Of a stretch of DNA of 64,000 bases, positions 1 to 64,000 are shown piece by piece. This DNA comes from an uncultured Bacilli bacterium. Its GTDB lineage: Bacteria > Bacillota_I > Bacilli_A > RF39 > UBA660. Location of the stretch: NCBI GenBank assembly GCA_944350385.1, contig CALVOV010000006.1, positions 1-64,000 of the forward strand, read 5' to 3'. Within the stretch, counting starts at the first letter, position 1; the number at the start of each line of letters is the position of its first letter. Made by a program: the position numbers and the translations under genes. The notes under the pieces are model-generated. The model searched no databases. It saw only the letters and a list, made by a program, of their open reading frames with translations, and was not told the origin of the DNA.

Positions 1-77
1 ACAGCTAAGATACCTAATATAGTAACGACTGCCAGTACTTCTACCATAGTGAAACCTTTATTATTTTTAATTTTCAT
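1..77 (-). CDS. Type IV prepilin / pseudopilin, N-terminal fragment cut by window edge
   Basis: The reverse strand begins ATG with a short basic leader, then G-F-T-M-V-E-V followed by a hydrophobic run (LAVVTILGILA). This is the class III signal of type IV pilins and pseudopilins, cut between Gly and Phe by prepilin peptidase, with the conserved Glu at position +5 of the mature chain. A ribosome binding site (AAAGGTTGTG) precedes the start. The rest of the gene lies beyond the left edge, so I cannot tell a competence (ComGC-like) pseudopilin from a true pilin. It follows two paralogous membrane-anchored genes on the same strand with a 26-base gap, which suggests a shared transcript. Confidence 0.85.
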   Translation of the reverse strand, partial: MKIKNNKGFTMVEVLAVVTILGILA

Positions 78-103
78 TTTATCACAACCTTTTTCTGATT
101 TTG

Positions 104-901
104 CTATTTTATATTTAATACATTACTTGTATCTATTAGGTTATTCTTTTTAGCCTCTTCTATATATTTTGTAATTCTTTCTTCTCTAGTGTTTTCTAAT
201 TCTTCTACATCTTCATTATGAAAATTAATTCCTTGTAAAAGATTCAAATATGATAAAAGTGACATGCTAGTACTTTCTTCATCTTCATACTGATAAACAG
301 CAGCTCCACAATATTGATCGTTATTTTTATATTGATTTAATTTTTCATTTAATATTTTCATTGCTACAACTTTAGCTTTATATTGTTCTACTTCTTCATC
401 TGTGATACCATTAGAAAGCTTGTATTCTTCAAATAAAACTCTTTGAAGTTCTTGTAAGTCTTGAAGATAAGTCATTTGATAAAAAGCTTTTAAAACGCCA
501 TAGTATACCGTAGCGTCATTTATTTTAGCTGTCTTTTTTTCTAATTCAAAAACGAAGTTATCTTTTATTAATTTTTCAACGATAGTTGCTAATGAATCTT
601 GCTCTTTTTGATATTTTTGAAGATTATATTCATCTATCTTATTTTTTGATGGAAGTAGACGCATATAACTATCTTCTCCTGTCATTATAGAAAGTGAATT
701 AATATCATCAACATTTATAGCAGTGGCAAGTTCTTCTTTAGTTGCTGATGATATTACCAAATTATTTACTTGAGCTATTTTATCTTTCATCTTCATACTT
801 ATATCTTGATTTTTAGAAAATAGTAATAAAGCCACAATCATAAAGATAAAAGCTATACAAATAGTAATAATTCCTATTTTAATATTTCTTTTCTTAGACA
901 T
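104..901 (-). CDS. Membrane-anchored orphan, paralogue of the next gene upstream
   Basis: A 265-residue protein with a short basic N terminus, one transmembrane helix (about residues 8-28) and a predicted extracytoplasmic remainder rich in Glu, Lys and Gln. It is clearly homologous along its length to the gene at 915-1709: both contain YKAKVVAMKIL, then EKL, and later LLQG(I/L)N(F/Y)H and ERI. The start has a good site (AAAAGGAGAG). I do not recognise the family. Because it sits between its paralogue and a type IV prepilin gene, a role in assembly or support of a pilus-like machine is possible, but this is inferred from position only. Confidence 0.8.
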   Translation of the reverse strand: MSKKRNIKIGIITICIAFIFMIVALLLFSKNQDISMKMKDKIAQVNNLVISSATKEELATAINVDDINSLSIMTGEDSYMRLLPSKNKIDEYNLQKYQKEQDSLATIVEKLIKDNFVFELEKKTAKINDATVYYGVLKAFYQMTYLQDLQELQRVLFEEYKLSNGITDEEVEQYKAKVVAMKILNEKLNQYKNNDQYCGAAVYQYEDEESTSMSLLSYLNLLQGINFHNEDVEELENTREERITKYIEEAKKNNLIDTSNVLNIK

Positions 902-914
902 ATTAACTCTCCTT

Positions 915-1709
915 TTATAAATCTAGTACATTTTCCTTGATTATATTATTTTGCTTAGCGCTAGTAATATAGCTGGCAATTCTTTCTACTCTATTTTGTT
1001 CATATTGTTCCATGATGATCTTGTCATGATAGTTTAATCCTTGTAAGATGCTAAGATATGCACTTAATGAAGCGATTGTTTTTTCCTTATCATTTTTATA
1101 TTCATATACGTTTGCAATGGAATATTCATCGTCATTAACATATTCATCTAATTTTTCATCAAGTATTTTCATAGCGACAACTTTTGCTTTATATTTTTTT
1201 ATTTCTAATGATTCAGGTGATTGATCTAAAGCTAGTAATTGTTTTTGTAATTCTTGTAAATCCAATAAATATGCTATTTGATAATATGATTTTAAAGTAA
1301 CCTTGTAGACAACATAATTTTCAGTATTATCAGTTTCTTCTTCAACTGTATAGGTAAAATTAGTTCTTATCTTTTCTTCAACATTTTTTACTAATTGGGT
1401 TTGTAGTGTAACATATTCAGTTAAGTTATTAGCTAACTCTACTTCTTCTGATGGTTTAAGAGCAACAAAAGAATCAGGTCCCGTCAATAAACTTAGAGGA
1501 TTTATTTCTGGAATACCCGTTAGTTGTTTTATTTCTTCTGCTGAAGCACCATTTAATAACTTATCATTAAGATTATTTATTAAATTTTTAGTAGCTTCTT
1601 CATCGATGCCACTTGGTCTGATTACATTAAATCCGATAATAACTAAACCTATAACAATTAAAATAGATATTGTTATTTCAACTATTATTCTGAATTTATT
1701 ATTTTTCAT
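915..1709 (-). CDS. Membrane-anchored orphan, first of a tandem paralogous pair
   Basis: A 264-residue protein with one N-terminal transmembrane helix (about residues 9-29) and an outside domain of alternating helical, charged segments. Conserved blocks shared with the gene at 104-901 include LTGPDSF (LTGEDSY-like in the partner), QEL near the middle and YKAKVVAMKIL. The start has the site ATAGGAGCG. Only 13 bases separate it from its paralogue, so the pair is probably co-transcribed and arose by tandem duplication. The two are now quite divergent, so the duplication is old. Function unknown; the downstream prepilin gene hints at a pilus or competence setting. Confidence 0.8.
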   Translation of the reverse strand: MKNNKFRIIVEITISILIVIGLVIIGFNVIRPSGIDEEATKNLINNLNDKLLNGASAEEIKQLTGIPEINPLSLLTGPDSFVALKPSEEVELANNLTEYVTLQTQLVKNVEEKIRTNFTYTVEEETDNTENYVVYKVTLKSYYQIAYLLDLQELQKQLLALDQSPESLEIKKYKAKVVAMKILDEKLDEYVNDDEYSIANVYEYKNDKEKTIASLSAYLSILQGLNYHDKIIMEQYEQNRVERIASYITSAKQNNIIKENVLDL

Positions 1710-1796
1710 ATAATCGCTCCTATTCTATTCAATTATATATTTTTTTTAATTTTTCTTCAACTGAATTTTATGAAAAAAAAGGCAAAAAAAAAGAAA

Positions 1797-2006
1797 CTAT
1801 TCAGCTTCTTTAATTTCTACTACTTTCTTACCTTTATAGCTTCCACATTTAGTACATACCCTATGAGGTTTAATTACTTCACCACAAGTTGGGCATTTAG
1901 TCATTCCAGGTACATCCATAGCATTATGACTTCTTCTCATTCTCTTTCTTGTTTTTGAAACCTTGCGGAAAGGAACGGCGAACATTTGGATATCTAACTT
2001 CATCAT
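1797..2006 (-). CDS. rpmF: Large ribosomal subunit protein bL32
   Basis: Small basic protein with the bL32 core: [18 protein letters not shown] followed by a zinc ribbon with two CxxC pairs (CPTC and CTKC). It binds the 23S rRNA in the 50S subunit. The start is chosen from the site AAGGAG lying at the end of yceD, which places initiation at MMKLDIQMF, giving 69 residues. That adds a short tail before the usual bL32 start (MAVP-like, here MFAVP at 1985). A downstream start at 1985 is possible but has no clear ribosome binding site. It follows yceD by five bases, the classical yceD-rpmF order. Confidence 0.93.
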
Positions 2007-2011
2007 CTTTA

Positions 2012-2497
2012 TCACTCCTTTTCAAATTCATTTAGTAATTCTTTGAATGGATTATTGGTGTTAGTAGGTTCTTCTTCACTGACTAAGCGCCATCCATCCC
2101 CTTGAAATCTATTTAGATCTTTAACCTTAGAAAAATGTAAGGGGACCTCTAGTACAATATTTTCCCATAAAAACTCGAATATATCAAGAGAATTTTCACT
2201 TTTTTTGCAATTTTCTTCAATATAATCATCATATTCGATATTATATTCATACTCAACTGGTTCTAATGAAATAGAATCTTGTAAAATCATGGTCCCCTTT
2301 ATAGAACATTTTATATTATCTTCTTCTTCAGTGTATACTTCTTCGGAAGGAACAAGTGTTATTTTACCATGAACTTCAATATTATTCAATTCTAAAACTT
2401 CAGAATTTTTAAAATATTCTTTAGGAATAGAATATACATTAGAAATATCAATTTCTTTTAGACTATGATTATGTAATAAACTTAAATCAATATTCAT
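2012..2497 (-). CDS. yceD: YceD family protein (DUF177)
   Basis: A 161-residue acidic protein of the YceD/DUF177 family, recognised by its position directly upstream of rpmF and by the central block [13 protein letters not shown] followed by a C-terminal segment with NPF and leucines. Family members are linked to 23S rRNA/50S metabolism and are nearly always co-transcribed with rpmF. The typical cysteines of some family members are reduced to one (residue C101 region). The start has AAAGGAG. The gene ends with the ribosome binding site of rpmF, so the two are translationally linked. Confidence 0.85.
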
Positions 2498-2506
2498 ATT
2501 ACTCCT

Positions 2507-3061
2507 TTATCCTTCTTCTACATTTATCGTTCCATGGTAATGTAAATTACTACCATTAGGAATAGTTGTGTCTTTGTCAATCCATACTCTAATTGAATAA
2601 TTTTTTTCTCCTAAAGCTTCTATTTCAGTATCCAATAGAAGTGCTTCTGGTAATTCAGATAAAGTATATATTTCATTTTCTTTATTATTTTCTTTTATAG
2701 ATATTTTGATATATTCTTTTCCTATTAAATATTCTTTACAATTGTCTTTAAGAATAGTGTTAATATCATCATTTATATAAATTTTATATTTAACTGGTTC
2801 AGTACGATTATTTGTTATTGTAAAGGTATAGGCCTTAGAAGATAATCCTACTGAATCTGTTACTGGTGTAACTTTATCTAAAGTAATATTAGATCCAGTT
2901 TTTTCATGAAAAACAATATTTAAAGATTCAGAGCTATAGTCAACATTTCTTTCTTGTTTATATTTGAAATAAATGTAGCGAGTTGAGACTATCGCAATTA
3001 ATAATATAAGTCCAATAATTACAACGTTTTTTAATAATTCTTTTTTTTGACTAGTGTACAT
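2507..3061 (-). CDS. Membrane-anchored beta-sandwich-like surface protein
   Basis: About 184 residues: a basic start, a transmembrane helix (about residues 12-30) and an outside domain. The C-terminal half contains ITNNRTEPVKYKIYI and the ending YSIRVWIDKDT, then G, then YHGTINV. A near-identical ending (YYNIKIWLDENT, then FHGIIEI) occurs in the gene at 62897-63559, so these are paralogues. The pattern recalls camelysin/TasA-type secreted beta-sandwich proteins, but I see no clear cleavable signal. The start is taken at 3061, preceded by AGAGGTG; an in-frame start at 3094 lacks a site. It is the first gene of the yceD-rpmF transcript. Confidence 0.75.
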   Translation of the reverse strand: MYTSQKKELLKNVVIIGLILLIAIVSTRYIYFKYKQERNVDYSSESLNIVFHEKTGSNITLDKVTPVTDSVGLSSKAYTFTITNNRTEPVKYKIYINDDINTILKDNCKEYLIGKEYIKISIKENNKENEIYTLSELPEALLLDTEIEALGEKNYSIRVWIDKDTTIPNGSNLHYHGTINVEEG

Positions 3062-3078
3062 AGATTCACCTCTAAATA

Positions 3079-3107
3079 ATATTAATTTAATCAAATCATT
3101 TTGTCAA
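3079..3107 (-). promoter_or_regulatory. Sigma-A-type promoter of the orphan-yceD-rpmF operon
   Basis: Reading the minus strand: TTGACA (3102-3107), a 17-base spacer, then TAATAT (3079-3084). The start codon of the first gene is about 18 bases further on. Both boxes are close to consensus. Confidence 0.7.
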
Positions 3108-3129
3108 TTAAAAAGCCTTTTCCATATAA

Positions 3130-4038
3130 TTAATTGTCATTTTTTGATATGGCTTTCTTAACTAGTTCAATAGCAGCTTCTTTTGTCTCAGCACTAACTA
3201 GGAATCTTCCCATGTGACAGAAAGTAGCTCCAGTAACACCAGATACTTCAGCTAATTTTTTATCAAGTCCAGCCCACTCTTCTGGAAAAGCAATTCTTTC
3301 TGTATGATCTTCTGCTGACTGATATATTGTTTTAGCTGCATAACCACCACGATTAGATGGATATATTACAAAATATATTTCTTTATTTGTATCGTAGCTA
3401 TATATAGTATCTTCGTATGGCATAAATTCATCTAGTTCTAAATAATGTTTTTCAATTGCTTCTGGTATTTTTGGCTCCAATATTTTTCGTGCTTTGATTC
3501 TACCATTTACATTAATTATTTCTTCTGAAAATATTTTTATCGCAACATCTACTGCTTTTAAAAATTGTGAAGATTCATCTTCTAAACTACCATAGCTAGG
3601 ATTAAATAATTTTATAATGTCACATAAATTTCTAATTTTAAATGTAGCTTCTACTTTGGGAAAGATACCATTATCTATAGCATCAATTCCTTCTATAAAA
3701 TCTCTGTCTATCTCATTAAATACTTCATCGACATCCGATATATTTAGTTCTTTTAAATATTCTTTTCCAAAGTCATTCCATAATAATCCAAAGGAACAAT
3801 ATGGAATACCATTATCACGTATTTTTCTATCTTTTTGATGGTGATCATATTTTCCTCTACCAACATCATAAACAAGTACATTCTTATATTCTTCTGGATT
3901 TATTTCAGTTGTACGAAACAATTTTATATTATTTTTATATAGACTTAAGAAAGCAGTAGCAAATACTTCATCTGCATGCATTGTTCCACTATGAGTTATA
4001 TATTCTGCCTCTTCTATTTTTTCTACTAATTTTATCAT
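3130..4038 (-). CDS. MYG1 family metal-dependent phosphoesterase (UPF0160)
   Basis: 302 residues, the full family length. Near the N terminus it has THSGTMHADEVFA, and then DVGRGKYDHHQ, which are the hallmark metal-binding His/Asp motifs of MYG1/UPF0160 proteins, a DHH-superfamily relative. A C-terminal segment GRFLVSAETKEAA closes the fold. The eukaryotic MYG1 protein is a 3'-5' RNA exonuclease; the bacterial role is not settled. The start has AAAGGAGG. It follows the deacetylase gene (4056-5327) by 17 bases on the same strand, so they are probably one transcript, though no functional link is evident. Confidence 0.88.
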   Translation of the reverse strand: MIKLVEKIEEAEYITHSGTMHADEVFATAFLSLYKNNIKLFRTTEINPEEYKNVLVYDVGRGKYDHHQKDRKIRDNGIPYCSFGLLWNDFGKEYLKELNISDVDEVFNEIDRDFIEGIDAIDNGIFPKVEATFKIRNLCDIIKLFNPSYGSLEDESSQFLKAVDVAIKIFSEEIINVNGRIKARKILEPKIPEAIEKHYLELDEFMPYEDTIYSYDTNKEIYFVIYPSNRGGYAAKTIYQSAEDHTERIAFPEEWAGLDKKLAEVSGVTGATFCHMGRFLVSAETKEAAIELVKKAISKNDN

Positions 4039-4055
4039 TGTTACCTCCTTTTTTA

Positions 4056-5327
4056 CTAGCTAACTATATTTATAAATGATTGTAAGCTTGTTGATGCCAT
4101 GATTGGGTATCTTGGAATACGCCATTTATCAGAACTTCTAGTAGCTTTTGCATTTCCACCAATAAAAGCTAAGTCAAATCCTAAACTCTTAACAAGATTA
4201 ACTGTTCTATTATCATAAGCATAGAATGGAAAACAATAAGCTAATTTTGATCCAATAACATCAATTGATTTTTGAAGGTCAGCTCTTATTTGCTCATCAC
4301 TTTGACATAACATTCTGGCACCTCGATATACTCCTTGACACCAACTCTCATTATGCATATCGTTAGAATGTGATTCAATATCTAAATAAGGAGAACGATA
4401 ATTTTCAATATCCCACCAACTAGTAATTAAAAATAAAGTAGCATGCATTTGATATTCTTCTAGAATTGGTATTAATTTATTGCCATTATGTTTACCTGTT
4501 CCCATAGCACCATCATCAATAGTAATTAAAACTGATTTCTCAGGAATTTCTGTTACTCCATACATCCAATCTCTGAATTCTTTCATAGTTAAGGTTTTAT
4601 AATTATTTTGTTTTAGGTAATCTAATTGAGCTCTAAAATCCTTAACGTCTTCACAAATACCTTCATTACAAACTTCCCCAATCGACGGATCATAGAAAAA
4701 ATGATAATTTAAAACTGCAACTTTAGTTTCTGTCTTTGGTTTTGCAATAACATTTACTTTTCTAGATATAGTTATCGTATTATTGCTAGAATCACTAACA
4801 GTATAGTCTACTTTATATTCTCCTATTTTGCTAGTATCAATATTGTTGGTTACTTTGACATTAGAAGTTATATCGCCATCATAATTATCTTTTGCTGAGT
4901 AACCGGGTTCAGTATATTGACTCCCAACTACTAAGTTAATATCTGAACTTACTAAATTTATTGTTGGTTTAGTGGTATCTATTACTTTAACTTTTCTTTT
5001 AATTTTCTTTTCAATTCCTTTATATTTAACTGTATAAGTTATTTCATATATTCCTATTTTATTGTTATCGACCTTTCCAGTTACTTTAATATCAGAAAGT
5101 TTTTCATTGTCATAACTAGCAGTTACTCCTTGATCTTGATATTCTGAACCAACTTCAACAATCGTTGTTTTGTCCCCATTTATTTTTATATTCAAGTTGT
5201 TTGATAAACCATGAATATTAATATATAAAATACTGCCTATTCCAATTAGAATTATTAAAATACTGATTACTATTATAATTACTTTTACTTTCTTATTTTT
5301 TAATATTGTCCTTTTTTTTACCTTCAC
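4056..5327 (-). CDS. Cell-surface polysaccharide deacetylase with Ig-like domains
   Basis: About 423 residues. A transmembrane helix (about residues 14-34) is followed by two Ig-like repeats (DUF5011 type; each with VEVGS or VVGSQY near its start and an IxTYTVKYKG/VDYTVSDSS ending) and then a NodB carbohydrate-esterase domain. The catalytic block is LITIDDG (usual TFDDG) and the metal site is SHSNDMH (HxxxxH). It would remove acetyl groups from peptidoglycan or another surface glycan. The start is a GTG at 5327 preceded by GGTGAG; an in-frame TTG at 5339 has no site. Substrate is not predictable. Confidence 0.88.
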   Translation of the reverse strand: MKVKKRTILKNKKVKVIIIVISILIILIGIGSILYINIHGLSNNLNIKINGDKTTIVEVGSEYQDQGVTASYDNEKLSDIKVTGKVDNNKIGIYEITYTVKYKGIEKKIKRKVKVIDTTKPTINLVSSDINLVVGSQYTEPGYSAKDNYDGDITSNVKVTNNIDTSKIGEYKVDYTVSDSSNNTITISRKVNVIAKPKTETKVAVLNYHFFYDPSIGEVCNEGICEDVKDFRAQLDYLKQNNYKTLTMKEFRDWMYGVTEIPEKSVLITIDDGAMGTGKHNGNKLIPILEEYQMHATLFLITSWWDIENYRSPYLDIESHSNDMHNESWCQGVYRGARMLCQSDEQIRADLQKSIDVIGSKLAYCFPFYAYDNRTVNLVKSLGFDLAFIGGNAKATRSSDKWRIPRYPIMASTSLQSFINIVS

Positions 5328-5363
5328 TATACTCACCAATTTAAGTATATCATATTTGTTTTT

Positions 5364-6935
5364 TTAGTAATATTTTTTTGCTATTTTTTCTGCTACTTTT
5401 ATTCCGTCCGCAGCAGATGTCGTAATTCCTCCAGCATAGCCTGCTCCTTCACCGCAAGGATAAATTCCTTTAATATTAGATTCTAGTTCATCATTTCTTA
5501 AAATACGAACGGGTGAAGAAGTTCTAGATTCTACTCCTAGAAGGAGACAATCATCACGATTGTAACCATTTATTTTCTTACCAAAGTTTTCAATAGCTTC
5601 TTTTAAAGAAAAATTAATATATTCTGGAAATATTTCATTTAAGTTACTTAAAGTATAGTTGCCTTTAACTATTGGTAAAACGTTTCCTAATTTTTCGGTT
5701 TTTACATTGTTCTTATAGTCAATATAGGTTTGTAGAGGAATATTCCCTTTACCAATTTTATAAGCCTTTTCTTCTAATTCTCTTTGAAATTTTATTCCAT
5801 CTAGAGGATTATTACCGAAATCTTTAGGAGTTACTGTTACTACTAAAGCGCTATTAGCATTAGCACTTTCACGGGCATAATTACTCATACCATTTACTAC
5901 TAAACGATTTTTTTCACTTGATGAGTTAATGACATATCCGCCTGGGCACATACAAAATGAATAAATACCACGATTATTAGCTTGATATGTCAATTTATAA
6001 GAGGCTGGTGTTAAGTATGGAGATGCTTCCATTCCATATTGACTTTTATTTATCATTTTTTGTGGATGCTCAATCCTTATACCAACAGCAAAGGATTTTG
6101 GTTGCATATCTAATTTATTTTTTAGAAGCATTTCAAAAGTATCTCTAGCACTATGTCCAATTGCTAAAACTAATATATTACAAGGAATTTTTATAATATT
6201 ATTTACTTCAATGCTAGTTACTTTATTATTATTTATTTCAATATTAGTTAATTTGGTATTATATCTAATTTCTCCACCCCAATTTAGTATTCTTTCACGA
6301 ATATTTTTAATAACTACTCTCAATATATCTGTCCCAATATGTGGCTTTGCCTCATAAAGAATTTCTTCTGGTGCTCCATTTTCTACAAATATTTCTAGTA
6401 CTTTTTTTATTCTATTTTCCTTATCTTTAATAGAGGTATTTAATTTACCATCTGAAAAAGTTCCTGCTCCTCCTTCACCAAACTGTACATTGGATTCTGG
6501 ATTTAATTTGTTATTTTGCCAAAATTCTTCAATTGTTTTTACTCTATCTTCAACCTTTTCTCCTCTTTCGATAATTAAGGGATTAAAACCATATTCAGCT
6601 AAAAGATAAGCACAATAAAGTCCTGCTGGACCTGAACCAACAATAATTGGTCTTTCTTTACTAGTTGTTTTATTTGAAATAACAAATTTATATTCTTCAC
6701 TTGGTGACAATAAAATATCTTTAGAATGACATCTTCTAAGTGTTTTTTGTTCATTTTTTACTTCAACATCTAGTTCATAAACAAATAATAAATTCTTTTT
6801 TTCACGAGCATCTATTGATTTTTTGACTATTCTTATTTTTATAATATCATCTAGTGATATATTTAATATTTTAGCTACTTTTTTTGATAATTCATCGCTT
6901 GAGATTGGTAATTTTACTTGTCTAATTCTAATCAT
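5364..6935 (-). CDS. FAD-dependent dehydrogenase of the COG2509 type
   Basis: 523 residues. The N-terminal 85 residues form the small alpha/beta domain typical of this family (residues such as LPISSDEL). A Rossmann FAD site follows (VGSGPAGLYCAYLLAEYG), then GEGGAGTFSDGKL, and a C-terminal block PCGEGAGYAGGITTSAADG that closes the FAD site. The family is widespread in Bacillota and its substrate is unknown. The start lies inside the end of the flavoprotein gene upstream (8-base overlap), with its site AGGAG in that gene, so the two are translationally coupled. Confidence 0.88.
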   Translation of the reverse strand: MIRIRQVKLPISSDELSKKVAKILNISLDDIIKIRIVKKSIDAREKKNLLFVYELDVEVKNEQKTLRRCHSKDILLSPSEEYKFVISNKTTSKERPIIVGSGPAGLYCAYLLAEYGFNPLIIERGEKVEDRVKTIEEFWQNNKLNPESNVQFGEGGAGTFSDGKLNTSIKDKENRIKKVLEIFVENGAPEEILYEAKPHIGTDILRVVIKNIRERILNWGGEIRYNTKLTNIEINNNKVTSIEVNNIIKIPCNILVLAIGHSARDTFEMLLKNKLDMQPKSFAVGIRIEHPQKMINKSQYGMEASPYLTPASYKLTYQANNRGIYSFCMCPGGYVINSSSEKNRLVVNGMSNYARESANANSALVVTVTPKDFGNNPLDGIKFQRELEEKAYKIGKGNIPLQTYIDYKNNVKTEKLGNVLPIVKGNYTLSNLNEIFPEYINFSLKEAIENFGKKINGYNRDDCLLLGVESRTSSPVRILRNDELESNIKGIYPCGEGAGYAGGITTSAADGIKVAEKIAKKYY

Positions 6936-8124
6936 TTGCTTCTCCTATTGTCATACCTGCAACTATGCCACTTCTCCATGCAATTCCTAGATTATATCCA
7001 CCACAATCACCTGTTAAATCTAATAATTCGCCAATTATATATAGATTTGGAATTATTTTAGATTCCATAGTATCTAAATTTATTTCTTCTAAATAAACTC
7101 CTCCTGATGTTACTTGGGCTTCTTCAAATGTTTTAGTTGCTACTACCTCTACTTTAAAAGATTTTAATAATTCTATTAATTTTTTCTTTTTATTATATTC
7201 TAATGAACTCCAAAGTTCTTGTTTTAAATTTGCTTCTTCTAAAATTATTTCAACTAATTTAGCATTTAATAAACAGTCTAATATTCTTTTAATGGATTTG
7301 TTTTTGTTTAATATTTTATCTAGTTTTTGATTATCTATTGTTGGCAAAAAATCTATTTTTATTATTTCTTCTTTTTTTTCTGCTAAACCACGTGCCACTT
7401 TATTTGATAAATTAAAGATACAAATACCACTTATACCATAATTGGTTAATTGTATTTCTCCAACTTCTTCTTTTAATATATTTCCATTTTCTATTAAAGT
7501 TACTTTAGCATCTGTTCTAATTCCTTGCCATTTTTTTAAAAATAAATAATTTTTAGTGATTAATGGTACTAAAGCTGGCAGTGGTTTTCTTAGATGATGA
7601 TTGAATTGTTTTAAAAAATCATAGCCTATACCTGTAGATCCTGTTTTAGGAGCTGCAAAAGAACCAGTTGACAATACTATTTTATCAAAGAGCAATTCAT
7701 TATTAATCAAAAATTTATTATGTTTTAATTGGATATTTTTAACTAAATAATTGTTTTTTATTTTTACTTTTTTATCAAGTACTTCTTCTATTAAAACATT
7801 TCTAATGGTCAAAGATTGATTAGAATTAGGATAATAACAACCATTTTTTATTTTAGGAATAATTCCTATTTCATCAAAAAAGTCTTGAACGTATTTTTCT
7901 GTTTTTTCATTAATTAATCCACTAATTTGGTTAGGTGTAGATGATTCGTAATGCAATAGATCTTGATTATTATTCCAATAATTACATCTGCCATTACCTG
8001 TTGCTAATATCTTTTTACCACATTCAGGATTTCTTTCTAGTATTATTACTTCATTATCATTATTTTTAGATTTAATAGCACAGACTAAACCTGCTGCTCC
8101 TCCACCTATAATTCCTATCTTCAT
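6928..8124 (-). CDS. Flavoprotein of the HI0933/YhiN (BaiN-like) family
   Basis: 398 residues, full length. It starts with a dinucleotide-binding fold (IGIIGGGAAGLVCAI), then CGKKILATGNGRCN, a signature of the HI0933 family, and ends with GGYNLGIAWRSGIVAG, which binds FAD. Some homologues act on bile acid intermediates (BaiN), others are of unknown function. It overlaps the second flavoprotein gene by 8 bases, suggesting that the two oxidoreductases are made together. The start has a weaker site (AAGTGG). Confidence 0.88.
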   Translation of the reverse strand: MKIGIIGGGAAGLVCAIKSKNNDNEVIILERNPECGKKILATGNGRCNYWNNNQDLLHYESSTPNQISGLINEKTEKYVQDFFDEIGIIPKIKNGCYYPNSNQSLTIRNVLIEEVLDKKVKIKNNYLVKNIQLKHNKFLINNELLFDKIVLSTGSFAAPKTGSTGIGYDFLKQFNHHLRKPLPALVPLITKNYLFLKKWQGIRTDAKVTLIENGNILKEEVGEIQLTNYGISGICIFNLSNKVARGLAEKKEEIIKIDFLPTIDNQKLDKILNKNKSIKRILDCLLNAKLVEIILEEANLKQELWSSLEYNKKKKLIELLKSFKVEVVATKTFEEAQVTSGGVYLEEINLDTMESKIIPNLYIIGELLDLTGDCGGYNLGIAWRSGIVAGMTIGEAND

Positions 8125-8151
8125 ACTACCACTTCCCTTGTTATTATAACA

Positions 8152-9057
8152 TTATTTCTTTTTCTGATAAATTAAGATACTATCATTTAATTCTCCTTCA
8201 CAGCAATATTTAAAATTTTCTACTCCAATAAATGTTTTTAATTCAGCACATTCAAAAATACGTAAAGTATTTTTGAGATTATATATCTTACTATAATTTT
8301 CGTTATAATTAGAATGTTTATCTGTTTGATATAGATATGATATTAATATTTTTCCATCTATATTTAATTTTGTTTTTAATTTTTCAAACAATTCAAAAGT
8401 ATCAAAAACATTATTATAGTCAGCAATATTAGATAAGAAAATATTATCATAATTTTTGTTTAAATGATATTTATAAATATCTTTTATTAAAAATGTTGGT
8501 TTAAGATTACTAATTTTACTTTTTAATTTATTATAATTTTCTTCACTTGTTAGATATTTGTTATAATTTTTTATCTCTAATAACTTAGGAGTATCAGAGT
8601 GAAATAAGAATCTTTTAATTTTTCCTATCTTTTCTGTTTCCAATAATGTCTCCCAAAATATTTTTGATGAATCATCTTCCATTTTGTTAAGTATTTTCTT
8701 AAAAACTTTTTTATTGTACGCCTTGGAGTTTTCAAAGAAAAAGCCCTGCATTGACATAAACTTAAAAAAATCTTTATAATCTAGTTCTTCAATAGCAGAT
8801 TTTTTTAAATAAAAGAACTCTTTAATAAATGGATTGATATCTAATAAAGTAATATCTGAACATCCTAGCATATAAGCATTTAATACTTGATCCGAAGAGG
8901 AACCAACTGTTAATAGTGATTTGTTCTCTAAGATAAATTCGTTTAGATAGCCACTTATATTTTCTGTTGTGAAAGGATAAATTTTAATAAAAAAATTATT
9001 ATAGTCTGGATTTTTAATATAATTTTTAGCAAAAGCTATTTTTTCTTGTTGAGTCAT
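8152..9057 (-). CDS. BtaA-like (DUF3419) SAM-dependent transferase homologue
   Basis: 301 residues. The segment LLTVGSSSDQVLNAYMLG, then ITLLDINP, then LKKSAIEELDYKDFF matches the pattern of DUF3419/BtaA proteins, which transfer the 3-amino-3-carboxypropyl group of SAM to diacylglycerol in betaine lipid synthesis. A later FLSNIADY matches their LSNI-DW block. It is shorter than BtaA (around 400 residues) and I see no BtaB partner, so lipid modification is only a guess. The start has AAGGGAG. A TATAAT box lies near 9087-9092 with no good -35. The 200 bases upstream are otherwise featureless. Confidence 0.7.
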   Translation of the reverse strand: MTQQEKIAFAKNYIKNPDYNNFFIKIYPFTTENISGYLNEFILENKSLLTVGSSSDQVLNAYMLGCSDITLLDINPFIKEFFYLKKSAIEELDYKDFFKFMSMQGFFFENSKAYNKKVFKKILNKMEDDSSKIFWETLLETEKIGKIKRFLFHSDTPKLLEIKNYNKYLTSEENYNKLKSKISNLKPTFLIKDIYKYHLNKNYDNIFLSNIADYNNVFDTFELFEKLKTKLNIDGKILISYLYQTDKHSNYNENYSKIYNLKNTLRIFECAELKTFIGVENFKYCCEGELNDSILIYQKKK

Positions 9058-9240
9058 AATTACTCCCTTTCTTTAGATTGCTTATTATATCATATTTTTA
9101 ACTTTTTTAAAATATTGAGAAAATTTTTAATAGAAGTTAAGAAATTTTAATGATTTTTTTAATAACTTATATTAAAAATATTATATCTGAAATTCAATCA
9201 TTTAATTTTATTAATATCATTATTCTCTATAAAATATGTA

Positions 9241-9266
9241 AAAAAAAAAGAATCTTTAGATTCTTT
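9241..9266 (-). terminator. Rho-independent terminator of the P-type ATPase operon
   Basis: Perfect 8-bp stem (9247-9254 with 9259-9266), four-base loop, then a run of T on the minus strand. It overlaps the stop codon of the ATPase gene. Confidence 0.8.
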
Positions 9267-11733
9267 ACTTTTTTATTATTTTTAGTATATCAAAAGGAAT
9301 TATTGCGACTATAGCAATTGAAATAGCAAGTAACAATTCTTTTAATGATAATGATGTTGTTCCTACTAGCTCTCTTAAGAATGGTACATATATTAATAAT
9401 AATAAGATTAATACTATGATACAATTTATTAAACAAATTATCTTATCTTTGAAATCAATAATAAAGTTTTTAATCGCTAATTCATCAGATTGTAGAACAT
9501 AAACTACTATAACGTTAGATAAAACTAGAGTTGCAAAAGAAAATGTCGTAGAAAATGTTTGAGTTGCACCAATCTTCAATAAATAGTAATAACTTCCAAA
9601 GAATGCTAAGAAAATAATTGAGCCTTGTAGTATGCTTTTAAAAACAATCGCCTTATTAATGATTGAATCATCAATTTTTCTTGGTTTTTCGTGCATGACA
9701 TTTTTATCTGGTTTTAGGTGCTGGAAGATTATTGATGATGTTGGGTCTATTATTAATTCTAATAAAACTACATGTATTGGTAATAATAAAGCTGGTAGGT
9801 TAAACAGTGGAACAAAAAGAGCAGCAAAAGCAATTGGAATATGGATAACTAATATATAAGCTATCGCTTTTTTAATATTACTATAAATAGTACGACCATT
9901 TTTAATTGCATCAACAATTGTATTAAAATTATCATCCATTAAAATCATATCAGCTGCTTCTTTAGCTACGTTGGTACCCCTCTGTCCCATTGCAACGCCA
10001 ATTTCAGCTTTTTTAAGTGCTGGAGCATCATTCACTCCATCACCTGTCATGGCAACTACATCACCATTTTCTTGAAGAGCTTTTACAATTCGCATTTTAT
10101 GATTTGGATAAACTCTGGCAAAGATATTCGTATCTTTAACCTTTTCTTTTAATTCTTCATCACTCATTTTTTCTAGTTCAATACCTGTTATAACATTCTC
10201 GTTATGTTGAAGTCCTATTTGACTGGCAATTCCTTTTGCTGTTTTGCCGTTATCACCAGTTATCATAATTATTCTAACTCCAGCGTTGTAACATGATTTA
10301 ACAGATTCTTTTACTCCCCATCTTGGTGGATCAACTAAAGCAATTAAGCCAACAAATTCTAATTTGTTTTCCTTTAATTTTTTTGGAATATCTTTGATGT
10401 TATTTTTCTTAGCGACAGCTAAAACACGATAACCTAAATCAGCATATTTCTCTAATTGTTTTAATATTTCTTTTTCTTCCTGTGAGGATATTTTGCATAA
10501 TGGAGCGACACTTTCATAAGCACCTTTAACGCATAATAAATTCTTATCATCAATATTCCAAATTTGCCCCATCATTTTATCTTCATTATTAAATATGTAT
10601 TCATGGACTAAGTCATAGGTATAAATTTTCTTTGTTAGTCCTTTCTTAATTACATAATCTTGAATAGCAATTTCCATTGGATCATATGGATCTTTTGGAC
10701 AAGCAAGTAAAGCTATTTCTAGAAAATCTGCTGTTAAACTATAGGTATCTTCAACAGTCATTTTATTTTGAGTTAATGTACCTGTTTTATCTGTACATAA
10801 TACTGTTACTGCTCCTAGTGTCTCAACAGCTTTCATATTTCTAGTAAGAGTCTTTTTCTTAGCTAGTCCCCAAGCTCCCATTGCTAAGAAAACAGTTAAA
10901 ACAACAGGTATTTCTTCTGGAATTGTTGCCATAGCAACTGTTATTCCAGATAATATTGATTTGATTATACGATCTTGCAATAATAAATCACTATTATGAA
11001 GAAAATTAATAATTATTACTGCAATAAAGAAAGATAAGCTAATTACAGTACAAATAACAACTAATTTATTTATCTGCTTCTCAAGAGGAGTCTTTTCTTT
11101 AGTTATGGAATTTAGAGCTGTACCTATTTTTCCATATTCTGTATTAACACCGACAGCTGTTACTTTAATCATTGCCGATCCATTGGTAACATCTGTTCCT
11201 GAATAACACATATTAAGTTTAAAATGATTACTACTATCGTCTATTAATTTCTTATGTACTACTTCTGATTCTCCAGTTAGGGCTGATTCATTTATACCTA
11301 ATCCTTGACTTTCTAAAATAATACCATCAGCTGATATTTTATCTCCTTCTTCTAATAAAACAAGATCACCTACTACAATATCTTTACTATCAATAATAGA
11401 GATTTTACCATTTCTTATTACTTTAACATTTAGTGATGATAAGATATTTAATTCTTCTAAAGCTTTATCCGTTTTTTGTTCTTGAACAAATTCTATTCCA
11501 CTAATAAATAAAATAAAACAAAGCATAATTATACCATCACTTGCTTCTCCTAAAACAAAATATATACTAGCGGTAATGAACAAAAGTAAAAACATTGGTT
11601 CAGTAAATACATGCAAGATTTTTTGAAGAAAATTTTCTTTCTTCTTTTTTTCTAATTCATTAGAACCATTCTTTTCTCTTGACTCTAATACTTCTTTTTC
11701 TGTTAATCCACTATACTTTTCATTTTTTTTCAT
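9265..11733 (-). CDS. P2-type cation-transporting ATPase
   Basis: 822 residues with a full P-type layout: actuator TGES (153-156), transmembrane motif PEEIP (272-276), phosphorylation site DKTGTLTQ (Asp315), hinge TGDGVND and a six-helix C-terminal region. Lack of CPx and of N-terminal metal domains excludes the P1B heavy-metal type; the layout fits Ca2+/Mn2+-like P2 pumps. The second gene of an operon behind an ArsR repressor with a zinc-type site, 15 bases apart, which suggests that expression answers to a metal ion. Whether the cargo is calcium, manganese or another divalent ion cannot be decided here. The start has AAAGAGG. Confidence 0.92.
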   Translation of the reverse strand: MKKNEKYSGLTEKEVLESREKNGSNELEKKKKENFLQKILHVFTEPMFLLLFITASIYFVLGEASDGIIMLCFILFISGIEFVQEQKTDKALEELNILSSLNVKVIRNGKISIIDSKDIVVGDLVLLEEGDKISADGIILESQGLGINESALTGESEVVHKKLIDDSSNHFKLNMCYSGTDVTNGSAMIKVTAVGVNTEYGKIGTALNSITKEKTPLEKQINKLVVICTVISLSFFIAVIIINFLHNSDLLLQDRIIKSILSGITVAMATIPEEIPVVLTVFLAMGAWGLAKKKTLTRNMKAVETLGAVTVLCTDKTGTLTQNKMTVEDTYSLTADFLEIALLACPKDPYDPMEIAIQDYVIKKGLTKKIYTYDLVHEYIFNNEDKMMGQIWNIDDKNLLCVKGAYESVAPLCKISSQEEKEILKQLEKYADLGYRVLAVAKKNNIKDIPKKLKENKLEFVGLIALVDPPRWGVKESVKSCYNAGVRIIMITGDNGKTAKGIASQIGLQHNENVITGIELEKMSDEELKEKVKDTNIFARVYPNHKMRIVKALQENGDVVAMTGDGVNDAPALKKAEIGVAMGQRGTNVAKEAADMILMDDNFNTIVDAIKNGRTIYSNIKKAIAYILVIHIPIAFAALFVPLFNLPALLLPIHVVLLELIIDPTSSIIFQHLKPDKNVMHEKPRKIDDSIINKAIVFKSILQGSIIFLAFFGSYYYLLKIGATQTFSTTFSFATLVLSNVIVVYVLQSDELAIKNFIIDFKDKIICLINCIIVLILLLLIYVPFLRELVGTTSLSLKELLLAISIAIVAIIPFDILKIIKK

Positions 11734-11748
11734 AATTAACCTCTTTTA

Positions 11749-12051
11749 TTAAAATTTATTTATAATTTCTTCCATATGATTGAAGCCATATTCCAGTATT
11801 ACTATAACATGGTTGTCAGTAACACTATAAAAAACTGATTGACCTTTTTTTTCTTTTTTTACTAAGTCATATAATCTTAGTATTTTTAGTTGATGAGAAA
11901 TAGCTGATTGATTCATTTGCAACTGTTCACAAATTTCACTTACGCATTTTTCTCCATTTAATAATGTATATAAAATATTTAATCTAGTTGTGTCACCCAG
12001 TACTTTATAAAATTCACTTAGTTTAGCAATAACTCTCTTCTTATTTTCCAT
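11749..12051 (-). CDS. ArsR/SmtB family metal-sensing repressor with alpha-5 zinc site
   Basis: 100 residues with the winged-helix fold: LGDTTRLNILYTLL, then CVSEICEQLQMNQSAISHQLKILR as the recognition region, then KGQSVFYSV as the wing. The last helix has D-x-H-(10 residues)-H-x-x-E, exactly the alpha-5 site of SmtB and CzrA zinc sensors. The alpha-3 box ELCVC of arsenic/lead sensors is replaced by KCVSEICEQ. It should repress its own operon and release on metal binding. It is followed at once by a P2-type ATPase. The start has AGAAGG. Confidence 0.93.
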   Translation of the reverse strand: MENKKRVIAKLSEFYKVLGDTTRLNILYTLLNGEKCVSEICEQLQMNQSAISHQLKILRLYDLVKKEKKGQSVFYSVTDNHVIVILEYGFNHMEEIINKF

Positions 12052-12070
12052 TTTAACCTTCTATTCTATT

Positions 12071-12122
12071 ATATTAATATTTGTTCATATATTCATTATA
12101 TGTTTTTTTTATTCATTGTCAA
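12071..12122 (-). promoter_or_regulatory. Promoter and likely ArsR operator of the arsR-ATPase operon
   Basis: On the minus strand: TTGACA (12117-12122), 16-base spacer, TATAAT (12095-12100). Just downstream, 12071-12090 reads ATATGAACAAATATTAATAT: the left half ATATGAACA equals the SmtB/CzrA half-site, the right half is degenerate. Placed over the transcription start, binding there would block the polymerase. Confidence 0.75.
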
Positions 12123-12191
12123 TAAATAATCATTCATAATATTTTATTTTTTTTATTAAAAATATTGACAAAAAAAAAGAAAATTTTTTTC

Positions 12192-12692
12192 TTAATTTTT
12201 ATTAATTGATAAAGTGATTTGTACGTCTCCAATACCTAGTATGTATCTTAATTCTTCAGAAGTTACATTATCTATTTTACCTAATCTAGTATAGTTCCAA
12301 CTATTAGATGCATAATGAATAGTTAATTGATCTCCTTGATAGAGAATTAAGTCTCCTGCTGTTGTTGTAATATATTCATCTTCTGTTGGAAGGAAAAAGC
12401 CTATGGAACCTACTTTTTCAAAGTTACCATATTCTTTCATTTCAATTGTTATATCATTTTTTAAAAGTTTTTTTATCAAATCATCAGTTGCTGAATTGTT
12501 AACTAATGTTACTGGCAAAACATTATCATTTACTTTTAAATATATTTTCATATTATCACTACTTTCTATGTTAATTTGTTCGTTATTTTCTTGTTTAATA
12601 TTTGTTTTTGCATTTTGAATATTAAAATAAGTTATGAGTAAAATGGAAATGATTAATAATATTATAATTAAAATAATTAATCTTTTTTTCAT
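12192..12692 (-). CDS. Membrane-anchored cyclophilin-like fold protein
   Basis: 166 residues: an N-terminal transmembrane helix (about 5-24), a charged linker and a domain containing MKEYGNFEKVGSIGFFLP, then TTAGDLILYQGDQLTIHYASNSWNYTRLG in successive strands. This is the pattern of the cyclophilin-like domain family (PF18050 type), often a lipoprotein or secreted in Bacillota; biochemical role unknown. The start has AGAGG. A short AT-only hairpin with T-run just past the stop (12168-12190) may terminate it. Confidence 0.8.
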   Translation of the reverse strand: MKKRLIILIIILLIISILLITYFNIQNAKTNIKQENNEQINIESSDNMKIYLKVNDNVLPVTLVNNSATDDLIKKLLKNDITIEMKEYGNFEKVGSIGFFLPTEDEYITTTAGDLILYQGDQLTIHYASNSWNYTRLGKIDNVTSEELRYILGIGDVQITLSINKN

Positions 12693-12797
12693 AATGTACC
12701 TCTTTTCTATAATTTTTTTGATTATTTTATTTTTATATTGTTTTAGTGAATGTTTGTATAAATCAAAATAATAGGCTCTGTGATATTCTTAGTAAAA

Positions 12798-13862
12798 TTA
12801 GATAATTTTAAAATTGAAACTTTTTTGATAATTCTCACGATGATAATATTCAACTTCCAATGTTGTTTTATTATAAATAATACTCCACTCAGTTACTGTT
12901 CCATCATTGTAATTATGTTTACTAACACTATTTAAAGCATCTTTTAATTCATTACTTGATAATCTATCATTCTTTTCTAAGGTATCTTTTAATATTTGAT
13001 AACGATTTTTAGATTGAGAAGTTCCTATACCATATTTTTCTCCTTCTGCTAAATAAAAATTAGTTACTACATTATCTTCTATTACCTGCATTTCATTATT
13101 AACATATTCTACTACTACCGACTTTCCAGTATTATCAGATAATACAAAGTGAACCATTAAATTCATTGATGAATGTACATCATATTTTTTTAATAATTCA
13201 ATGGCTTCATCTACTGTCGCTGCTTTATTTAGTAATAATCTAACAACGGTTGTTGTTGTTAAATCTGGTTTGTCTGTTTCTTGATTAATTATGTCTTCAT
13301 CTTCTATCATGTTTACAGCTACAGCTAAACCTTTTTCATTCATTCCATCTAATGGAGCATATAAGGCCATTTGAATTTTTAGCTCATCAGGAAGGCTTTT
13401 GATAATATCGCTAAAACTAGCAATAAAGTCTAAATTGGCAGTTGAAATTGAAGAATAGCCAATATCAGGCTTAGATAAAATTATTAAAGCTTCACTATTC
13501 ATCCAATCAAAATTTCTACCAAAAAGATAATTGTCATTATCATCTTGAGTTGAAATAGTACTACAACCAAAAGCTTTAATTGCTCCTCCTAATGGAGCGT
13601 TTTGATATAAAATATTTTGATATATAAATTCTGTTAATTTATAATCTGAAATGGCTCCTCCATTTTCTAAAAACTCTTCAAACAAATAATCACCTTCAAA
13701 TTTTGCTACTGAAAGACCACTCTCTAATCTTTCAATACTATTATTTGCTGGATTAATTTCTAATGATCCTTTACGATTTCTTTCTTTAAAATAATCAAAG
13801 GAGAAGGTACTTATAACGATTATAATTAATATTACAATAATTATTATTCTTTTTTTATTCAT
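12798..13862 (-). CDS. Membrane-anchored Ntn-type linear amide C-N hydrolase (choloylglycine hydrolase family relative)
   Basis: About 354 residues: a transmembrane anchor (about 4-22), then a domain starting at GCSTISTQDDNDNYLFGRNFDW. The Cys after Gly, the following Ser-Thr and the FGRNFDW block match the acyl-CoA:6-APA / penicillin V acylase / bile salt hydrolase superfamily, where that Cys becomes the N-terminal nucleophile. Here about 100 residues precede it, so processing or an outer-face location must be assumed. Later blocks (PLDGMNEKGLAVAVN, ATTVDEAIELL) also fit. Start at ATG 13862 with AGAGGTG; an upstream GTG has no site. Confidence 0.82.
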   Translation of the reverse strand: MNKKRIIIIVILIIIVISTFSFDYFKERNRKGSLEINPANNSIERLESGLSVAKFEGDYLFEEFLENGGAISDYKLTEFIYQNILYQNAPLGGAIKAFGCSTISTQDDNDNYLFGRNFDWMNSEALIILSKPDIGYSSISTANLDFIASFSDIIKSLPDELKIQMALYAPLDGMNEKGLAVAVNMIEDEDIINQETDKPDLTTTTVVRLLLNKAATVDEAIELLKKYDVHSSMNLMVHFVLSDNTGKSVVVEYVNNEMQVIEDNVVTNFYLAEGEKYGIGTSQSKNRYQILKDTLEKNDRLSSNELKDALNSVSKHNYNDGTVTEWSIIYNKTTLEVEYYHRENYQKSFNFKII

Positions 13863-13881
13863 CACGAACACCTCTAATATA

Positions 13882-13910
13882 ATTTTACTTGATTAGTCTT
13901 TTATTTTCAA
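13882..13910 (-). promoter_or_regulatory. Promoter of the Ntn-hydrolase gene
   Basis: Minus strand: TTGAAA (13905-13910), 17-base spacer, TAAAAT (13882-13887), about 20 bases before the start codon. Near consensus. Confidence 0.6.
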
Positions 13911-13929
13911 ATTATTATCGTATAAATTA

Positions 13930-13963
13930 AAAAAGTTATTTTAATCACTTAAAATAACTTTTT
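13930..13963 (-). terminator. Strong rho-independent terminator, 3' of the alpha/beta hydrolase gene
   Basis: A 15-bp perfect stem (13930-13944 with 13949-13963) around a four-base loop, with T-runs on both sides, so it may stop transcription from either direction. Confidence 0.8.
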
Positions 13964-13972
13964 ATAATACAT

Positions 13973-14956
13973 TTATTTTAAATTTTTATTAAAAAAGTCT
14001 TCGATCTTGTCAAATGGAATTACATCTAAATTATCGTATAGATCAGTATGAACAGCATTTGGAATAAGCATTAATTCTTTATTATCAGTATACTTACTAT
14101 TTTTTATCATATTTTGATAAGCATCTTTTCCCATATAGCAAGAGTGAGCTTTTTCACCATGTATAATTAAAACTGCACTTCTTATTTCATTAGAATAGTT
14201 AAGTATTGGCTGATTAATAAATGACATACAGCCTATTTTATTCCAACCACTATTAGAATTTAGGCTTCTTTTGTGATAAGCTCTGCCTTTATAATACTCA
14301 GAATAATCTTTAACAAAGAATGGTGATTCTTCAGGAACTGGTAATTCTAAGCATCCACCGGCTTTTTCATATACATTATTTAAATAATCCTTAGTTCTTT
14401 GATTGTTTAATGCCTCTTTTGTCTTATATCTTGCCTCTTCGCTATCATTTTCATCAAAATAACCTTTGGCATTTATTCTAGACATATCATACATTGTTGA
14501 TACGACGGTTGCTTTAATTCTAGTATCTAGAGCTGCAGTATTTAGAGCTAAACCACCCCAACCACAAATTCCAATGATACCAATTTTTTCTATATCTACA
14601 TTTTCTTGTGTTGATAAAAAGTCAATAGAAGCTTGAAAATCTTCGGTATTGATATCGGGACTAGCCATATCTCTAATAACTCCGCCGCTTTCTCCAGTAA
14701 ATGATGGATCAAAAGCAATTGTTAGGAAACCTCTTTCAGCCATTTTTTGAGCATATAGTCCACTACATTGCTCTTTAACTGCTCCAAATGGTCCGCATAC
14801 AGAAAGTGCTCTCAATTTTCCTGTATAATTTTTTGGTTCATACAAATCAGCAACTAAAGTTATTCCGTAACGATTATGAAATGTTACTTTTCTGTGATTT
14901 ACTTTATCACTTTTAGGAAATGTCTTATCCCATTCTTCAACTAATTTTTCTTGCAT
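13973..14956 (-). CDS. Alpha/beta hydrolase, YcjY/dienelactone-hydrolase-like
   Basis: 327 residues. The nucleophile elbow reads GIIGICGWGGLALNTAAL, where Cys stands in place of the usual Ser, as in a known Bacillota subfamily. A Gly-rich oxyanion region precedes it (AFDPSFTGESGG), and the His near the C terminus lies in PNAVHTDLYD. It is a cytoplasmic hydrolase (no signal peptide) of unknown substrate. The start has AAAGGATG. A loose promoter (TTGCTA, 17, TAAGAT) may lie at about 14994-15022. Confidence 0.8.
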   Translation of the reverse strand: MQEKLVEEWDKTFPKSDKVNHRKVTFHNRYGITLVADLYEPKNYTGKLRALSVCGPFGAVKEQCSGLYAQKMAERGFLTIAFDPSFTGESGGVIRDMASPDINTEDFQASIDFLSTQENVDIEKIGIIGICGWGGLALNTAALDTRIKATVVSTMYDMSRINAKGYFDENDSEEARYKTKEALNNQRTKDYLNNVYEKAGGCLELPVPEESPFFVKDYSEYYKGRAYHKRSLNSNSGWNKIGCMSFINQPILNYSNEIRSAVLIIHGEKAHSCYMGKDAYQNMIKNSKYTDNKELMLIPNAVHTDLYDNLDVIPFDKIEDFFNKNLK

Positions 14957-15027
14957 TTTATCATCCTTTCTTCTACTAACTACATTACTATCTTATAAAA
15001 TTAATATTAAAATAGCAAGCATTTCTA

Positions 15028-15921
15028 TTAGTGATGATGGTGATGTTGTTCTTGAGAAACACTTGGTTTTATATTACATTCTTTTTTATCACAAGCATCT
15101 TTTTTATCTTCTATTTCTATAGTACTATGAACGATTCCTAACTCTTCCATCTCTTCTCTAATTTCTTTTTTTAATTCACTAATATTTTTACTATCAGTTA
15201 CAACATGCATTGTTGAATAATTAGTATTTCCGTCTATGCTCCATACATGAATATGATGAACATCTAAAACACCTTTTGCTTCTCCTATATGACGCTTTAT
15301 TTCATCTATAGAAATATTATTAGGAATTTTTTCTAAAAATAAATCCAAAATATCTTTTAAATTTTTGAATGAATTTATTAATATGAAACTTGCTACTCCA
15401 ATTGACATTATTGAATCAATTAAACTAATATCTGTAAATTTCATTAGGATAGCTCCTATTAAAACAACTATCCAACCTAAAACATCTTCTAACATATGTA
15501 GATTTACAGCTTTTTGATTTATAGAATCTCCTTCTCTTGTTGAATAAGCTGCTAAGAAGTTAATAATTACTCCTAATATTGCAAAAATAATCATACCATT
15601 GTAATTTATTTCAACAGGTGAAAATACTCTTTTAATACCACCTATTATTACAAAAATAGATCCTAGTGTTAAAATAATTGTAGTTATTAAGGCTCCTAAT
15701 ATTGAATATCTAACATAACCATAGGTATAAATTTCATCTGGTTTTCTTTTGCTAATTTTTTCTAGAATGTAAGATATTCCAATACTTAAAGCATCTCCAA
15801 AGTCATGGATAGCATCAGACATAATAGAAATGCTATTTGTGAAAAATCCGCCAATTAACTCTATAATAGAAAAAGCTAAATTTAAAATAAACGCTACTAA
15901 AATATTTTTTTCTGTTTTCAT
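15028..15921 (-). CDS. Cation diffusion facilitator, zinc-type
   Basis: 297 residues with the CDF layout: six transmembrane helices, then a cytoplasmic ferredoxin-like domain with HIHVWSIDGN. The transport-site pairs are HDFGD in helix 2 and HMLED in helix 5, an H-D-H-D arrangement as in CzcD/ZitB zinc/cadmium exporters rather than the all-Asp manganese type. The C terminus ends with five His residues and a Cys pair (CDKKEC), likely extra metal ligands. It follows a csoR-type repressor by 9 bases. The start has AAGGGG. Confidence 0.92.
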   Translation of the reverse strand: MKTEKNILVAFILNLAFSIIELIGGFFTNSISIMSDAIHDFGDALSIGISYILEKISKRKPDEIYTYGYVRYSILGALITTIILTLGSIFVIIGGIKRVFSPVEINYNGMIIFAILGVIINFLAAYSTREGDSINQKAVNLHMLEDVLGWIVVLIGAILMKFTDISLIDSIMSIGVASFILINSFKNLKDILDLFLEKIPNNISIDEIKRHIGEAKGVLDVHHIHVWSIDGNTNYSTMHVVTDSKNISELKKEIREEMEELGIVHSTIEIEDKKDACDKKECNIKPSVSQEQHHHHH

Positions 15922-15930
15922 AAATTCCCC

Positions 15931-16224
15931 TTATTGATTAAATTTTTTGAATAAACCAATTAATTCATTAATAGTTTCTGTATTTTTATCTTTCAACTCT
16001 TTAGTAACACATTTTTGTAAGTGACTTTCTAATATAAAATTAGACAAGCTCTTTACTGATTTTTCAACGGCTACAGTTTGAATTAATATATCATTACATT
16101 CAAAATCATTATTAATCATTTTTTCGATTCCAGATATTTGACCTTTAATACGATTGATTCTATTAGTGATTAACTTTTTTTCTTCTTCTGTTCTAATTGT
16201 TTGTTTATTTTTTTCTTTTTTCAT
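15931..16224 (-). CDS. CsoR/FrmR family metal-sensing repressor
   Basis: 97 residues, all helical, with NRINRIKGQISGIEKMI near the N terminus. The metal-site residues are Cys in NDFECND, His and Cys in ESHLQKC (H-x3-C), the C-H-C set of copper-type CsoR proteins; the FrmR/RcnR extra His set is missing. It is read with a CDF exporter of zinc type, an odd match discussed below. The start is the ATG at 16224 preceded by GGTGATAAA; the open frame runs on to 16269, but that part is operator and promoter. Confidence 0.9.
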   Translation of the reverse strand: MKKEKNKQTIRTEEEKKLITNRINRIKGQISGIEKMINNDFECNDILIQTVAVEKSVKSLSNFILESHLQKCVTKELKDKNTETINELIGLFKKFNQ

Positions 16225-16239
16225 TTTATCACCATGTCC

Positions 16240-16269
16240 ATTATATACCCTGCTGGGTATATTAAGCAA
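16240..16269 (-). promoter_or_regulatory. csoR-CDF promoter with embedded CsoR-type operator
   Basis: Minus strand: TTGCTT (16264-16269), 18-base spacer, TATAAT (16240-16245). A perfect inverted repeat of two 8-base arms around four bases (16243-16262: ATATACCC, AGCA, GGGTATAT) fills the spacer and touches the -10. A/T-rich ends with a CCC/GGG core match operators of CsoR-family repressors. Confidence 0.85.
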
Positions 16270-16420
16270 GATAAAAAAATCATTTTTTCAAATGACTTTT
16301 AATTATTTTTTTTAATTTTAAATTATCTGGAAAAAGTTTCTACTCTTCCAGCTACTTTGTAATAGTCATGATTTTTATTATCCATACTTATATTATAGTA
16401 TATTTAAATATATTTAAAAT

Positions 16421-16448
16421 AAAAAAAGAAGTTCGAATCGAACTTCTT
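16421..16448 (-). terminator. Terminator of the SDR gene
   Basis: Perfect 10-bp stem (16426-16435 with 16439-16448), three-base loop and a run of seven T on the minus strand. Confidence 0.85.
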
Positions 16449-16451
16449 ATA

Positions 16452-17222
16452 TTACATTGCTGAGTATCCACCATCTATATATAATTGTGCACCAGTTACG
16501 AATTTAGCTTCATCACTAGCCAAATATAAGCAACCATATGCAACATCAATTGGTTCTCCAGCATGACCAATTGGATGTTTCTCACTCATTAATTTTTCAT
16601 ATGCTGGTAAACCACCTTCCATTCTAGAACCTAATTCTTTAACAAGTGGTGTCATTATTGTCCCAGGATGAATTGAATTTACTCTAATATTGTTTTTAGC
16701 ATAGCTGATAGCATCTTGTCTAGTCATAGCAAATACTGCACCTTTTGCTGCATGATATGGTGTTAATTCATGAGCTCCTAAAGTTCCATAAATACTTGAT
16801 AAATTTACAATACTACCTTTTTGATTCTTTAACATATAAGGAACTACGTATTTAGTACAATAGAAAACACCTTTAACATCTACATTAAATACTTGATCCC
16901 ATTCAGCAACTGTTAATTCATGAGTCTTTTTATCTACTCCTGTAATTCCAGCATTATTAATTAAGATATCAATTTTTCCAAATGTTGCTGCAACTTCATC
17001 TACTGCTTGTCTTACATTTTCTTCATTTGAAACATCAACTTTCCAAAACTTTGCTACCCCACCATTAGCGATAATATCGTTAACTGTTTGCATGCCGTTT
17101 TGTTCGTTAACTTCAAATACTGCTACTGCACATCCTTCTTTTGCAAAAAGGATACTTGTTTCTCTACCCATTCCTGCTCCAGCTCCAGTTACAATAGCTA
17201 CTTTATTTTTTAATCTGTCCAT
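16452..17222 (-). CDS. Short-chain dehydrogenase/reductase (classical SDR)
   Basis: 256 residues, the usual length. The NAD(P) site is TGAGAGMGRE, the structural motif is NNAGITG, the catalytic Ser is in VNLSSIYG and the Tyr/Lys pair in YHAAK, and the C-terminal end is GAQLYIDGGYSAM. The acidic residue after the second strand (VFEVNE) suggests NAD rather than NADP. Substrate may be a sterol, sugar or secondary alcohol; cannot be told. Its promoter carries a dyad (see 17259-17287), so a repressor probably controls it. The start has AGGAG. Confidence 0.92.
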   Translation of the reverse strand: MDRLKNKVAIVTGAGAGMGRETSILFAKEGCAVAVFEVNEQNGMQTVNDIIANGGVAKFWKVDVSNEENVRQAVDEVAATFGKIDILINNAGITGVDKKTHELTVAEWDQVFNVDVKGVFYCTKYVVPYMLKNQKGSIVNLSSIYGTLGAHELTPYHAAKGAVFAMTRQDAISYAKNNIRVNSIHPGTIMTPLVKELGSRMEGGLPAYEKLMSEKHPIGHAGEPIDVAYGCLYLASDEAKFVTGAQLYIDGGYSAM

Positions 17223-17258
17223 ATTTATATCTCCTATTCTATTATTTATTACAATTAT

Positions 17259-17287
17259 ACTATAGCACAGACTGAGCTAGTTGTCTA
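17259..17287 (-). promoter_or_regulatory. SDR promoter with a 15-bp dyad in the spacer
   Basis: Minus strand: TAGACA (17282-17287), 17-base spacer, TATAGT (17259-17264), with a second possible -10 (TATAAT, 17254-17259). At 17264-17278 the spacer holds AGCTCAGTCTGTGCT, two 7-base arms around one base with a single mismatched pair. This looks like an operator for an unidentified repressor. Confidence 0.6.
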
Positions 17288-17326
17288 TTTTTTGTGTAAA
17301 GAGATAGTAAACAAAATAATTACTTT

Positions 17327-18253
17327 TTAAATAATAATTAAATAATAGTAATAGCAAATAAATAGCAAAATCATTATTATGCCCTCAATTCTACTTATTG
17401 CTTTTTCACTACAACTTACAAAATAAAACATTAGTGCTGATACAAAAACTATGAATAAATCTAAATAGTTAAAAGCATAGCTTTGAATATTACCATATAT
17501 TAATATAGGTAAACCTAAGACAATACAAACATTAAATATATTGGTTCCTATTATATTTCCTATTGCCATATCAAACTCACCCTTTTTAGCTGATGTTAGA
17601 GTAATCATTAATTCAGGTAGAGATGTTCCTATTACTATTAGAAACATAGAAATTATTTTTGTTTCTATATTAATTTTTTCTGATAAATATAGTGCTGAAT
17701 TTACAATCATCTCACTAGATATAACTATTATAATGAGTGAAATTATAGTTAAAATAATGGATTTTATTTTACTTATTTTTTTATAGTCTTCTTCTATTTT
17801 ATGAAATCTTTTTATAGTTCTATATAAGTAAATACAAAATATAATAAATAAAATAATTAAAACGATAGCATCGTTTCTTGATAGTTCATTATCTAAAAAT
17901 AATAAGCAAAAAGTTCCCGTAATAGCTGTTAATAATGGCAATTCTTTTACTATTGTAACTCTTGTTACTTTAACTGGCTTAATGATACTAGCACATCCAA
18001 CAATCAATAAAATATTTACAATACAACTTCCTATAACGTTAGCCAGCGTTAAATCATAATTATTAGAACTAATACTGTTAAAAGATATAGCAAGCTCTGG
18101 AGCACATGTACAAAATGATGCAATTGTCAAAGCTATAACCATTTTTGGTACTTTAAAACTAGTTGCTAAATTAGAAGCACTAGCAACAAATAAGTCTGAG
18201 GATATTATTATCAAAATTAAACCAATAATAAATAGAAAAGTATTTAATATCAT
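17327..18253 (-). CDS. Na+/Ca2+ exchanger family antiporter (YrbG-like)
   Basis: 308 residues with about ten transmembrane helices in two inverted halves. Each half carries an alpha-repeat: TCAPELAISFNSI with NVIGSCIVNILLIVG in the first and GTSLPELMITLTSA with GNIIGTNIFNVCIVLG in the second. The acidic residues that bind ions are present (Glu in each PEL). It extrudes calcium against sodium or protons. The start has AAAGGAG. No clear link to neighbours. Confidence 0.92.
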   Translation of the reverse strand: MILNTFLFIIGLILIIISSDLFVASASNLATSFKVPKMVIALTIASFCTCAPELAISFNSISSNNYDLTLANVIGSCIVNILLIVGCASIIKPVKVTRVTIVKELPLLTAITGTFCLLFLDNELSRNDAIVLIILFIIFCIYLYRTIKRFHKIEEDYKKISKIKSIILTIISLIIIVISSEMIVNSALYLSEKINIETKIISMFLIVIGTSLPELMITLTSAKKGEFDMAIGNIIGTNIFNVCIVLGLPILIYGNIQSYAFNYLDLFIVFVSALMFYFVSCSEKAISRIEGIIMILLFICYYYYLIII

Positions 18254-18315
18254 TTAATACTCCTTTTATGTTATTCTATAATAAAATTATATCAATCATT
18301 TATTTTTTATTAAAG

Positions 18316-18347
18316 AAAAAAATTGGAATTAATTAACCAATTTTTTA
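18316..18347 (-). terminator. Terminator of the DUF362 gene
   Basis: Inverted repeat AAAAATTGG/CCAATTTTT around a 10-base AT loop, followed by T on the minus strand. Confidence 0.7.
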
Positions 18348-18389
18348 ATTTTTACTTTAATAATTTTGTTTTTCAAATTCAAAAGTTTA

Positions 18390-19280
18390 TTAATTTAATT
18401 CAATAAGTTCATATTTTCTACTTCCTAAGCCCAATTCTTCGGCATAAGGTAAAATATGTCTGCCTAATTGTCTGTCAATTCTTTCTTGTAATTTTTTAGC
18501 TCCTGGATCATTTGAGTTCCAAACCATATCAATAAAGGCTTGATCATTAGCAACAGGATCAAGGGAAGCAATAATTCCTAAATCGGTCATTACTGGATCT
18601 GTTTGATTACAATCGCAATCACAATCTACTGATAGGAAATTCATAACTGTTATATATGCTATTTTTTTTCCATTATCTTTAAAGTAATCTGCTACTGCTT
18701 TAGCTGATTCTGCCATTGATTCTATAAAATCTTTTTGTTCATATTTAACAGTCCAAGCTTTATCTGGATCTTCTGTTTGACCACAACTATGAATATAAGC
18801 TTTACCATTGCGAGATGCAACACCTATCGATTGATTCTTTAAATTAGCTCCAAATCCACCCATGGCATGTCCTTTTCCATGAGCTAAGTTAAGCATTGAA
18901 TCATAATTATCTAAATGTGTACCAACTAAATTATATTTTAAATGCTTACCATTTTTTACTGGTATTTTCTTTTCACCTTCAGAATCCATAATATCTACAT
19001 CAGCAAAAGAAGTAAATCCATGTTCTTCAGCAACTTTCATATGATCTTCTACTGTGTTTCTCTTTCCAGGATATGCTGTATTACATTCTATTATCGTTCC
19101 ATTTAATCTTTTAACTAATGGTCCAATTAAATCGGCCTTTAAGTAGCCTCTTGAACCAGCTTCTCCTGTTGAAACTTTAACACCAACTTTTCCGTCTAAA
19201 TTAATTCCTAATGCTTCATAAATTTTAATTAAATTTTCAGGTGTAATTTTTTTTATAAAATAAACTTTTGATTTTTCCAT
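18390..19280 (-). CDS. DUF362 domain protein
   Basis: 296 residues matching the DUF362 core: LDGKVGVKVSTGEAGSRGYL, then GPLVKRLNGTIIECNTAYPG, then LAHGKGHAMGGFGANLKNQSIG and a cysteine-rich DCDCDCNQTDP. Many DUF362 proteins end with a 4Fe-4S ferredoxin domain; this one does not, but the four clustered acidic/Cys residues might bind a metal. Function unknown, thought to be redox-related. The start has AAGGAGCG. Confidence 0.88.
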   Translation of the reverse strand: MEKSKVYFIKKITPENLIKIYEALGINLDGKVGVKVSTGEAGSRGYLKADLIGPLVKRLNGTIIECNTAYPGKRNTVEDHMKVAEEHGFTSFADVDIMDSEGEKKIPVKNGKHLKYNLVGTHLDNYDSMLNLAHGKGHAMGGFGANLKNQSIGVASRNGKAYIHSCGQTEDPDKAWTVKYEQKDFIESMAESAKAVADYFKDNGKKIAYITVMNFLSVDCDCDCNQTDPVMTDLGIIASLDPVANDQAFIDMVWNSNDPGAKKLQERIDRQLGRHILPYAEELGLGSRKYELIELN

Positions 19281-19591
19281 AATTAATCGCTCCTTTTTCT
19301 TTATATTAATTTGCTATTCTTATTATATACTGGTTCTAATCAAACCTTTTTTTGTATTTAAATCAACAAATATTTGGACATATCTTTACCTAATTGCTGT
19401 CACTATGTAAACTTTATTTCGATTATATATTTTATTTTCACTTTGTGTCAATATTCAATAAAATAAATCTATTAATAAACTTATAGTTTTTCTTTATCAA
19501 TTTTATGCTCTTAAACTTCTGCAAAAAAGTAATTGTATTCTTAATTACAATTACTTTTACTTAATATATAATTTTAATGATATTTTAGTTT
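19281..19591. other. Intergenic stretch, 311 bases
   Basis: AT-rich and without a gene I can support. It contains the region upstream of the DUF362 gene (a TATAAT box near 19324-19329) and the strong hairpin at 19523-19560. The rest shows nothing. Confidence 0.6.
19523..19560 (-). terminator. Terminator 3' of the VWA/BspA pseudogene
   Basis: Arms AAAAGTAATTGTA and TACAATTACTTTT (about 13 bp) around a 7-base loop, with T on the minus strand. It still stands, while the gene it served is broken. Confidence 0.8.
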
Positions 19592-22049
19592 TTAACTATT
19601 TTCATTCTCTTCAAATATTATAGCAGTTCCGTGATCTCCTAATTTATCTTGAATCCAAACTCTTGATTGTTCACTACTAACTAGAACCTCTAAATCTTCC
19701 ATATGGGAAAACATATTTGTGCTCTTTGTAACTTTGTTAAATGTAGCGTTTTTAAAATTTAATTTTTTTAAATTTGGACAATAATAAAAAATATAACTAA
19801 TATTGGTTACATTAGAAGTGTAAAAGCTACTTAAATCTAATTCTGAACCATAAAATTGATAAAACATAGAACTCATATTGGTTACGTTTGAGGTATCAAA
19901 ATTACTTAAATCTAAGGAATATGAACTATCATATTCTCTAAACATAGAACTCATATCTGTTACATTTGAGGTATTAAAACTACTCAAATCTAATGTGGAA
20001 CCTTGAAATTGATAAAACATAGAACGCATATTTGTTACGTTTGAAGTATCAAAATTTTTCAAATCTAATGGAGCTGAACTGCTATAGTTTGAAAACATAG
20101 AACTCATATTTGTTACATTCGAGGTGTCAAAATTACTTAAATCTAGATAAGAACCATTATAACCTGAAAACATAGCAGACATATTAGTTACTTTTGAGGT
20201 ATCAAAGCTGCTTAAATTTAATTCATAAATATCGCAGCTTAGAAACATCCACTCCATATTAGTTACTTTTGAGGTATTAAAGTTACTCAAATCTAATGAT
20301 TCAATTGCACCTAGTTTATAAAACATCGCATGCATATTCTTTACTTCTGATGTATCTAAGTATTCTAAGCCCTCAAGAGATTCTAATTTAGTAAAATTAT
20401 AAAATAATCCTGAACTATCTTCGTTTGCTTCTATCTTTCCATTTCCTTGCATATAAATAGTATAAGTATTATTATCTTCATTTAATACTGCATACGCCAT
20501 AACTGAGCCATCTTCTTCCGCTGAAATATCCCAAGATTCTACCGCGTTATCTATTGGGTCAAGCTCTTTTTGCAATACTATTTTTGTTGTTTTAATGCGA
20601 TATGAATCTTTCCACATCTTGTTTCTATAAATTCTATTATTCCTTACATCAGTTGGCGTAGCTTGTAAAACAGATTTCACTTGATGTACTGTTCCATTCA
20701 TGGAAATATTTATGTCTATTTTTGACCATACTGCTCTAACTACTATATTGTTTCCATAAGATCGTATATAATCATCGCCTATAAACTCTGTGTCCTCTTT
20801 ATTTACTACTTCCCATCCTTTGAATTGATAACCTTCACATGTTAAAGCTGCATCTTCTATGTGTATTGTATCAAATGTTGAATATTCCTTTGTTTTTGGT
20901 ATATCTCCCTCTATTGTACAACCATTTGGTACATTAGATTCATATATAATCTTGAAATTAGTGGATAATATAGGAGTTTCTGTACTGCTTATTTTTTCTT
21001 CTACTCCAGCAATATTACTTAGTACCTCTTCTTTATTGTTTGTTTCAAATACTGATAAAACTTCTTTATATTCATCTTTTAAACTGATATCTATGGTCAT
21101 CTGTGCTTTATTTCCAGCTAACATACTTGATAAATCCCAAATAATTTTTGAATTTTCTTCTAATTTAACATTTCCTTGCGATATAGCAATATCATTACTA
21201 CTAGCTATTTCAAAATATTTAGTATTAATATAATCTGTTATTACTAATTCGTCATAACTAACAATAGGTAAGGCAACATCAATCAAAACATTATCTAATG
21301 TATTCATACTTGCAATATGTTGTTCATCACTAACCTTTTTTACATTATCTAATATTTTATCGCCCATTTCATATTAAATAGCTTTTATATTTAAATACTT
21401 GTATTTATCTTTTAAATATTGATATTGACCAATTTTATTTGGAGTATCTAAAGAAGGTTTACTATCTGTTAAGAATATCGCAACTAGTTCTTTATTTTCT
21501 TCTTTCTCATAATCTTTCAATAATTCATCTAATTTTATAAAAGCTTGGTAGTAATTGGTACTACCAGTAGAACTTATGGATTGAACATATTATTTAATTC
21601 TGTTTTATTATTAGAAAAATTAGATAATATTTGTGAGGTAGAATTAAATGTAATAATAGATACTCTATTCTTACTTTTTTCTAACGATTTAGAAATTAAA
21701 TTTATAGAAGCATCTTTTACTTTTTGAAGTTTTTAAATTGACATAGAACTAGAATTATCTATCATTAAAATGATATCTGTATTGATATTGTCATTTAGGA
21801 ATCTTTTTGTATCAACATCAAATGTAATTCTAGCTTTTCCCTCCCAGTCCATCTAGCACTCTTATCTACTTTCCAAGATCCTTCTTCATTTTCTTCATAA
21901 CTTAATTCTTTAGAAGAAAAAGTAATCTTTTCAATAGGAGCAGGGATAGCTAAAACATTACCTAGAAAAAGCAATCCAAAAGCACTAATTACTAGTACTA
22001 CAATTAAGATAAATTTATTTTTCAAAACGCTTTGTTTTATAAAATTCAA
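19592..22049 (-). pseudogene. Broken surface protein: signal/anchor + VWA + InlB-like repeat + BspA leucine-rich repeats
   Basis: One gene read in pieces. 22049-21797: transmembrane segment and start of a mature domain (start TTG at 22049 after AAGGTGA). About 21835-21735, a VWA domain begins in another frame with IILMIDNSSSMS, a MIDAS DxSxS. After a TAA stop it resumes (KLQKVKDASINLISKS), shifts frame again near 21585, continues as ELVAIFLTDSKPS and meets another TAA just before 21367. The rest (591 codons) is open: an InlB B-repeat-like stretch (TCEGYQFKGW), then about nine BspA-type repeats (see separate entry). Two stops and two frameshifts in one domain make readthrough unlikely. It ends without LPxTG or a C-terminal helix. 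Confidence 0.88.
19700..20360 (-). repeat. Tandem BspA/DUF285 repeats, about nine units
   Basis: Coding repeats of about 24-25 residues (72-75 bases), each of the form LDLSNFDTSNVTNMSSMF. They are in-frame and belong to the broken surface protein; DNA identity between units is high, so slippage or recombination is possible. Confidence 0.9.
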
Positions 22050-22311
22050 ATAAATCACCTTCAATTTTAATTAATAAAATACAAATAAAAAAGTATAAAA
22101 CAATCTATTTACACTTTCTATCCTATATAATATGATTTTATCATGATAAGCATCTTTTTACAATTATTTATTATGTGGATATTTGTAAAATAAAAATTTT
22201 GATTGTGTGAGGTGTTTTTATCATACTATCATATATTTAACTAAATCTTATATGAATTTAAATTTTAAATAAATTATTTTATTAATTTTTGACTTTTCTA
22301 AATAGTTCTAT

Positions 22312-22685
22312 TCAATTTTCTTTATATATAATTTGATTATTGTAATTTTTAATCATAGTAATTACTTCATCGATATCAAACCACTTAATTTCAGAAAGTT
22401 CTTATTGAAGTATGAATTAGAAATTCATAATAAATTCGAAAAGAAATAATATTTTTTGAATCAATATCTATGCTCAATTCTTCCTCTTTTACATACAACA
22501 ATAACACATTAATCTTTTTTGGTATGTCCATCACTTGTTTGGATATTTTTTATTTGCATTTCTTTTTTAGCAGTTTTATTAATAAATTTTTCATTAATAT
22601 AACATGAATATATCCTGCAAAATAAAGAAAAACTACTTTTCTCATTTTCTTTATTTAAACTATTATGTAGTCCAATAATAAACAA
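22312..22685 (-). pseudogene. NUDIX hydrolase relic
   Basis: The minus strand holds a decayed NUDIX gene directly 3' of ftsW. Near 22545-22495 it reads G-H-T-K-K-D-stop-C-V-I-V-V-C-K-R, and after a +1 shift E-E-E-L-S-I-D-I. Placing Glu at the TAA (one base change from GAA) gives the exact Nudix box GX5EX7RE..EE.. Further on, SFRIYYEF and, after another shift, LSEIKWFDIDEVITM match the end of the family, with a stop at 22312. The left part (22685-22550) is open but not recognised. Substrate unknown. Confidence 0.72.
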
Positions 22686-22690
22686 TTTTT

Positions 22691-23779
22691 TTAGTTTGTA
22701 TGCTTTGATATATTTAAAAGTATTCCTATACTTAACATACTAATTAAAAGGGAACTTCCACCATAGGATAAAAATGGTAAAGTAACCCCCGTTACTGGTA
22801 TTAAACCTACTACAACACAAAGATTCATAATACTTTGAAAAATTATTTGAAATGTCATTCCAAAAGCTAAATATTTTGCAAATGGATCCTGCTGCTTATT
22901 AGATATTTTTATACCACGATATAATATTAGAGAAAAAAGGGCTGCTACTATAAAAGAACCAACTACTCCAAATTCTTCAGCAATTATTGAAAAAATAAAG
23001 TCTGTTTGGGGTTCTGGCAAATAAAAATGTTTTTGAATAGAATTCAAATATCCTGTACCAAATATTCCTTGCGGGCCAATTGCATATAAACTTTGAATTA
23101 TTTGAAAACCACTACCTAAAGCATCACTCCAAGGATCTAGGAAAGAAGTTATTCTAGCCATTCGATATGGTGCTATCAATATTAAAAAAATTATTCCAGT
23201 GATTCCAACAATTCCTGCGATAAAGAAGAATTTTATATTTAGTCCAGCTATAAATAATAAGGAAACAATTGATACTAATAAAATAACTCCTGTTCCTAAA
23301 TCCGGCTGAAGCATGATTAATCCAAAGAAAATTAAAGTTACCAAGAGAATTGGGATGACACCTTTTATTGATGTTTTTGAAGTTATCTGCATTTTTGATA
23401 AATATTTACTTGTAAAAATTAATAAACCTAATTTAGCGGCTTCACTTGGTTGAATACCTAAGGAACCTATTCCAAACCAGGAACGACTACCATTTCTAAT
23501 ACTACCTATTCCTGGGATTAACACTAATATTAATAAAATAAGACAGCCTAATAGTATTTTACTGGCGTATTTATAATACAAATTATAATCAATCTTAGAA
23601 ACAATATATAACACTACTATTCCAAAAATTAGAAAAACTGCCTGATATTTTAAATAATGAAAACTATCATTAAATTTATATTCTGCCCAAATAGAAGATG
23701 ATGAATATACCATCATTAAACCAAAAAGAGCTAAAGTAATTACAGAAAGCAATAAAATTTTATCAATTTTTTTGTGCAT
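22691..23779 (-). CDS. ftsW: SEDS family peptidoglycan glycosyltransferase FtsW-like
   Basis: About 362 residues, ten predicted transmembrane helices. Signatures include GSRSWFGIGSLGIQPSE, LLQPDLGTG-like QPDLGTGVIL, and the C-terminal GVTLPFLSYGGSSLL. It polymerises lipid II at the division site with a class B PBP. It could instead be RodA or SpoVE; QPSEAAKLGLLIF fits FtsW/SpoVE. The start ATG at 23779 has AGGTG; the GTG nine bases upstream has none. It is not next to murG or mraY, unlike the usual dcw cluster. It overlaps nothing and has a NUDIX relic downstream. Confidence 0.9.
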   Translation of the reverse strand: MHKKIDKILLLSVITLALFGLMMVYSSSSIWAEYKFNDSFHYLKYQAVFLIFGIVVLYIVSKIDYNLYYKYASKILLGCLILLILVLIPGIGSIRNGSRSWFGIGSLGIQPSEAAKLGLLIFTSKYLSKMQITSKTSIKGVIPILLVTLIFFGLIMLQPDLGTGVILLVSIVSLLFIAGLNIKFFFIAGIVGITGIIFLILIAPYRMARITSFLDPWSDALGSGFQIIQSLYAIGPQGIFGTGYLNSIQKHFYLPEPQTDFIFSIIAEEFGVVGSFIVAALFSLILYRGIKISNKQQDPFAKYLAFGMTFQIIFQSIMNLCVVVGLIPVTGVTLPFLSYGGSSLLISMLSIGILLNISKHTN

Positions 23780-23812
23780 TTTCTTCACCTATTTAAGTAT
23801 ATTTTTTCAAAT

Positions 23813-23835
23813 AAAAAAAAGAACTTTTGTTCTTT
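23813..23835 (-). terminator. Terminator of the kinase-like gene
   Basis: Stem AAAGAAC/GTTCTTT around four T, followed by a run of eight T on the minus strand; it overlaps the stop codon. Confidence 0.8.
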
Positions 23836-24565
23836 AATATACCTTGTAATAACCGGAATTTATATATTGTTTAGCTTCTTCTTTGATTTTTCTTCTATAC
23901 TTTGGAATACTACTTCTATCAAGATTAGCTATTTTTTTTATTGTACTATGAAATTTAATATCCCCCACTGATTTAATACATTCTCTAAAATAATTATCTT
24001 TATCTATTTCTATTGTACTATGATTTACTACAATATGTGCATCAGCTGGATCCACTTGATAAATATATTCAATACATAATTCAAGAACTCCTCTAAGTTG
24101 GCTTTTCTTGTCATCATTATCTGAGGAAATTCTAAAATTATCTAGGTCGCATATTTTAATATCATTATTCTTAGTATTAAGTAAAATGTTACCAGTATGG
24201 AAATCACTATAGATTAAATTATTATAATTATATTCTTGAAACATATTAATAATTTTCAAGCAATCTTTTATTTTATTATCAAATTTTCTTGTTTTTAATT
24301 TATTTAGCGATTTATGATTTTTATATTTTTTCATAGTATAACCAATTATTTCATTATGATTTTCAATAAAATTAGTTACTTTTACGACTCCTTTTATTTT
24401 ATTTTCTTCTATATACATTAATGTTTTTATAGTATCATCATACATATGATAAGGTATTTTATGTAACCTATTGGCTTCATAATAAATTTTACTACTATTA
24501 TTTGTGTCAAATGGAAAATATATTTTTAGTTTATTAATCTTGTTAAATTCGATATTTTTATCCAT
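23834..24565 (-). CDS. Kinase-like phosphotransferase (aminoglycoside/choline-kinase or protein-kinase fold)
   Basis: 243 residues. The catalytic loop is YSDFHTGNILLN (D-F-H-x-G-N) and the metal loop is ICDLDNFRI (usual DFD/DFG, here DLD). An upstream ...KGVVKVTNFIENHNEIIGYTMKKYKN resembles the hinge region with a Lys that may hold ATP. The ring of residues fits a small cytoplasmic kinase of the protein-kinase-like superfamily; the substrate cannot be told. The start has AGAGGTG. It lies between an aminopeptidase and ftsW. Confidence 0.75.
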   Translation of the reverse strand: MDKNIEFNKINKLKIYFPFDTNNSSKIYYEANRLHKIPYHMYDDTIKTLMYIEENKIKGVVKVTNFIENHNEIIGYTMKKYKNHKSLNKLKTRKFDNKIKDCLKIINMFQEYNYNNLIYSDFHTGNILLNTKNNDIKICDLDNFRISSDNDDKKSQLRGVLELCIEYIYQVDPADAHIVVNHSTIEIDKDNYFRECIKSVGDIKFHSTIKKIANLDRSSIPKYRRKIKEEAKQYINSGYYKVY

Positions 24566-24610
24566 AATGTAACACCTCTTGTAATTATATTTTGTTTTTT
24601 ATTGTAACAT

Positions 24611-24630
24611 AAAAAAGGACATTTGTCCTT
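24611..24630 (-). terminator. Terminator of the M18 aminopeptidase gene
   Basis: Stem AAGGAC/GTCCTT with a small loop, then six T on the minus strand, overlapping the stop codon. Confidence 0.75.
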
Positions 24631-26008
24631 ATTTCATATATTTTAAGAAAGCTATATAACATTTGTAAGCTTCATAAATATCAGCTTTAGAGGTTACTTC
24701 CCATGGAGCATGCATACTAAGAACTCCTACTCCACAATCTATAACGTCAACATTATAGTTAGCAAGAATATAAGCTATTGTGCCACCTCCACCTAAATCT
24801 ACTTTACCTAATTCAGATATTTGGAAACTTACATTGGCATCGTCCATTACTTTTCTTAATTTAGCAATATATTCAGCGTTAGCATCATTGCTACCACTCT
24901 TACCTCTAGAACCTGTATACTTGCAGAAAACTACTCCTTTGCCAAAATATGAAGAATTTCTTGGATCCATAGCTTCTTTATATAGTGGATCATAAGCTGC
25001 ATTAACATCGCTAGATAGCATGCGAGAATTTTTTAAAACTCTTCTTACTGCTAATGGTGAGTCATTACCTAATAATGAACAAATTTCAGCGATAGCATTA
25101 TCAAAAAAGTGTGATTCCATGCCTGTTGAGCCAACACTACCAATTTCTTCTTTATCTACTAATATACAACTAGTTGTTCTAGTTGGATTTGTTACTTCTA
25201 AGAATGCTTCTAGAGATGTGTAGGCACAAACACTATCATCTTGACCATAGGCCATAATCATACTTCTATCAAGTCCAAAATCTCTAGCAGAACCTTGTGG
25301 TACTACTTCTATTTCAGATGATAATAAATCATCTTCTTCAATATTATATTTATCTTTTAATATTTTTAAAATATTAGACTTAACTTTTTCTTTTTTAACA
25401 TCTTTTAGTTCTCTACTACCTATTAATACATCAAGTTTTTCTCCTTCTATTACCTTATCTGCAGTCTTTTTCATTTGTTCTTGACCTAAATGTGGCAATA
25501 AATCTGTAATACCTACAACTGGATCTCTAGCGTCTTCACCAATATTTATTTCTATTTTAGTACCATCTTTTTTTACTACTACTCCATGTAAAGCAAGTGG
25601 TAAAGTAACCCATTGATATTTTTTTATACCACCATAGTAATGGGTATCAAAATAAGCAAAACCATCTTCTTCATATAAGGGAATAGCTTTTAAGTCCAAT
25701 CTTGGAGAGTCAATATGAGCTCCTAAAATATTCATACCAGTAGTAATATCTTCACTGCCGATTACAAATAATGCTACAGCTTTATCGTTATTATTAACAT
25801 ATACTTTATCTCCAACATTTAAAGAATTATTATTATTAATATAATCTTCTAAATTTTTAAATCCTCTAGTTTTAGCTCTTTTGATTATTTCTTTTGTTGC
25901 TTCTCTTTCTGTTTTACAATTTGTTAAATAATTTTTATAATCATTAGAAATAGATTCTAATTTATCTAAATCATTTTGATTATATTTATTCCATGCGACT
26001 TTTTTCAA
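24629..26008 (-). CDS. M18 family metallo-aminopeptidase
   Basis: 459 residues, full length. The two-zinc site is visible as GAHIDSPRLDLK (metal His/Asp), VDKEEIGSVGSTGMES (catalytic Glu pair) and GGGGTIAYI, followed by a C-terminal GVGVLSMHAPWE that supplies a His ligand. It removes N-terminal residues, often acidic or neutral, from peptides in the cytoplasm. The start is TTG (26006-26008) with GGATGGG upstream; there is no nearby ATG. Alone on its transcript, ended by the hairpin at 24611-24630. Confidence 0.93.
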   Translation of the reverse strand: MKKVAWNKYNQNDLDKLESISNDYKNYLTNCKTEREATKEIIKRAKTRGFKNLEDYINNNNSLNVGDKVYVNNNDKAVALFVIGSEDITTGMNILGAHIDSPRLDLKAIPLYEEDGFAYFDTHYYGGIKKYQWVTLPLALHGVVVKKDGTKIEINIGEDARDPVVGITDLLPHLGQEQMKKTADKVIEGEKLDVLIGSRELKDVKKEKVKSNILKILKDKYNIEEDDLLSSEIEVVPQGSARDFGLDRSMIMAYGQDDSVCAYTSLEAFLEVTNPTRTTSCILVDKEEIGSVGSTGMESHFFDNAIAEICSLLGNDSPLAVRRVLKNSRMLSSDVNAAYDPLYKEAMDPRNSSYFGKGVVFCKYTGSRGKSGSNDANAEYIAKLRKVMDDANVSFQISELGKVDLGGGGTIAYILANYNVDVIDCGVGVLSMHAPWEVTSKADIYEAYKCYIAFLKYMK

Positions 26009-26072
26009 TTTATCCCATCCTTTCTTTTATAGTATATCATTATTTCGTTAAAAAATAAAAAAAGTTTGATTT

Positions 26073-27053
26073 TTATAACCAAACTCCAAATATTATTCCA
26101 GCCATAGCTAGAACTAATCCTAGAACCCAAAAAAGTTTAACAATGTCTTGTTCCATCCAACCTAATTTTTCAAAATGGTGATGAATTGGGGTCATTAAAA
26201 ATAATTTACGATGAAATACTTGAACCCAAAATGTTTGGATAATAACACTTAGGGTTTCAATAATAAATATTCCAGCTACTACGATAAGTGTCAACTCACG
26301 ATGTGTTAGTATTGCTATCGCACCCATTGCTGCTCCTAATGATAATGAACCAGTATCTCCCATAAATACTTTAGCTGGATGGGTATTATAAATTAAGAAG
26401 CCGACTATCGAACCAACTAATATTAAGCTAAATAATCCAATTTCTTCAAAACCTACAGTTAATGATATTAAACTATATGCTATCAAGGCTATGGCTGCTA
26501 GACCACCGGCTAAACCATCTAAACCATCTGTTAAATTGACAGCATTAGATGCACCAACTAAGAAAAATAAAATACATAAGCCATATAACCAACCTAATTC
26601 AATATCAATATGAAGCGTACCTACTACCCAACTTGTTTGGCCTCCGCTGCGCATATAAATGTAGAAAAATCCAATAGCAATTAATACTTGCATAAATAGT
26701 TTTTGGTAAGTAGTTAAGCCTTCATTATCACCTTTTTTAATTGATAAAAAGTCATCTAAAAAACCTATACATGCATAACCAATAAAAACTAATAAGACAA
26801 TTCCTAGATTAGATGTATATGCTATCTTATCTGTTAATATTAGGGCTGTAGTTACTAAGATAGTTGGTATTATAAAAATTAAGCCACCCATAGTAGGTGT
26901 TCCCTCTTTTTTTCGATGGGACTCACCCACAAAAATACTTATTTTTTGTCCTACTCTAAATTTTTTTAATACAGGAACTAAGAACAAACCTAGTATTGCT
27001 GATGATAGAAAACCTAGCATAACAGCGAACACTGCTTTAGTTAGTAATAGCAT
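26073..27053 (-). CDS. mraY: Phospho-N-acetylmuramoyl-pentapeptide transferase
   Basis: About 326 residues, ten transmembrane helices. The signature stretches are GTPTMGGLIF, GFLDDF (catalytic Asp pair), VNLTDGLDGLAGG and MGDTGSLSLGAAMG, with TPIHHHFE near the end. It moves phospho-MurNAc-pentapeptide to undecaprenyl phosphate to make lipid I. The start is ATG 27053 with an excellent GGAGG; the open frame extends to 27128 without a site. A weak hairpin (26063-26085) follows the stop codon. It stands alone rather than in the dcw cluster. Confidence 0.95.
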   Translation of the reverse strand: MLLLTKAVFAVMLGFLSSAILGLFLVPVLKKFRVGQKISIFVGESHRKKEGTPTMGGLIFIIPTILVTTALILTDKIAYTSNLGIVLLVFIGYACIGFLDDFLSIKKGDNEGLTTYQKLFMQVLIAIGFFYIYMRSGGQTSWVVGTLHIDIELGWLYGLCILFFLVGASNAVNLTDGLDGLAGGLAAIALIAYSLISLTVGFEEIGLFSLILVGSIVGFLIYNTHPAKVFMGDTGSLSLGAAMGAIAILTHRELTLIVVAGIFIIETLSVIIQTFWVQVFHRKLFLMTPIHHHFEKLGWMEQDIVKLFWVLGLVLAMAGIIFGVWL

Positions 27054-27241
27054 TCTTTTTCCTCCGTTCTCATGGTAAATTATATCATAAATATTTTCTA
27101 TTATTATTCTTTTGCAGTATTTAGACACAACTTTACATTAATACACTGTAAATTATAATTAATTTTTCTTATATATTTCAATCATTTTACTTAATTTTAT
27201 TCTGCTTAGCTAAAAAAAATACAAATTATTTTTATTTAACA

Positions 27242-27269
27242 AAAAAACACAATTATCTTTGTGTTTTTT
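27242..27269 (-). terminator. Terminator of the activase gene
   Basis: 11-bp perfect stem (27242-27252 with 27259-27269) around a six-base loop and T-run; it contains the stop codon. Confidence 0.85.
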
Positions 27270-30200
27270 CCATGTTTTCTCTTGCAACTGTAAGCATTAG
27301 TTTAATTCTATTTGTTTGATTAGTATGAGAAGCTCCTGGATCATAATCAATAGCAACTATATTAGCATCTGGATATAAAGCTCGAATTCTTTTAATAACT
27401 GATTTACCTACAATATGATTTGGTAAGCAAGCAAATGGCTGAACGCAAACTATATTAGTTACCCCACTTTTAATTAATTCAACCATTTCAGCGGTTAAAA
27501 ACCATCCTTCTCCTGTCTGATTACCTGTTGATAATATTCCTTGAACATTTTTAGCTAATTCATAAATATTACTTACTTGCCTAAATCTAGTATTCTGAAT
27601 AGCTTGACGAACTGGTTTTTCATAAAAATCTATTAAATTTAAAGCTATATGATTTATCATAGCAACTTTTTTAGATGTTTTTAAAAGTTTTTCTTTAATC
27701 ATGCCATTGTAAGCACAATATTTAACAAAGCCCATCAAGTCTGGAACTGTCGCTTCAGCTCCTTCTTGTTCTAATTTATTAACTAAGTAATCATTACCAA
27801 AATAATTATATTTGATTAATATTTCTCCAACTATTCCTACTTTAGGAATAGTTTTATGTTTTATTTTTATATTATTAAATTCTTCGATTATTGATTTTAT
27901 ATTCTTTTTGAATTCTTTATAACTTCCTTTTCTAACAGCTATTTGACAAATATTTTGCCATTTATTATATAAATCTTCTGTTTTACCTTTTACTACTTCA
28001 TATGGTCTAGTGGCATATAAAAGTTTCATTAATAAATCTCCATAAACAACAGCTTGTAAGATTTTATTTACTAGTGATGGTGTAAATTTAAAAGCTTGTT
28101 CTTTTTCAAGTCCACTCAAATTTAGAGATAGAATTGAAACTTTTTCTAATCCTGCATCTTTTAAGGCTTTTCTTATTAATCCAATATAATTAGTAGCACG
28201 ACATCCTCCACCTGTTTGAGTAATTATAACACTGGTGTTTTCTGGATCATACTTTCCACTTTTTAATTCATGAATAAGTTGACCAGTTACTAATATTGCT
28301 GGATAGCAACTATCATTATTGACATATTTTAGTCCTGTTTCTACTGTATCATTTGTTGTTTGGTTTAAATAGACCGCTTGATATCCTTCACTATTTAGAA
28401 CAGATTCAAACATCTTAAAATGAGCACTAGACATATCTGGGAATAAAAGAGTATGCTTTTTATCTTCTTGTTTAAAATAATTTTTTTCATATTTATATGG
28501 AATATATTGAGTATTCTCTATTCGTTTATTCATTGATGCAATCAAAGAGCGAATTCTTATTTTAATTGCCCCTAAATTATTTATTTCATCTATTTTAATA
28601 GTAGTATAAAGTCTGTTATTGTATTTTAATATCTCTTCTGTTTGATCTGTGACAATAGCATCAAGTCCACAGCCAAAGGAATTTAAATTAACTAATTCCA
28701 TATTAGGGTGACGTGCTACAACATCAGCAGCATGATATACACGAGAATGATATGTCCATTGATCTACAACACGTAGCTTAGTATCTATTTGTGATAAATG
28801 ACAAATAGAGTCTTCGGTTAAAACAGCTAATCCTAAGGAATTAATCATTGTATCTATGCCATGATTTACTTCTTTATCTAAGTGATATGGTCTGCCAGCT
28901 AAAACTATTGCTTTTTCATTATGTTCATCAATATATTTAATGAACTCTTCTCCTTTAGTACGAACTTCTTCTTTAAATTTTCTTTGTTCACTAAAGCCTT
29001 TTTCTATAGCTCTTTTCAATTCTTCAATAGTAAAATTATATTCTTTAAATTCTTCTAGTTCTTGAAATCTTTTTAATAGACCTTTTTCTTCTAATGGTAA
29101 AAAAGGATTTATATATTTTATATTGTTAGTTTCAATGTCTTCAACATTTAACTTAATAGCTTCAGAATATGATTGAACTATTGGACAATTGTAATGGTTA
29201 TCACTAGTTTTAAATTCTTGATGTTCAAACATTATACACGGATAAAAGATAGTTTTTACTCCTTTTTCTATCAAATTTATAATATGTCCGTGAACTAGTT
29301 TGGCAGGATAACAAGCAGACTCTGAAGGCATTGATTCAATACCTTTTTCATATAATTTATGATTTGAATGATCTGATAAGATTACCTTGAAACCTAAATT
29401 AGTAAAAATAGTAAACCATAATGGATAATTTTCGTACATGTTTAGCACTCTTGGAATACCAATTTCTCCTCGTGGAGGATTTTCTAAAGGGGTATAATTG
29501 AATAATCGATCATACTTCCAAGAATACATATTTGGTAAAGTAGTATTGCTACCATTATTACCACTACCTCTTTCACAACGATTTCCAGATATTAAAATTC
29601 TTTTATTGAATTTATTTATAGTTAGAGCGCAATTATTTTGGCATCTTCCACAACGTGCTTGAGATGTTTCTATTTTTAAATTTTCTATTTCTTCTTTGGA
29701 CAACATTGAACTTTTTACATCTTGATCATCATATTGTTTGTAATTATTTGAAGCTATTAAAGCCATTCCATAGGCACCCATTAATCCAGCAATATTTGGC
29801 CTTACTACTTCTTTGCCAGTTATTTTTTCAAAAGCTCTTAAAATAGCATCATTTAAGAAAGTTCCACCCTGCACTACAATCTTTTTACCTAATGTTTCAT
29901 TATCACGAATCTTCATAACTTTTTGTAAGGCATTTCTTACAACTGAATAGGCTAATCCAGCAAAAATATCGCTTAATGGTCGTCCTTCTTTTTGTGTTTG
30001 TTTTATTTTAGAATTCATAAATACCGTACATCTTGATCCTAAATCAATTGGTGATTTAGAAGTTACTGCTAATTTTACAAATTCGTGAACATTCATATTT
30101 AGTGATTTAGCTAACGTTTCAATAAAAGAACCACAGCCAGATGAACAAGCTTCATTTAACATAATAGAATCTACAGCGCCATTTTTTATTTTGATATATT

Positions 30201-31479
30201 TCATATCTTGTCCACCAATGTCAATGATACTTTCAACATCTTTTAGAAAATAATTAGCCGCTTCATAATGAGCCATAGTTTCTATTTCACTTATATCTAA
30301 GTTAAAGGCTGTCTTAATTAATAATTCACCATAACCTGTTGAACCAGCACTTCTAATGACTGTTTTTTCTGGAAGTTTATCATATAAATCAAATAACATT
30401 TCCTTAACAGTATCGATTGGGGTTCCTTTGTTGCTACGATAATTCTGATATAGTAAGTTTCCATCTCCATCAATAGCAACTACCTTAGCTGTTGTTGAAC
30501 CAGCATCAATTCCTACAAATACATCACCAACATATGTAGAAAAATCTTTTTCTAGCACTTTGTATTTAGATTGCCTTTCTTTAAACTTTTCATAATCTTC
30601 AGCACTTGTAAATAATGGTTCTAGACTGCTTGATTCTTTTTCTTTAAACTTATCTATTTTTATTAATAATTTATCTAATTGATTTTTAGTAATTACTTTT
30701 TTATCTTCTTTATCAAGTACTGCTCCTAAACAAACAAATAAATTAGCATCTTTTGGAATAATTACTTCTTCTTTCTTTAATCCTAAGGTATCAATAAATC
30801 TTTCTCTTAGAGTTGAAAGATAGGTTAATGGACCACCTAAAAATATAACATTACCTTTAATTGGTTTACCGCAAGCTAATCCAGAAATTGTTTGATTTAC
30901 TACAGCTTGCATAATTGAAAGAGCAATATCTTCTTTTTTAGCCCCCTCATTTATTAATGGTTGAATATCTGTTTTAGCAAATACACCACATCGAGAAGCT
31001 ATAGGATATATCTTATTACCCTTTTTAGCTAATTCATTCAATCCTTCAGTTGTTTGATTTAATAAAACAGCCATTTGATCTAAAAATGCTCCTGTTCCAC
31101 CAGCGCATGAGCCATTCATTCTTTGCTCAATTGTTTGATCAAAGTAAATTATTTTAGCATCTTCACCACCTAATTCAATTGCAACATCAGTAGAAGGAGC
31201 ATATATTTCTATAGCATTCTTACAAGCAATAACTTCTTGGACAAAACCTACTTTTAAATATTTTGCTAAAGTTATTGCTCCACTTCCTGTTAATGTTAAA
31301 GTATAGTTATAACTGTCATTTCTTTTTAAGAATTCATGAAGTAAATCTTTTATAGTTTTTTTTGTATCAGAAAAATGTCTTCTATAATCACTATAGAGAA
31401 CATTGTCTTTTCCATCCATAGCAACTATTTTTACAGTTGTTGATCCAATATCTAATCCAATATTTACTAACTTCTTCAT
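27253..31479 (-). CDS. Giant acyl-CoA dehydratase activase-like protein (BcrAD/BadFG duplicated + DUF2229)
   Basis: 1408 residues. Two ASKHA ATPase domains occur in tandem: the first starts with NIGLDIGSTTVKIVA, the second (about residue 320) with FVGIDAGSTTAKVVA. Each has an iron-sulfur-binding Cys block (GSCAGGTGAFLDQ and EACSSGCGSFIE). A Cys cluster follows (ARCGRCQNNC, about 610) and then DUF2229 and a HgdB-like C-terminal part with FACLPNHIVGKS. Such fusions are common in anaerobic Bacillota, but their dehydratase partner is usually not nearby; none is seen here. The start has AGGAGG. Confidence 0.93.
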   Translation of the reverse strand: MKKLVNIGLDIGSTTVKIVAMDGKDNVLYSDYRRHFSDTKKTIKDLLHEFLKRNDSYNYTLTLTGSGAITLAKYLKVGFVQEVIACKNAIEIYAPSTDVAIELGGEDAKIIYFDQTIEQRMNGSCAGGTGAFLDQMAVLLNQTTEGLNELAKKGNKIYPIASRCGVFAKTDIQPLINEGAKKEDIALSIMQAVVNQTISGLACGKPIKGNVIFLGGPLTYLSTLRERFIDTLGLKKEEVIIPKDANLFVCLGAVLDKEDKKVITKNQLDKLLIKIDKFKEKESSSLEPLFTSAEDYEKFKERQSKYKVLEKDFSTYVGDVFVGIDAGSTTAKVVAIDGDGNLLYQNYRSNKGTPIDTVKEMLFDLYDKLPEKTVIRSAGSTGYGELLIKTAFNLDISEIETMAHYEAANYFLKDVESIIDIGGQDMKYIKIKNGAVDSIMLNEACSSGCGSFIETLAKSLNMNVHEFVKLAVTSKSPIDLGSRCTVFMNSKIKQTQKEGRPLSDIFAGLAYSVVRNALQKVMKIRDNETLGKKIVVQGGTFLNDAILRAFEKITGKEVVRPNIAGLMGAYGMALIASNNYKQYDDQDVKSSMLSKEEIENLKIETSQARCGRCQNNCALTINKFNKRILISGNRCERGSGNNGSNTTLPNMYSWKYDRLFNYTPLENPPRGEIGIPRVLNMYENYPLWFTIFTNLGFKVILSDHSNHKLYEKGIESMPSESACYPAKLVHGHIINLIEKGVKTIFYPCIMFEHQEFKTSDNHYNCPIVQSYSEAIKLNVEDIETNNIKYINPFLPLEEKGLLKRFQELEEFKEYNFTIEELKRAIEKGFSEQRKFKEEVRTKGEEFIKYIDEHNEKAIVLAGRPYHLDKEVNHGIDTMINSLGLAVLTEDSICHLSQIDTKLRVVDQWTYHSRVYHAADVVARHPNMELVNLNSFGCGLDAIVTDQTEEILKYNNRLYTTIKIDEINNLGAIKIRIRSLIASMNKRIENTQYIPYKYEKNYFKQEDKKHTLLFPDMSSAHFKMFESVLNSEGYQAVYLNQTTNDTVETGLKYVNNDSCYPAILVTGQLIHELKSGKYDPENTSVIITQTGGGCRATNYIGLIRKALKDAGLEKVSILSLNLSGLEKEQAFKFTPSLVNKILQAVVYGDLLMKLLYATRPYEVVKGKTEDLYNKWQNICQIAVRKGSYKEFKKNIKSIIEEFNNIKIKHKTIPKVGIVGEILIKYNYFGNDYLVNKLEQEGAEATVPDLMGFVKYCAYNGMIKEKLLKTSKKVAMINHIALNLIDFYEKPVRQAIQNTRFRQVSNIYELAKNVQGILSTGNQTGEGWFLTAEMVELIKSGVTNIVCVQPFACLPNHIVGKSVIKRIRALYPDANIVAIDYDPGASHTNQTNRIKLMLTVARENMEKTQR

Positions 31480-31483
31480 ACTA

Positions 31484-32176
31484 CTAAACCTCCTGAATTA
31501 TTATCGAATTCATTAATTCTCTTATTAAGTCTTTATTAAATTCTTTTAAATTTTTAAATGTAAATGTATATACTTTATTATTAAAATAAATTAATAACTT
31601 TCTACTATTTGCTGAGGCATGAAGTAAATAACCTGTATAATCTCCTTCTACTAAATCAAGACTATATAGTACAGGAAATTCTTCTAAAGCAAATTTATTT
31701 AATATATAATCTTCTTTATTTTTTCTATTTATTTGTATTATACTTGGAGAGTTTTTTGCTTCTTTTATTTTAGACATCAACTCTAAGTCTGATAATATTT
31801 TACTACTTTTTATAATCTTAGTAGTATCTATAATTTCATTTTTATAATTTTTGAATTTTTCTAAATAAGGAATATTTATTTCTATTGTAAAAGAAGTCTT
31901 TTCATCTTTGATACATGTATATTTATTTTCTTCTTCTAAGCAATCATAATCAGAAAAAATATCTTTTATTTTAATATTTTTATATTCGATGTACTTATCT
32001 ACTTCTTCAGTATTTATTACTAGCAAATCTGTTAATATTAACCCTTCTTTTATCTGTTCTAATTTGTTTTTTTCTGTTGCTGATAATTGTAAATTATTTA
32101 TTGATAAGTATTTTATTGTTATTAGTATCATTATTATAAAAATTATAATGAAATATTTTTTTAATTTACTACACAT
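31484..32176 (-). CDS. Membrane-anchored orphan, 230 residues
   Basis: A transmembrane helix (about residues 8-25) and an outside domain with two halves; Cys residues at DYDCLEEENKYTCIKD could pair. I do not recognise it. Its stop codon lies 4 bases before the start of the activase gene, so they may be read together. The start has CGAGG. Confidence 0.7.
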   Translation of the reverse strand: MCSKLKKYFIIIFIIMILITIKYLSINNLQLSATEKNKLEQIKEGLILTDLLVINTEEVDKYIEYKNIKIKDIFSDYDCLEEENKYTCIKDEKTSFTIEINIPYLEKFKNYKNEIIDTTKIIKSSKILSDLELMSKIKEAKNSPSIIQINRKNKEDYILNKFALEEFPVLYSLDLVEGDYTGYLLHASANSRKLLIYFNNKVYTFTFKNLKEFNKDLIRELMNSIIIQEV

Positions 32177-32201
32177 ATTTTTACCTCGTTATATATTGTA
32201 G

Positions 32202-32230
32202 CAAAAAAAAAGACTATTAGCTAGTCTCTT
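32202..32230 (-). terminator. Terminator of the DUF1653 gene
   Basis: Stem AGACTA/TAGTCT around five bases, then a run of nine T on the minus strand. Confidence 0.75.
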
Positions 32231-32238
32231 AATTTATA

Positions 32239-32493
32239 CTATTTATCTCTATGTACTTTACTTTTTATATGTTGCAATTCAAAACGGTATTTTTGTTTTA
32301 CTTCAGGATATTTCTCATGATCTACCTCACTTAGAAATAAATCAAGTGGTCTTGCCCATAAAGCTCCATCATCATATAACTTTCTATATAAAACTAATTC
32401 TTCTTCTGTTTCCGAATGTTTAGCAATATCTTCTACTATATAATAATCTCCTTTAAAGTGTTTATATACGCCGTGTATTTTCAATTTATTCAT
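32239..32493 (-). CDS. DUF1653 domain protein
   Basis: 84 residues with the typical core [28 protein letters not shown], and [13 protein letters not shown]. Small cytoplasmic protein of unknown function. It follows the GNAT gene by one base and is likely co-transcribed with it. The start has GTAGGAG. Confidence 0.9.
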
Positions 32494-32494
32494 T

Positions 32495-32983
32495 TTATTC
32501 TCCTACTTTCTTTATTAAATTTATTGTTCTAGAATGATATCCCTGTTTTTGATAGAAATTCTTAGCTGAATCATTATAAGCAAATACTTCAATATTAATA
32601 TATTTACAATTTTGTTCTTTTAGATAATTTTCCATGTGATTCATTAATTCTTTACCAACACCTTGACTTCTTTGTTTTCTAGTAACTACTAATTCGATAA
32701 TTCTTCCAGTTTTGGGACATTTATAATCTAATAAATCTTCTTCATCATATTTTCTTAAACAACCCATTATCAAACCTACTACTTGATTATTTTCGATTGC
32801 TAAAAAGCATTTTCCATTATTTTCTTTAATTGTTTCTAAGTCTACCTGGAACATTTTTTCACGATAGTCTTTACCAAGTTGATCTAAATTATCTTGATCT
32901 ATTGAAATAATATATTCCTCTAATTCTACAAGTAAATCTTTACATTCTTCTAAATATTTTTCTTGATATTCAATTACTTTCAT
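32495..32983 (-). CDS. GNAT family N-acetyltransferase
   Basis: 162 residues. The acetyl-CoA loop is [13 protein letters not shown] (Q/RxxGxG/A), preceded by strand IIELVVT, followed by [14 protein letters not shown], as in RimI-like enzymes. Substrate unknown. The start has AGAGGAG. It is transcribed with the DUF1653 gene. Confidence 0.9.
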
Positions 32984-33016
32984 ATTTTACTCCTCTTTTT
33001 TATTGTATCACATATT

Positions 33017-34921
33017 TTATCCTAATAATAATTTTACTATTTCACCATCTTCTTGCATAGTTCCAGCTTGTGGAGATTGTTCTATAATTTTCTCTCCGTT
33101 TCCTGAATATTCAACATGAAAATTTACTAACATTTTCTTAGCATCAGCTACATTTTTCCCAATAACATTCGGTACTTCATAAGTTACTTTGTCATTCCAT
33201 TCATAATCTTTTTCTACTTCACCTTGTTGTTTTTCTATGCCTAGGGCATCGATGATATCTAATAAAATTCTTCTAGCTATTGGTGTTGTTGTATAGCTTG
33301 AGAGTAGTGCTGTATTTTTAGGATTGTCTATTGCTAGATATAAAATTGCTTCTGGATCATTAGATGGCACTACGGACATAAAAGACATGATATAGTTATT
33401 TACTAAATAATGACCATCTACTGCTTTTTGTGCTGTTCCTGTTTTACCACCTATTCGGTAGCCCTCAATATAAGCTGATTTCCCTCCGCCTTTTGCAACT
33501 ACATATTCTAGTGCTCTGCGCATAATAGCAGAAGTCTCACTGCTAACAGTCTTTCTGATTAATTTTTTAGTATTTTCTTGAATAATAGTATTAGTTTCTG
33601 GTTCTGATATACTTTTAACAATATATGGTTGATATAAATAACCTCCATTAACTACTGAGGCAACAGCAGCTACTTGTTGTATAGGTGTTACTGATACTCC
33701 TTGTCCGAAAGCCGTTGTTGCTAGTTCTACATTACCTACTCTTTCTAAATCAAAGATGATTCCTTGACCTTCACCATTTAAATCAATACCTGTTTTAGAA
33801 CCAAATCCAAATTTTCTAATATATGAAAATAACCTTTCTTTTCCTAACATTTGTCCTAGTTTAACGAATCCTGGATTACAAGAATTCTGTAATACCTCTA
33901 AAAATGTTTGATCTCCATGCCCTCCAGCTTTCCAACAACGAAGTTTGGAACCATCGACTGTTACACTTCCAGAATCATAGAAGTGATCTTTATCTAAATC
34001 AACTACTTTTTCTTCTACAGCAGAAGCCATAGTAACTATCTTAAATGTACTTCCTGGTTCATACGATGACCAAATTGGTAAATTACGGCTTAATACTTCA
34101 CTACTATAATTTTGATAATTGTTAGGGTCATAATCTGGACGTGATGCCATACCTAAAATTTCTCCTGTTTTTGGATCCATTACAATGGCAAGAGCATTGT
34201 CTGGAGTAAACATATCAACAATATTATCTAGTTCTCTCTCCAATGATTTTTGAATATTTAAATCAATTGTTAAATTTATATTCAAGCCAGGTGTTGGTTC
34301 ATTATAAACTTCTGCTTTATCTAATTTATTACCTTTAGCATCAGAGAAATATTTTATGGCCCCTGCTGTTCCAGTCAAATAATCATCATATTGTAGTTCT
34401 AATCCAGATAATCCTTGATTATCAATTCCAACATATCCTAAAGAATGCGATAAGAGATTTTTATAAGGATAATTTCTCTTAGATTCTTTAATTAAATAAA
34501 CTCCTTCATAATTTAGAGAATTAATTTTATCAGCTATTTCAAAGGATAATCTTCTTCCTTCAGGATGAACTCTTTCTATTGATGTTTCTTTGTAGACATG
34601 TTTTTTCATTTTTTCATAAGAAACATTTAAAATTTCTGCTAAATTTTTAGTTACTTCTTCTTTATTTTCAATTTGGTTAGGTATTAAAAAGAGACTTGTT
34701 GTCGTTAAGTTATCAGCTAATATTTCGCCATTACGATCAGTAATTATACCTCTATCTGCTTCTGCTGGTAATTCTCTACTCCAAAGGGATGAAGCATAGT
34801 CTTTTAATTTATTATAATCAATTACTTCAATGAAAAGTACTCTAATGACGATGATAGTAAACATAATAAGCATTAATAAGAATAGTATTTTTATTCTTTT
34901 ATTTACAGTTTTTAAAAACAT
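33017..34921 (-). CDS. Class B penicillin-binding protein, one PASTA domain (PbpB/SpoVD-like)
   Basis: 634 residues. A short cytoplasmic start and a transmembrane helix (about 10-28) precede the dimerisation domain (RGIITDRNG) and the transpeptidase domain with SYEPGSTFK (SxxK), NSCNPGF (SxN) and KTGTAQ (KTG). One C-terminal PASTA domain ends ... QSPQAGTMQEDG. It cross-links peptidoglycan with a SEDS partner. This is a second class B enzyme beside the one at 54722; which serves division and which serves elongation is unclear. The start has AAGAGGTGG. Confidence 0.93.
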   Translation of the reverse strand: MFLKTVNKRIKILFLLMLIMFTIIVIRVLFIEVIDYNKLKDYASSLWSRELPAEADRGIITDRNGEILADNLTTTSLFLIPNQIENKEEVTKNLAEILNVSYEKMKKHVYKETSIERVHPEGRRLSFEIADKINSLNYEGVYLIKESKRNYPYKNLLSHSLGYVGIDNQGLSGLELQYDDYLTGTAGAIKYFSDAKGNKLDKAEVYNEPTPGLNINLTIDLNIQKSLERELDNIVDMFTPDNALAIVMDPKTGEILGMASRPDYDPNNYQNYSSEVLSRNLPIWSSYEPGSTFKIVTMASAVEEKVVDLDKDHFYDSGSVTVDGSKLRCWKAGGHGDQTFLEVLQNSCNPGFVKLGQMLGKERLFSYIRKFGFGSKTGIDLNGEGQGIIFDLERVGNVELATTAFGQGVSVTPIQQVAAVASVVNGGYLYQPYIVKSISEPETNTIIQENTKKLIRKTVSSETSAIMRRALEYVVAKGGGKSAYIEGYRIGGKTGTAQKAVDGHYLVNNYIMSFMSVVPSNDPEAILYLAIDNPKNTALLSSYTTTPIARRILLDIIDALGIEKQQGEVEKDYEWNDKVTYEVPNVIGKNVADAKKMLVNFHVEYSGNGEKIIEQSPQAGTMQEDGEIVKLLLG

Positions 34922-34990
34922 GGTCCACCTCTTTAGAATATATGATGAATAGTCTTTATTTCATTACATATATTTTGATAGGAGGTTTAT

Positions 34991-35668
34991 ATGTACGAGG
35001 AATATGTAGTAAAAAAAGGTGATACTGTTTATGGAATAAGCAATCAATTTGGGGTTAAAGCTTCTGATATTGCTAATTTAAATAACTTAGATAATTTTGT
35101 TATTCAAATTGGACAAATTTTAAAAATTCCTACCAAACAAGGTGATAATCCTAGCAGTTATTTTACTTATACTGTTAAGAAGGGAGATAGTTTGTATTCA
35201 ATTGCTAAAGTCTACGAGACTACTGTTAATGATATTATTCAACTGAATAAATTGACAAGTAATTTGTTGTCTATAGGTCAAAAGTTATTGATACCTGAAA
35301 ATGATTTTACAGTAACTGCTAAACCTAATTTTAGTAAGTATACTGTAAAAAAAGGTGATACTTTATATAATATTTCCAAAAAATATGGAGTATCTGTTGA
35401 TACTATTATGAAAGATAATGGTTTAAAGTCTTCTGTTCTATCTATTGGACAAGTTTTAAACATTCGTACTCCTATCACTGATGAAGTTTTAGTAGAAGAA
35501 TGTTATGGAGAGGAATATGTTCCTAAAAAAGATATTATTTATATTGTTAAGAAAGGAGATAATCTATATTCGATTGCCAAAAAATATAATACCGATGTAA
35601 ATAGCATAAAAAGCAAGAATAATCTAACTAGTAATTTATTAAGTATAGGACAAGAATTAAAGATTTAG
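34991..35668 (+). CDS. LysM protein with four LysM domains
   Basis: 225 residues. Four copies of the ~44-residue LysM domain, each starting YxVKKGDTxYxIxxxxxxxxxxI and ending LSIGQxLxI, at about residues 4, 60, 116 and 180. No signal peptide, so it is not exported by the Sec route; it may act in the mother cell or be released otherwise. First of a plus-strand trio, with start after TAGGAGG. It lies head-to-head with the PBP gene at 33017-34921. Confidence 0.92.
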   Translation: MYEEYVVKKGDTVYGISNQFGVKASDIANLNNLDNFVIQIGQILKIPTKQGDNPSSYFTYTVKKGDSLYSIAKVYETTVNDIIQLNKLTSNLLSIGQKLLIPENDFTVTAKPNFSKYTVKKGDTLYNISKKYGVSVDTIMKDNGLKSSVLSIGQVLNIRTPITDEVLVEECYGEEYVPKKDIIYIVKKGDNLYSIAKKYNTDVNSIKSKNNLTSNLLSIGQELKI

Positions 35669-35683
35669 GAGGAAAATATTAGT

Positions 35684-36091
35684 ATGGAAAAATATTATAA
35701 TGATATAAATTTAAAGAATGATACGGCTTATCAAAATTTTTTGATGGATAATCCTGGTAGCGGATATTTAAAAGTTCGTGCTTCGGCAGCTAATCAAGCT
35801 TATCCTATTAGTGGATTGAAAATTCGTATCTTAAAACATATTGGACAGTATGATGTAATTTTTTTTGAGGGAATTACTGATGATTCTGGAATGATAAATA
35901 ATATTGTATTACCTACACCAGATCATGCATTGAATGATTTGATGATTCCTGATTATACTTCATATGAGTTACAGGCATCTAATGCTTTAGAAAATCTTTA
36001 TCAAAGTTTTCAATTAGCTATGTATAATGGTATTACCGTTATTCAAGATATTAATGTTGTTCCAACTCTTTCTGGTTCAGAGGTGATTTAA
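35684..36091 (+). CDS. Carboxypeptidase-regulatory-like domain protein
   Basis: 135 residues. GYLKVRASAANQAYPISGLKIRIL followed by DDSGMINNIVLPTP is the pattern of the carboxypeptidase-regulatory-like (transthyretin-like) fold, found in surface proteins of Bacillota. The stop codon overlaps the start of the next gene (TAATG), so the two are translationally coupled. No signal peptide. Confidence 0.65.
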   Translation: MEKYYNDINLKNDTAYQNFLMDNPGSGYLKVRASAANQAYPISGLKIRILKHIGQYDVIFFEGITDDSGMINNIVLPTPDHALNDLMIPDYTSYELQASNALENLYQSFQLAMYNGITVIQDINVVPTLSGSEVI

Positions 36092-37431
36092 TGGCGATAA
36101 AATATCCTGTTGTTCCTAACGAAATTATTGTGCACTTGGGAGCCCCAGATGCGGCAGCTAAAGATATTACTGTTTCTTTTACAGACTATATTACTAATGT
36201 GGCTTCTAGCGAAATTTATCCTACTTGGCCTACAGAAGCACTTAAAGCTAATATTTTAGCAATCATTTCTTTTACTTTAAATAGAATTTACAATGAATGG
36301 TATCGTAGTAAGGGATATAATTTTGACATTACTTCTTCCCCTGCTTATGATCAAACTTTTATCGAAAACCGAAGTGTTTACGAGAACATTAATAATATTG
36401 TAGAAGATATATTTAACAATTATATTTATAAAGATGGGCAGGTTCAACCTTATTTTTCTCAATATTGTGACGGTCGTAATGTAACTTGTGATGGCTTGTC
36501 ACAATGGGGAAGCGTTTCTCTGGCAAATAGTGGAATGGATTACTTAGAAATATTAAGAAAATATTATGGCGATGACATTAGTGTTAAATATGATGCGCCT
36601 GTTGGTGATACAATGAGTTTTCCTGGATATGATGTAGGTCCCGGACAAGTTGGCAATCCCGTTTGGGCTATCCAAAGGGATTTAAAAAGAATTAAGCAAA
36701 ATTATCCCGCTATTCCAGTTATTAAAGATACATTAGGTATTTATAATAAAGAAACTGAAGATGCTGTCAAAAAGTTTCAAGAAATTTTTAGTTTACCTGT
36801 TACTGGTGTTGTAGATAAGGCTACTTGGTATAAAATTAAATACATTTATACAAGTGTTAAAAAGTTAGCTGATTTATGTACTGAGGGATTATCTACAGAA
36901 GAAGCTAATTTTCTTTATAAAGATGTTTTACAATATGGTGATACTGGAATTGAGGTTGAATACATTCATTATTATTTGGATGCTTTGTCATTTTTTGATG
37001 ATGACATTCCTCATTTAAAAACTAATTCCGTTTACAATGATGCAACTAAAACTATGGTTACAGCTTTTCAGGAAAAATATAATTTACCAGTAACTGGCAA
37101 ATTTACTTATACAGATTGGAATGTTTTAAAGAATGCTTATGATAATATGCTTAAATCTATTCCTGAAGAATATATAGAATATGCTGATGACTTATTTCCT
37201 GGATATTTTATTAGTGAAGGCGTTAGTGGTGAAGATGTTTATACTTTACAAAGATTACTTTTGAAGATTTGTCGCTATGATGGATCAATTCCTGGTGTTG
37301 TTGTTAATGGTGAATACGATGCTTTAACAGAGAGTTCTGTCAAAAAAATTCAGGACGACTATGATTTAGGTGTTACGGGAATAGTTGGACCTTTTTCTTG
37401 GAGAAAGATTGCAGAATTAGCTAGAAGATAA
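36091..37431 (+). CDS. SpoIID/LytB-like domain with three peptidoglycan-binding domains
   Basis: 446 residues. The N-terminal 190 residues contain a SpoIID-like stretch: SSEIYPTWPTEALKANILAI with Glu41 in the position of the catalytic Glu, and CDGLSQWGS like the GxSQWGA block. Three PG_binding_1 domains follow (GIYNKETEDAVKKFQ, then NATKTMVTAFQEKYN-like, then DALTESSVKKIQ). It may cut or bind peptidoglycan. Related proteins occur in spore-forming Clostridia. No signal peptide. With the LysM and transthyretin-like neighbours it forms a wall-directed unit. Confidence 0.85.
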   Translation: MAIKYPVVPNEIIVHLGAPDAAAKDITVSFTDYITNVASSEIYPTWPTEALKANILAIISFTLNRIYNEWYRSKGYNFDITSSPAYDQTFIENRSVYENINNIVEDIFNNYIYKDGQVQPYFSQYCDGRNVTCDGLSQWGSVSLANSGMDYLEILRKYYGDDISVKYDAPVGDTMSFPGYDVGPGQVGNPVWAIQRDLKRIKQNYPAIPVIKDTLGIYNKETEDAVKKFQEIFSLPVTGVVDKATWYKIKYIYTSVKKLADLCTEGLSTEEANFLYKDVLQYGDTGIEVEYIHYYLDALSFFDDDIPHLKTNSVYNDATKTMVTAFQEKYNLPVTGKFTYTDWNVLKNAYDNMLKSIPEEYIEYADDLFPGYFISEGVSGEDVYTLQRLLLKICRYDGSIPGVVVNGEYDALTESSVKKIQDDYDLGVTGIVGPFSWRKIAELARR

Positions 37432-37433
37432 AA

Positions 37434-37454
37434 AAAAGAGAGTTTCTCTCTTTT
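37434..37454. terminator. Bidirectional terminator between the plus island and gpmA
   Basis: 9-bp stem AAAAGAGAG/CTCTCTTTT around three bases, flanked by A-run and T-run, so it works for the SpoIID-like gene (+) and gpmA (-). Confidence 0.85.
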
Positions 37455-38145
37455 ATTTTTCTATATAATAGTGTCTAATTGGAGTTAAATCATCGTTTAA
37501 TTCGTAGACAATTGGAGATCCTGTTTTAATTTCTAGACTTACTACTTCTTCTTTAGATAAGTTATCTAAATATTTCATTAGACCTCTTAAACTATTACCA
37601 TGGGCTACTATGATTACATTTTTTCCAGCTTCAATTACTGGTTTTATATCTGAATTCCAGTAATCTACTACTCTATCAACAGTATCCATTAAGTTTTCAG
37701 TTAATGGTAATTCTTCTTCTGTTAAATCTTTGTATTTTGGATCATTACCTGGATATCTTTCATCATCTTTTGTTAATTCTGGTGGGCGAACATCAGCACT
37801 TCTTCTCCATAAATGAACTTGCTCTTCACCGTATTTCTTTTTTGTTTCATCTTTATTTAAGCCTTGTAATGCTCCATAATGTCTTTCATTTAATTTATAA
37901 CTATAATGAATTGGAATATCTCTTTCTCCTAATTCATCTAGAATATGATATAGAGTATTATTGGCTCTTTTTAATACTGAAGTAAAAGCTTCATCAAAAG
38001 TATATCCTTCTCTTTTTAAAGCTTTACCTGCTTCTATAGCTTCTTTTACACCATTTTCTGATAAATCAACATCTGTCCATCCTGTAAATCTATTTTCTAG
38101 ATTCCAAAGACTTTGTCCGTGTCTTACAATTACTAATTTTTTCAT
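37453..38145 (-). CDS. gpmA: 2,3-bisphosphoglycerate-dependent phosphoglycerate mutase
   Basis: 230 residues. The RHG motif ([10 protein letters not shown]), [13 protein letters not shown], the ERHYGALQG block and the second His in VAHGNSLRG are all present. It interconverts 3- and 2-phosphoglycerate in glycolysis. The start has AGGAGG. A second member of the fold follows at 38234. Confidence 0.95.
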
Positions 38146-38208
38146 TCTATTACCTCCTGTACTATTATATCAAAATATTAGTTTTTATTTCAATTTTTTA
38201 AAATAAAA

Positions 38209-38228
38209 ATTGCAGTTTTATCTGCAAT
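38209..38228 (-). terminator. Terminator of the histidine phosphatase-like gene
   Basis: Stem ATTGCAG/CTGCAAT around six bases, then T-rich on the minus strand. Confidence 0.75.
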
Positions 38229-38233
38229 TAATA

Positions 38234-38779
38234 TTATAAATCTTCTTCATGTAAAATATATTCCCAACCAGGTTGCCAGTCTCCTGTTTTTCGCCAATCT
38301 TTAGCATTAGCTTCTTCCCAAGAAATATGTTTTGTAATTACTTCGATAGCAAGTTGAGGAGCACGATGAGCCATAATTCCAATTGTTTTTCCTGGATATT
38401 TTTTTTGAATATCCTTTAAAAATTCTCTAATTCTTTTTTCAACATCTTTTAATGATTCTCCATTTGGAAATGGTATATCGATATGATCTTCATATACTAC
38501 TAATTTTTTATCTTCTCCATCATAATCACCATAATTGCATTCTCTTAATCTTTTGTCTTGATGTTTTTCTACATCTGGAAAAGCAATATTTGATGAATCA
38601 ATAGCTCTTACTAAATCAGAAGAGAATAAAACATCAAATTTATATGGAGTATTTTTTCCTAGATTAGCAGCTTGTTCTTTTCCTAAATCGTTTAACTCTA
38701 CTTGTTTCCAACCACTACATTTTTTAGAGGCATTATCATATGTTGTACCATGTACATAATAAATTATTTTTGTTTCCAT
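38234..38779 (-). CDS. Histidine phosphatase family protein with altered RHG motif
   Basis: 181 residues with the phosphoglycerate-mutase fold: IIYYVHGTTYDNASKKCSGW at the start, LNDLGKEQA, FSSDLVRAI, LRECNYGDYDGE, and a second His in GIMAHRAP. The catalytic motif is V-H-G, so the usual first Arg is missing, while the His is kept. A close kin subfamily in Bacillota has the same change. Probably a phosphatase of a small molecule; activity must be reduced or changed. The start has AAAGGAG. It follows the FusB-type gene by 27 bases. Confidence 0.85.
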   Translation of the reverse strand: METKIIYYVHGTTYDNASKKCSGWKQVELNDLGKEQAANLGKNTPYKFDVLFSSDLVRAIDSSNIAFPDVEKHQDKRLRECNYGDYDGEDKKLVVYEDHIDIPFPNGESLKDVEKRIREFLKDIQKKYPGKTIGIMAHRAPQLAIEVITKHISWEEANAKDWRKTGDWQPGWEYILHEEDL

Positions 38780-38806
38780 TTTCTTTCTCCTTTTATATTT
38801 ATTATA

Positions 38807-39499
38807 CTATCTTTCTGCTTCTGTGTCAGATTTATATCTTAAAAATTTAACTACACGTTCTCTATCTTCGATATCTTGGTTACATCTTTCATAATCAGAA
38901 CAAATAGATTGACCTAATGAAGAGTATTCTCCTTTTGCTGTTCTTGCTGAATTAGTAACAAATAGTATTTCGTCGCCTCTTCTAAATTTTCTGCAGAAAT
39001 GGCATAAACATTCACCTTTACGTTGAGCTTTTGATACTTGTGTAACTGCTCCAACTAATTCTCCATCTTTTTGAGTCAAAAAAACTAGTTTATCATCAAT
39101 ACGTTGACTATAGTATGTTAAGTCTCTTTGTGCTACTGCATCATTATATCCTTTAACAAAAGAATTTAAAGCTTTGTCTTTTAATTTTAGCATTTTTTTA
39201 ACTTGGCTTGCTTGGATTGTAGGTAATTTTTCAACAGAGTATTTTCCTAAAACCATATCTGTCAAATCAACTATTTCTCTTAAACTAGACATTTGACAAG
39301 CTTCAAAAGCTTCAGCATAATCTTCAAAAAAGTTTGGGAATCTCTCACAAATTTCATATAATGTTCTTTCTTTTACTGCTTGTCTTACTTTTTGATCAAT
39401 GCATTGTTTATAAGTTTCTTCTAATCTTCTCATTCTAACTCGTAAAAAGTTATAATCTTCATTTGTCACTTCTTCTCTTCCTTTTATTACAATATCCAT
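38807..39499 (-). CDS. FusB/FBP-type EF-G-binding protein with treble-clef zinc finger
   Basis: 230 residues, close to FusB length. The N-terminal half is helical. The C-terminal half has the FBP zinc finger: CHFC (Cys166-Cys169) and SICSDYERC (Cys200-Cys206), with VTNSARTAKGEYSSLGQ between, matching the GNYIC-x5-C style end of FusB/FusC proteins that bind EF-G and free it from fusidic-acid-stalled ribosomes. Whether this one protects against a drug or has a housekeeping role is not known. Last gene of the six-gene cluster. The start has TAGGAGG. Confidence 0.82.
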   Translation of the reverse strand: MDIVIKGREEVTNEDYNFLRVRMRRLEETYKQCIDQKVRQAVKERTLYEICERFPNFFEDYAEAFEACQMSSLREIVDLTDMVLGKYSVEKLPTIQASQVKKMLKLKDKALNSFVKGYNDAVAQRDLTYYSQRIDDKLVFLTQKDGELVGAVTQVSKAQRKGECLCHFCRKFRRGDEILFVTNSARTAKGEYSSLGQSICSDYERCNQDIEDRERVVKFLRYKSDTEAER

Positions 39500-39501
39500 T
39501 T

Positions 39502-40713
39502 TTAGTTCCTCCTAATTCCTAAAGTCTTGGCAAAATCTTTTTGAAAATCTACGTGTCTATCAAATTCTTCTTGGCTAAATTGTCCTTCGCCTCGATCTAT
39601 TTTTACTAATGATCTCTCAGGAAAATTCATGATACTTGCTCCACCAATTTTTGTATATAGTCTTGGAGTACAATTCATATAGGCTGTCTTTTCACTATAT
39701 GGATTTTCTTTATCAATATAGCTATTTGAGAAGAAACCTATCGAATATGCTAACCAACGCATTGGTATTATTGTATCACGTAAATCTGTATTTTTACTGA
39801 TTTCTTGGAATTCTTCATTAGTAATTGATCTTACTCTACCCATCAATTTAACTAAGGCTTCTTTAGTAGTATCTTGGAAATCAGCATTAGCAATATTTTC
39901 AATAATCATTTTTTGTGGTAATAGTAAATGTCTAGTATATAATTCTGGCATTGTATCCTTACCAGTAAAACATTTTAATATTTCTTTATATCTTTTTTCC
40001 AACTTTTGGTGAGTGGTTTTTAACATATAAGAAAATTCATCACTATCTAAAAATTTCCAGCCATCCTTTAATTTGAATATAGCTGAGTAAGCAATTTCTT
40101 GATCTCTACATATTGGATTAGCTGGTTCTAAATACTTAGCTAATTCTTTATCTTCTAAAGCATCATAAGCTAATGTTCTAGTTAAATCAAAAATTGGATC
40201 TACTACTGATTCATAGTAATATGGTGATACTTCTTCTTTGTTTATTTGTGTAATTTTATCTATTGTTTCTTTTTTCCATGAATTTAAATGTAAGTGATAT
40301 GGCTTTTTAGACATTCCACTATGTCTATCTGTTGTAAATTCATCATAATTGAATACTAAATATGGATATCCTCCATCCATTTGATATTTTTGAATTATGT
40401 TTTTATCACTTAAAAATTGAATATATTTGTATCCAGTACTAAAAATGTAATGAACTGCTTCATCTGTTAGTGATGTCACTGGACTTTTTACTATGCTATC
40501 GGTTGATTGAAGCATCATTTCATAATCTGAATGTGGTTTAAATTTTGGAGCTAATGAAATATAATCTGCTCCCTTGTCTGTAATTATTTCTTTTTCATTG
40601 ATGATTCCAGAAAAGTTTATTTTTTTACTTTTATTTAGATAAAATGGCCTATTGAACATATTTTTATCTTTTCCTGGAATACTTAAATGGTATACTTTAA
40701 AATTTGAATTCAT
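39502..40713 (-). CDS. Orphan, 403 residues, in dikinase cluster
   Basis: No signal peptide or transmembrane helix. Segments that look structured include GGYPYLVFNYDEF, KKPYHLHLNSWKK (HLHLN; a possible metal or nucleotide site), and MRWLAYSIGFFSN. I do not recognise the family. Two bases from the FusB-type gene and 20 bases from the PEP-utilizing enzyme, so the three products are probably made together, and this one may be the substrate handler or partner of that enzyme. The start has AGGGGGATAGG. Function unknown. Confidence 0.75.
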   Translation of the reverse strand: MNSNFKVYHLSIPGKDKNMFNRPFYLNKSKKINFSGIINEKEIITDKGADYISLAPKFKPHSDYEMMLQSTDSIVKSPVTSLTDEAVHYIFSTGYKYIQFLSDKNIIQKYQMDGGYPYLVFNYDEFTTDRHSGMSKKPYHLHLNSWKKETIDKITQINKEEVSPYYYESVVDPIFDLTRTLAYDALEDKELAKYLEPANPICRDQEIAYSAIFKLKDGWKFLDSDEFSYMLKTTHQKLEKRYKEILKCFTGKDTMPELYTRHLLLPQKMIIENIANADFQDTTKEALVKLMGRVRSITNEEFQEISKNTDLRDTIIPMRWLAYSIGFFSNSYIDKENPYSEKTAYMNCTPRLYTKIGGASIMNFPERSLVKIDRGEGQFSQEEFDRHVDFQKDFAKTLGIRRN

Positions 40714-40733
40714 TTTCCTATCCCCCTATTTTT

Positions 40734-43025
40734 TTATGTTGTTATTGGTCGACATTGAATTAGATAAATAACATTATCTTCACAAGCCCATTCTACATCG
40801 ACTTCACAACCATAATATTTTTCTATTTTCTGACCTAGACTTGCTAATTCTAGGATTATTTCATGTGAAATATTATTTCGATTAATTTCATCTACTATTT
40901 CTAATCTTTCTTGATTTACAAAGAAACGATCTGGAACAACACGATTATCTACTAATTTATCGGCCACTCCTTTAACTGATTCAATAACTATACAATCTTT
41001 ATTGTTACTTACTGGATTTTTAGTAAACATTACTCCAGAGAAATCGGCTGTTACCATTCTTTGAACAACAATTCCTCCAAAAATTGCATCATTATTAGCA
41101 TTCTTATACTTTTCCAAGCCTACTCCTAATAGTGACTTCCAACATTTTTTAATACTCTTAATAGTAAAATCTACAGAGTTACAGAATAATTCAGTAATAT
41201 ATTGTCCAGCAAATGATTTATCATCACTATCTTCATTTGGTGAAGAACTTCTAACCGCATAAGTATATTTATCAAAATTTAATCTTTCTTTAAAAATTTC
41301 TGGATCAATATAAGTATCTTCTATTAATTTATAAATATCTTCTTTATATTTTCCTAAATCAGTAGCAAATTTCTTATATTTTTCTAAGTTACCTTGTTCT
41401 TTTAATATATTTTCAAAGAAAGATATTCCTAAGAAAATAGCTTCTGGTACATTGTTATTAAATTTAGCTAATTCAGCAAGATTATAAGCTTTATTTCCTA
41501 CTTCTTGTCTCTCAACTTTACTTTGAAGTGTATATAGTCCTACTATTTTATTGCTATCAGCTTTTGATTTTTCAAGTATCTTAACAGTTCCATTTTCAGC
41601 ATCTAATTCAATTAAATCTCCATCTTTTATTAATTTTGTTATCCCTTTAAATGCAATGATACAAGGTTTCTTTAATTCTCTAGAAATAACGGAAGCATGG
41701 GACAATATTCCACCCTCTTCTGTAATTATTCCGCTTGATTTTACGATAGCATTCATAAAATCAAAATCTGTTCCATATGCTATTAAGATTTCGCCTTTTT
41801 CTAGTTTATTACTTTCTTCAAAAGTAAGGCAAATTCTAGCTTTTCCTCTAACTACTCCAGGAGATGCACAAATTCCTTTTCTGGTATCTAAAACACTCTT
41901 ATCTTCTTTTTCTGTTTTTACTGCTTCAAAATATTCTTCTCTGGCAGTACCTCCACTATATAGTTTAGAAACTGATGAAATATAAACTCCTTGTTTTCTT
42001 CTTTCTATTTCTTCTTGGTCAACTTTTTTATCACTTAATAATAAATCTTCAAATTCATCCATTAAATAAAAACGAATTATATCTTTTTCAAGATTATACC
42101 TATTAGAAACTTCTTCTATAATAGTATTCCTAAAGGCTACTGATTTTCCAAGAAAAGCTTTTTTTCTATCACGCATAAAACCTAATTTAGCGGCAAGTGC
42201 AAATAATTCTTTTAATTGTTTATTATTTAATTTTTTATAAATTTTGCTTTTTTTAGCTTTTAATTGTTTTGGATATTCTTCTATTTCATGCATTCTTCTA
42301 TCTAAATAATCTTTACCTAGAGTTTGCATTTTTTCATATCTTGTTAATAGGACATCTTCATTTAGAGGACTACTTCCATATCCTATTGTTACATAGCTAT
42401 ATTCTTTTAAATGTTTTTTGATAATACTTTTTATATTCTTATTAGGATTTTCTTTGATAGCTTTTAAGAAAGCATACTCTTCTCTTATAACTGCTGTATT
42501 ATCATCCAAAGAATATAGAATACTTATCTCATCTGATGTTAAATATTTTGATGCATTTAAATCAGAAATAGCTCTTTGTAATCCTAATTCTACAGGAGCT
42601 AAATTGATGTAATATATTTGATTCAAAGTTATTTGATACCAATTGAATAATAAATCATACAACTCTTCATTAGTTAATTTTTTTAAATTTACTCTAGATT
42701 TCTTTTTAAGAAACTCTTCTAATAAAGTTTCTTTTCTTTCATAGTACCATTTACAATTTTTAATAATATCTGGATTACTATTTTCTTTGGGATTTCTAAA
42801 TTGTTTAGATATCTGATCTAAAGCTTTTTCCCATTCATCTTGTGGAGTGAATGACCACAATTTATTATCTTGAAAATATAAACAAATATTTTTAAAACGG
42901 AACCAGTTAATAGTTGATGAATGTTGATCATACAAATCGTAGATGAATTGTACTGATAGCATAGAGTCAACATTTCGATAATTAATTTGTTTCCAATTTG
43001 TTATTTTTTTTGTACGTATATACAT
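40734..43025 (-). CDS. PEP-utilizing enzyme (dikinase-like), rotated domain order
   Basis: 763 residues in three parts. 1-380: helical, of unknown role. 384-480: swivelling His domain, starting with GICASPGVVRGKARI and with the phospho-acceptor His443 in EEGGILSHASVISRE, as in PEP synthase and pyruvate phosphate dikinase. 495-763: ATP-grasp/PPDK-N domain with VGNKAYNLAEL, AVRSSSPNEDSDDKSFAGQY and EVDVEWACEDNVIYLIQCRP. In PEP synthase and in rifampin phosphotransferase (RPH) the ATP domain comes first; here it is last, giving the circularly permuted order of RPH (helical, His, ATP). No TIM-barrel PEP domain. The start has AAGGAGG. Confidence 0.88.
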   Translation of the reverse strand: MYIRTKKITNWKQINYRNVDSMLSVQFIYDLYDQHSSTINWFRFKNICLYFQDNKLWSFTPQDEWEKALDQISKQFRNPKENSNPDIIKNCKWYYERKETLLEEFLKKKSRVNLKKLTNEELYDLLFNWYQITLNQIYYINLAPVELGLQRAISDLNASKYLTSDEISILYSLDDNTAVIREEYAFLKAIKENPNKNIKSIIKKHLKEYSYVTIGYGSSPLNEDVLLTRYEKMQTLGKDYLDRRMHEIEEYPKQLKAKKSKIYKKLNNKQLKELFALAAKLGFMRDRKKAFLGKSVAFRNTIIEEVSNRYNLEKDIIRFYLMDEFEDLLLSDKKVDQEEIERRKQGVYISSVSKLYSGGTAREEYFEAVKTEKEDKSVLDTRKGICASPGVVRGKARICLTFEESNKLEKGEILIAYGTDFDFMNAIVKSSGIITEEGGILSHASVISRELKKPCIIAFKGITKLIKDGDLIELDAENGTVKILEKSKADSNKIVGLYTLQSKVERQEVGNKAYNLAELAKFNNNVPEAIFLGISFFENILKEQGNLEKYKKFATDLGKYKEDIYKLIEDTYIDPEIFKERLNFDKYTYAVRSSSPNEDSDDKSFAGQYITELFCNSVDFTIKSIKKCWKSLLGVGLEKYKNANNDAIFGGIVVQRMVTADFSGVMFTKNPVSNNKDCIVIESVKGVADKLVDNRVVPDRFFVNQERLEIVDEINRNNISHEIILELASLGQKIEKYYGCEVDVEWACEDNVIYLIQCRPITT

Positions 43026-43037
43026 TATATTACCTCC

Positions 43038-43787
43038 TTATAATACATACTTATTCTTTATTAACTCTAGGAATTCATGATATCCTTTATCTTTTTCACG
43101 TGGAAATTTTAAAGGATTTTCGATTTTTTCATATTTATTATTCTTTCCTAATAAATGAATGTAATCTCCTAGTTTTACTGCTTCTTCCAAATAATGAGTT
43201 GATAAAATCGAAGTAAATTGTTCTTTAGAAAATTCATTTAAAAATATTTCATGAATGTTTTCTTTAGAAATAAAATCTAGAGCACAAAATGGTTCATCTA
43301 ATAATACTATTTTTGGTTTAGTAATTATAGCTTTACATAAAGCAACTTTTTGTTTTAAACCTACAGATAATTCAAATGGATAAAAATCTTTATATTCAGT
43401 TAAATTATGCTTTTTTAGTATTTCTTCAATATATTCATCATTTTTGTCTTTTATATTACACGCTTCTAATGCAAAAGTAATATTTTGATAAACCGTCAAC
43501 CAAGGAAGTAAGTTATTTTCTTGAAGAATCATTGAAATAAAAATATCATTTTCATGTTTTTCATTAAAGGTTATTGTACCACTTTCTATTTCTTCTAAAC
43601 CAGCAATTATTCTAAGCAATGTTGATTTACCGCAACCAGATACTCCTAAAATACAATGAATTTTTCCTTTTTCAAATTCTATATTAAAGTTATTAAAAAC
43701 TTGTTTTTTAACATCGTGCCCATTTTTATAATTTTTAATCAGCCCTTTTACTTTTATACTATATGTTTTTCTTTTTTTCTTTGCCAT
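43038..43787 (-). CDS. ABC transporter ATP-binding protein (SsuB/TauB-like)
   Basis: About 249 residues: Walker A GVSGCGKST, Q-loop MILQENNLLPW, signature ELSVGLKQKVALCKA (LSxGxxQ), Walker B PKIVLLDEP and switch His in STHYLEEA. Part of an importer for nitrate, sulfonate, taurine or pyrimidine-like small molecules. The start ATG at 43787 has GGTGAG, which lies in the end of the permease gene; an ATG at 43799 has no site. Confidence 0.92.
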   Translation of the reverse strand: MAKKKRKTYSIKVKGLIKNYKNGHDVKKQVFNNFNIEFEKGKIHCILGVSGCGKSTLLRIIAGLEEIESGTITFNEKHENDIFISMILQENNLLPWLTVYQNITFALEACNIKDKNDEYIEEILKKHNLTEYKDFYPFELSVGLKQKVALCKAIITKPKIVLLDEPFCALDFISKENIHEIFLNEFSKEQFTSILSTHYLEEAVKLGDYIHLLGKNNKYEKIENPLKFPREKDKGYHEFLELIKNKYVL

Positions 43788-43788
43788 A

Positions 43789-44433
43789 TTACTCACCATT
43801 CCTTACCCAAAATAGTGTTTTCTTAGAGATTAGTGAAATTATACCCGAAAATATAGCTCCTAATATTCCCATAAATACTATTCCTAAAAATACTTTTTCA
43901 TAGGATAATAAAGTATAGTTTTTCCAGGTATAATACCCCAATCCTACTTTTCCACTTATCATCTCTGCCATGATAACACTTAACCAAGCTCCACTAATTC
44001 CTAACATCAGTGCTGTAAATATATTTGGAAGAATGCTTGGGAGAACTATTTTTAAATATTTGTCCTTCCTATTTAACTTATATAGTTTGGCTATATTTAA
44101 ATAGTTTATAGGAATGTTATCTAGTGATCGATAAATATTTAAAAACATAGGAAAAAAAGCCCCAATGAAAGTAATAAACAAAATACTTTGTTCAATAGTT
44201 GCACATATTATAATGGCGATAGGTACCCAACCTGCATTTGGGATTGGTCGTAATAATTCTATTATTGGATACACTATTTTTCTTAGATATTTAAATTCAT
44301 ATAAAAGAAAAGCAAGTGTAATAGCAACAACAAAGGCAATTGAAAAACCTAGTAATACATTTTTTAATGATTCTAGAATATTCAAATAAAGATTTGTTGT
44401 TAATAATTCATCGATAATAATTTTAAAATTCAT
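43789..44433 (-). CDS. ABC transporter permease (SsuC/TauC-like)
   Basis: 214 residues, about six transmembrane helices. The inner-membrane EAA-like loop is present near AKLYKLNRKDKYLKIVLPSILPNIFTALMLG. It forms the channel of the importer with the ATP-binding and substrate-binding genes on each side. The start has AAGGAGAG. The last bases carry the start site of the ATP-binding gene. Confidence 0.9.
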   Translation of the reverse strand: MNFKIIIDELLTTNLYLNILESLKNVLLGFSIAFVVAITLAFLLYEFKYLRKIVYPIIELLRPIPNAGWVPIAIIICATIEQSILFITFIGAFFPMFLNIYRSLDNIPINYLNIAKLYKLNRKDKYLKIVLPSILPNIFTALMLGISGAWLSVIMAEMISGKVGLGYYTWKNYTLLSYEKVFLGIVFMGILGAIFSGIISLISKKTLFWVRNGE

Positions 44434-44437
44434 TATT

Positions 44438-45430
44438 TCACTCTCCTTTGTAGATATATTTATCCAAATCGAATTTATCTACTTGCTTTAAATTTATTAA
44501 GAAATCTTGCTTATCTTTTAAAGTATCTATATCTTTTGTAGTAATTGAAGTATCCCACAAAATACTTTTTACTTCAGTTTCAGTAACCGTTTGATTAAAG
44601 CCATTTTCAATGCTAAATATTTTGGCTGCTTCTTTTGGATTTTCTTTAATAAATTTATGAGCTTCTTCTAGAGAATCAATAAATAATTGCACGATATCTT
44701 TATTTTCTTTTGCCCAATTGTTATTTACTATTACACCTGCTAAATAATCTATTTCTGATTCTGTGCCTTCTGCCAATATTTCTGCACTTCCTTCATTTAC
44801 TAAGAAATTAGGATATGGTGCCCAAATGGCGAAAGCATCGGTTTTCTTTGTTTTTAATAATTGACTTGCTAAAGCAACATCTTGATGAACAATCTCTACT
44901 TTATCAAGTAAGTCGTATTTTTCTAATACTTTCATAAGCATATAGTGCGCACTTGATCCTATAGGAGTAGAAATTACTTTTCCTTCTAAGTCAGATATTT
45001 CTTTAATCTCAGAGTTCTTCGGTACTAAAATACTTTGATTTTTTCCAGACTCTCCTTTACCATCAAAGGCTATTAAAGAAGATTCATAGTCATCTAGTGT
45101 TGCTGATTTAGACATGTTTAAAATTAGGGGCATATCTCCCATAAAACCAATTTGAATTTTATTAGAAATCATATTAGTATTAATAACCGCTCCTGATATT
45201 TCATCATGCCAAATAACTTTTACTTTTTTATCTGGATATTTTTCTTGTAATTTTTTTGTAAAAATATTCTTGTTTTTAATTATTAATGCTCCCCATGTTT
45301 GGCTGGTAACACTTTGATAACCCACATCAATTTGAAGAGTGTCTTTCTTATAATAACTACTTGTACCAATTACTAATAATATTACAAATAATATTATTAC
45401 TATTATCAATATTTTCTTCTTTGAACCCAT
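44438..45430 (-). CDS. ABC transporter substrate-binding protein (SsuA/NMT1-like)
   Basis: 330 residues. An N-terminal transmembrane anchor (about 5-24) takes the place of the usual lipobox, then IQVDVGYQSVTSQTWGAL-like segment, QIGFMGDMP, ISTPIGSSAHYM and VIVNNNWAKENKDIV: the NMT1/THI5-like fold that binds sulfonates, nitrate or thiamine-precursor-like molecules. Ligand unknown. First gene of the 45.4-38.8 kb cluster. The start has GCTGGAGG. A TATAAT lies near 45451-45456 without a clear -35. Confidence 0.9.
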   Translation of the reverse strand: MGSKKKILIIVIILFVILLVIGTSSYYKKDTLQIDVGYQSVTSQTWGALIIKNKNIFTKKLQEKYPDKKVKVIWHDEISGAVINTNMISNKIQIGFMGDMPLILNMSKSATLDDYESSLIAFDGKGESGKNQSILVPKNSEIKEISDLEGKVISTPIGSSAHYMLMKVLEKYDLLDKVEIVHQDVALASQLLKTKKTDAFAIWAPYPNFLVNEGSAEILAEGTESEIDYLAGVIVNNNWAKENKDIVQLFIDSLEEAHKFIKENPKEAAKIFSIENGFNQTVTETEVKSILWDTSITTKDIDTLKDKQDFLINLKQVDKFDLDKYIYKGE

Positions 45431-45529
45431 TTAAACCTCCAGCTTTAGACAATTATACAAATTTCATTCTAACTCAATTAATTTTATATGTCTATTTTTT
45501 ATTGCATTTTTATAGGCTTTTTTTACAAA

Positions 45530-45560
45530 AAAATGTGAAAAAATCAAGTTTCTCACATTT
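45530..45560 (-). terminator. Terminator of the nad operon and its relic
   Basis: Arms AATGTGA and TCACATT extended by A/T pairs around a short loop, then seven T on the minus strand. Confidence 0.75.
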
Positions 45561-45604
45561 TCTTTGACATTATATTATTTTTGTTGTAGTATAAGAGTGT
45601 TGGT

Positions 45605-46000
45605 CTAAAAATTATCTTTATAACAATATAAAGAACTTGGTCTATGTCTAATACCATGTTCTTTTTTATTGATCTTTTTTACTTTATTTTTAATGATGCG
45701 ATGAAAAGCGGAATCTAATAACTTTTTACCAGTATCAATTCATAGACTTTTTGCAGATCTTTTAAAGTAAAATATTTGGGCATCAAATTAAAAACAATAT
45801 CAGTATAGCTTAGTTTATTTATAATTCTATATAGACTATTTATTATTACTAAAAGAATACTCGTTTTTTTAATCGGTTATACTATAGTCAGTTGTTTTTT
45901 CATTAGAAATGCTAACTAATAAAATATCCGTTGTTATTGATAGTTTTTCATATTTTGATGAGTCATAATTTCTTAAAAATTCTTCTTCATTTTTACACAT
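45605..46000 (-). pseudogene. NrtR-like NUDIX regulator relic
   Basis: Minus strand from an ATG at 46000 with GGAGATGA in front: MCKNEEEFLRNYDSSKYEKL, SITTDILLVSIS, which is the N-terminal stretch of NrtR-type NUDIX proteins, ending at a TAA near 45870. The NUDIX core is gone. About 100 bases later LSYTDIVFNLMPKYFTLKDLQ and then VYELIL, a one-base shift, then GKKLLDSAFHRIIKNKV and HRPSSLYCYKDNF-stop: the C-terminal winged helix that binds DNA. So N and C ends survive, the catalytic middle was deleted. It follows pncC by 15 bases in the NAD operon, whose repressor it presumably was or resembled. Confidence 0.82.
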
Positions 46001-46015
46001 ATTCATCTCCAGATA

Positions 46016-46480
46016 TTAAACATTTTTCAAAAATAGTTCTTTGACATTTTCAATAACTTGCTGTTTATTTTCTTTTCTAGTTTCTTTAGTTACTTTAATA
46101 ACACTATCATAATATTTATTTTTTTCGCAATCATATATACTAATATAAACTGTTTTATCATCTCCTATTTCATTATTTTGATCTTCTCTGTTTAACTTTC
46201 CAGTTATGCCTACTCCATAATCAGCGTTAGAAAACGCAGTAATAGCTTTAGCCATATCGTGCGCTGTTTCTATGCTATAAACACTGTAGTTAGTAATGGT
46301 TTCTTTTGAAACTCCCATTTTTATTTTAGAATCATTAGAATAGGTCACGGCACTATATTCTATTACTTCACTTGCTCCTTCAATATCTGTTATAGCGGAT
46401 GCTAAAGCTCCTCCAGTACATGATTCCATTGTAGATATTTTTTTATTTTTCTCAATTAATTTTTTTACTATTTCTTGCAT
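46016..46480 (-). CDS. pncC: Nicotinamide-nucleotide amidohydrolase (CinA C-terminal domain)
   Basis: 154 residues. Contains TMESCTGGALASAITDIEGASE, YSNDSKIKMGVS and GVGITGKLNRE, as in PncC/CinA C-domain proteins, which convert nicotinamide mononucleotide to nicotinate mononucleotide in NAD recycling. Usual active residues Ser/Lys of the family are in ESCTGG. It follows nadD by 2 bases, in the order nadE-nadD-pncC. Confidence 0.93.
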   Translation of the reverse strand: MQEIVKKLIEKNKKISTMESCTGGALASAITDIEGASEVIEYSAVTYSNDSKIKMGVSKETITNYSVYSIETAHDMAKAITAFSNADYGVGITGKLNREDQNNEIGDDKTVYISIYDCEKNKYYDSVIKVTKETRKENKQQVIENVKELFLKNV

Positions 46481-46482
46481 AT

Positions 46483-47040
46483 TTATTTTATCTCTCTTTC
46501 GTATAAATGATAATTTTTAATGTATGTTAATACTCTTTGGTCTAAGTTGTTATCACTCAAATTATTTCTAATTATAGTTGATGATACTTCTATAGGAATA
46601 AAGTTATCAATAACTATAAATCTATTATTAGGGAAATTTTCTAAATATTTAGTAATCGCATCTTTGTCTCTTTTGACTATCATTATTTTATATGATAGTA
46701 TTTCATCAATATTTTTCCAAAGATGTAATTTTTTTAAATTGTCAGAACCTATTATTAAATATAATTCATCTTTTGGATATTCTTTTTTTAGACTTCTTAA
46801 TACTTGATATGTATAGGGATAATTATTGTGAATAGAATCTATTTTTATTTTCGATGTTTCAAATATTTTTAAAATATTTAGGCGATCTTTAGTAGGTGCC
46901 AAATCTTGTTTATCCCAATAATTAGGTGTTGGCAATAATAAAATCATATCTAAATAATTATTATCTACTAAGTAATTTGCAACTTTAATATGTCCTTTAT
47001 GAACAGGATTGAAACTACCTACATATATACCTAAGCGCAT
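46483..47040 (-). CDS. nadD: Nicotinate-nucleotide adenylyltransferase
   Basis: 185 residues. HxGH motif is in GSFNPVHKGHIKVA; the second signature is PIEVSSTIIRNNL (SSTxIR). It makes deamido-NAD from nicotinate mononucleotide and ATP. It overlaps nadE by 10 bases. There is no strong ribosome binding site, so it probably relies on coupling with nadE. Confidence 0.93.
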   Translation of the reverse strand: MRLGIYVGSFNPVHKGHIKVANYLVDNNYLDMILLLPTPNYWDKQDLAPTKDRLNILKIFETSKIKIDSIHNNYPYTYQVLRSLKKEYPKDELYLIIGSDNLKKLHLWKNIDEILSYKIMIVKRDKDAITKYLENFPNNRFIVIDNFIPIEVSSTIIRNNLSDNNLDQRVLTYIKNYHLYEREIK

Positions 47041-47774
47041 CTTTTATACTCGGGAATAATGAATTTATGTAGACTATTTTTATGTAATTTTTCTATTCTT
47101 TCTTTCGTATCTTGTGATAATTTTTCATTATTCAAGTATTTTTCTATGTCTTTATAAGAAACACCTAATTTTTCTTCATCTGTTTTATTAGATAAGCCAT
47201 CACTTGGTGCTTTATATAATACTTTTTCAGGCACTTCTAAAACTTCTCCTATTTTTATTACTTCAGAAACTGTTAAATTGATTAAAGGCTTTATATCACA
47301 AACCGAGTCTCCTCCTTTAGTAAAATAGCCAACATAAGCTTCTGATCTATTTGATGTACCAGCAACTATATAAGTTCCTTTTTTAATATTTGAAAAAATT
47401 GAGGCAACATAATATAAAGTACTCATGCGAAGACGCGGCTTAATATTTATATCAGCATTAGTTGTTTCTTTTGTAATATTTGAAAATTGTTTTTTAAAAG
47501 TATAATATGTATCTGTTAAATCTACATTAATTAGTTCGATATCATATTTTTTAGCAACCAACTGAGCATCTTTACGATCATTTTCTTTTGATTCACAAGG
47601 CATAGTAACACCAATTACATTTTCTTTTCCTAAAGCCTTAGTCATTAGCGCTGTTACTACAGCAGAATCTTTTCCGCCACTTATACCTACTACAGCCCCC
47701 TTTAATTTGTTATCAACAAAATATTTCTTTATAAATTCGATAATTTTTTTAGTTTCTTCTTTAGCATTAAACAT
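47031..47774 (-). CDS. nadE: NAD+ synthetase, ammonia-dependent
   Basis: 247 residues. The PP-loop is VGISGGKDSAVV; KPRLRMSTLYYVA and GTSNRSEAYVGYFTKGGD follow, ending with PSDGLSNKTDEEKLGV. Without a glutaminase domain it must use ammonia. It makes NAD from deamido-NAD. First gene of the NAD operon, start with TAAGGAG, promoter at 47853-47881. Confidence 0.94.
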   Translation of the reverse strand: MFNAKEETKKIIEFIKKYFVDNKLKGAVVGISGGKDSAVVTALMTKALGKENVIGVTMPCESKENDRKDAQLVAKKYDIELINVDLTDTYYTFKKQFSNITKETTNADINIKPRLRMSTLYYVASIFSNIKKGTYIVAGTSNRSEAYVGYFTKGGDSVCDIKPLINLTVSEVIKIGEVLEVPEKVLYKAPSDGLSNKTDEEKLGVSYKDIEKYLNNEKLSQDTKERIEKLHKNSLHKFIIPEYKRCA

Positions 47775-47852
47775 AGTTATTCTCCTTAATATATTTTTTA
47801 CCTTTTTTACTTTTTTATTCTATTATTTACTTTTTAAGATTTTATTAATAAC

Positions 47853-47881
47853 ATTTTAATTTTATATCAAATCATTGTCAA
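47853..47881 (-). promoter_or_regulatory. Promoter of the nadE-nadD-pncC operon
   Basis: Minus strand: TTGACA (47876-47881), 17-base spacer, TAAAAT (47853-47858). About 75 bases of leader precede nadE. I see no clear dyad for NrtR, which fits the loss of the repressor gene. Confidence 0.65.
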
Positions 47882-47891
47882 TAAAAAATAA

Positions 47892-47916
47892 AAACTCAAG
47901 ATTTTATCTTGAGTTT
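47892..47916 (-). terminator. Terminator of trxB
   Basis: Perfect 11-bp stem (47892-47902 with 47906-47916), three-base loop, then TTTTTATTTTTT on the minus strand. The stop codon is inside. Confidence 0.9.
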
Positions 47917-48803
47917 ACTTGTTCTTTAATGGCAGTCGTTGCCGCTACTGAACCATCTCCTACAGCTGTTGTTAATTGTCTTAGAGTTTTTACGCGAGCA
48001 TCACCCGCTACATATATACCTGGACAATTAGTATGAACACCATCTGTAGAAATAATATAGCCCTTGTCATCTAATTCGATAATATCTTTAAATATTTGAT
48101 TTTTTGGTGTTTGACCTACAGCAATAAATAATCCTTCTATTGCTAATTCTTGTTGTTTACCAGTATTATATTCTATTACAATAGTTTCTAATTTGTCTTT
48201 TCCTTTTAATTCGATAATATTGGCGTTTAAAATATATTCAATATTTTTCTTTTCTTTTAATTCTTCTAGGCTTTTAGAATCTGCTCTAAATTCATCACGA
48301 CGGTGAATTAAATAAACTTTAGAAACGATATCTGCAAGATAGATAGCATCTGCAATTGCTGTATTACCTCCACCTGCTACTGCAACAACTTTATCTTTGA
48401 AAAAGTTTCCATCGCATGTTGCACAATAAGAGACCCCTTTACCAATAAATTCTGTTTCTCTATTTAAATTTAATTTTCTGTTTTCTGATCCTGTTGCTAA
48501 AATTATACTTTTAGCTTGATACTGATTTTTATTAGTATATACATTTTTGTCTTTATCTATTCTAATTACAGTTTCATATTTTATTTCTCCACCCAATTTT
48601 TTTACTTGATTATATAAGGTAGTAGCAAAATCGAAACCAGATATTTGTTCTATTCCTGGATAATTTTCAACATTACCAGCATTGATGATTTGACCACCAT
48701 AACTCTTAGCTTCGAAAACTAAAATTTTTTTGTTGGCACGTAAAGCATATAAAGCTGCTGTTAAACCGGCTGGTCCAGCACCTACAATAATAATATCATA
48801 CAT
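47904..48803 (-). CDS. trxB: Thioredoxin-disulfide reductase
   Basis: About 299 residues. FAD site VGAGPAGLTAALYALRA, redox-active YCATCDG (CATC), NADPH site VAGGGNTAIADA and end YVAGDARVKTLRQLTTAVGDG. It reduces thioredoxin. Starts at ATG 48803 with CAGGAGG; the open frame extends to 48824 but without a site. Single gene ended by the hairpin at 47892-47916. Confidence 0.95.
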   Translation of the reverse strand: MYDIIIVGAGPAGLTAALYALRANKKILVFEAKSYGGQIINAGNVENYPGIEQISGFDFATTLYNQVKKLGGEIKYETVIRIDKDKNVYTNKNQYQAKSIILATGSENRKLNLNRETEFIGKGVSYCATCDGNFFKDKVVAVAGGGNTAIADAIYLADIVSKVYLIHRRDEFRADSKSLEELKEKKNIEYILNANIIELKGKDKLETIVIEYNTGKQQELAIEGLFIAVGQTPKNQIFKDIIELDDKGYIISTDGVHTNCPGIYVAGDARVKTLRQLTTAVGDGSVAATTAIKEQVNSR

Positions 48804-48866
48804 AGTAAATACCTCCTGTTTCATTATACTATATTATCTATTTTTCCTGCCACTTTTTTATAAAAA

Positions 48867-48888
48867 AAAGATAGCTATAACTATCTTT
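48867..48888 (-). terminator. Terminator of the coiled-coil gene
   Basis: Stem AAAGATAG/CTATCTTT around six bases, then a run of T on the minus strand; overlaps the stop codon. Confidence 0.8.
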
Positions 48889-51046
48889 TTCTATTAGATT
48901 CTATTTCTGTTGTTAATACTTCTTGATAATTTTGATAATCATCAACTATGTTAACAATGTCTTTTTGATATTTTCCTCTTTTTTTGTTTGTTTTTATCGT
49001 ATTAATTAAAGTTGGTATATTACTAATATTGTTAATCGATTCTACTAATGGCTTATATTTCTTTTTACTTTTACCAATTATTTTTCTATCTTTTTTAGAA
49101 CTTCTATTTAATAAGCATTCTGTTGCGATAAAGATTCTCAAAGCCATTTCATCGTTACCTTCTTGAATAGATTTTTTTTCTGCTCTTTCATATCTAGCTT
49201 CTTTTTCAAGTAAGTCAATATCTAGGTTACGCTCTTTTGTAAGTCTTCTAGTAATAAATGGAATCTCTAGTGTACGAGTACCTTTATTTAGAGCTTGAAT
49301 TCCACTAGATACGAGTGTTTTAGCTGTTTCATAATCAGAACGAACTTTAGCAACTTCTAATGCTTTTCCTTTAAGAGCCTTAGTACGATATTTTAAATAT
49401 TGTTCTTTTTGTTTTGGTGCTAAATCGTTATTTCTTAATATGTAATCAATTGTATCTATTTCACGCATGCAATTATATAATTCTTGATATTTAGTTACAA
49501 TATTTTTATTAAGTTTACTTACTTTTTCATTAGCAAATCTAACTACTCTATCTTTTATCAACTTATTTATACTACTACCTAATTTTTCTTCTTTTGCATG
49601 ATTACCATATTCTTTAAATAAAATCATTAAATCTTTATCTGGTAGGTGATCTAGTCTATTCTTAACTATATTTAATCTTTGTTTTACTATTTTTTGGGAA
49701 ATTATTCTTTCTTTGGCCTTTTGAAATAATTGAAAAGGAAGTTTGATTACTCGTGGAACAATATGAATAACATTATATAAAACTTTACCTAAGTGTAATT
49801 CATTTTTAAATTTTTGACTTATAGTAAGATTGGTAGCACGATATGGTTTATTGCTTTTTATTGTTGGTAAATCTTTAACTAACTTAGCAAGAATAGTCTT
49901 ATAGCCATATTCTGGTTTTGGTAATTCTATTGATTCATGAATTGGTTTCTTTGGTGTTTCTTTCATGATTTGTTTTGGTATATCTTTCATTGGTCTTTTA
50001 GTAATTTCTTCTAAATCATGTAGTTTTCTATCAATTATTTTTTGAAGAGATTCAACAGATAATTGCTCTTCTTTTGCTACTACTTCTTTTATTTCTTTAT
50101 TATTAGGTAGAGGCTTTTTGATACTTCTTTTTGCTTGTTCAACTTTTGATGCTAATAGTTTATCTTGTACTATTTTTTTATTTTTTTCTACTTCTTCACT
50201 AGATTGAACAAATAAACTATTTCCTTTATTAGCTAATTCTGTTAATCCTAAATCATTTAAAAATTTATTTAATTCTGCACGTTTATTAGTTCTATTAATA
50301 ATACTTTCATAATCATCGGGATTAATATTTATTTTTTTAGCTTCTTTTACAATAGTTCTTCTCATATTTATATTTTTATCTATTATATCTATTTGTTTTC
50401 TTAATCTATGAGCCACTTTTTTATTTTCTTCTAATATTTTATTTTCTGATATTTTTTGATTCATATAATCAAGATTAAATTTATCTAAGTCTTCTTCTGT
50501 TTCAAATAATCCTTTTGAATTTCTCTCTTCTTTTTCATTAGTAAAAATGTCACGTATTTTAATAATAGATTCAGCAATCTTTTCTTCTACTTCTCTCACT
50601 TGTTGTTCTAAAGTACTTCTTTGTTCTAGTAATTCATTTATTTTTTTATCTTCTACTACTGGAGAAGCTATTATTTCTTTTGATAAGTTTTCATCCAAAG
50701 AATAATTTAACTTTCTAGTAATAAAGTCGCTTCTAAGTAAAATTTCTTCACTAATTTGATTTTTTAGAGATAAATCTTCTTCTTTATTGTAAATTTTAGC
50801 TAACTTATCAATATCTTCTCGATAACTATTTATTAAATCTATTGTTGAAAGTAACTCTTTTTCTTCATTAAGTGTCTTTTCTATTTTAGCTATTGAGTCG
50901 TTTATTCTTGCATTTTCGATATTATAATTTTCTACTGACCAAGCACGATGTGATTGAGCCAAAGCTCTTCTTTCTAAATATAATCTTTCTAATTTGATAT
51001 TATTATCTTTAATTGATTGTTTTAATTTTTCATAATAGGTTGTCAT
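48881..51046 (-). CDS. Large coiled-coil orphan, 721 residues
   Basis: No signal peptide or transmembrane helix. Residues 1-180 and 190-330 are charged heptad-rich coiled coils, 335-400 is a Pro/Lys-rich linker (PKKPIHESIELPKPEYG), and the C-terminal 300 residues are again helical and basic, with IRLT-like Lys/Arg density that may bind nucleic acid or membrane. I do not recognise it. It is 13 bases 3' of the DUF1292 gene. Start with AAGAGGTG. Possibly a cell-shape or scaffold protein of this lineage; this is a guess. Confidence 0.75.
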   Translation of the reverse strand: MTTYYEKLKQSIKDNNIKLERLYLERRALAQSHRAWSVENYNIENARINDSIAKIEKTLNEEKELLSTIDLINSYREDIDKLAKIYNKEEDLSLKNQISEEILLRSDFITRKLNYSLDENLSKEIIASPVVEDKKINELLEQRSTLEQQVREVEEKIAESIIKIRDIFTNEKEERNSKGLFETEEDLDKFNLDYMNQKISENKILEENKKVAHRLRKQIDIIDKNINMRRTIVKEAKKININPDDYESIINRTNKRAELNKFLNDLGLTELANKGNSLFVQSSEEVEKNKKIVQDKLLASKVEQAKRSIKKPLPNNKEIKEVVAKEEQLSVESLQKIIDRKLHDLEEITKRPMKDIPKQIMKETPKKPIHESIELPKPEYGYKTILAKLVKDLPTIKSNKPYRATNLTISQKFKNELHLGKVLYNVIHIVPRVIKLPFQLFQKAKERIISQKIVKQRLNIVKNRLDHLPDKDLMILFKEYGNHAKEEKLGSSINKLIKDRVVRFANEKVSKLNKNIVTKYQELYNCMREIDTIDYILRNNDLAPKQKEQYLKYRTKALKGKALEVAKVRSDYETAKTLVSSGIQALNKGTRTLEIPFITRRLTKERNLDIDLLEKEARYERAEKKSIQEGNDEMALRIFIATECLLNRSSKKDRKIIGKSKKKYKPLVESINNISNIPTLINTIKTNKKRGKYQKDIVNIVDDYQNYQEVLTTEIESNRKR

Positions 51047-51059
51047 CTTTACACCTCTT

Positions 51060-51320
51060 CTATTTACTTTGTCGTTCTATTTCAAGTAATACATCATGAA
51101 TCATATCTAATTCTTTAGGATCTGTTATGTCTTCTAGAGAGCCATTTCCTAAAGCAGGGTCATAGGAAGAAATATATATATTTTTTCTGCCATCATCAGT
51201 TATGCTATGATCTGTATAACCTATATAAGCTTTATTGGTATCTGGTGAATCAAAAGTGAATAACACTTCGCATTCTACTTCTTCTCCATCCTTTAGTATC
51301 ACTATTTTCTCGTTCTCCAT
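51060..51320 (-). CDS. DUF1292 family protein
   Basis: 86 residues: VILKDGEEVECEVLFTFDSPDTNKAYIGYTDHS then YISSYDPA, ending with a Glu-rich helix. Small acidic protein found next to ruvX/mltG in many Bacillota; role unknown. Here it heads the coiled-coil gene. The start has AAGAGGTG with a spacing slightly long. Confidence 0.9.
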   Translation of the reverse strand: MENEKIVILKDGEEVECEVLFTFDSPDTNKAYIGYTDHSITDDGRKNIYISSYDPALGNGSLEDITDPKELDMIHDVLLEIERQSK

Positions 51321-51375
51321 TTTATTCCTTACACCTCTTAAAAAAAGTCACCTATAGGGTAACATGCTATGCTAA

Positions 51376-51395
51376 AAAAGTCAATAAAATGACTT
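51376..51395 (-). terminator. Terminator of the guanine-deaminase/orphan pair
   Basis: Stem AAGTCA/TGACTT around five bases, then six T on the minus strand, just past the stop codon at 51397. Confidence 0.7.
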
Positions 51396-51396
51396 A

Positions 51397-51894
51397 TTAA
51401 CTGATGACTTTAACTGTTATTAATTCTCTATCATTTGTCTTTTTATTGGCTTTTATTTTTATAGTAAATATATCTTCTTGCTCTACATCTGCTATTAATT
51501 TATTTTCTATTAAAATATTGTTTTCTGGAAGAACATTTTCTTCTCCATTATTTTTATATAATTCCATCGAAATTTCTTCTGGAGCAGTTAGTTGAATTGC
51601 ATATAATACTTCTTCTTGATTAATGTTATTATCTTTAGAATTACTTACTTTAAAAGAGTAGTATTTTTCTTCTCCTGGTGACATATTGGCTACATCAACA
51701 CTTATTTCACTATTGGTATCTTTTCCTAATACTGGTATAACAATACTAGATTTAACTTTATTTTTATTTTCTTTATTTAAATTAACTGCTTTATATCCTA
51801 AGAAGATAGTTATTATTAGCATACAAATAAATACTAAAGCTAGAATTAATTCTAAGGTATCATTAGGTTTTAAATTTATTTTTTTCTTTTTCAT
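51397..51894 (-). CDS. Membrane-anchored small orphan
   Basis: 165 residues: short basic start, transmembrane helix (about 15-36) and an outside beta-rich domain with PGEEKYYSFKVSN and LYAIQLTAP. Likely a member of the same broad group of anchored beta-sandwich proteins as the genes at 2507, 54185 and 62897, but the similarity is only in layout. Its start overlaps the stop of the deaminase gene (TAATG). Function unknown. Confidence 0.7.
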   Translation of the reverse strand: MKKKKINLKPNDTLELILALVFICMLIITIFLGYKAVNLNKENKNKVKSSIVIPVLGKDTNSEISVDVANMSPGEEKYYSFKVSNSKDNNINQEEVLYAIQLTAPEEISMELYKNNGEENVLPENNILIENKLIADVEQEDIFTIKIKANKKTNDRELITVKVIS

Positions 51895-52346
51895 TAATAT
51901 CTATCTCCTTGATAAAATTCTAATAATGTGTCACAATCTATGCTATCGATTTTTGTTTTGTTTATTAATGTATTTTTATTGTTTAAAAAGTCATAAATAT
52001 CTTTATCTCTAAAACCTATTTTATCAGCTTCTTCTCTAGTTGAAGAATAATAAATGTCTTTTATATTAGCCCAAATAATTGCTGATAAGCACATAGGACA
52101 AGGTTCACAAGTTGAATATATTTTACATCCTGATAAGTCTTGAGAATTTCTTTTTCTGCAAGCTTCTCTAATTGCTACTATTTCAGCATGATTTGTTGGA
52201 TCATGGCTGGTTAAAACTTTATTATGGCCCGTGCTAAGTATTTGATTATTTTCGTCAATTATTACAGCACCAAATGGTCCTCCATCACCTAAAGATATTC
52301 CTTTTTTTGCTTCTTCTATTCCTAATTTGATAATTTTTTCTTCCAT
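51894..52346 (-). CDS. guaD: Guanine deaminase
   Basis: 150 residues. Zinc and catalytic residues of the cytidine-deaminase-like fold: HAEIVAIRE (His, Glu) and CEPCPMCLSAI (two Cys). The early GGPFGAVII and TSHDPTNHAE, and the C-terminal GFRDKDIYDFL, match the Bacillus-type GuaD rather than tRNA adenosine deaminase TadA. It converts guanine to xanthine. The start has TTAGGTG. Confidence 0.88.
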   Translation of the reverse strand: MEEKIIKLGIEEAKKGISLGDGGPFGAVIIDENNQILSTGHNKVLTSHDPTNHAEIVAIREACRKRNSQDLSGCKIYSTCEPCPMCLSAIIWANIKDIYYSSTREEADKIGFRDKDIYDFLNNKNTLINKTKIDSIDCDTLLEFYQGDRY

Positions 52347-52354
52347 AATTTCAC

Positions 52355-54097
52355 CTAATTTAAATTTTTCTTTAATCTTGTTTCAAATAAACTTTTCAAT
52401 TCATTTTCTTTTTCTTTTGTTATTTCTTTAGAAAATATAACGTCATTGGTATCTTCTTTAATTTCTGCTTCATCAGTTATTACTGACTCTGTAGTTATCT
52501 TACCACCTAAAATAATTTTACCATTCTGTTCTATGTTAATATTAGTAGTAATATCACTATTATAAGAATTATTTTTTCTATTAGATACTTTATAATTAAA
52601 ATCTATATCAATATCATATTCACTATCATCATAATCCATTGTAAAATGAGTTCTTTCTTGGGTCTTGTCTAATTCAATAGTACCTACTTGCTTATTATCT
52701 TTATTCTTAATGTTAATTATTAAATTATTCTTTTTTATATAATTTAAGTAATATTTAACATTATTATTTTTGATAATAGTTATTAGGTTATTATTAATTT
52801 CATAAGTCAATTCTTTTGATTCATTTCTATTTGTTAAATTAATCTCATATTTTTTAATATCATTTAATATTCCTTTGGTATATAGGCTTATAGTAAGTAT
52901 TTCATTTGTATCAAGAAATTTTATTTTTGAAGGTATTTCATAGTCAGTGAAATTTTCAATAAGTCCATTTAAAATATTAAATGCTTCTTTATCTTTCTTT
53001 AAAACTTCTAATGTTTTATTTAATATTTTTCTAATTTTAGTATTATCTAATTTTATAGTTATTTTTTTAACACTTTCTGTTTCATTATTTAAAAATGTTG
53101 TGGTATTAGAAATATTATACTCATTTTCATCTATACAATCGGCAATATTTTCAAGAATTATTTTATATAAATATTTAATATTATAAATAACATTTTTATC
53201 TTTTGTAATAGTTTCGAAATAATTATTATTTCCATCATTTATGTATTTTTCAAAGAAATCTTTAACAAAATAATATGCTGTTGAATTTTCTATTAAATAT
53301 TTATCATTAATTATTAACTTATTATTATAAATTGTTTGTCTATTATAAAATAGTTGCTTTGTTTGCAAATTTTGTTTTAAAGCGATAGTTGTCTTAGAAT
53401 TATTTAAATTGTTTAATAAATAATAATATTCAGCCATTTTTGAATCAGTAGTATGTTCTTCTTCTACTTTTTGACTTTCTAAAGATGTTGTTATAATCGT
53501 TTCTTTAGAAAAGTTATCTCCTAATAATGTTAATTGGTCATTTATATCAATAAGTGATGATATTTCTTCTCCTAAAGATAAGATTGCTTTTTTAGATATA
53601 TTTTTTGGATTATTTATATACAAATATCCTCTTACTAAGATAATTGAAATAATTATAATTAGTATTAATAAAGAGATAACTATTTTAGCATTCTTCTTCA
53701 TGTGTGTTTTTATTTTTACTTTTGTTTTTTGTTCTGTTTTTTGATCAGTAGGAGCTTCGTCGTTAGATGTAGGAATTGTATATGGTATCTTAATATCAAA
53801 AACTTTTGTTGCCTCTAAAGTGGATAAACGATCAATTAAGTTTTGCTTGGGTTGTTGGTTTTGTATTGGCTGAGAAATTTGAGGCTGTGGATTTAATTTT
53901 TCATCAGGCACAACAACACTACTAGATTGATTAACTGAGGCAGCTTGTTTTATTTTATCTACTGGTATTTCTCCTGTTTGTCTTAATTGTTCTTCTTTAA
54001 ATGCTTGATTAACTACTGCTTGTGGATTTGGCATTTCTTGTTTTAGATTTTCACTAGTAACACTACTAAAAACCAACTTTTCTTTATTCTCTTCCAT
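52355..54097 (-). CDS. Large anchored orphan with disordered cytoplasmic head
   Basis: 580 residues. 1-140 is low-complexity, rich in Gln, Pro and Ser, without hydrophobic stretches (predicted cytoplasmic). A transmembrane helix follows at about 142-160 (LLILIIIISIILVRGYLYI). The outside part (about 420 residues) is Asn/Lys/Ile-rich with repeated strands and no known motif. Not recognised. It lies between guaD and the anchored gene at 54185. The start has GAGGGAG. Confidence 0.72.
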   Translation of the reverse strand: MEENKEKLVFSSVTSENLKQEMPNPQAVVNQAFKEEQLRQTGEIPVDKIKQAASVNQSSSVVVPDEKLNPQPQISQPIQNQQPKQNLIDRLSTLEATKVFDIKIPYTIPTSNDEAPTDQKTEQKTKVKIKTHMKKNAKIVISLLILIIIISIILVRGYLYINNPKNISKKAILSLGEEISSLIDINDQLTLLGDNFSKETIITTSLESQKVEEEHTTDSKMAEYYYLLNNLNNSKTTIALKQNLQTKQLFYNRQTIYNNKLIINDKYLIENSTAYYFVKDFFEKYINDGNNNYFETITKDKNVIYNIKYLYKIILENIADCIDENEYNISNTTTFLNNETESVKKITIKLDNTKIRKILNKTLEVLKKDKEAFNILNGLIENFTDYEIPSKIKFLDTNEILTISLYTKGILNDIKKYEINLTNRNESKELTYEINNNLITIIKNNNVKYYLNYIKKNNLIINIKNKDNKQVGTIELDKTQERTHFTMDYDDSEYDIDIDFNYKVSNRKNNSYNSDITTNINIEQNGKIILGGKITTESVITDEAEIKEDTNDVIFSKEITKEKENELKSLFETRLKKNLN

Positions 54098-54150
54098 ACT
54101 TAATACTCCCTCATTTTAATTATAGCATTTAAATAATTTGCTGTAAACTA

Positions 54151-54174
54151 AAGAAACTCTTGATAGAGTTTCTT
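54151..54174 (-). terminator. Terminator-like hairpin after the 54185 gene
   Basis: Perfect 10-bp stem AAGAAACTCT/AGAGTTTCTT around four bases; the T tract on the minus strand is short and broken. Confidence 0.6.
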
Positions 54175-54184
54175 ATTATAATAA

Positions 54185-54712
54185 TTAATTATCAGAGGCA
54201 ACTATTAAAGATAATTTATAAGGTATGGTAGTAGTTTTATTGCTAGAACCTTGACCATAGATAGCAACTACTTTTAGAGTTGTTTCTTCATTAGGAGCTA
54301 ATACTTTTCCAGATATATCTGTTGTTGTTAATTTTATTGGTCTAATTAAATTGACAAGTCGAGAATCACTTTCATAATCTGGAGATGCAACAACATCTAT
54401 TATTTTAGCGTTCATTGTTCCTTTATTTTCGATAGTTATTGTGTAAGCTAATTCATCTAATTGATTGTATAAGGTAAATTTCATATCTAAAGTATGACCA
54501 TCATCATCAATACTATAAAGACCTATAGGTTCTTGGCCACCACCTTTAACAGATGTTCCTCCATTTACTTCTGTAAAGACTACATCAAATATTTCTTTTT
54601 TAGATTCTAAAGTTTCTAGTTTTACAGATAAAAAACTAAAACCTGTTCCTAGACAAATAATTGTAAGACATAACAAGGCAATTATTAAATTTCTAATACT
54701 TACTTTTTTCAT
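54185..54712 (-). CDS. Small membrane-anchored beta-sandwich-like orphan
   Basis: 175 residues: transmembrane helix (about 7-29) and an outside domain with YTITIENKGTMNAKIIDV and SLIVASDN. The phrase YTITIENKG (similar to YTFTITNNRT in the 2507 gene) puts it in the same group of anchored proteins. Its start lies in the end of the PBP gene (site AGGAGG overlaps TAG), so it belongs to the mraZ-rsmH-ftsL-pbp transcript. Confidence 0.75.
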   Translation of the reverse strand: MKKVSIRNLIIALLCLTIICLGTGFSFLSVKLETLESKKEIFDVVFTEVNGGTSVKGGGQEPIGLYSIDDDGHTLDMKFTLYNQLDELAYTITIENKGTMNAKIIDVVASPDYESDSRLVNLIRPIKLTTTDISGKVLAPNEETTLKVVAIYGQGSSNKTTTIPYKLSLIVASDN

Positions 54713-54721
54713 TTCATCCTC

Positions 54722-56875
54722 CTATGACGTAAATTTTGGATTAAGAGTTAAAGTAATCTCTTGACCTGTTGTTACTGGAGTACCAGAAGCAATAGATTGA
54801 GCAGTCACATAACCAGTACCTTCTAATTTAACTTTTAACTTCATTTCTTCTAATATTGATTTAGCAACTTTTCCCGATAAACCACTTACATCTGGAATTG
54901 TTAAACTAGAATCATTTGTTATTAAATAGATAGTGTCTTTGTTAGTGATAGTAGTATTTTTTTCTGGAGTTTGTTTAATCACTTTATTACCATTACCTAT
55001 TAAAACATAATTCATACCTTGCGAACTTAAAGTTGTTTTAACTATATCTACTTTTTTATTTATAAAATTAGGTAGCGTATAATCATTTACTTCAATAGAT
55101 GATGTTTGTGAATCAGAATTTCCATAGTACTTAGAAATATTATTTACTATTTCTTTAACTGCATTAGAAATTGGTTTTTGAGAACCAGCAGTTGGTCTTT
55201 TTACTGCTGCATAAATAATAATTTGTGGATCACTCTTTGGATAGATTCCAGCAAATGATGAAATTATATCTGATTGACCTGATAAATAACCTCCTGAATT
55301 TTCATCGGCAATTTGACTAGTTCCTGTTTTACCAATTAATTCACCACTATTAATACGATAACCACTTCCCGTATTACCAATTCCGTTAACACAATCATCC
55401 ATTAAGGAAAGCATTTTTTGGACTGTTGCTGTTGAAGCAACACGCTCAATTTCTTCACGACTATTTTCAACTACTACTTCATTATTTTCTGGATTTACTA
55501 TTTTATTTACTAAGTATGGTTTAATAAGCATACCATCATTGGTCAAAGATGTCATAGCTTGTATCATTTGAATAGGTGTAATTGTTATACCTTGACCAAA
55601 ACCAGCATTGTAAATTTCTGTTTCATATTTGAATTCTAGGTTTCCTTTACTTTCATTTGGTAAGGTTATTCTAGTTTTTTTACCAAATCCCAATAGTTTA
55701 AGATATTGTCTTAACATTAAACTATTCATATGTCTATTAATTATATTTATTACAGCAACATTACTACTCATGGCATAACCTTTATCAAATGTTAAAGTAC
55801 CCCAACCATTACGATTCCAATCACCTATTTCTGTACCATCAGAGGTTGTAAAAACACCTGATTGATACGTTTCATTTCCATCATAGACACCATTTTCCAT
55901 GGCAGCCATATAAGTAAATGTTTTCATAGTACTTCCTGGCTCATATGGAGAAGCAACTAATAAATCAAGATAATTAGTAATATTTCTGATATTTGGATCA
56001 AAAGATGGATTATTAGCTGTACCTAAAATAGCTCCTGTCTTAGCATCTGCAACTGTAACATGAAACCATTCCCAATCATAATTTATATCTGAGTTTTTAA
56101 TTGCTTGTTCAATATAAAATTGAATATTACTATCTATTGTTAGATATATATCATTTCCCTGTCTAGCTTCTTTAGTAACTACTGGAGTCCCAGCTATTTG
56201 ATACCCTTTTAAGTCTTTTTGATACTTTCGATATCCATCTTCACCTGAAAGTAAATCATCATAATATTTTTCAATTCCCATTTCTCCTACTATTTTACCA
56301 TTTTCATCGGTTTTAGCATAACCTAGGGTATATGATGCAAAATCACCCTTTGGGTAATATCTTCGATAACTTTCTTCAAAACCTATACCAGGTAATTCCA
56401 ACTCTTCTATTTGTTGTTTTGTTATTTCACTTAATCCCTTTCCAGCTACACCAAACTCTGTTTGTTTCAAACCATCTTTATCTTTATTTAATCGATATAA
56501 AATATCTTCATAAGACATGGCGATTATTTTAGATAATTCTTCAGCTGTTTTTTCTTTATCTACTACATGTTGAGGATTATTTTCGTTTATTGTACGTTCA
56601 GGATCTAGGTAGGCAATTAATTTATAAGAGGTAACTGTTTGAACTAATGGATCATTATTACTGGAATAAATAGTACCTCTTTTAGCAGAAATTATTTCTG
56701 TTCTAGTAGTTCTTTGACTCTTTAATTCTTTTAAATTAGTACCATCAATAGTATCTGATAAAGTTAATTGACATAGTCTTAATATTATTGCAACAAACAA
56801 AAAAAGAGCAACTAGAAAAACGAAGACATTGTATCTTATATTGTTTTGTTTTCTTTTTCTGCTCAATTTAATCAC
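54722..56875 (-). CDS. Class B penicillin-binding protein of the division cluster, two PASTA domains
   Basis: 717 residues. Transmembrane helix (about 15-35), dimerisation part with AKRGTIYSSNNDPL, transpeptidase motifs SPYEPGSTMK (SxxK), SSNVAV (SxN) and KTGTSQ (KTG). Two C-terminal PASTA domains (TLPNFINKKVD.. and LTIPDVSGLSG..). Follows ftsL-like gene by 13 bases, as FtsI/PbpB of the dcw cluster. The start is uncertain: GTG at 56875 or TTG at 56866 (after AGGGTG). Confidence 0.93.
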   Translation of the reverse strand: MIKLSRKRKQNNIRYNVFVFLVALFLFVAIILRLCQLTLSDTIDGTNLKELKSQRTTRTEIISAKRGTIYSSNNDPLVQTVTSYKLIAYLDPERTINENNPQHVVDKEKTAEELSKIIAMSYEDILYRLNKDKDGLKQTEFGVAGKGLSEITKQQIEELELPGIGFEESYRRYYPKGDFASYTLGYAKTDENGKIVGEMGIEKYYDDLLSGEDGYRKYQKDLKGYQIAGTPVVTKEARQGNDIYLTIDSNIQFYIEQAIKNSDINYDWEWFHVTVADAKTGAILGTANNPSFDPNIRNITNYLDLLVASPYEPGSTMKTFTYMAAMENGVYDGNETYQSGVFTTSDGTEIGDWNRNGWGTLTFDKGYAMSSNVAVINIINRHMNSLMLRQYLKLLGFGKKTRITLPNESKGNLEFKYETEIYNAGFGQGITITPIQMIQAMTSLTNDGMLIKPYLVNKIVNPENNEVVVENSREEIERVASTATVQKMLSLMDDCVNGIGNTGSGYRINSGELIGKTGTSQIADENSGGYLSGQSDIISSFAGIYPKSDPQIIIYAAVKRPTAGSQKPISNAVKEIVNNISKYYGNSDSQTSSIEVNDYTLPNFINKKVDIVKTTLSSQGMNYVLIGNGNKVIKQTPEKNTTITNKDTIYLITNDSSLTIPDVSGLSGKVAKSILEEMKLKVKLEGTGYVTAQSIASGTPVTTGQEITLTLNPKFTS

Positions 56876-56888
56876 ACCCTATTACCAA

Positions 56889-57236
56889 CTAGTTATCTTT
56901 TTCTGTCTCTGTCTGAGTAATATCTTTATTATCTTCTTCTACTATTGTTTTTATGTTATTATTATTATAACTCAACCCTTGCTGTTCTGCAACCTCTTGT
57001 ATTTTACTTAAAGAAACTAATTCGTTAATAGCCATATTTAGACTTTCATTAGTTTTCTTTTGCTCTTCTATTGCTTTCTTTTCTTTTTCGACTTCAAAGT
57101 TTATTTTTGATAAAGTTGCTTGGGTAAATACTACTAATATTGGTGATAATAATAAAAATAAAGCTGCACAGAAATATAATATTTTTTCAAATAATGAAAG
57201 TTTTATTTTCTTTTTAATTTTGCTTTTCTTTTTCAT
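56889..57236 (-). CDS. ftsL: FtsL-like cell division protein
   Basis: 115 residues: basic N terminus, one transmembrane helix (about 16-36), then a coiled coil rich in Glu and Lys with QQGLSYNNNN. Position between rsmH and the class B PBP and the layout of FtsL/DivIC are the evidence; sequence conservation in this family is low. Likely binds the PBP/FtsW complex at the septum. The start has AAAGGTG. Confidence 0.8.
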   Translation of the reverse strand: MKKKSKIKKKIKLSLFEKILYFCAALFLLLSPILVVFTQATLSKINFEVEKEKKAIEEQKKTNESLNMAINELVSLSKIQEVAEQQGLSYNNNNIKTIVEEDNKDITQTETEKDN

Positions 57237-57252
57237 ATTATCACCTTTCTTT

Positions 57253-58185
57253 TTATTTTATTCTTTCGATAACTCGAAGTTTGGCGCTTCTTGCTCGTTG
57301 ATTATTATTTAATTCTTCTTGACTAGGTTCAATTGCTTTATTTATTACTAGTTTAAAATTAGGTAAATATTCCTCTGGAATATTGGGTAATCCTTTTACT
57401 TTTTCATCAATATTAGTAACTTTTTTAAAATAATTTTTAACTAATCTATCTTCTAATGAATGAAATGTAATCACAGCTACTCTACCGCCTATTTTTAGCA
57501 TTGAAAGAGCTTGTTCTAGAGAAGGTTCGATTACATCTAATTCTTTATTAACTTCTATTCTTATAGCTTGAAATATTTGTCGAGCTGGATGTTTGTCTTT
57601 TCTAAATTTCATAGGAACAGCTGTTTTTATTATTTCCACTAATTCTAGTGTTGTTTCTATTGGCTTTTTTGCACGATATTCAACAATTTTTTTTGCGATA
57701 TTATTGGAAAATTTATCTTCGCCATATCTATAGAATATTCTTGCTAAATCTTCTTTGGAATAATTATTTACTACCTCATAGGCAGATAGTGGATTTTCTC
57801 TATCCATACGCATATCTAATCTAGCATCTTCATGATATGAAAAGCCTCTTGTTGAGTCATCTAGTTGTGGTGAAGATACTCCCAAATCGTATAGTACTCC
57901 ATCGACTTTTTCTACTCCTAATTCATTTAATTTTTCTTTTAAATTTACAAAATTACTTTTAATGATAGTGAAGTTAGCACCAATTTTTGATAGTCTGTTG
58001 GTGCTATACTCGATTGCTTCACTATCTTGGTCAAAGGCGAATAAGAACCCCTTCTTAACTTTTGCCAATATTTTGCTGCTATGTCCTCCATAACCTAATG
58101 TACAATCTACTATTGTACTATCTTCTTTGATATTTAATGAGGATATAGATTCTTCGAGTAATACACTTATGTGTCTTTCCTTCAT
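57253..58185 (-). CDS. rsmH: 16S rRNA (cytosine-1402-N4)-methyltransferase
   Basis: 310 residues. The SAM site is VDCTLGYGGHSSKILAKV, followed by DLGVSSPQLD, GFSYHEDARLDMRMD, and VITFHSLEDRLVK. It methylates C1402 in the small-subunit rRNA. It overlaps mraZ by 4 bases (ATGA), so the two are translationally coupled. Confidence 0.96.
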   Translation of the reverse strand: MKERHISVLLEESISSLNIKEDSTIVDCTLGYGGHSSKILAKVKKGFLFAFDQDSEAIEYSTNRLSKIGANFTIIKSNFVNLKEKLNELGVEKVDGVLYDLGVSSPQLDDSTRGFSYHEDARLDMRMDRENPLSAYEVVNNYSKEDLARIFYRYGEDKFSNNIAKKIVEYRAKKPIETTLELVEIIKTAVPMKFRKDKHPARQIFQAIRIEVNKELDVIEPSLEQALSMLKIGGRVAVITFHSLEDRLVKNYFKKVTNIDEKVKGLPNIPEEYLPNFKLVINKAIEPSQEELNNNQRARSAKLRVIERIK

Positions 58186-58619
58186 ATTTTCACACTTTCG
58201 TCTATTAAATTTTCGGCTATATCAGACATATTTTCATATGCAGTGCTTATAAAAGAATTCCAATTCTCAACAGCCCAGATTTCTAATTTATTTCCTACGC
58301 CTACTATTACGCATTCTTTATTTATGTTTGCGTAAGAAATTTGTGGGGAGGTAATATTTACTCGACCTTGAGAATCAAATTCTGTCACAGTAGCACCTGA
58401 TAAAAAAAATCGTGTAAATTCTCGTGTGTCTTTTTTAGTAAATGGAAGGGATTCAAGTTTATTGGTAATTTGTTCCCATACATCAAAGGGATATAGATAT
58501 AAACAATGTTCTATTCCTCTTGTCAATACAAATTTTTCTCCAACATCATTTCGAAATTTTGAAGGAATTATTAATCTTCCCTTGTCATCAATCGAATGAT
58601 GGTATTCACCCATAAACAT
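58182..58619 (-). CDS. mraZ: Transcriptional regulator and dcw repressor MraZ
   Basis: About 145 residues. Two AbrB-like SpoVT domains, the first with GEYHHSIDDKGRLIIPSKFR and the second with FDSQGRVNI (DxxGR motif in both). It binds repeats in its own promoter. Start at ATG 58619 with GGGGGA; the GTG at 58652 would lengthen it by 11 residues and overlap the boxes. Confidence 0.95.
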   Translation of the reverse strand: MFMGEYHHSIDDKGRLIIPSKFRNDVGEKFVLTRGIEHCLYLYPFDVWEQITNKLESLPFTKKDTREFTRFFLSGATVTEFDSQGRVNITSPQISYANINKECVIVGVGNKLEIWAVENWNSFISTAYENMSDIAENLIDESVKI

Positions 58620-58626
58620 ATAAATC

Positions 58627-58651
58627 CCCCACATTTTCCCATCATTTACCA
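58627..58651 (-). promoter_or_regulatory. Three MraZ boxes in the mraZ leader
   Basis: On the minus strand three units start with TGG at 10-base steps: TGGTA (58647-58651), TGGGA (58637-58641), TGGGG (58627-58631). MraZ is known to bind clustered TGGGN direct repeats upstream of its own gene, so this is a probable autorepression site between promoter and start. Confidence 0.8.
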
Positions 58652-58663
58652 CTGCTCAATTAT

Positions 58664-58692
58664 AATATAGCTAAAATTAAAAAGATTGTAAA
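58664..58692 (-). promoter_or_regulatory. Promoter of the mraZ cluster
   Basis: Minus strand: TTTACA (58687-58692), 17-base spacer, TATATT (58664-58669); a TATAAT at 58659-58664 overlaps. The boxes of the operator lie just downstream. Confidence 0.6.
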
Positions 58693-58741
58693 TAAAAGCA
58701 ATATAAATTATTTTTTATTGACAAATAATTTACAAATCAAT

Positions 58742-60256
58742 TTAATTTAAATTAAATTTAGAATAGACTTTTTTTCTCCTTTCTTCTTGAAACTTTTTTT
58801 CTTTTTCTTTGACTTTTATAAAATCTTTAATACGATTAAACTTATTATCCTTATGAGGAAACATCGTAATAATATTCTTAGTTTCTGGTAATACTATGAC
58901 ACGATATTTATCTATTCCATCTCCTATATTTTGATAGTCAATTTCATAAACATCTAAAATATCTCCGTATACCCTATTTTCTTCTATTAAATTATTCATA
59001 GTATATTGATATAAATCTTCAAAATTAATATTTTTATTAAAAGAAGATTTCTTTTTACGATGTCTAATTATATGATCTTTAGATTTTTCTTCTGAAAAGT
59101 TAAGTATTTGACTTTCTAAATATCTATTAGATTTTTTTAAAGAGATTGTTTTTTGTTGATATTTTTGTAAAAGAATTTTTAAATATTGATATTTATCTTG
59201 ATATTTTTCTTTATTAGGACAATTTTTCTGCATCTTTTCTAAAACTTTTTCTGCTTCACAATAATTTCTTTCTGATATTAAAATAGAAATCAAATTAAGA
59301 TATAGTCTAAAATTATTTTTAAATTGATGATTTAATAATTCTTTATATATTTCTTTTGCTTCAGTAAATTGTTTGTTTTCGTGCAAAAGATATGCTAATC
59401 TCCACTTAGCAGTATTTTTTACTCTTTTCTTATTTGATTTTAGAGCTTCTAAAAAACACTCTTCAGCTTTCTGATAGTCAGATAAATGTTGATAGGCTAT
59501 TCCCTTAGATATAAAAATTTCTTTGGAGTCATCAATTCTGCATTCTAATATTAGTTCATTACAAATATCAAGTGCTGCCCCATATTTACCTATCATATTG
59601 TAGATACGACTTTTTTCAAGTAATGTTAGAGTATAAATTTCATCATGAATGGTGGTAAGATATTTTGATATTTCTAAGGCTTTATTGAAGTGCTCATTAG
59701 CTACTTCTATTTCCATTAAATATAATAATGATTCTCTATTTAATTTTTTTATATTTATATTACTCAATTCTAAATTAGCCTTTGCTTTTTGTCCCATTAA
59801 AACATATAATTTAGCTTTGCATAAATGATAATTATCATCTTTATTTTTTATTTTTTTTAATATGTTATTAGCATCATTTAACTTATATTGATTTATTTTT
59901 ACATCAAATAATAATCTTAAAGCTAAACTTCTTAATGAAGGATTGTTATTTATTACTTTTTTTAATAATAAAATTGCATATTCTTCATCTTCTTCTAAAT
60001 ATATTTTGGCAAGTTCAATAGAGGCAAAGTCTTTTTTTATAGTATTTTTATTAATTATATCTTTAAATACTAATTTAGCTTCTTCAGTATCATTAGCTTT
60101 AATTAAAATTTTTCCATGAAGATATTGAGCAAATTCATCATTAGGATACTCTTTTAAATATTTTTCTATTTCAAAAAGAGCTCTAGAATATTGTTCTTTT
60201 TTAAACAATTCTTTTATACTATTATAAGTTTTTAATGAACATCTTCTTTGAAACAT
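58742..60256 (-). CDS. Tetratricopeptide repeat protein
   Basis: 504 residues. About ten TPR motifs at 34-residue steps, for example SRALFEIEKYLKEYPNDEFAQYLHGK and SDYQKAEECFLEALKSNKKR, from residue 18 to about 350. A positively charged tail follows. No signal peptide. It probably serves as a protein-protein scaffold. The start has AGGAGGG. Confidence 0.85.
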   Translation of the reverse strand: MFQRRCSLKTYNSIKELFKKEQYSRALFEIEKYLKEYPNDEFAQYLHGKILIKANDTEEAKLVFKDIINKNTIKKDFASIELAKIYLEEDEEYAILLLKKVINNNPSLRSLALRLLFDVKINQYKLNDANNILKKIKNKDDNYHLCKAKLYVLMGQKAKANLELSNINIKKLNRESLLYLMEIEVANEHFNKALEISKYLTTIHDEIYTLTLLEKSRIYNMIGKYGAALDICNELILECRIDDSKEIFISKGIAYQHLSDYQKAEECFLEALKSNKKRVKNTAKWRLAYLLHENKQFTEAKEIYKELLNHQFKNNFRLYLNLISILISERNYCEAEKVLEKMQKNCPNKEKYQDKYQYLKILLQKYQQKTISLKKSNRYLESQILNFSEEKSKDHIIRHRKKKSSFNKNINFEDLYQYTMNNLIEENRVYGDILDVYEIDYQNIGDGIDKYRVIVLPETKNIITMFPHKDNKFNRIKDFIKVKEKEKKFQEERRKKVYSKFNLN

Positions 60257-60301
60257 GAATACCCTCCTAGCTGTTTGTATATTATAACATATTTTTATAA
60301 T

Positions 60302-60321
60302 AAAAAAACGACAATGTCGTT
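60302..60321 (-). terminator. Terminator of tcdA
   Basis: Stem AACGAC/GTCGTT with a small loop, then seven T on the minus strand; overlaps the stop codon. Confidence 0.75.
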
Positions 60322-61003
60322 ATTTTATAAAGTATTTTAAGATATAACTGCCAATTAATAGACCAGCACTGGCTGGAACAAAAGCACTACTTCCTGGTGT
60401 TCTAGTGCCAACTTTTATTGGTAGCTCTTTGGATGTGCATACTAAAACTTTGGATGTTATTTTTTCATCTTTAATAAATTTTCTTAATATTTTAGCAATT
60501 GGATCATTAATTGTTTTTCGAATATCTACTATTTCTAGTTGTGATGGATCTAATTTATTGCCTGTTCCCATACTACTAATAAAAGGTATTTTGTTGGTTA
60601 AACAAATTTTGATTACCTCTTTTTTTACAGAAATAGTATCACAAGCATCAACAAAAAAATCTATTTTATAATCAAATAATTTTTGAATATTATTGTTATC
60701 AATAAATTTGTCTATTTTTATTACTTTACAATCTGGATTAATATCATTGATTCTTTTTTCTAAAACGTCTACTTTTTTCATATTAATAGTTGACTCTAGA
60801 GCAATGATTTGCCTATTAATATTACTTTCATCAATAGTATCAAAATCGACAATAATGATTGTTCCTATGCCACTTCTCGCTAAACTTTCTACTACGTAAC
60901 CACCTACTCCACCTACTCCTAGTACTAAAACTGTTTTGGTGGATAAAATGTTTATATTATTAGAGCCTATTATTTGTTCTAATCTACCATATCTAGCCTG
61001 CAT
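60320..61003 (-). CDS. tcdA: tRNA threonylcarbamoyladenosine dehydratase (YgdL/TcdA)
   Basis: 227 residues with the E1-like ATP-binding fold: RYGRLEQIIGSNNI, VLGVGGVGGYVVESLARSGIG, DESNINRQ, DACDT. It cyclises t6A37 of tRNAs to ct6A. It overlaps the gene upstream by 11 bases and has no clear ribosome binding site, so it depends on coupling. In B. subtilis the homologue yrvM lies next to aspS; here aspS lies 3 kb off. Confidence 0.9.
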   Translation of the reverse strand: MQARYGRLEQIIGSNNINILSTKTVLVLGVGGVGGYVVESLARSGIGTIIIVDFDTIDESNINRQIIALESTINMKKVDVLEKRINDINPDCKVIKIDKFIDNNNIQKLFDYKIDFFVDACDTISVKKEVIKICLTNKIPFISSMGTGNKLDPSQLEIVDIRKTINDPIAKILRKFIKDEKITSKVLVCTSKELPIKVGTRTPGSSAFVPASAGLLIGSYILKYFIK

Positions 61004-61805
61004 TTTGGATATTTAATTGTTCCTTATACTTAATTAATTGTTTTTGTTTTTGTTTATTAGATTTAATCAAATTAAGTGGTCTATTATAAACTAATTTACT
61101 AATATAGGAAAGTTTAGCATAAATATCTCTATTTTTTTGAGCCATTGTATAGTAATTTCGTAAATTTTTAGAGTCTCTTGTTCTTATTACCTCTAAAGCT
61201 TTTAAGGTATCATTTAAACTATTTTCAGGAATAGTTGTATCTGCAACAACAGTACAATCAAAATTTTGAATAAAATGAATAGTAGCTGTTAAGTCAGCTA
61301 CTCCTGCCATTTCAAATAAAGTTGGCCATTTAGTTGTATCTCTTTCTTCTCTAACTATTTGTTGTAATTTCATAATTTTATCATCAGTTAGATTTTTATC
61401 TAAACCGACTTTTTCAAATGATAGATAACGCCCTTTATTTGTACCTGGGACTTCTTTTCTCATATCTGTTAATACTCGACCATATAAATTATCAAGTTCC
61501 TCACTAACTTTTTTAGGAGGTGGTGCTACTTCATAAACATCGTAAAATTGTGAATCTCTTTCTTGTTTAGTAGTAATTAGATAATTTCTTGGATAGTGTA
61601 GAGTGTTAAATCGAATAAAGTTTAGAGCAGCTTTATCTTCTTTGGAATTTTTATATATTGATTCTGAAAGTTTTTTACCATTAACTATAATTTCACTTTC
61701 TTCAGCATCTGGAAAGCTTACTCTTTTTCTGATCTTTTCGGCATTCTTTAAAGTAATCTGTACATTCAAAATTCTGTTTTTATTAACTATAGGTAAAATT
61801 AACAT
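60993..61805 (-). CDS. Orphan, 270 residues, coupled to tcdA
   Basis: No signal peptide or membrane segment. Structured stretches are NVQITLKNAEKIRKRVSFP, VYEVAPPPKKVSEELDNLYG and WPTLFEMAGVADLTATIHF. I do not recognise the family. Start at ATG 61805 with CGAGGTG. It overlaps tcdA by 11 bases, so a link to tRNA or RNA metabolism is possible but only inferred. Confidence 0.7.
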   Translation of the reverse strand: MLILPIVNKNRILNVQITLKNAEKIRKRVSFPDAEESEIIVNGKKLSESIYKNSKEDKAALNFIRFNTLHYPRNYLITTKQERDSQFYDVYEVAPPPKKVSEELDNLYGRVLTDMRKEVPGTNKGRYLSFEKVGLDKNLTDDKIMKLQQIVREERDTTKWPTLFEMAGVADLTATIHFIQNFDCTVVADTTIPENSLNDTLKALEVIRTRDSKNLRNYYTMAQKNRDIYAKLSYISKLVYNRPLNLIKSNKQKQKQLIKYKEQLNIQNAG

Positions 61806-61856
61806 TGAATACACCTCGCAGACCATATTATAACAAATTTATTATTTTTATTCAAC

Positions 61857-62038
61857 AAAAAAATCAGGTTGAGCGTCCTTGCTAACGATAAAACCTGCGC
61901 GTTCCCACAGGTGGGTGTCCGTACGCTATCTTTAGGATTCTTAAATAATATTAAGCATTCAACACGGATAACTGATCAAGACTCCCGTATCGTTATTTTA
62001 GTCGGTTTTATAAGAAGCAGGTCTCGCATCTTCCTGAC
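61857..62038 (-). ncRNA. ssrS: Probable 6S RNA
   Basis: A GC-richer block of about 180 bases with no convincing reading frame, with its own promoter and terminator on the minus strand. Complementary ends close it: TCAGG (62033-62037) with CCTGA (61864-61868), then GCG with CGC, then ACCTGC with GCAGGT, separated by internal loops; the middle holds ACGG/CCGT and CCCA-CCTG-TGGG hairpins. After the closing stem comes a T7 run (61857-61863). Length, end pairing, large internal bubbles and position beside tcdA/aspS (6S-1 lies in that neighbourhood in B. subtilis) fit 6S RNA, which binds the housekeeping RNA polymerase. Another stable RNA cannot be excluded. Confidence 0.6.
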
Positions 62039-62044
62039 AATTAT

Positions 62045-62073
62045 ATTGTAGCATAACTGGTATGTATAAGCAA
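62045..62073 (-). promoter_or_regulatory. Promoter of the structured RNA
   Basis: Minus strand: TTGCTT (62068-62073), 17-base spacer, TACAAT (62045-62050); the RNA would begin about 7 bases downstream, just before the closing stem. Confidence 0.65.
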
Positions 62074-62124
62074 GTAAGTTGGCACTCATTTGACATATAC
62101 TCATAAAATATTTTAGGTGATTAT

Positions 62125-62892
62125 ATGTATTATGAAAATGGTAGTTTTTCCATCTATTATGAAAAATATGGAAATGGAAATAAAACTATTTTGATTCTTC
62201 CTGGGTGGGGTGATACAAGAGAGACATTCAAGTTTTTAATCAATGATTTAGCTAGAGATAATACAGTTTATATAATTGATAATCCACCATTTAGAAATAG
62301 TAAAGTAAAAGAAAGCAATTTATCTATATATGACTATGCTTCTGCTATTAGAGAGTTAATTCAACATGAAAGAATGAAAAATTTAATTATCATTGCTCAC
62401 TCATTTGGTGGTAGAATTGCAACTCTTCTTAGTGGTTATTATCAAGATAAAATAGATAAATTAATTCTTATTGATATAGCAGGAATTAAACCTAAAAACA
62501 CTTTAAAAAGAAGATTAAAAAAGTTATTTTATAAATTATTGAAAAGATTAATAAAGTTTATTCCTAAAAAAGTACGACAAAAGATTAATTCATATTTATT
62601 GAAGAAATTTTCTTCTAATGATTATTATTATTTACCTGATAATATGAAAAAGACTTTTCAAAATATTGTTAATGAAGATTTAAAAAGTTATTTAAAATAT
62701 ATTCGTAGTGAAACTTTAATATTGTGGGGTCAATATGATTATGATACTCCAATAAAAGATGCTTATAAAATAAAAAGAGAAATTAAAGATGCTGCATTAA
62801 TTGTATTTAGAGGTGCTGGTCATTTTTCATATCTAGATTATCCGAAATTATCTTTAGATATTATTAATTCTTTTATAAAAGAAAAAGCATGA
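62125..62892 (+). CDS. Alpha/beta hydrolase
   Basis: 255 residues. ILPGWGDTRETF forms the oxyanion region, the nucleophile elbow is AHSFGGRIATLL (Ser93), the acid is in LWGQYDYDTPI and the His in GAGHFSYLDYP. Likely an esterase or C-C hydrolase of small substrates; cytoplasmic. It is one of few plus-strand genes, divergent from the 6S-like gene. The start has TTAGGTGA. Confidence 0.9.
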   Translation: MYYENGSFSIYYEKYGNGNKTILILPGWGDTRETFKFLINDLARDNTVYIIDNPPFRNSKVKESNLSIYDYASAIRELIQHERMKNLIIIAHSFGGRIATLLSGYYQDKIDKLILIDIAGIKPKNTLKRRLKKLFYKLLKRLIKFIPKKVRQKINSYLLKKFSSNDYYYLPDNMKKTFQNIVNEDLKSYLKYIRSETLILWGQYDYDTPIKDAYKIKREIKDAALIVFRGAGHFSYLDYPKLSLDIINSFIKEKA

Positions 62893-62907
62893 TTAATCAT
62901 GCTTTTT
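62882..62907. terminator. Bidirectional terminator between convergent genes
   Basis: Palindrome AAAAAGCATGATT/AATCATGCTTTTT with T-runs on both strands. It contains the stop codons of both the hydrolase and the next gene. Confidence 0.85.
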
Positions 62908-63559
62908 TTATTTCAATAATTCCATGAAAATGTTTTCCATTTATTGGAGTATTTTCATCTAACCATATTTTGATATTGTAGTATTTAGTAGATTTTGCAG
63001 GAATAATATCTTCTCTAATTAAATAGTAATCATCTAATTTTGACTTGCTTAAATATGAGGGGGTATTATCGTTTATTGTATATTTTATATAAATATCATC
63101 ATACAAATTATTACTGCATTGATCTACATTAATTAATTCTTTATCCTTACTAACTATTATTTGATATTTTATTTGTGAAGAACTAGTATTTTCAATTGAA
63201 AAACTATGTCCCAATTCTTCTTTTGCGACAGAGTCTTTTAAAATTTTTGAATCATTCAAAGTAATTGTTGAACTTAAACCATTTTCATTAGGTGCATATT
63301 CTATTATTAAATTACCATCTTTATACTCATTTACACCAAAGTATTCAAATGAAGTTCCTACTAATAGCATCAATAAAATAAATATCAATAAGATTATAGA
63401 TGATAAACATGTTAAGTAAATTTTTTCATGTTTTTTTATCTTAGTTATGATATGTTCTTTTTCGATATTAGAATTTTTTTTAATGACTACATTACTTAAT
63501 TTATGTAATACCACTCTAGAAGAAGCTTTCTTTACTTTGTTTTTATTAAAAATTTTCAC
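62897..63559 (-). CDS. Membrane-anchored beta-sandwich-like protein
   Basis: 220 residues: a cytoplasmic, basic 45-residue head, a transmembrane helix (about 47-68) and an outside domain. The ending YYNIKIWLDENT, then G, then FHGIIEI matches the 2507-3061 protein (YSIRVWIDKDT, YHGTINV). The inner segment SFSIENTSSSQIKYQIIVS parallels FTITNNRTEPVKYKIYI there. So this is a paralogue with a longer cytoplasmic head. The start is GTG at 63559 with GAGGGTG. Function unknown. Confidence 0.78.
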   Translation of the reverse strand: MKIFNKNKVKKASSRVVLHKLSNVVIKKNSNIEKEHIITKIKKHEKIYLTCLSSIILLIFILLMLLVGTSFEYFGVNEYKDGNLIIEYAPNENGLSSTITLNDSKILKDSVAKEELGHSFSIENTSSSQIKYQIIVSKDKELINVDQCSNNLYDDIYIKYTINDNTPSYLSKSKLDDYYLIREDIIPAKSTKYYNIKIWLDENTPINGKHFHGIIEIKKA

Positions 63560-63623
63560 TCTATCACCCTCTAGTATTACTATATTTAGTATATCAGATT
63601 AATATAATTTTTTAAAGATAATA

Positions 63624-64000
63624 TTAAGGGTTTAATCTATTTGGTCCACGGAATAAGAATTGTGTCTCTTTAACACTTGGAATGTTTAGTAATAACATAG
63701 TAAGTCTATCTACTCCGATAGCAAATCCACCATGTGGAGGACAACCATATTTAAAGAAGTTTAGATAAAATTTTACGTCTTCTCCTAAGCCTTTTTCTTT
63801 AGCATTTTTACAAATCTCTTCATAACGATGTTCTCGTTGTGCTCCGGAAGTTATTTCTACTCCACGCCAAATTAAATCATAACCTTGAAGAACACCTTCA
63901 CTATTTCTCATGTGATAGAAAGCTCTTTTTTCAGCTGGATAATCCGTTACAAACATAAACTCTGAATTAAACTTTTCTTGAGCTAATTTATAAGATAACC
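63624..64000 (-). CDS. aspS: Aspartyl-tRNA synthetase, archaeal/non-discriminating type, 3' part
   Basis: The last 125 residues of a class IIb synthetase; the reading frame runs off the right edge. FMFVTDYPAEKRAFYHMRN is motif-2 flanking and GCPPHGGFAIGVDRLTMLLL is motif 3. The final SVKETQFLFRGPNRLNP resembles archaeal-type or AspRS-Asn enzymes, not the usual bacterial AspRS with a GAD insertion, which ends differently. AsnRS is a weaker alternative. It charges tRNA-Asp (and maybe tRNA-Asn). Confidence 0.8.
   Translation of the reverse strand, partial: LSYKLAQEKFNSEFMFVTDYPAEKRAFYHMRNSEGVLQGYDLIWRGVEITSGAQREHRYEEICKNAKEKGLGEDVKFYLNFFKYGCPPHGGFAIGVDRLTMLLLNIPSVKETQFLFRGPNRLNP

Follow-up and report, generated by a model that had tools for sequence, protein, structure and literature searches.

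Which ion does a P-type ATPase carry when its gene lies behind a repressor of the zinc-sensing type? The question is raised by a two-gene operon (Table 1) in a stretch of 64,000 nucleotides from an uncultured Bacilli bacterium (GenBank assembly GCA_944350385.1, contig CALVOV010000006.1, positions 1 to 64,000; hereafter the window). The original prediction left two possibilities: that the pump moves zinc-like ions, or that the sensor answers to another metal. Our results favour the first, since the pump belongs to a separate clade, differs in its ion-site residues, and has a sister clade linked to the NiCo riboswitch. It would move Zn/Co/Ni-like (perhaps also Fe-like) ions, as an exchanged effector behind a Zn/Co-type sensor. 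We put the probability at roughly 0.6 that the locus is a bicistronic metal-detoxification operon, in which an ArsR repressor with an alpha-5 metal site controls an exporter of divalent transition metals.

Organization of the operon

Table 1 Positions of the operon and its predicted elements in the window
Feature	Position	Strand	Basis
Operon: promoter, operator, arsR, and P-type ATPase gene	12122-9265	minus	
Sigma-70-type promoter, TTGACA-16-TATAAT	12095..12122	-	12/12 consensus positions
Candidate operator ATATGAACAAATATTAATAT, SmtB/CzrA-like palindrome	12071..12090	-	Sequence pattern, kept in relatives
100-aa repressor of the ArsR/SmtB family with all alpha-5 metal ligands	11749..12051	-	ORF, profiles, alignment
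P-type ATPase, 822 aa, separate clade; likely divalent transition-metal exporter	9265..11733	-	
Candidate operon terminator: weak U-run hairpin spanning the stop codon	9240..9272	-	Fold z

The arsR promoter had been described as near perfect and abutting a half-site, and it is both: all 12 positions agree with the consensus, and ATATGAACA (12090-12082) lies 4 nt past the -10 box. Of the 23 promoter-like matches between 9050 and 12300, it ranks first. Sites of this kind are in general not enriched there (23 observed vs. 24.7 in shuffles), so it is the complete match, together with the operator, that carries weight. The consensus scan found no promoter-like match on the minus strand between 11734 and 12049. 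The candidate terminator folds with z = -2.28, and equally good folds arose in 7 of 200 shuffles; a shorter stretch missing half of the stem gave no fold. Because a consensus terminator scan, which demands more G-C pairs, did not call this hairpin, it is only likely that the operon ends here.

The sensor and its operator

The repressor scores above the cut-offs of two ArsR profiles (PF01022: 62.7 bits vs. 22; NF033788: 90.4 vs. 55), and its closest solved relatives by phmmer are SmtB (E = 7e-17) and CzrA (E = 1e-16). The alignment with both is gapless and reaches into the alpha-5 helix, where the C-terminal D-N-H-x10-H-M-E-E retains all four ligand positions, bearing out the complete D-x-H-x10-H-x2-E site that had been predicted after SmtB and CzrA. 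No CadC-type site was seen by eye, the alpha-3 box (KCVSEIC) having no C-x-C and the N-terminal Cys being absent.

We compared 45 related ArsR loci (own included), which are the best-scoring matches only: 30 from a sample of 288 genomes, 129 of them with some match, and a further 15 from one of 386 genomes, 31 of them matching at E 1e-26. The alpha-5 pattern (D-x-H-x10-H-x2-E/H) is present in 44 of them, the exception being a locus whose aligned piece did not show it (L034). A P1B ATPase lies directly downstream of arsR in 36 loci, and the sole one examined in full (L170) is over the cut-off for cadmium-type P1B (TIGR01512: 459 vs. 313.5 bits). The remaining neighbours are a divergent P1B ATPase (L025), a cysteine desulfurase in four loci, a pump of the window's type in two (the window and G356), and a CDF transporter in one (G117); none was assigned in L032. 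On an ArsR tree of 37 of these loci (the eight missed by a motif search were left out), the window ArsR, G356, and G117 form one clade (support 100/99), with G356 nearest to the window and preceding the same pump type. The third member, G117, precedes a CDF transporter sharing 73% identity with the CDF that the window itself encodes (at 15028-15921), so within the clade this pump and a CDF-type exporter replace each other as effector.

A palindromic operator at the own promoter is a trait of alpha-5 (Zn/Co) ArsR/SmtB repressors, and ATATGAACAAATATTAATAT fits it with one mismatch: its left half is perfect, and its right half is one base off the relatives' commonest form (TTCATAT to TTAATAT). 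The full palindrome, close to ATATGAACAnnTATTCATAT, is found upstream of 13 of the 24 related ArsR loci with inspected upstream stretches, including G356 (ATATGAACAATTATTCATA); a pattern search of the same 24 stretches showed no half-site upstream of arsR in L032. The exact ATATGAACANNTATT occurs once in the 1.36-Mb genome, at the arsR promoter, so the repressor looks local to its own promoter; with one mismatch allowed, the pattern occurs at 24 places, vs. 13 for a reversed control pattern. Control of a distant Zn pump in the same genome was rejected on this uniqueness and because the P1B ATPase in question looks copper-type (of the Cu and Cd subtypes, this one scores highest, at 570 bits); by eye, a CopZ-like gene adjoins it.

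Class and phylogeny of the pump

The pump has the DKTGT motif and the Cation_ATPase_N/C domains, and its M4 reads PEEIPV. Among the P-type models listed, it is over the cut-off of the general one only (TIGR01494) and below every more specific one. M4 contains neither CPx nor SPC, and the P1B model TIGR01525 gives 249 vs. 346 bits. The best specific NCBIfam model is that of PMR1-type Ca pumps (TIGR01522), yet at 525 bits vs. a cut-off of 798; the scores for P2A Ca2+ (TIGR01116, 424 vs. 703), P3A H+ (TIGR01647, 439 vs. 615), and P3B Mg2+ ATPases (TIGR01524, 342 vs. 611) also fall short, the misses on the two P2A Ca2+-pump models (TIGR01522 and TIGR01116) being weak alone, as a bona fide-looking P2A fragment (L281, 468 aa) likewise falls short. 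Among solved relatives, the Listeria Ca2+-ATPase LMCA1 is the best match, and the pump aligns to it without gaps within M4 and within M5-M6. Relative to LMCA1, the M5 Asn is replaced by His631 and the M6 Asn by Glu659, Asp663 is kept, and in M4 Glu274 follows the conserved Glu273. P2A Ca2+-ATPases (SERCA/PMR1) bind calcium through N768 and E771 in M5 and N796 in M6, where the pump has His631, Ile634, and Glu659.

We reconstructed an ATPase tree of 89 rows with MgtA as outgroup and SH-aLRT support by the quick method. The selection of rows includes 21 PEE-type loci (out of 37) and 15 others (out of 43) from a broad genome-contig search, 14 own-family loci (excluding the broken G204), 19 further NiCo-linked pumps (L235 and L237 were unused), 8 pumps of a second Clostridiaceae subclade, 6 Mn-linked fragments, and two each of own-genome paralogues and own-family P2 pumps; L068 carries the NiCo label although its NiCo is 2.2 kb off. 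The window pump falls in a clade of 63 rows (SH-aLRT 100; hereafter the PEE clade), apart from the P2A rows, the Mn-riboswitch-linked rows, and the MgtA outgroup. His631 is found in 63/63 PEE rows (vs. Asn in 18 of the 19 P2A rows with a letter there) and Glu659 in 62/63 (vs. Asn in 16 and Asp in 3 of 19 P2A rows), and Glu274 and the M6 residues Pro664 and Asp663 in 63/63, 63/63, and 58/63, respectively; these counts are partly circular, the far rows having been picked after PEE/HxP was seen, and the Clostridiaceae and own-family rows were picked by overall similarity. The pump had been introduced as a P2-type (Ca/Mn-like) ATPase without CPx. The absence of CPx stands, whereas the label does not, given the different site residues and a position outside the compared P2A Ca/Mn rows.

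Plasmid records annotate clade pumps simply as "cation-translocating P-type ATPase". At E 1e-120, 25 plasmid records matched; among the four contexts examined, one adjoins a CzcA-type RND pump, and no Rfam match was found in any of the four.

Riboswitches upstream of related pumps

The ligands of the NiCo riboswitch (RF02683) are disputed: according to PMC7689651 and PMC11477304, one study reported binding of Ni and Co and none of Fe or Zn, and a later anaerobic study reported binding of Co, Ni, Zn, and Fe, with Fe and Mn argued as the probable ligands inside cells. NiCo lies directly upstream of a clade pump in 4 of 11 loci searched (from Clostridium, Acetobacterium, an Oscillospiraceae, and another Clostridia genome), and 2.2 kb away in a fifth, L068. 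In the window's own family, it precedes the pump in G120 and G186, barely above the cut-off (40.2 and 39.8 vs. 37); an E-value search of RNA families on 11 own-family loci found no NiCo. The window pump has none, 6S RNA being the sole Rfam match over its cut-off in the window.

Seven genomes preselected for NiCo near a pump have 10 NiCo copies, eight of which precede a clade pump, and five of the seven have no other NiCo. An unselected test used 146 genomes of one Clostridiaceae sample (the family of Clostridium lacusfryxellense, G463), with 35 NiCo copies and 42 pumps listed. NiCo is located 93-212 nt before the match in 22/22 pumps at least 63% identical to the L066 pump, that of C. lacusfryxellense; beside the other 20 of the 42 pumps (44-54% identity), there is no listed NiCo. 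Thirty NiCo loci of this sample were inspected: 22 precede a clade pump, 5 a CDF, and 3 neither, with an apparent pump remnant in one of the last (L202). Inspection by eye of eight loci of the second Clostridiaceae subclade brought no gain in recognised regulators. The NiCo-linked pumps are related sequences, nearly one clade on the ATPase tree, and since the label needs only two changes there, they represent few events; the association may go back to one old event.

Riboswitches for manganese offer a contrast. Over 59 genomes of the same Clostridiaceae family, RF00080 Mn-riboswitch-like matches precede ordinary P2A pumps at 6 of 30 inspected loci and PEE-type pumps at 0 of 30, a contrast that is only moderate because all six matches are below the Rfam gathering score.

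Conservation of the arsR-pump pairing

The arsR-pump pair is found again in a second genus (G356: 72% identity for ArsR and 75% for the pump), with 21 nt between the genes, vs. 15 nt in the window, and with different flanks. Differences between the two pairs are concentrated at third positions in both the pump gene (45% vs. 21% and 10% at the other positions) and arsR (39% vs. 19% and 12%), as would be expected under purifying selection. The GC content of the pair is ordinary (28% vs. 27%).

Among 16 own-family pump homologues (at least 46% identical, own included), ArsR is directly upstream in two (the window and G356) and NiCo in two (G120 and G186). No recognised metal switch was found in 0.7-1.5 kb or more upstream of the other 12, protein regulators being judged by eye; this includes the nearest ArsR-less pumps, G005 and G062. 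In the own genus, one of six genomes has the pump at E 1e-150 (G000 alone), and two others have a 54-55% identical ArsR preceding a P1B ATPase. A class-wide search of 272 genomes at 1e-180 returned the pump in two, G000 and G005. Across the 37 PEE-type loci of the broad genome-contig sample, ArsR is never directly upstream, and an ArsR-like ORF lies elsewhere in the flank of three. The own-family and broad-sample counts led us to reject the idea that pumps of this clade are generally paired with ArsR.

Discussion

We propose that the metal-free ArsR dimer binds the palindrome just past the -10 box and blocks transcription. Zn2+ (or Co2+ or Cd2+) filling the two alpha-5 sites would release the repressor, and ArsR and the pump would then be made. 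The pump would hydrolyse ATP and export the ion from the cytosol, binding it by Glu273/Glu274 in M4, His631 in M5, and Glu659/Asp663 in M6, as opposed to the Asn/Glu set of Ca2+ pumps. Pumps of this clade would handle divalent transition metals (Zn/Co/Ni, possibly Fe), with the alpha-5 ArsR here taking the place of the NiCo riboswitch that controls a close clade in Clostridiaceae. Three observations, namely the sensor's kin, the riboswitch link of the sister clade, and the His/Glu residues of the ion site, speak for a d-block divalent cation and against Ca or Mn, and from the overlap of the two sensor types we rank Co2+ and Zn2+ first, with Fe2+ as a serious rival.

The pump might indeed be mainly a ferrous-iron exporter, with ArsR induced by Co or Zn as a signal of metal stress, or drifted to Fe2+, although we judge this improbable, at about one chance in several. 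The NiCo link of the sister clade agrees with it, in that PMC7689651 and PMC11477304 argue that the czcD/NiCo riboswitch answers Fe2+ (or Mn2+) in cells and report that a P1B target in Listeria guards B. subtilis against Fe2+, less so against Mn2+ and Zn2+. However, the Zn/Co-type site of ArsR is intact, and its relatives precede P1B pumps and a CDF. We know of no alpha-5 ArsR that senses Fe.

Clearly less probable is a Ca2+ or Mn2+ pump whose ArsR responds to a signal different from the transported ion: LMCA1 as best solved relative and the PMR1-type model as best specific match (at 525 bits vs. 798) would fit it, but the separate clade, the replacement of the M5 and M6 Asn by His and Glu, and the Mn-riboswitch-like matches (6/30 before P2A pumps and 0/30 before the PEE type, all six below the Rfam cut-off) speak against it, and on site residues, tree, and riboswitch contrast, we rejected an ordinary Ca/Mn pump. 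That the two genes are neighbours by accident, with ArsR regulating only itself and the pump under a promoter of its own, is very unlikely, for although 14 of the 16 own-family pumps do not have ArsR directly upstream, the same order and a short gap are found in two genera with different flanks, and no minus-strand promoter-like match lies in 11734-12049.

Beyond the metal-detoxification operon itself, we lean slightly towards the wider view that these pumps, a widespread branch resembling Ca2+ pumps and lacking an assigned function, export Zn/Co/Ni/Fe as a second lineage, one that has a His/Glu site and no CPx and is placed interchangeably behind NiCo RNA or an SmtB-type ArsR. If the clade does export Zn/Co/Ni/Fe, all its members gain a function, and P-type export of transition metals is no longer confined to known Mn pumps and the CPx (P1B) lineage. 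The M5 His/M6 Glu set would then be a selectivity signature open to testing. With two sensor types, there are independent readouts of the true metal, which also bear on what the NiCo riboswitch senses. A literature search that was short on subscription papers, with the founding NiCo papers outside its coverage, found neither a described alpha-5 ArsR unit whose pump is P2-like nor an account of what the PEE clade does. Furukawa 2015 and two papers by Xu & Cotruvo reportedly name P-type ATPases under NiCo, and the founding NiCo literature may contain an earlier notice of the PEE pump group.

Comparison with known systems

The window pump shares domain architecture and full-length similarity with LMCA1 and the PMR1-type P2A Ca2+ (Mn2+) ATPases, but differs from them in M4 PEE, M5 His, and M6 Glu, in forming a separate clade, and in staying below the curated cut-offs. 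A P-type ATPase under a metal switch is also seen in the YoaB type, compared here by description, in which, according to PMC11477304, a Mn-exporting P-type ATPase is controlled by the yybP-ykoY Mn riboswitch; export by the window pump is predicted. The six pumps behind Mn-riboswitch-like matches fall outside the PEE clade. Transporters under NiCo (czcD, RF02683) are a further comparison: sister-clade pumps stand directly behind this RNA in the Clostridiaceae sample, and own-family pumps in G120 and G186, whereas the window operon has a protein sensor and no riboswitch.

On the side of the sensor, the known efflux units that join an alpha-5 ArsR to a CDF or P1B effector include CzrA-CzrB/CzrA-CzcD and ZiaR-ZiaA. 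The window operon resembles these units and SmtB in its alpha-5 D-x-H..H-x2-E sensor, in the palindrome at its own promoter, and in its metal exporter, here a predicted one. It differs from the CzrA/ZiaR-type units in its effector: in place of a CDF or a P1B (CPx) pump, there is a P-type ATPase whose domain set is P2-like.

Regulators and transporters in different combinations

A cysteine desulfurase gene is headed by an alpha-5 ArsR of the window ArsR's family at four loci in the bacterium's own family (L010, L018, L026, and L157). These four ArsRs form one clade in the tree of related ArsRs (support 100/99), and an IscU-like gene, recognized by eye, follows the desulfurase gene at all three of the loci that were read. 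A TGAACA half-site lies upstream of the desulfurase-linked ArsR in 3/3 upstream stretches read (L010, L018, and L157). Fe-S assembly genes thus apparently stand under a zinc-type sensor at the four loci.

The CDF transporter of the window is paired with a CsoR-like regulator, and its homologue (73%) in G117, the genome with the third member of the window ArsR's small clade, is under a window-type ArsR. With this change of partner, sensors and effectors have been reshuffled.

Additional features of the window
Feature	Position	Strand	Score
CsoR-like regulator and CDF transporter with His-rich tail	15028-16269		
6S RNA	61858-62042	-	54.6 bits (cut-off 46.4)

Surroundings and decay of the pump

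At loci L174 and L164, the roughly 3 kb preceding the pump contain a thioredoxin-like gene and a permease gene, accompanied in the same stretch of L174 by an ArsR with, as judged by eye, an ELCAC arsenic-type box; the surroundings of both pumps are possibly a resistance island. Pumps of the PEE/H/E kind are also carried on plasmids (L283 and L285), one in Sphingomonas near TnsA/TniB/TniQ-type transposition genes and one in Chryseobacterium near a CzcA-type RND efflux operon.

In the near relative G204 (L039), the pump gene is interrupted by several stop codons. An intact pump is absent behind the NiCo riboswitches of L202, L197, and L217, with an apparent remnant of a PEE/H/E-type pump seen by eye at L202. 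In Lentisphaeria (L068/L191), another gene follows the NiCo riboswitch first, and the pump lies 2.2 kb downstream of the riboswitch.
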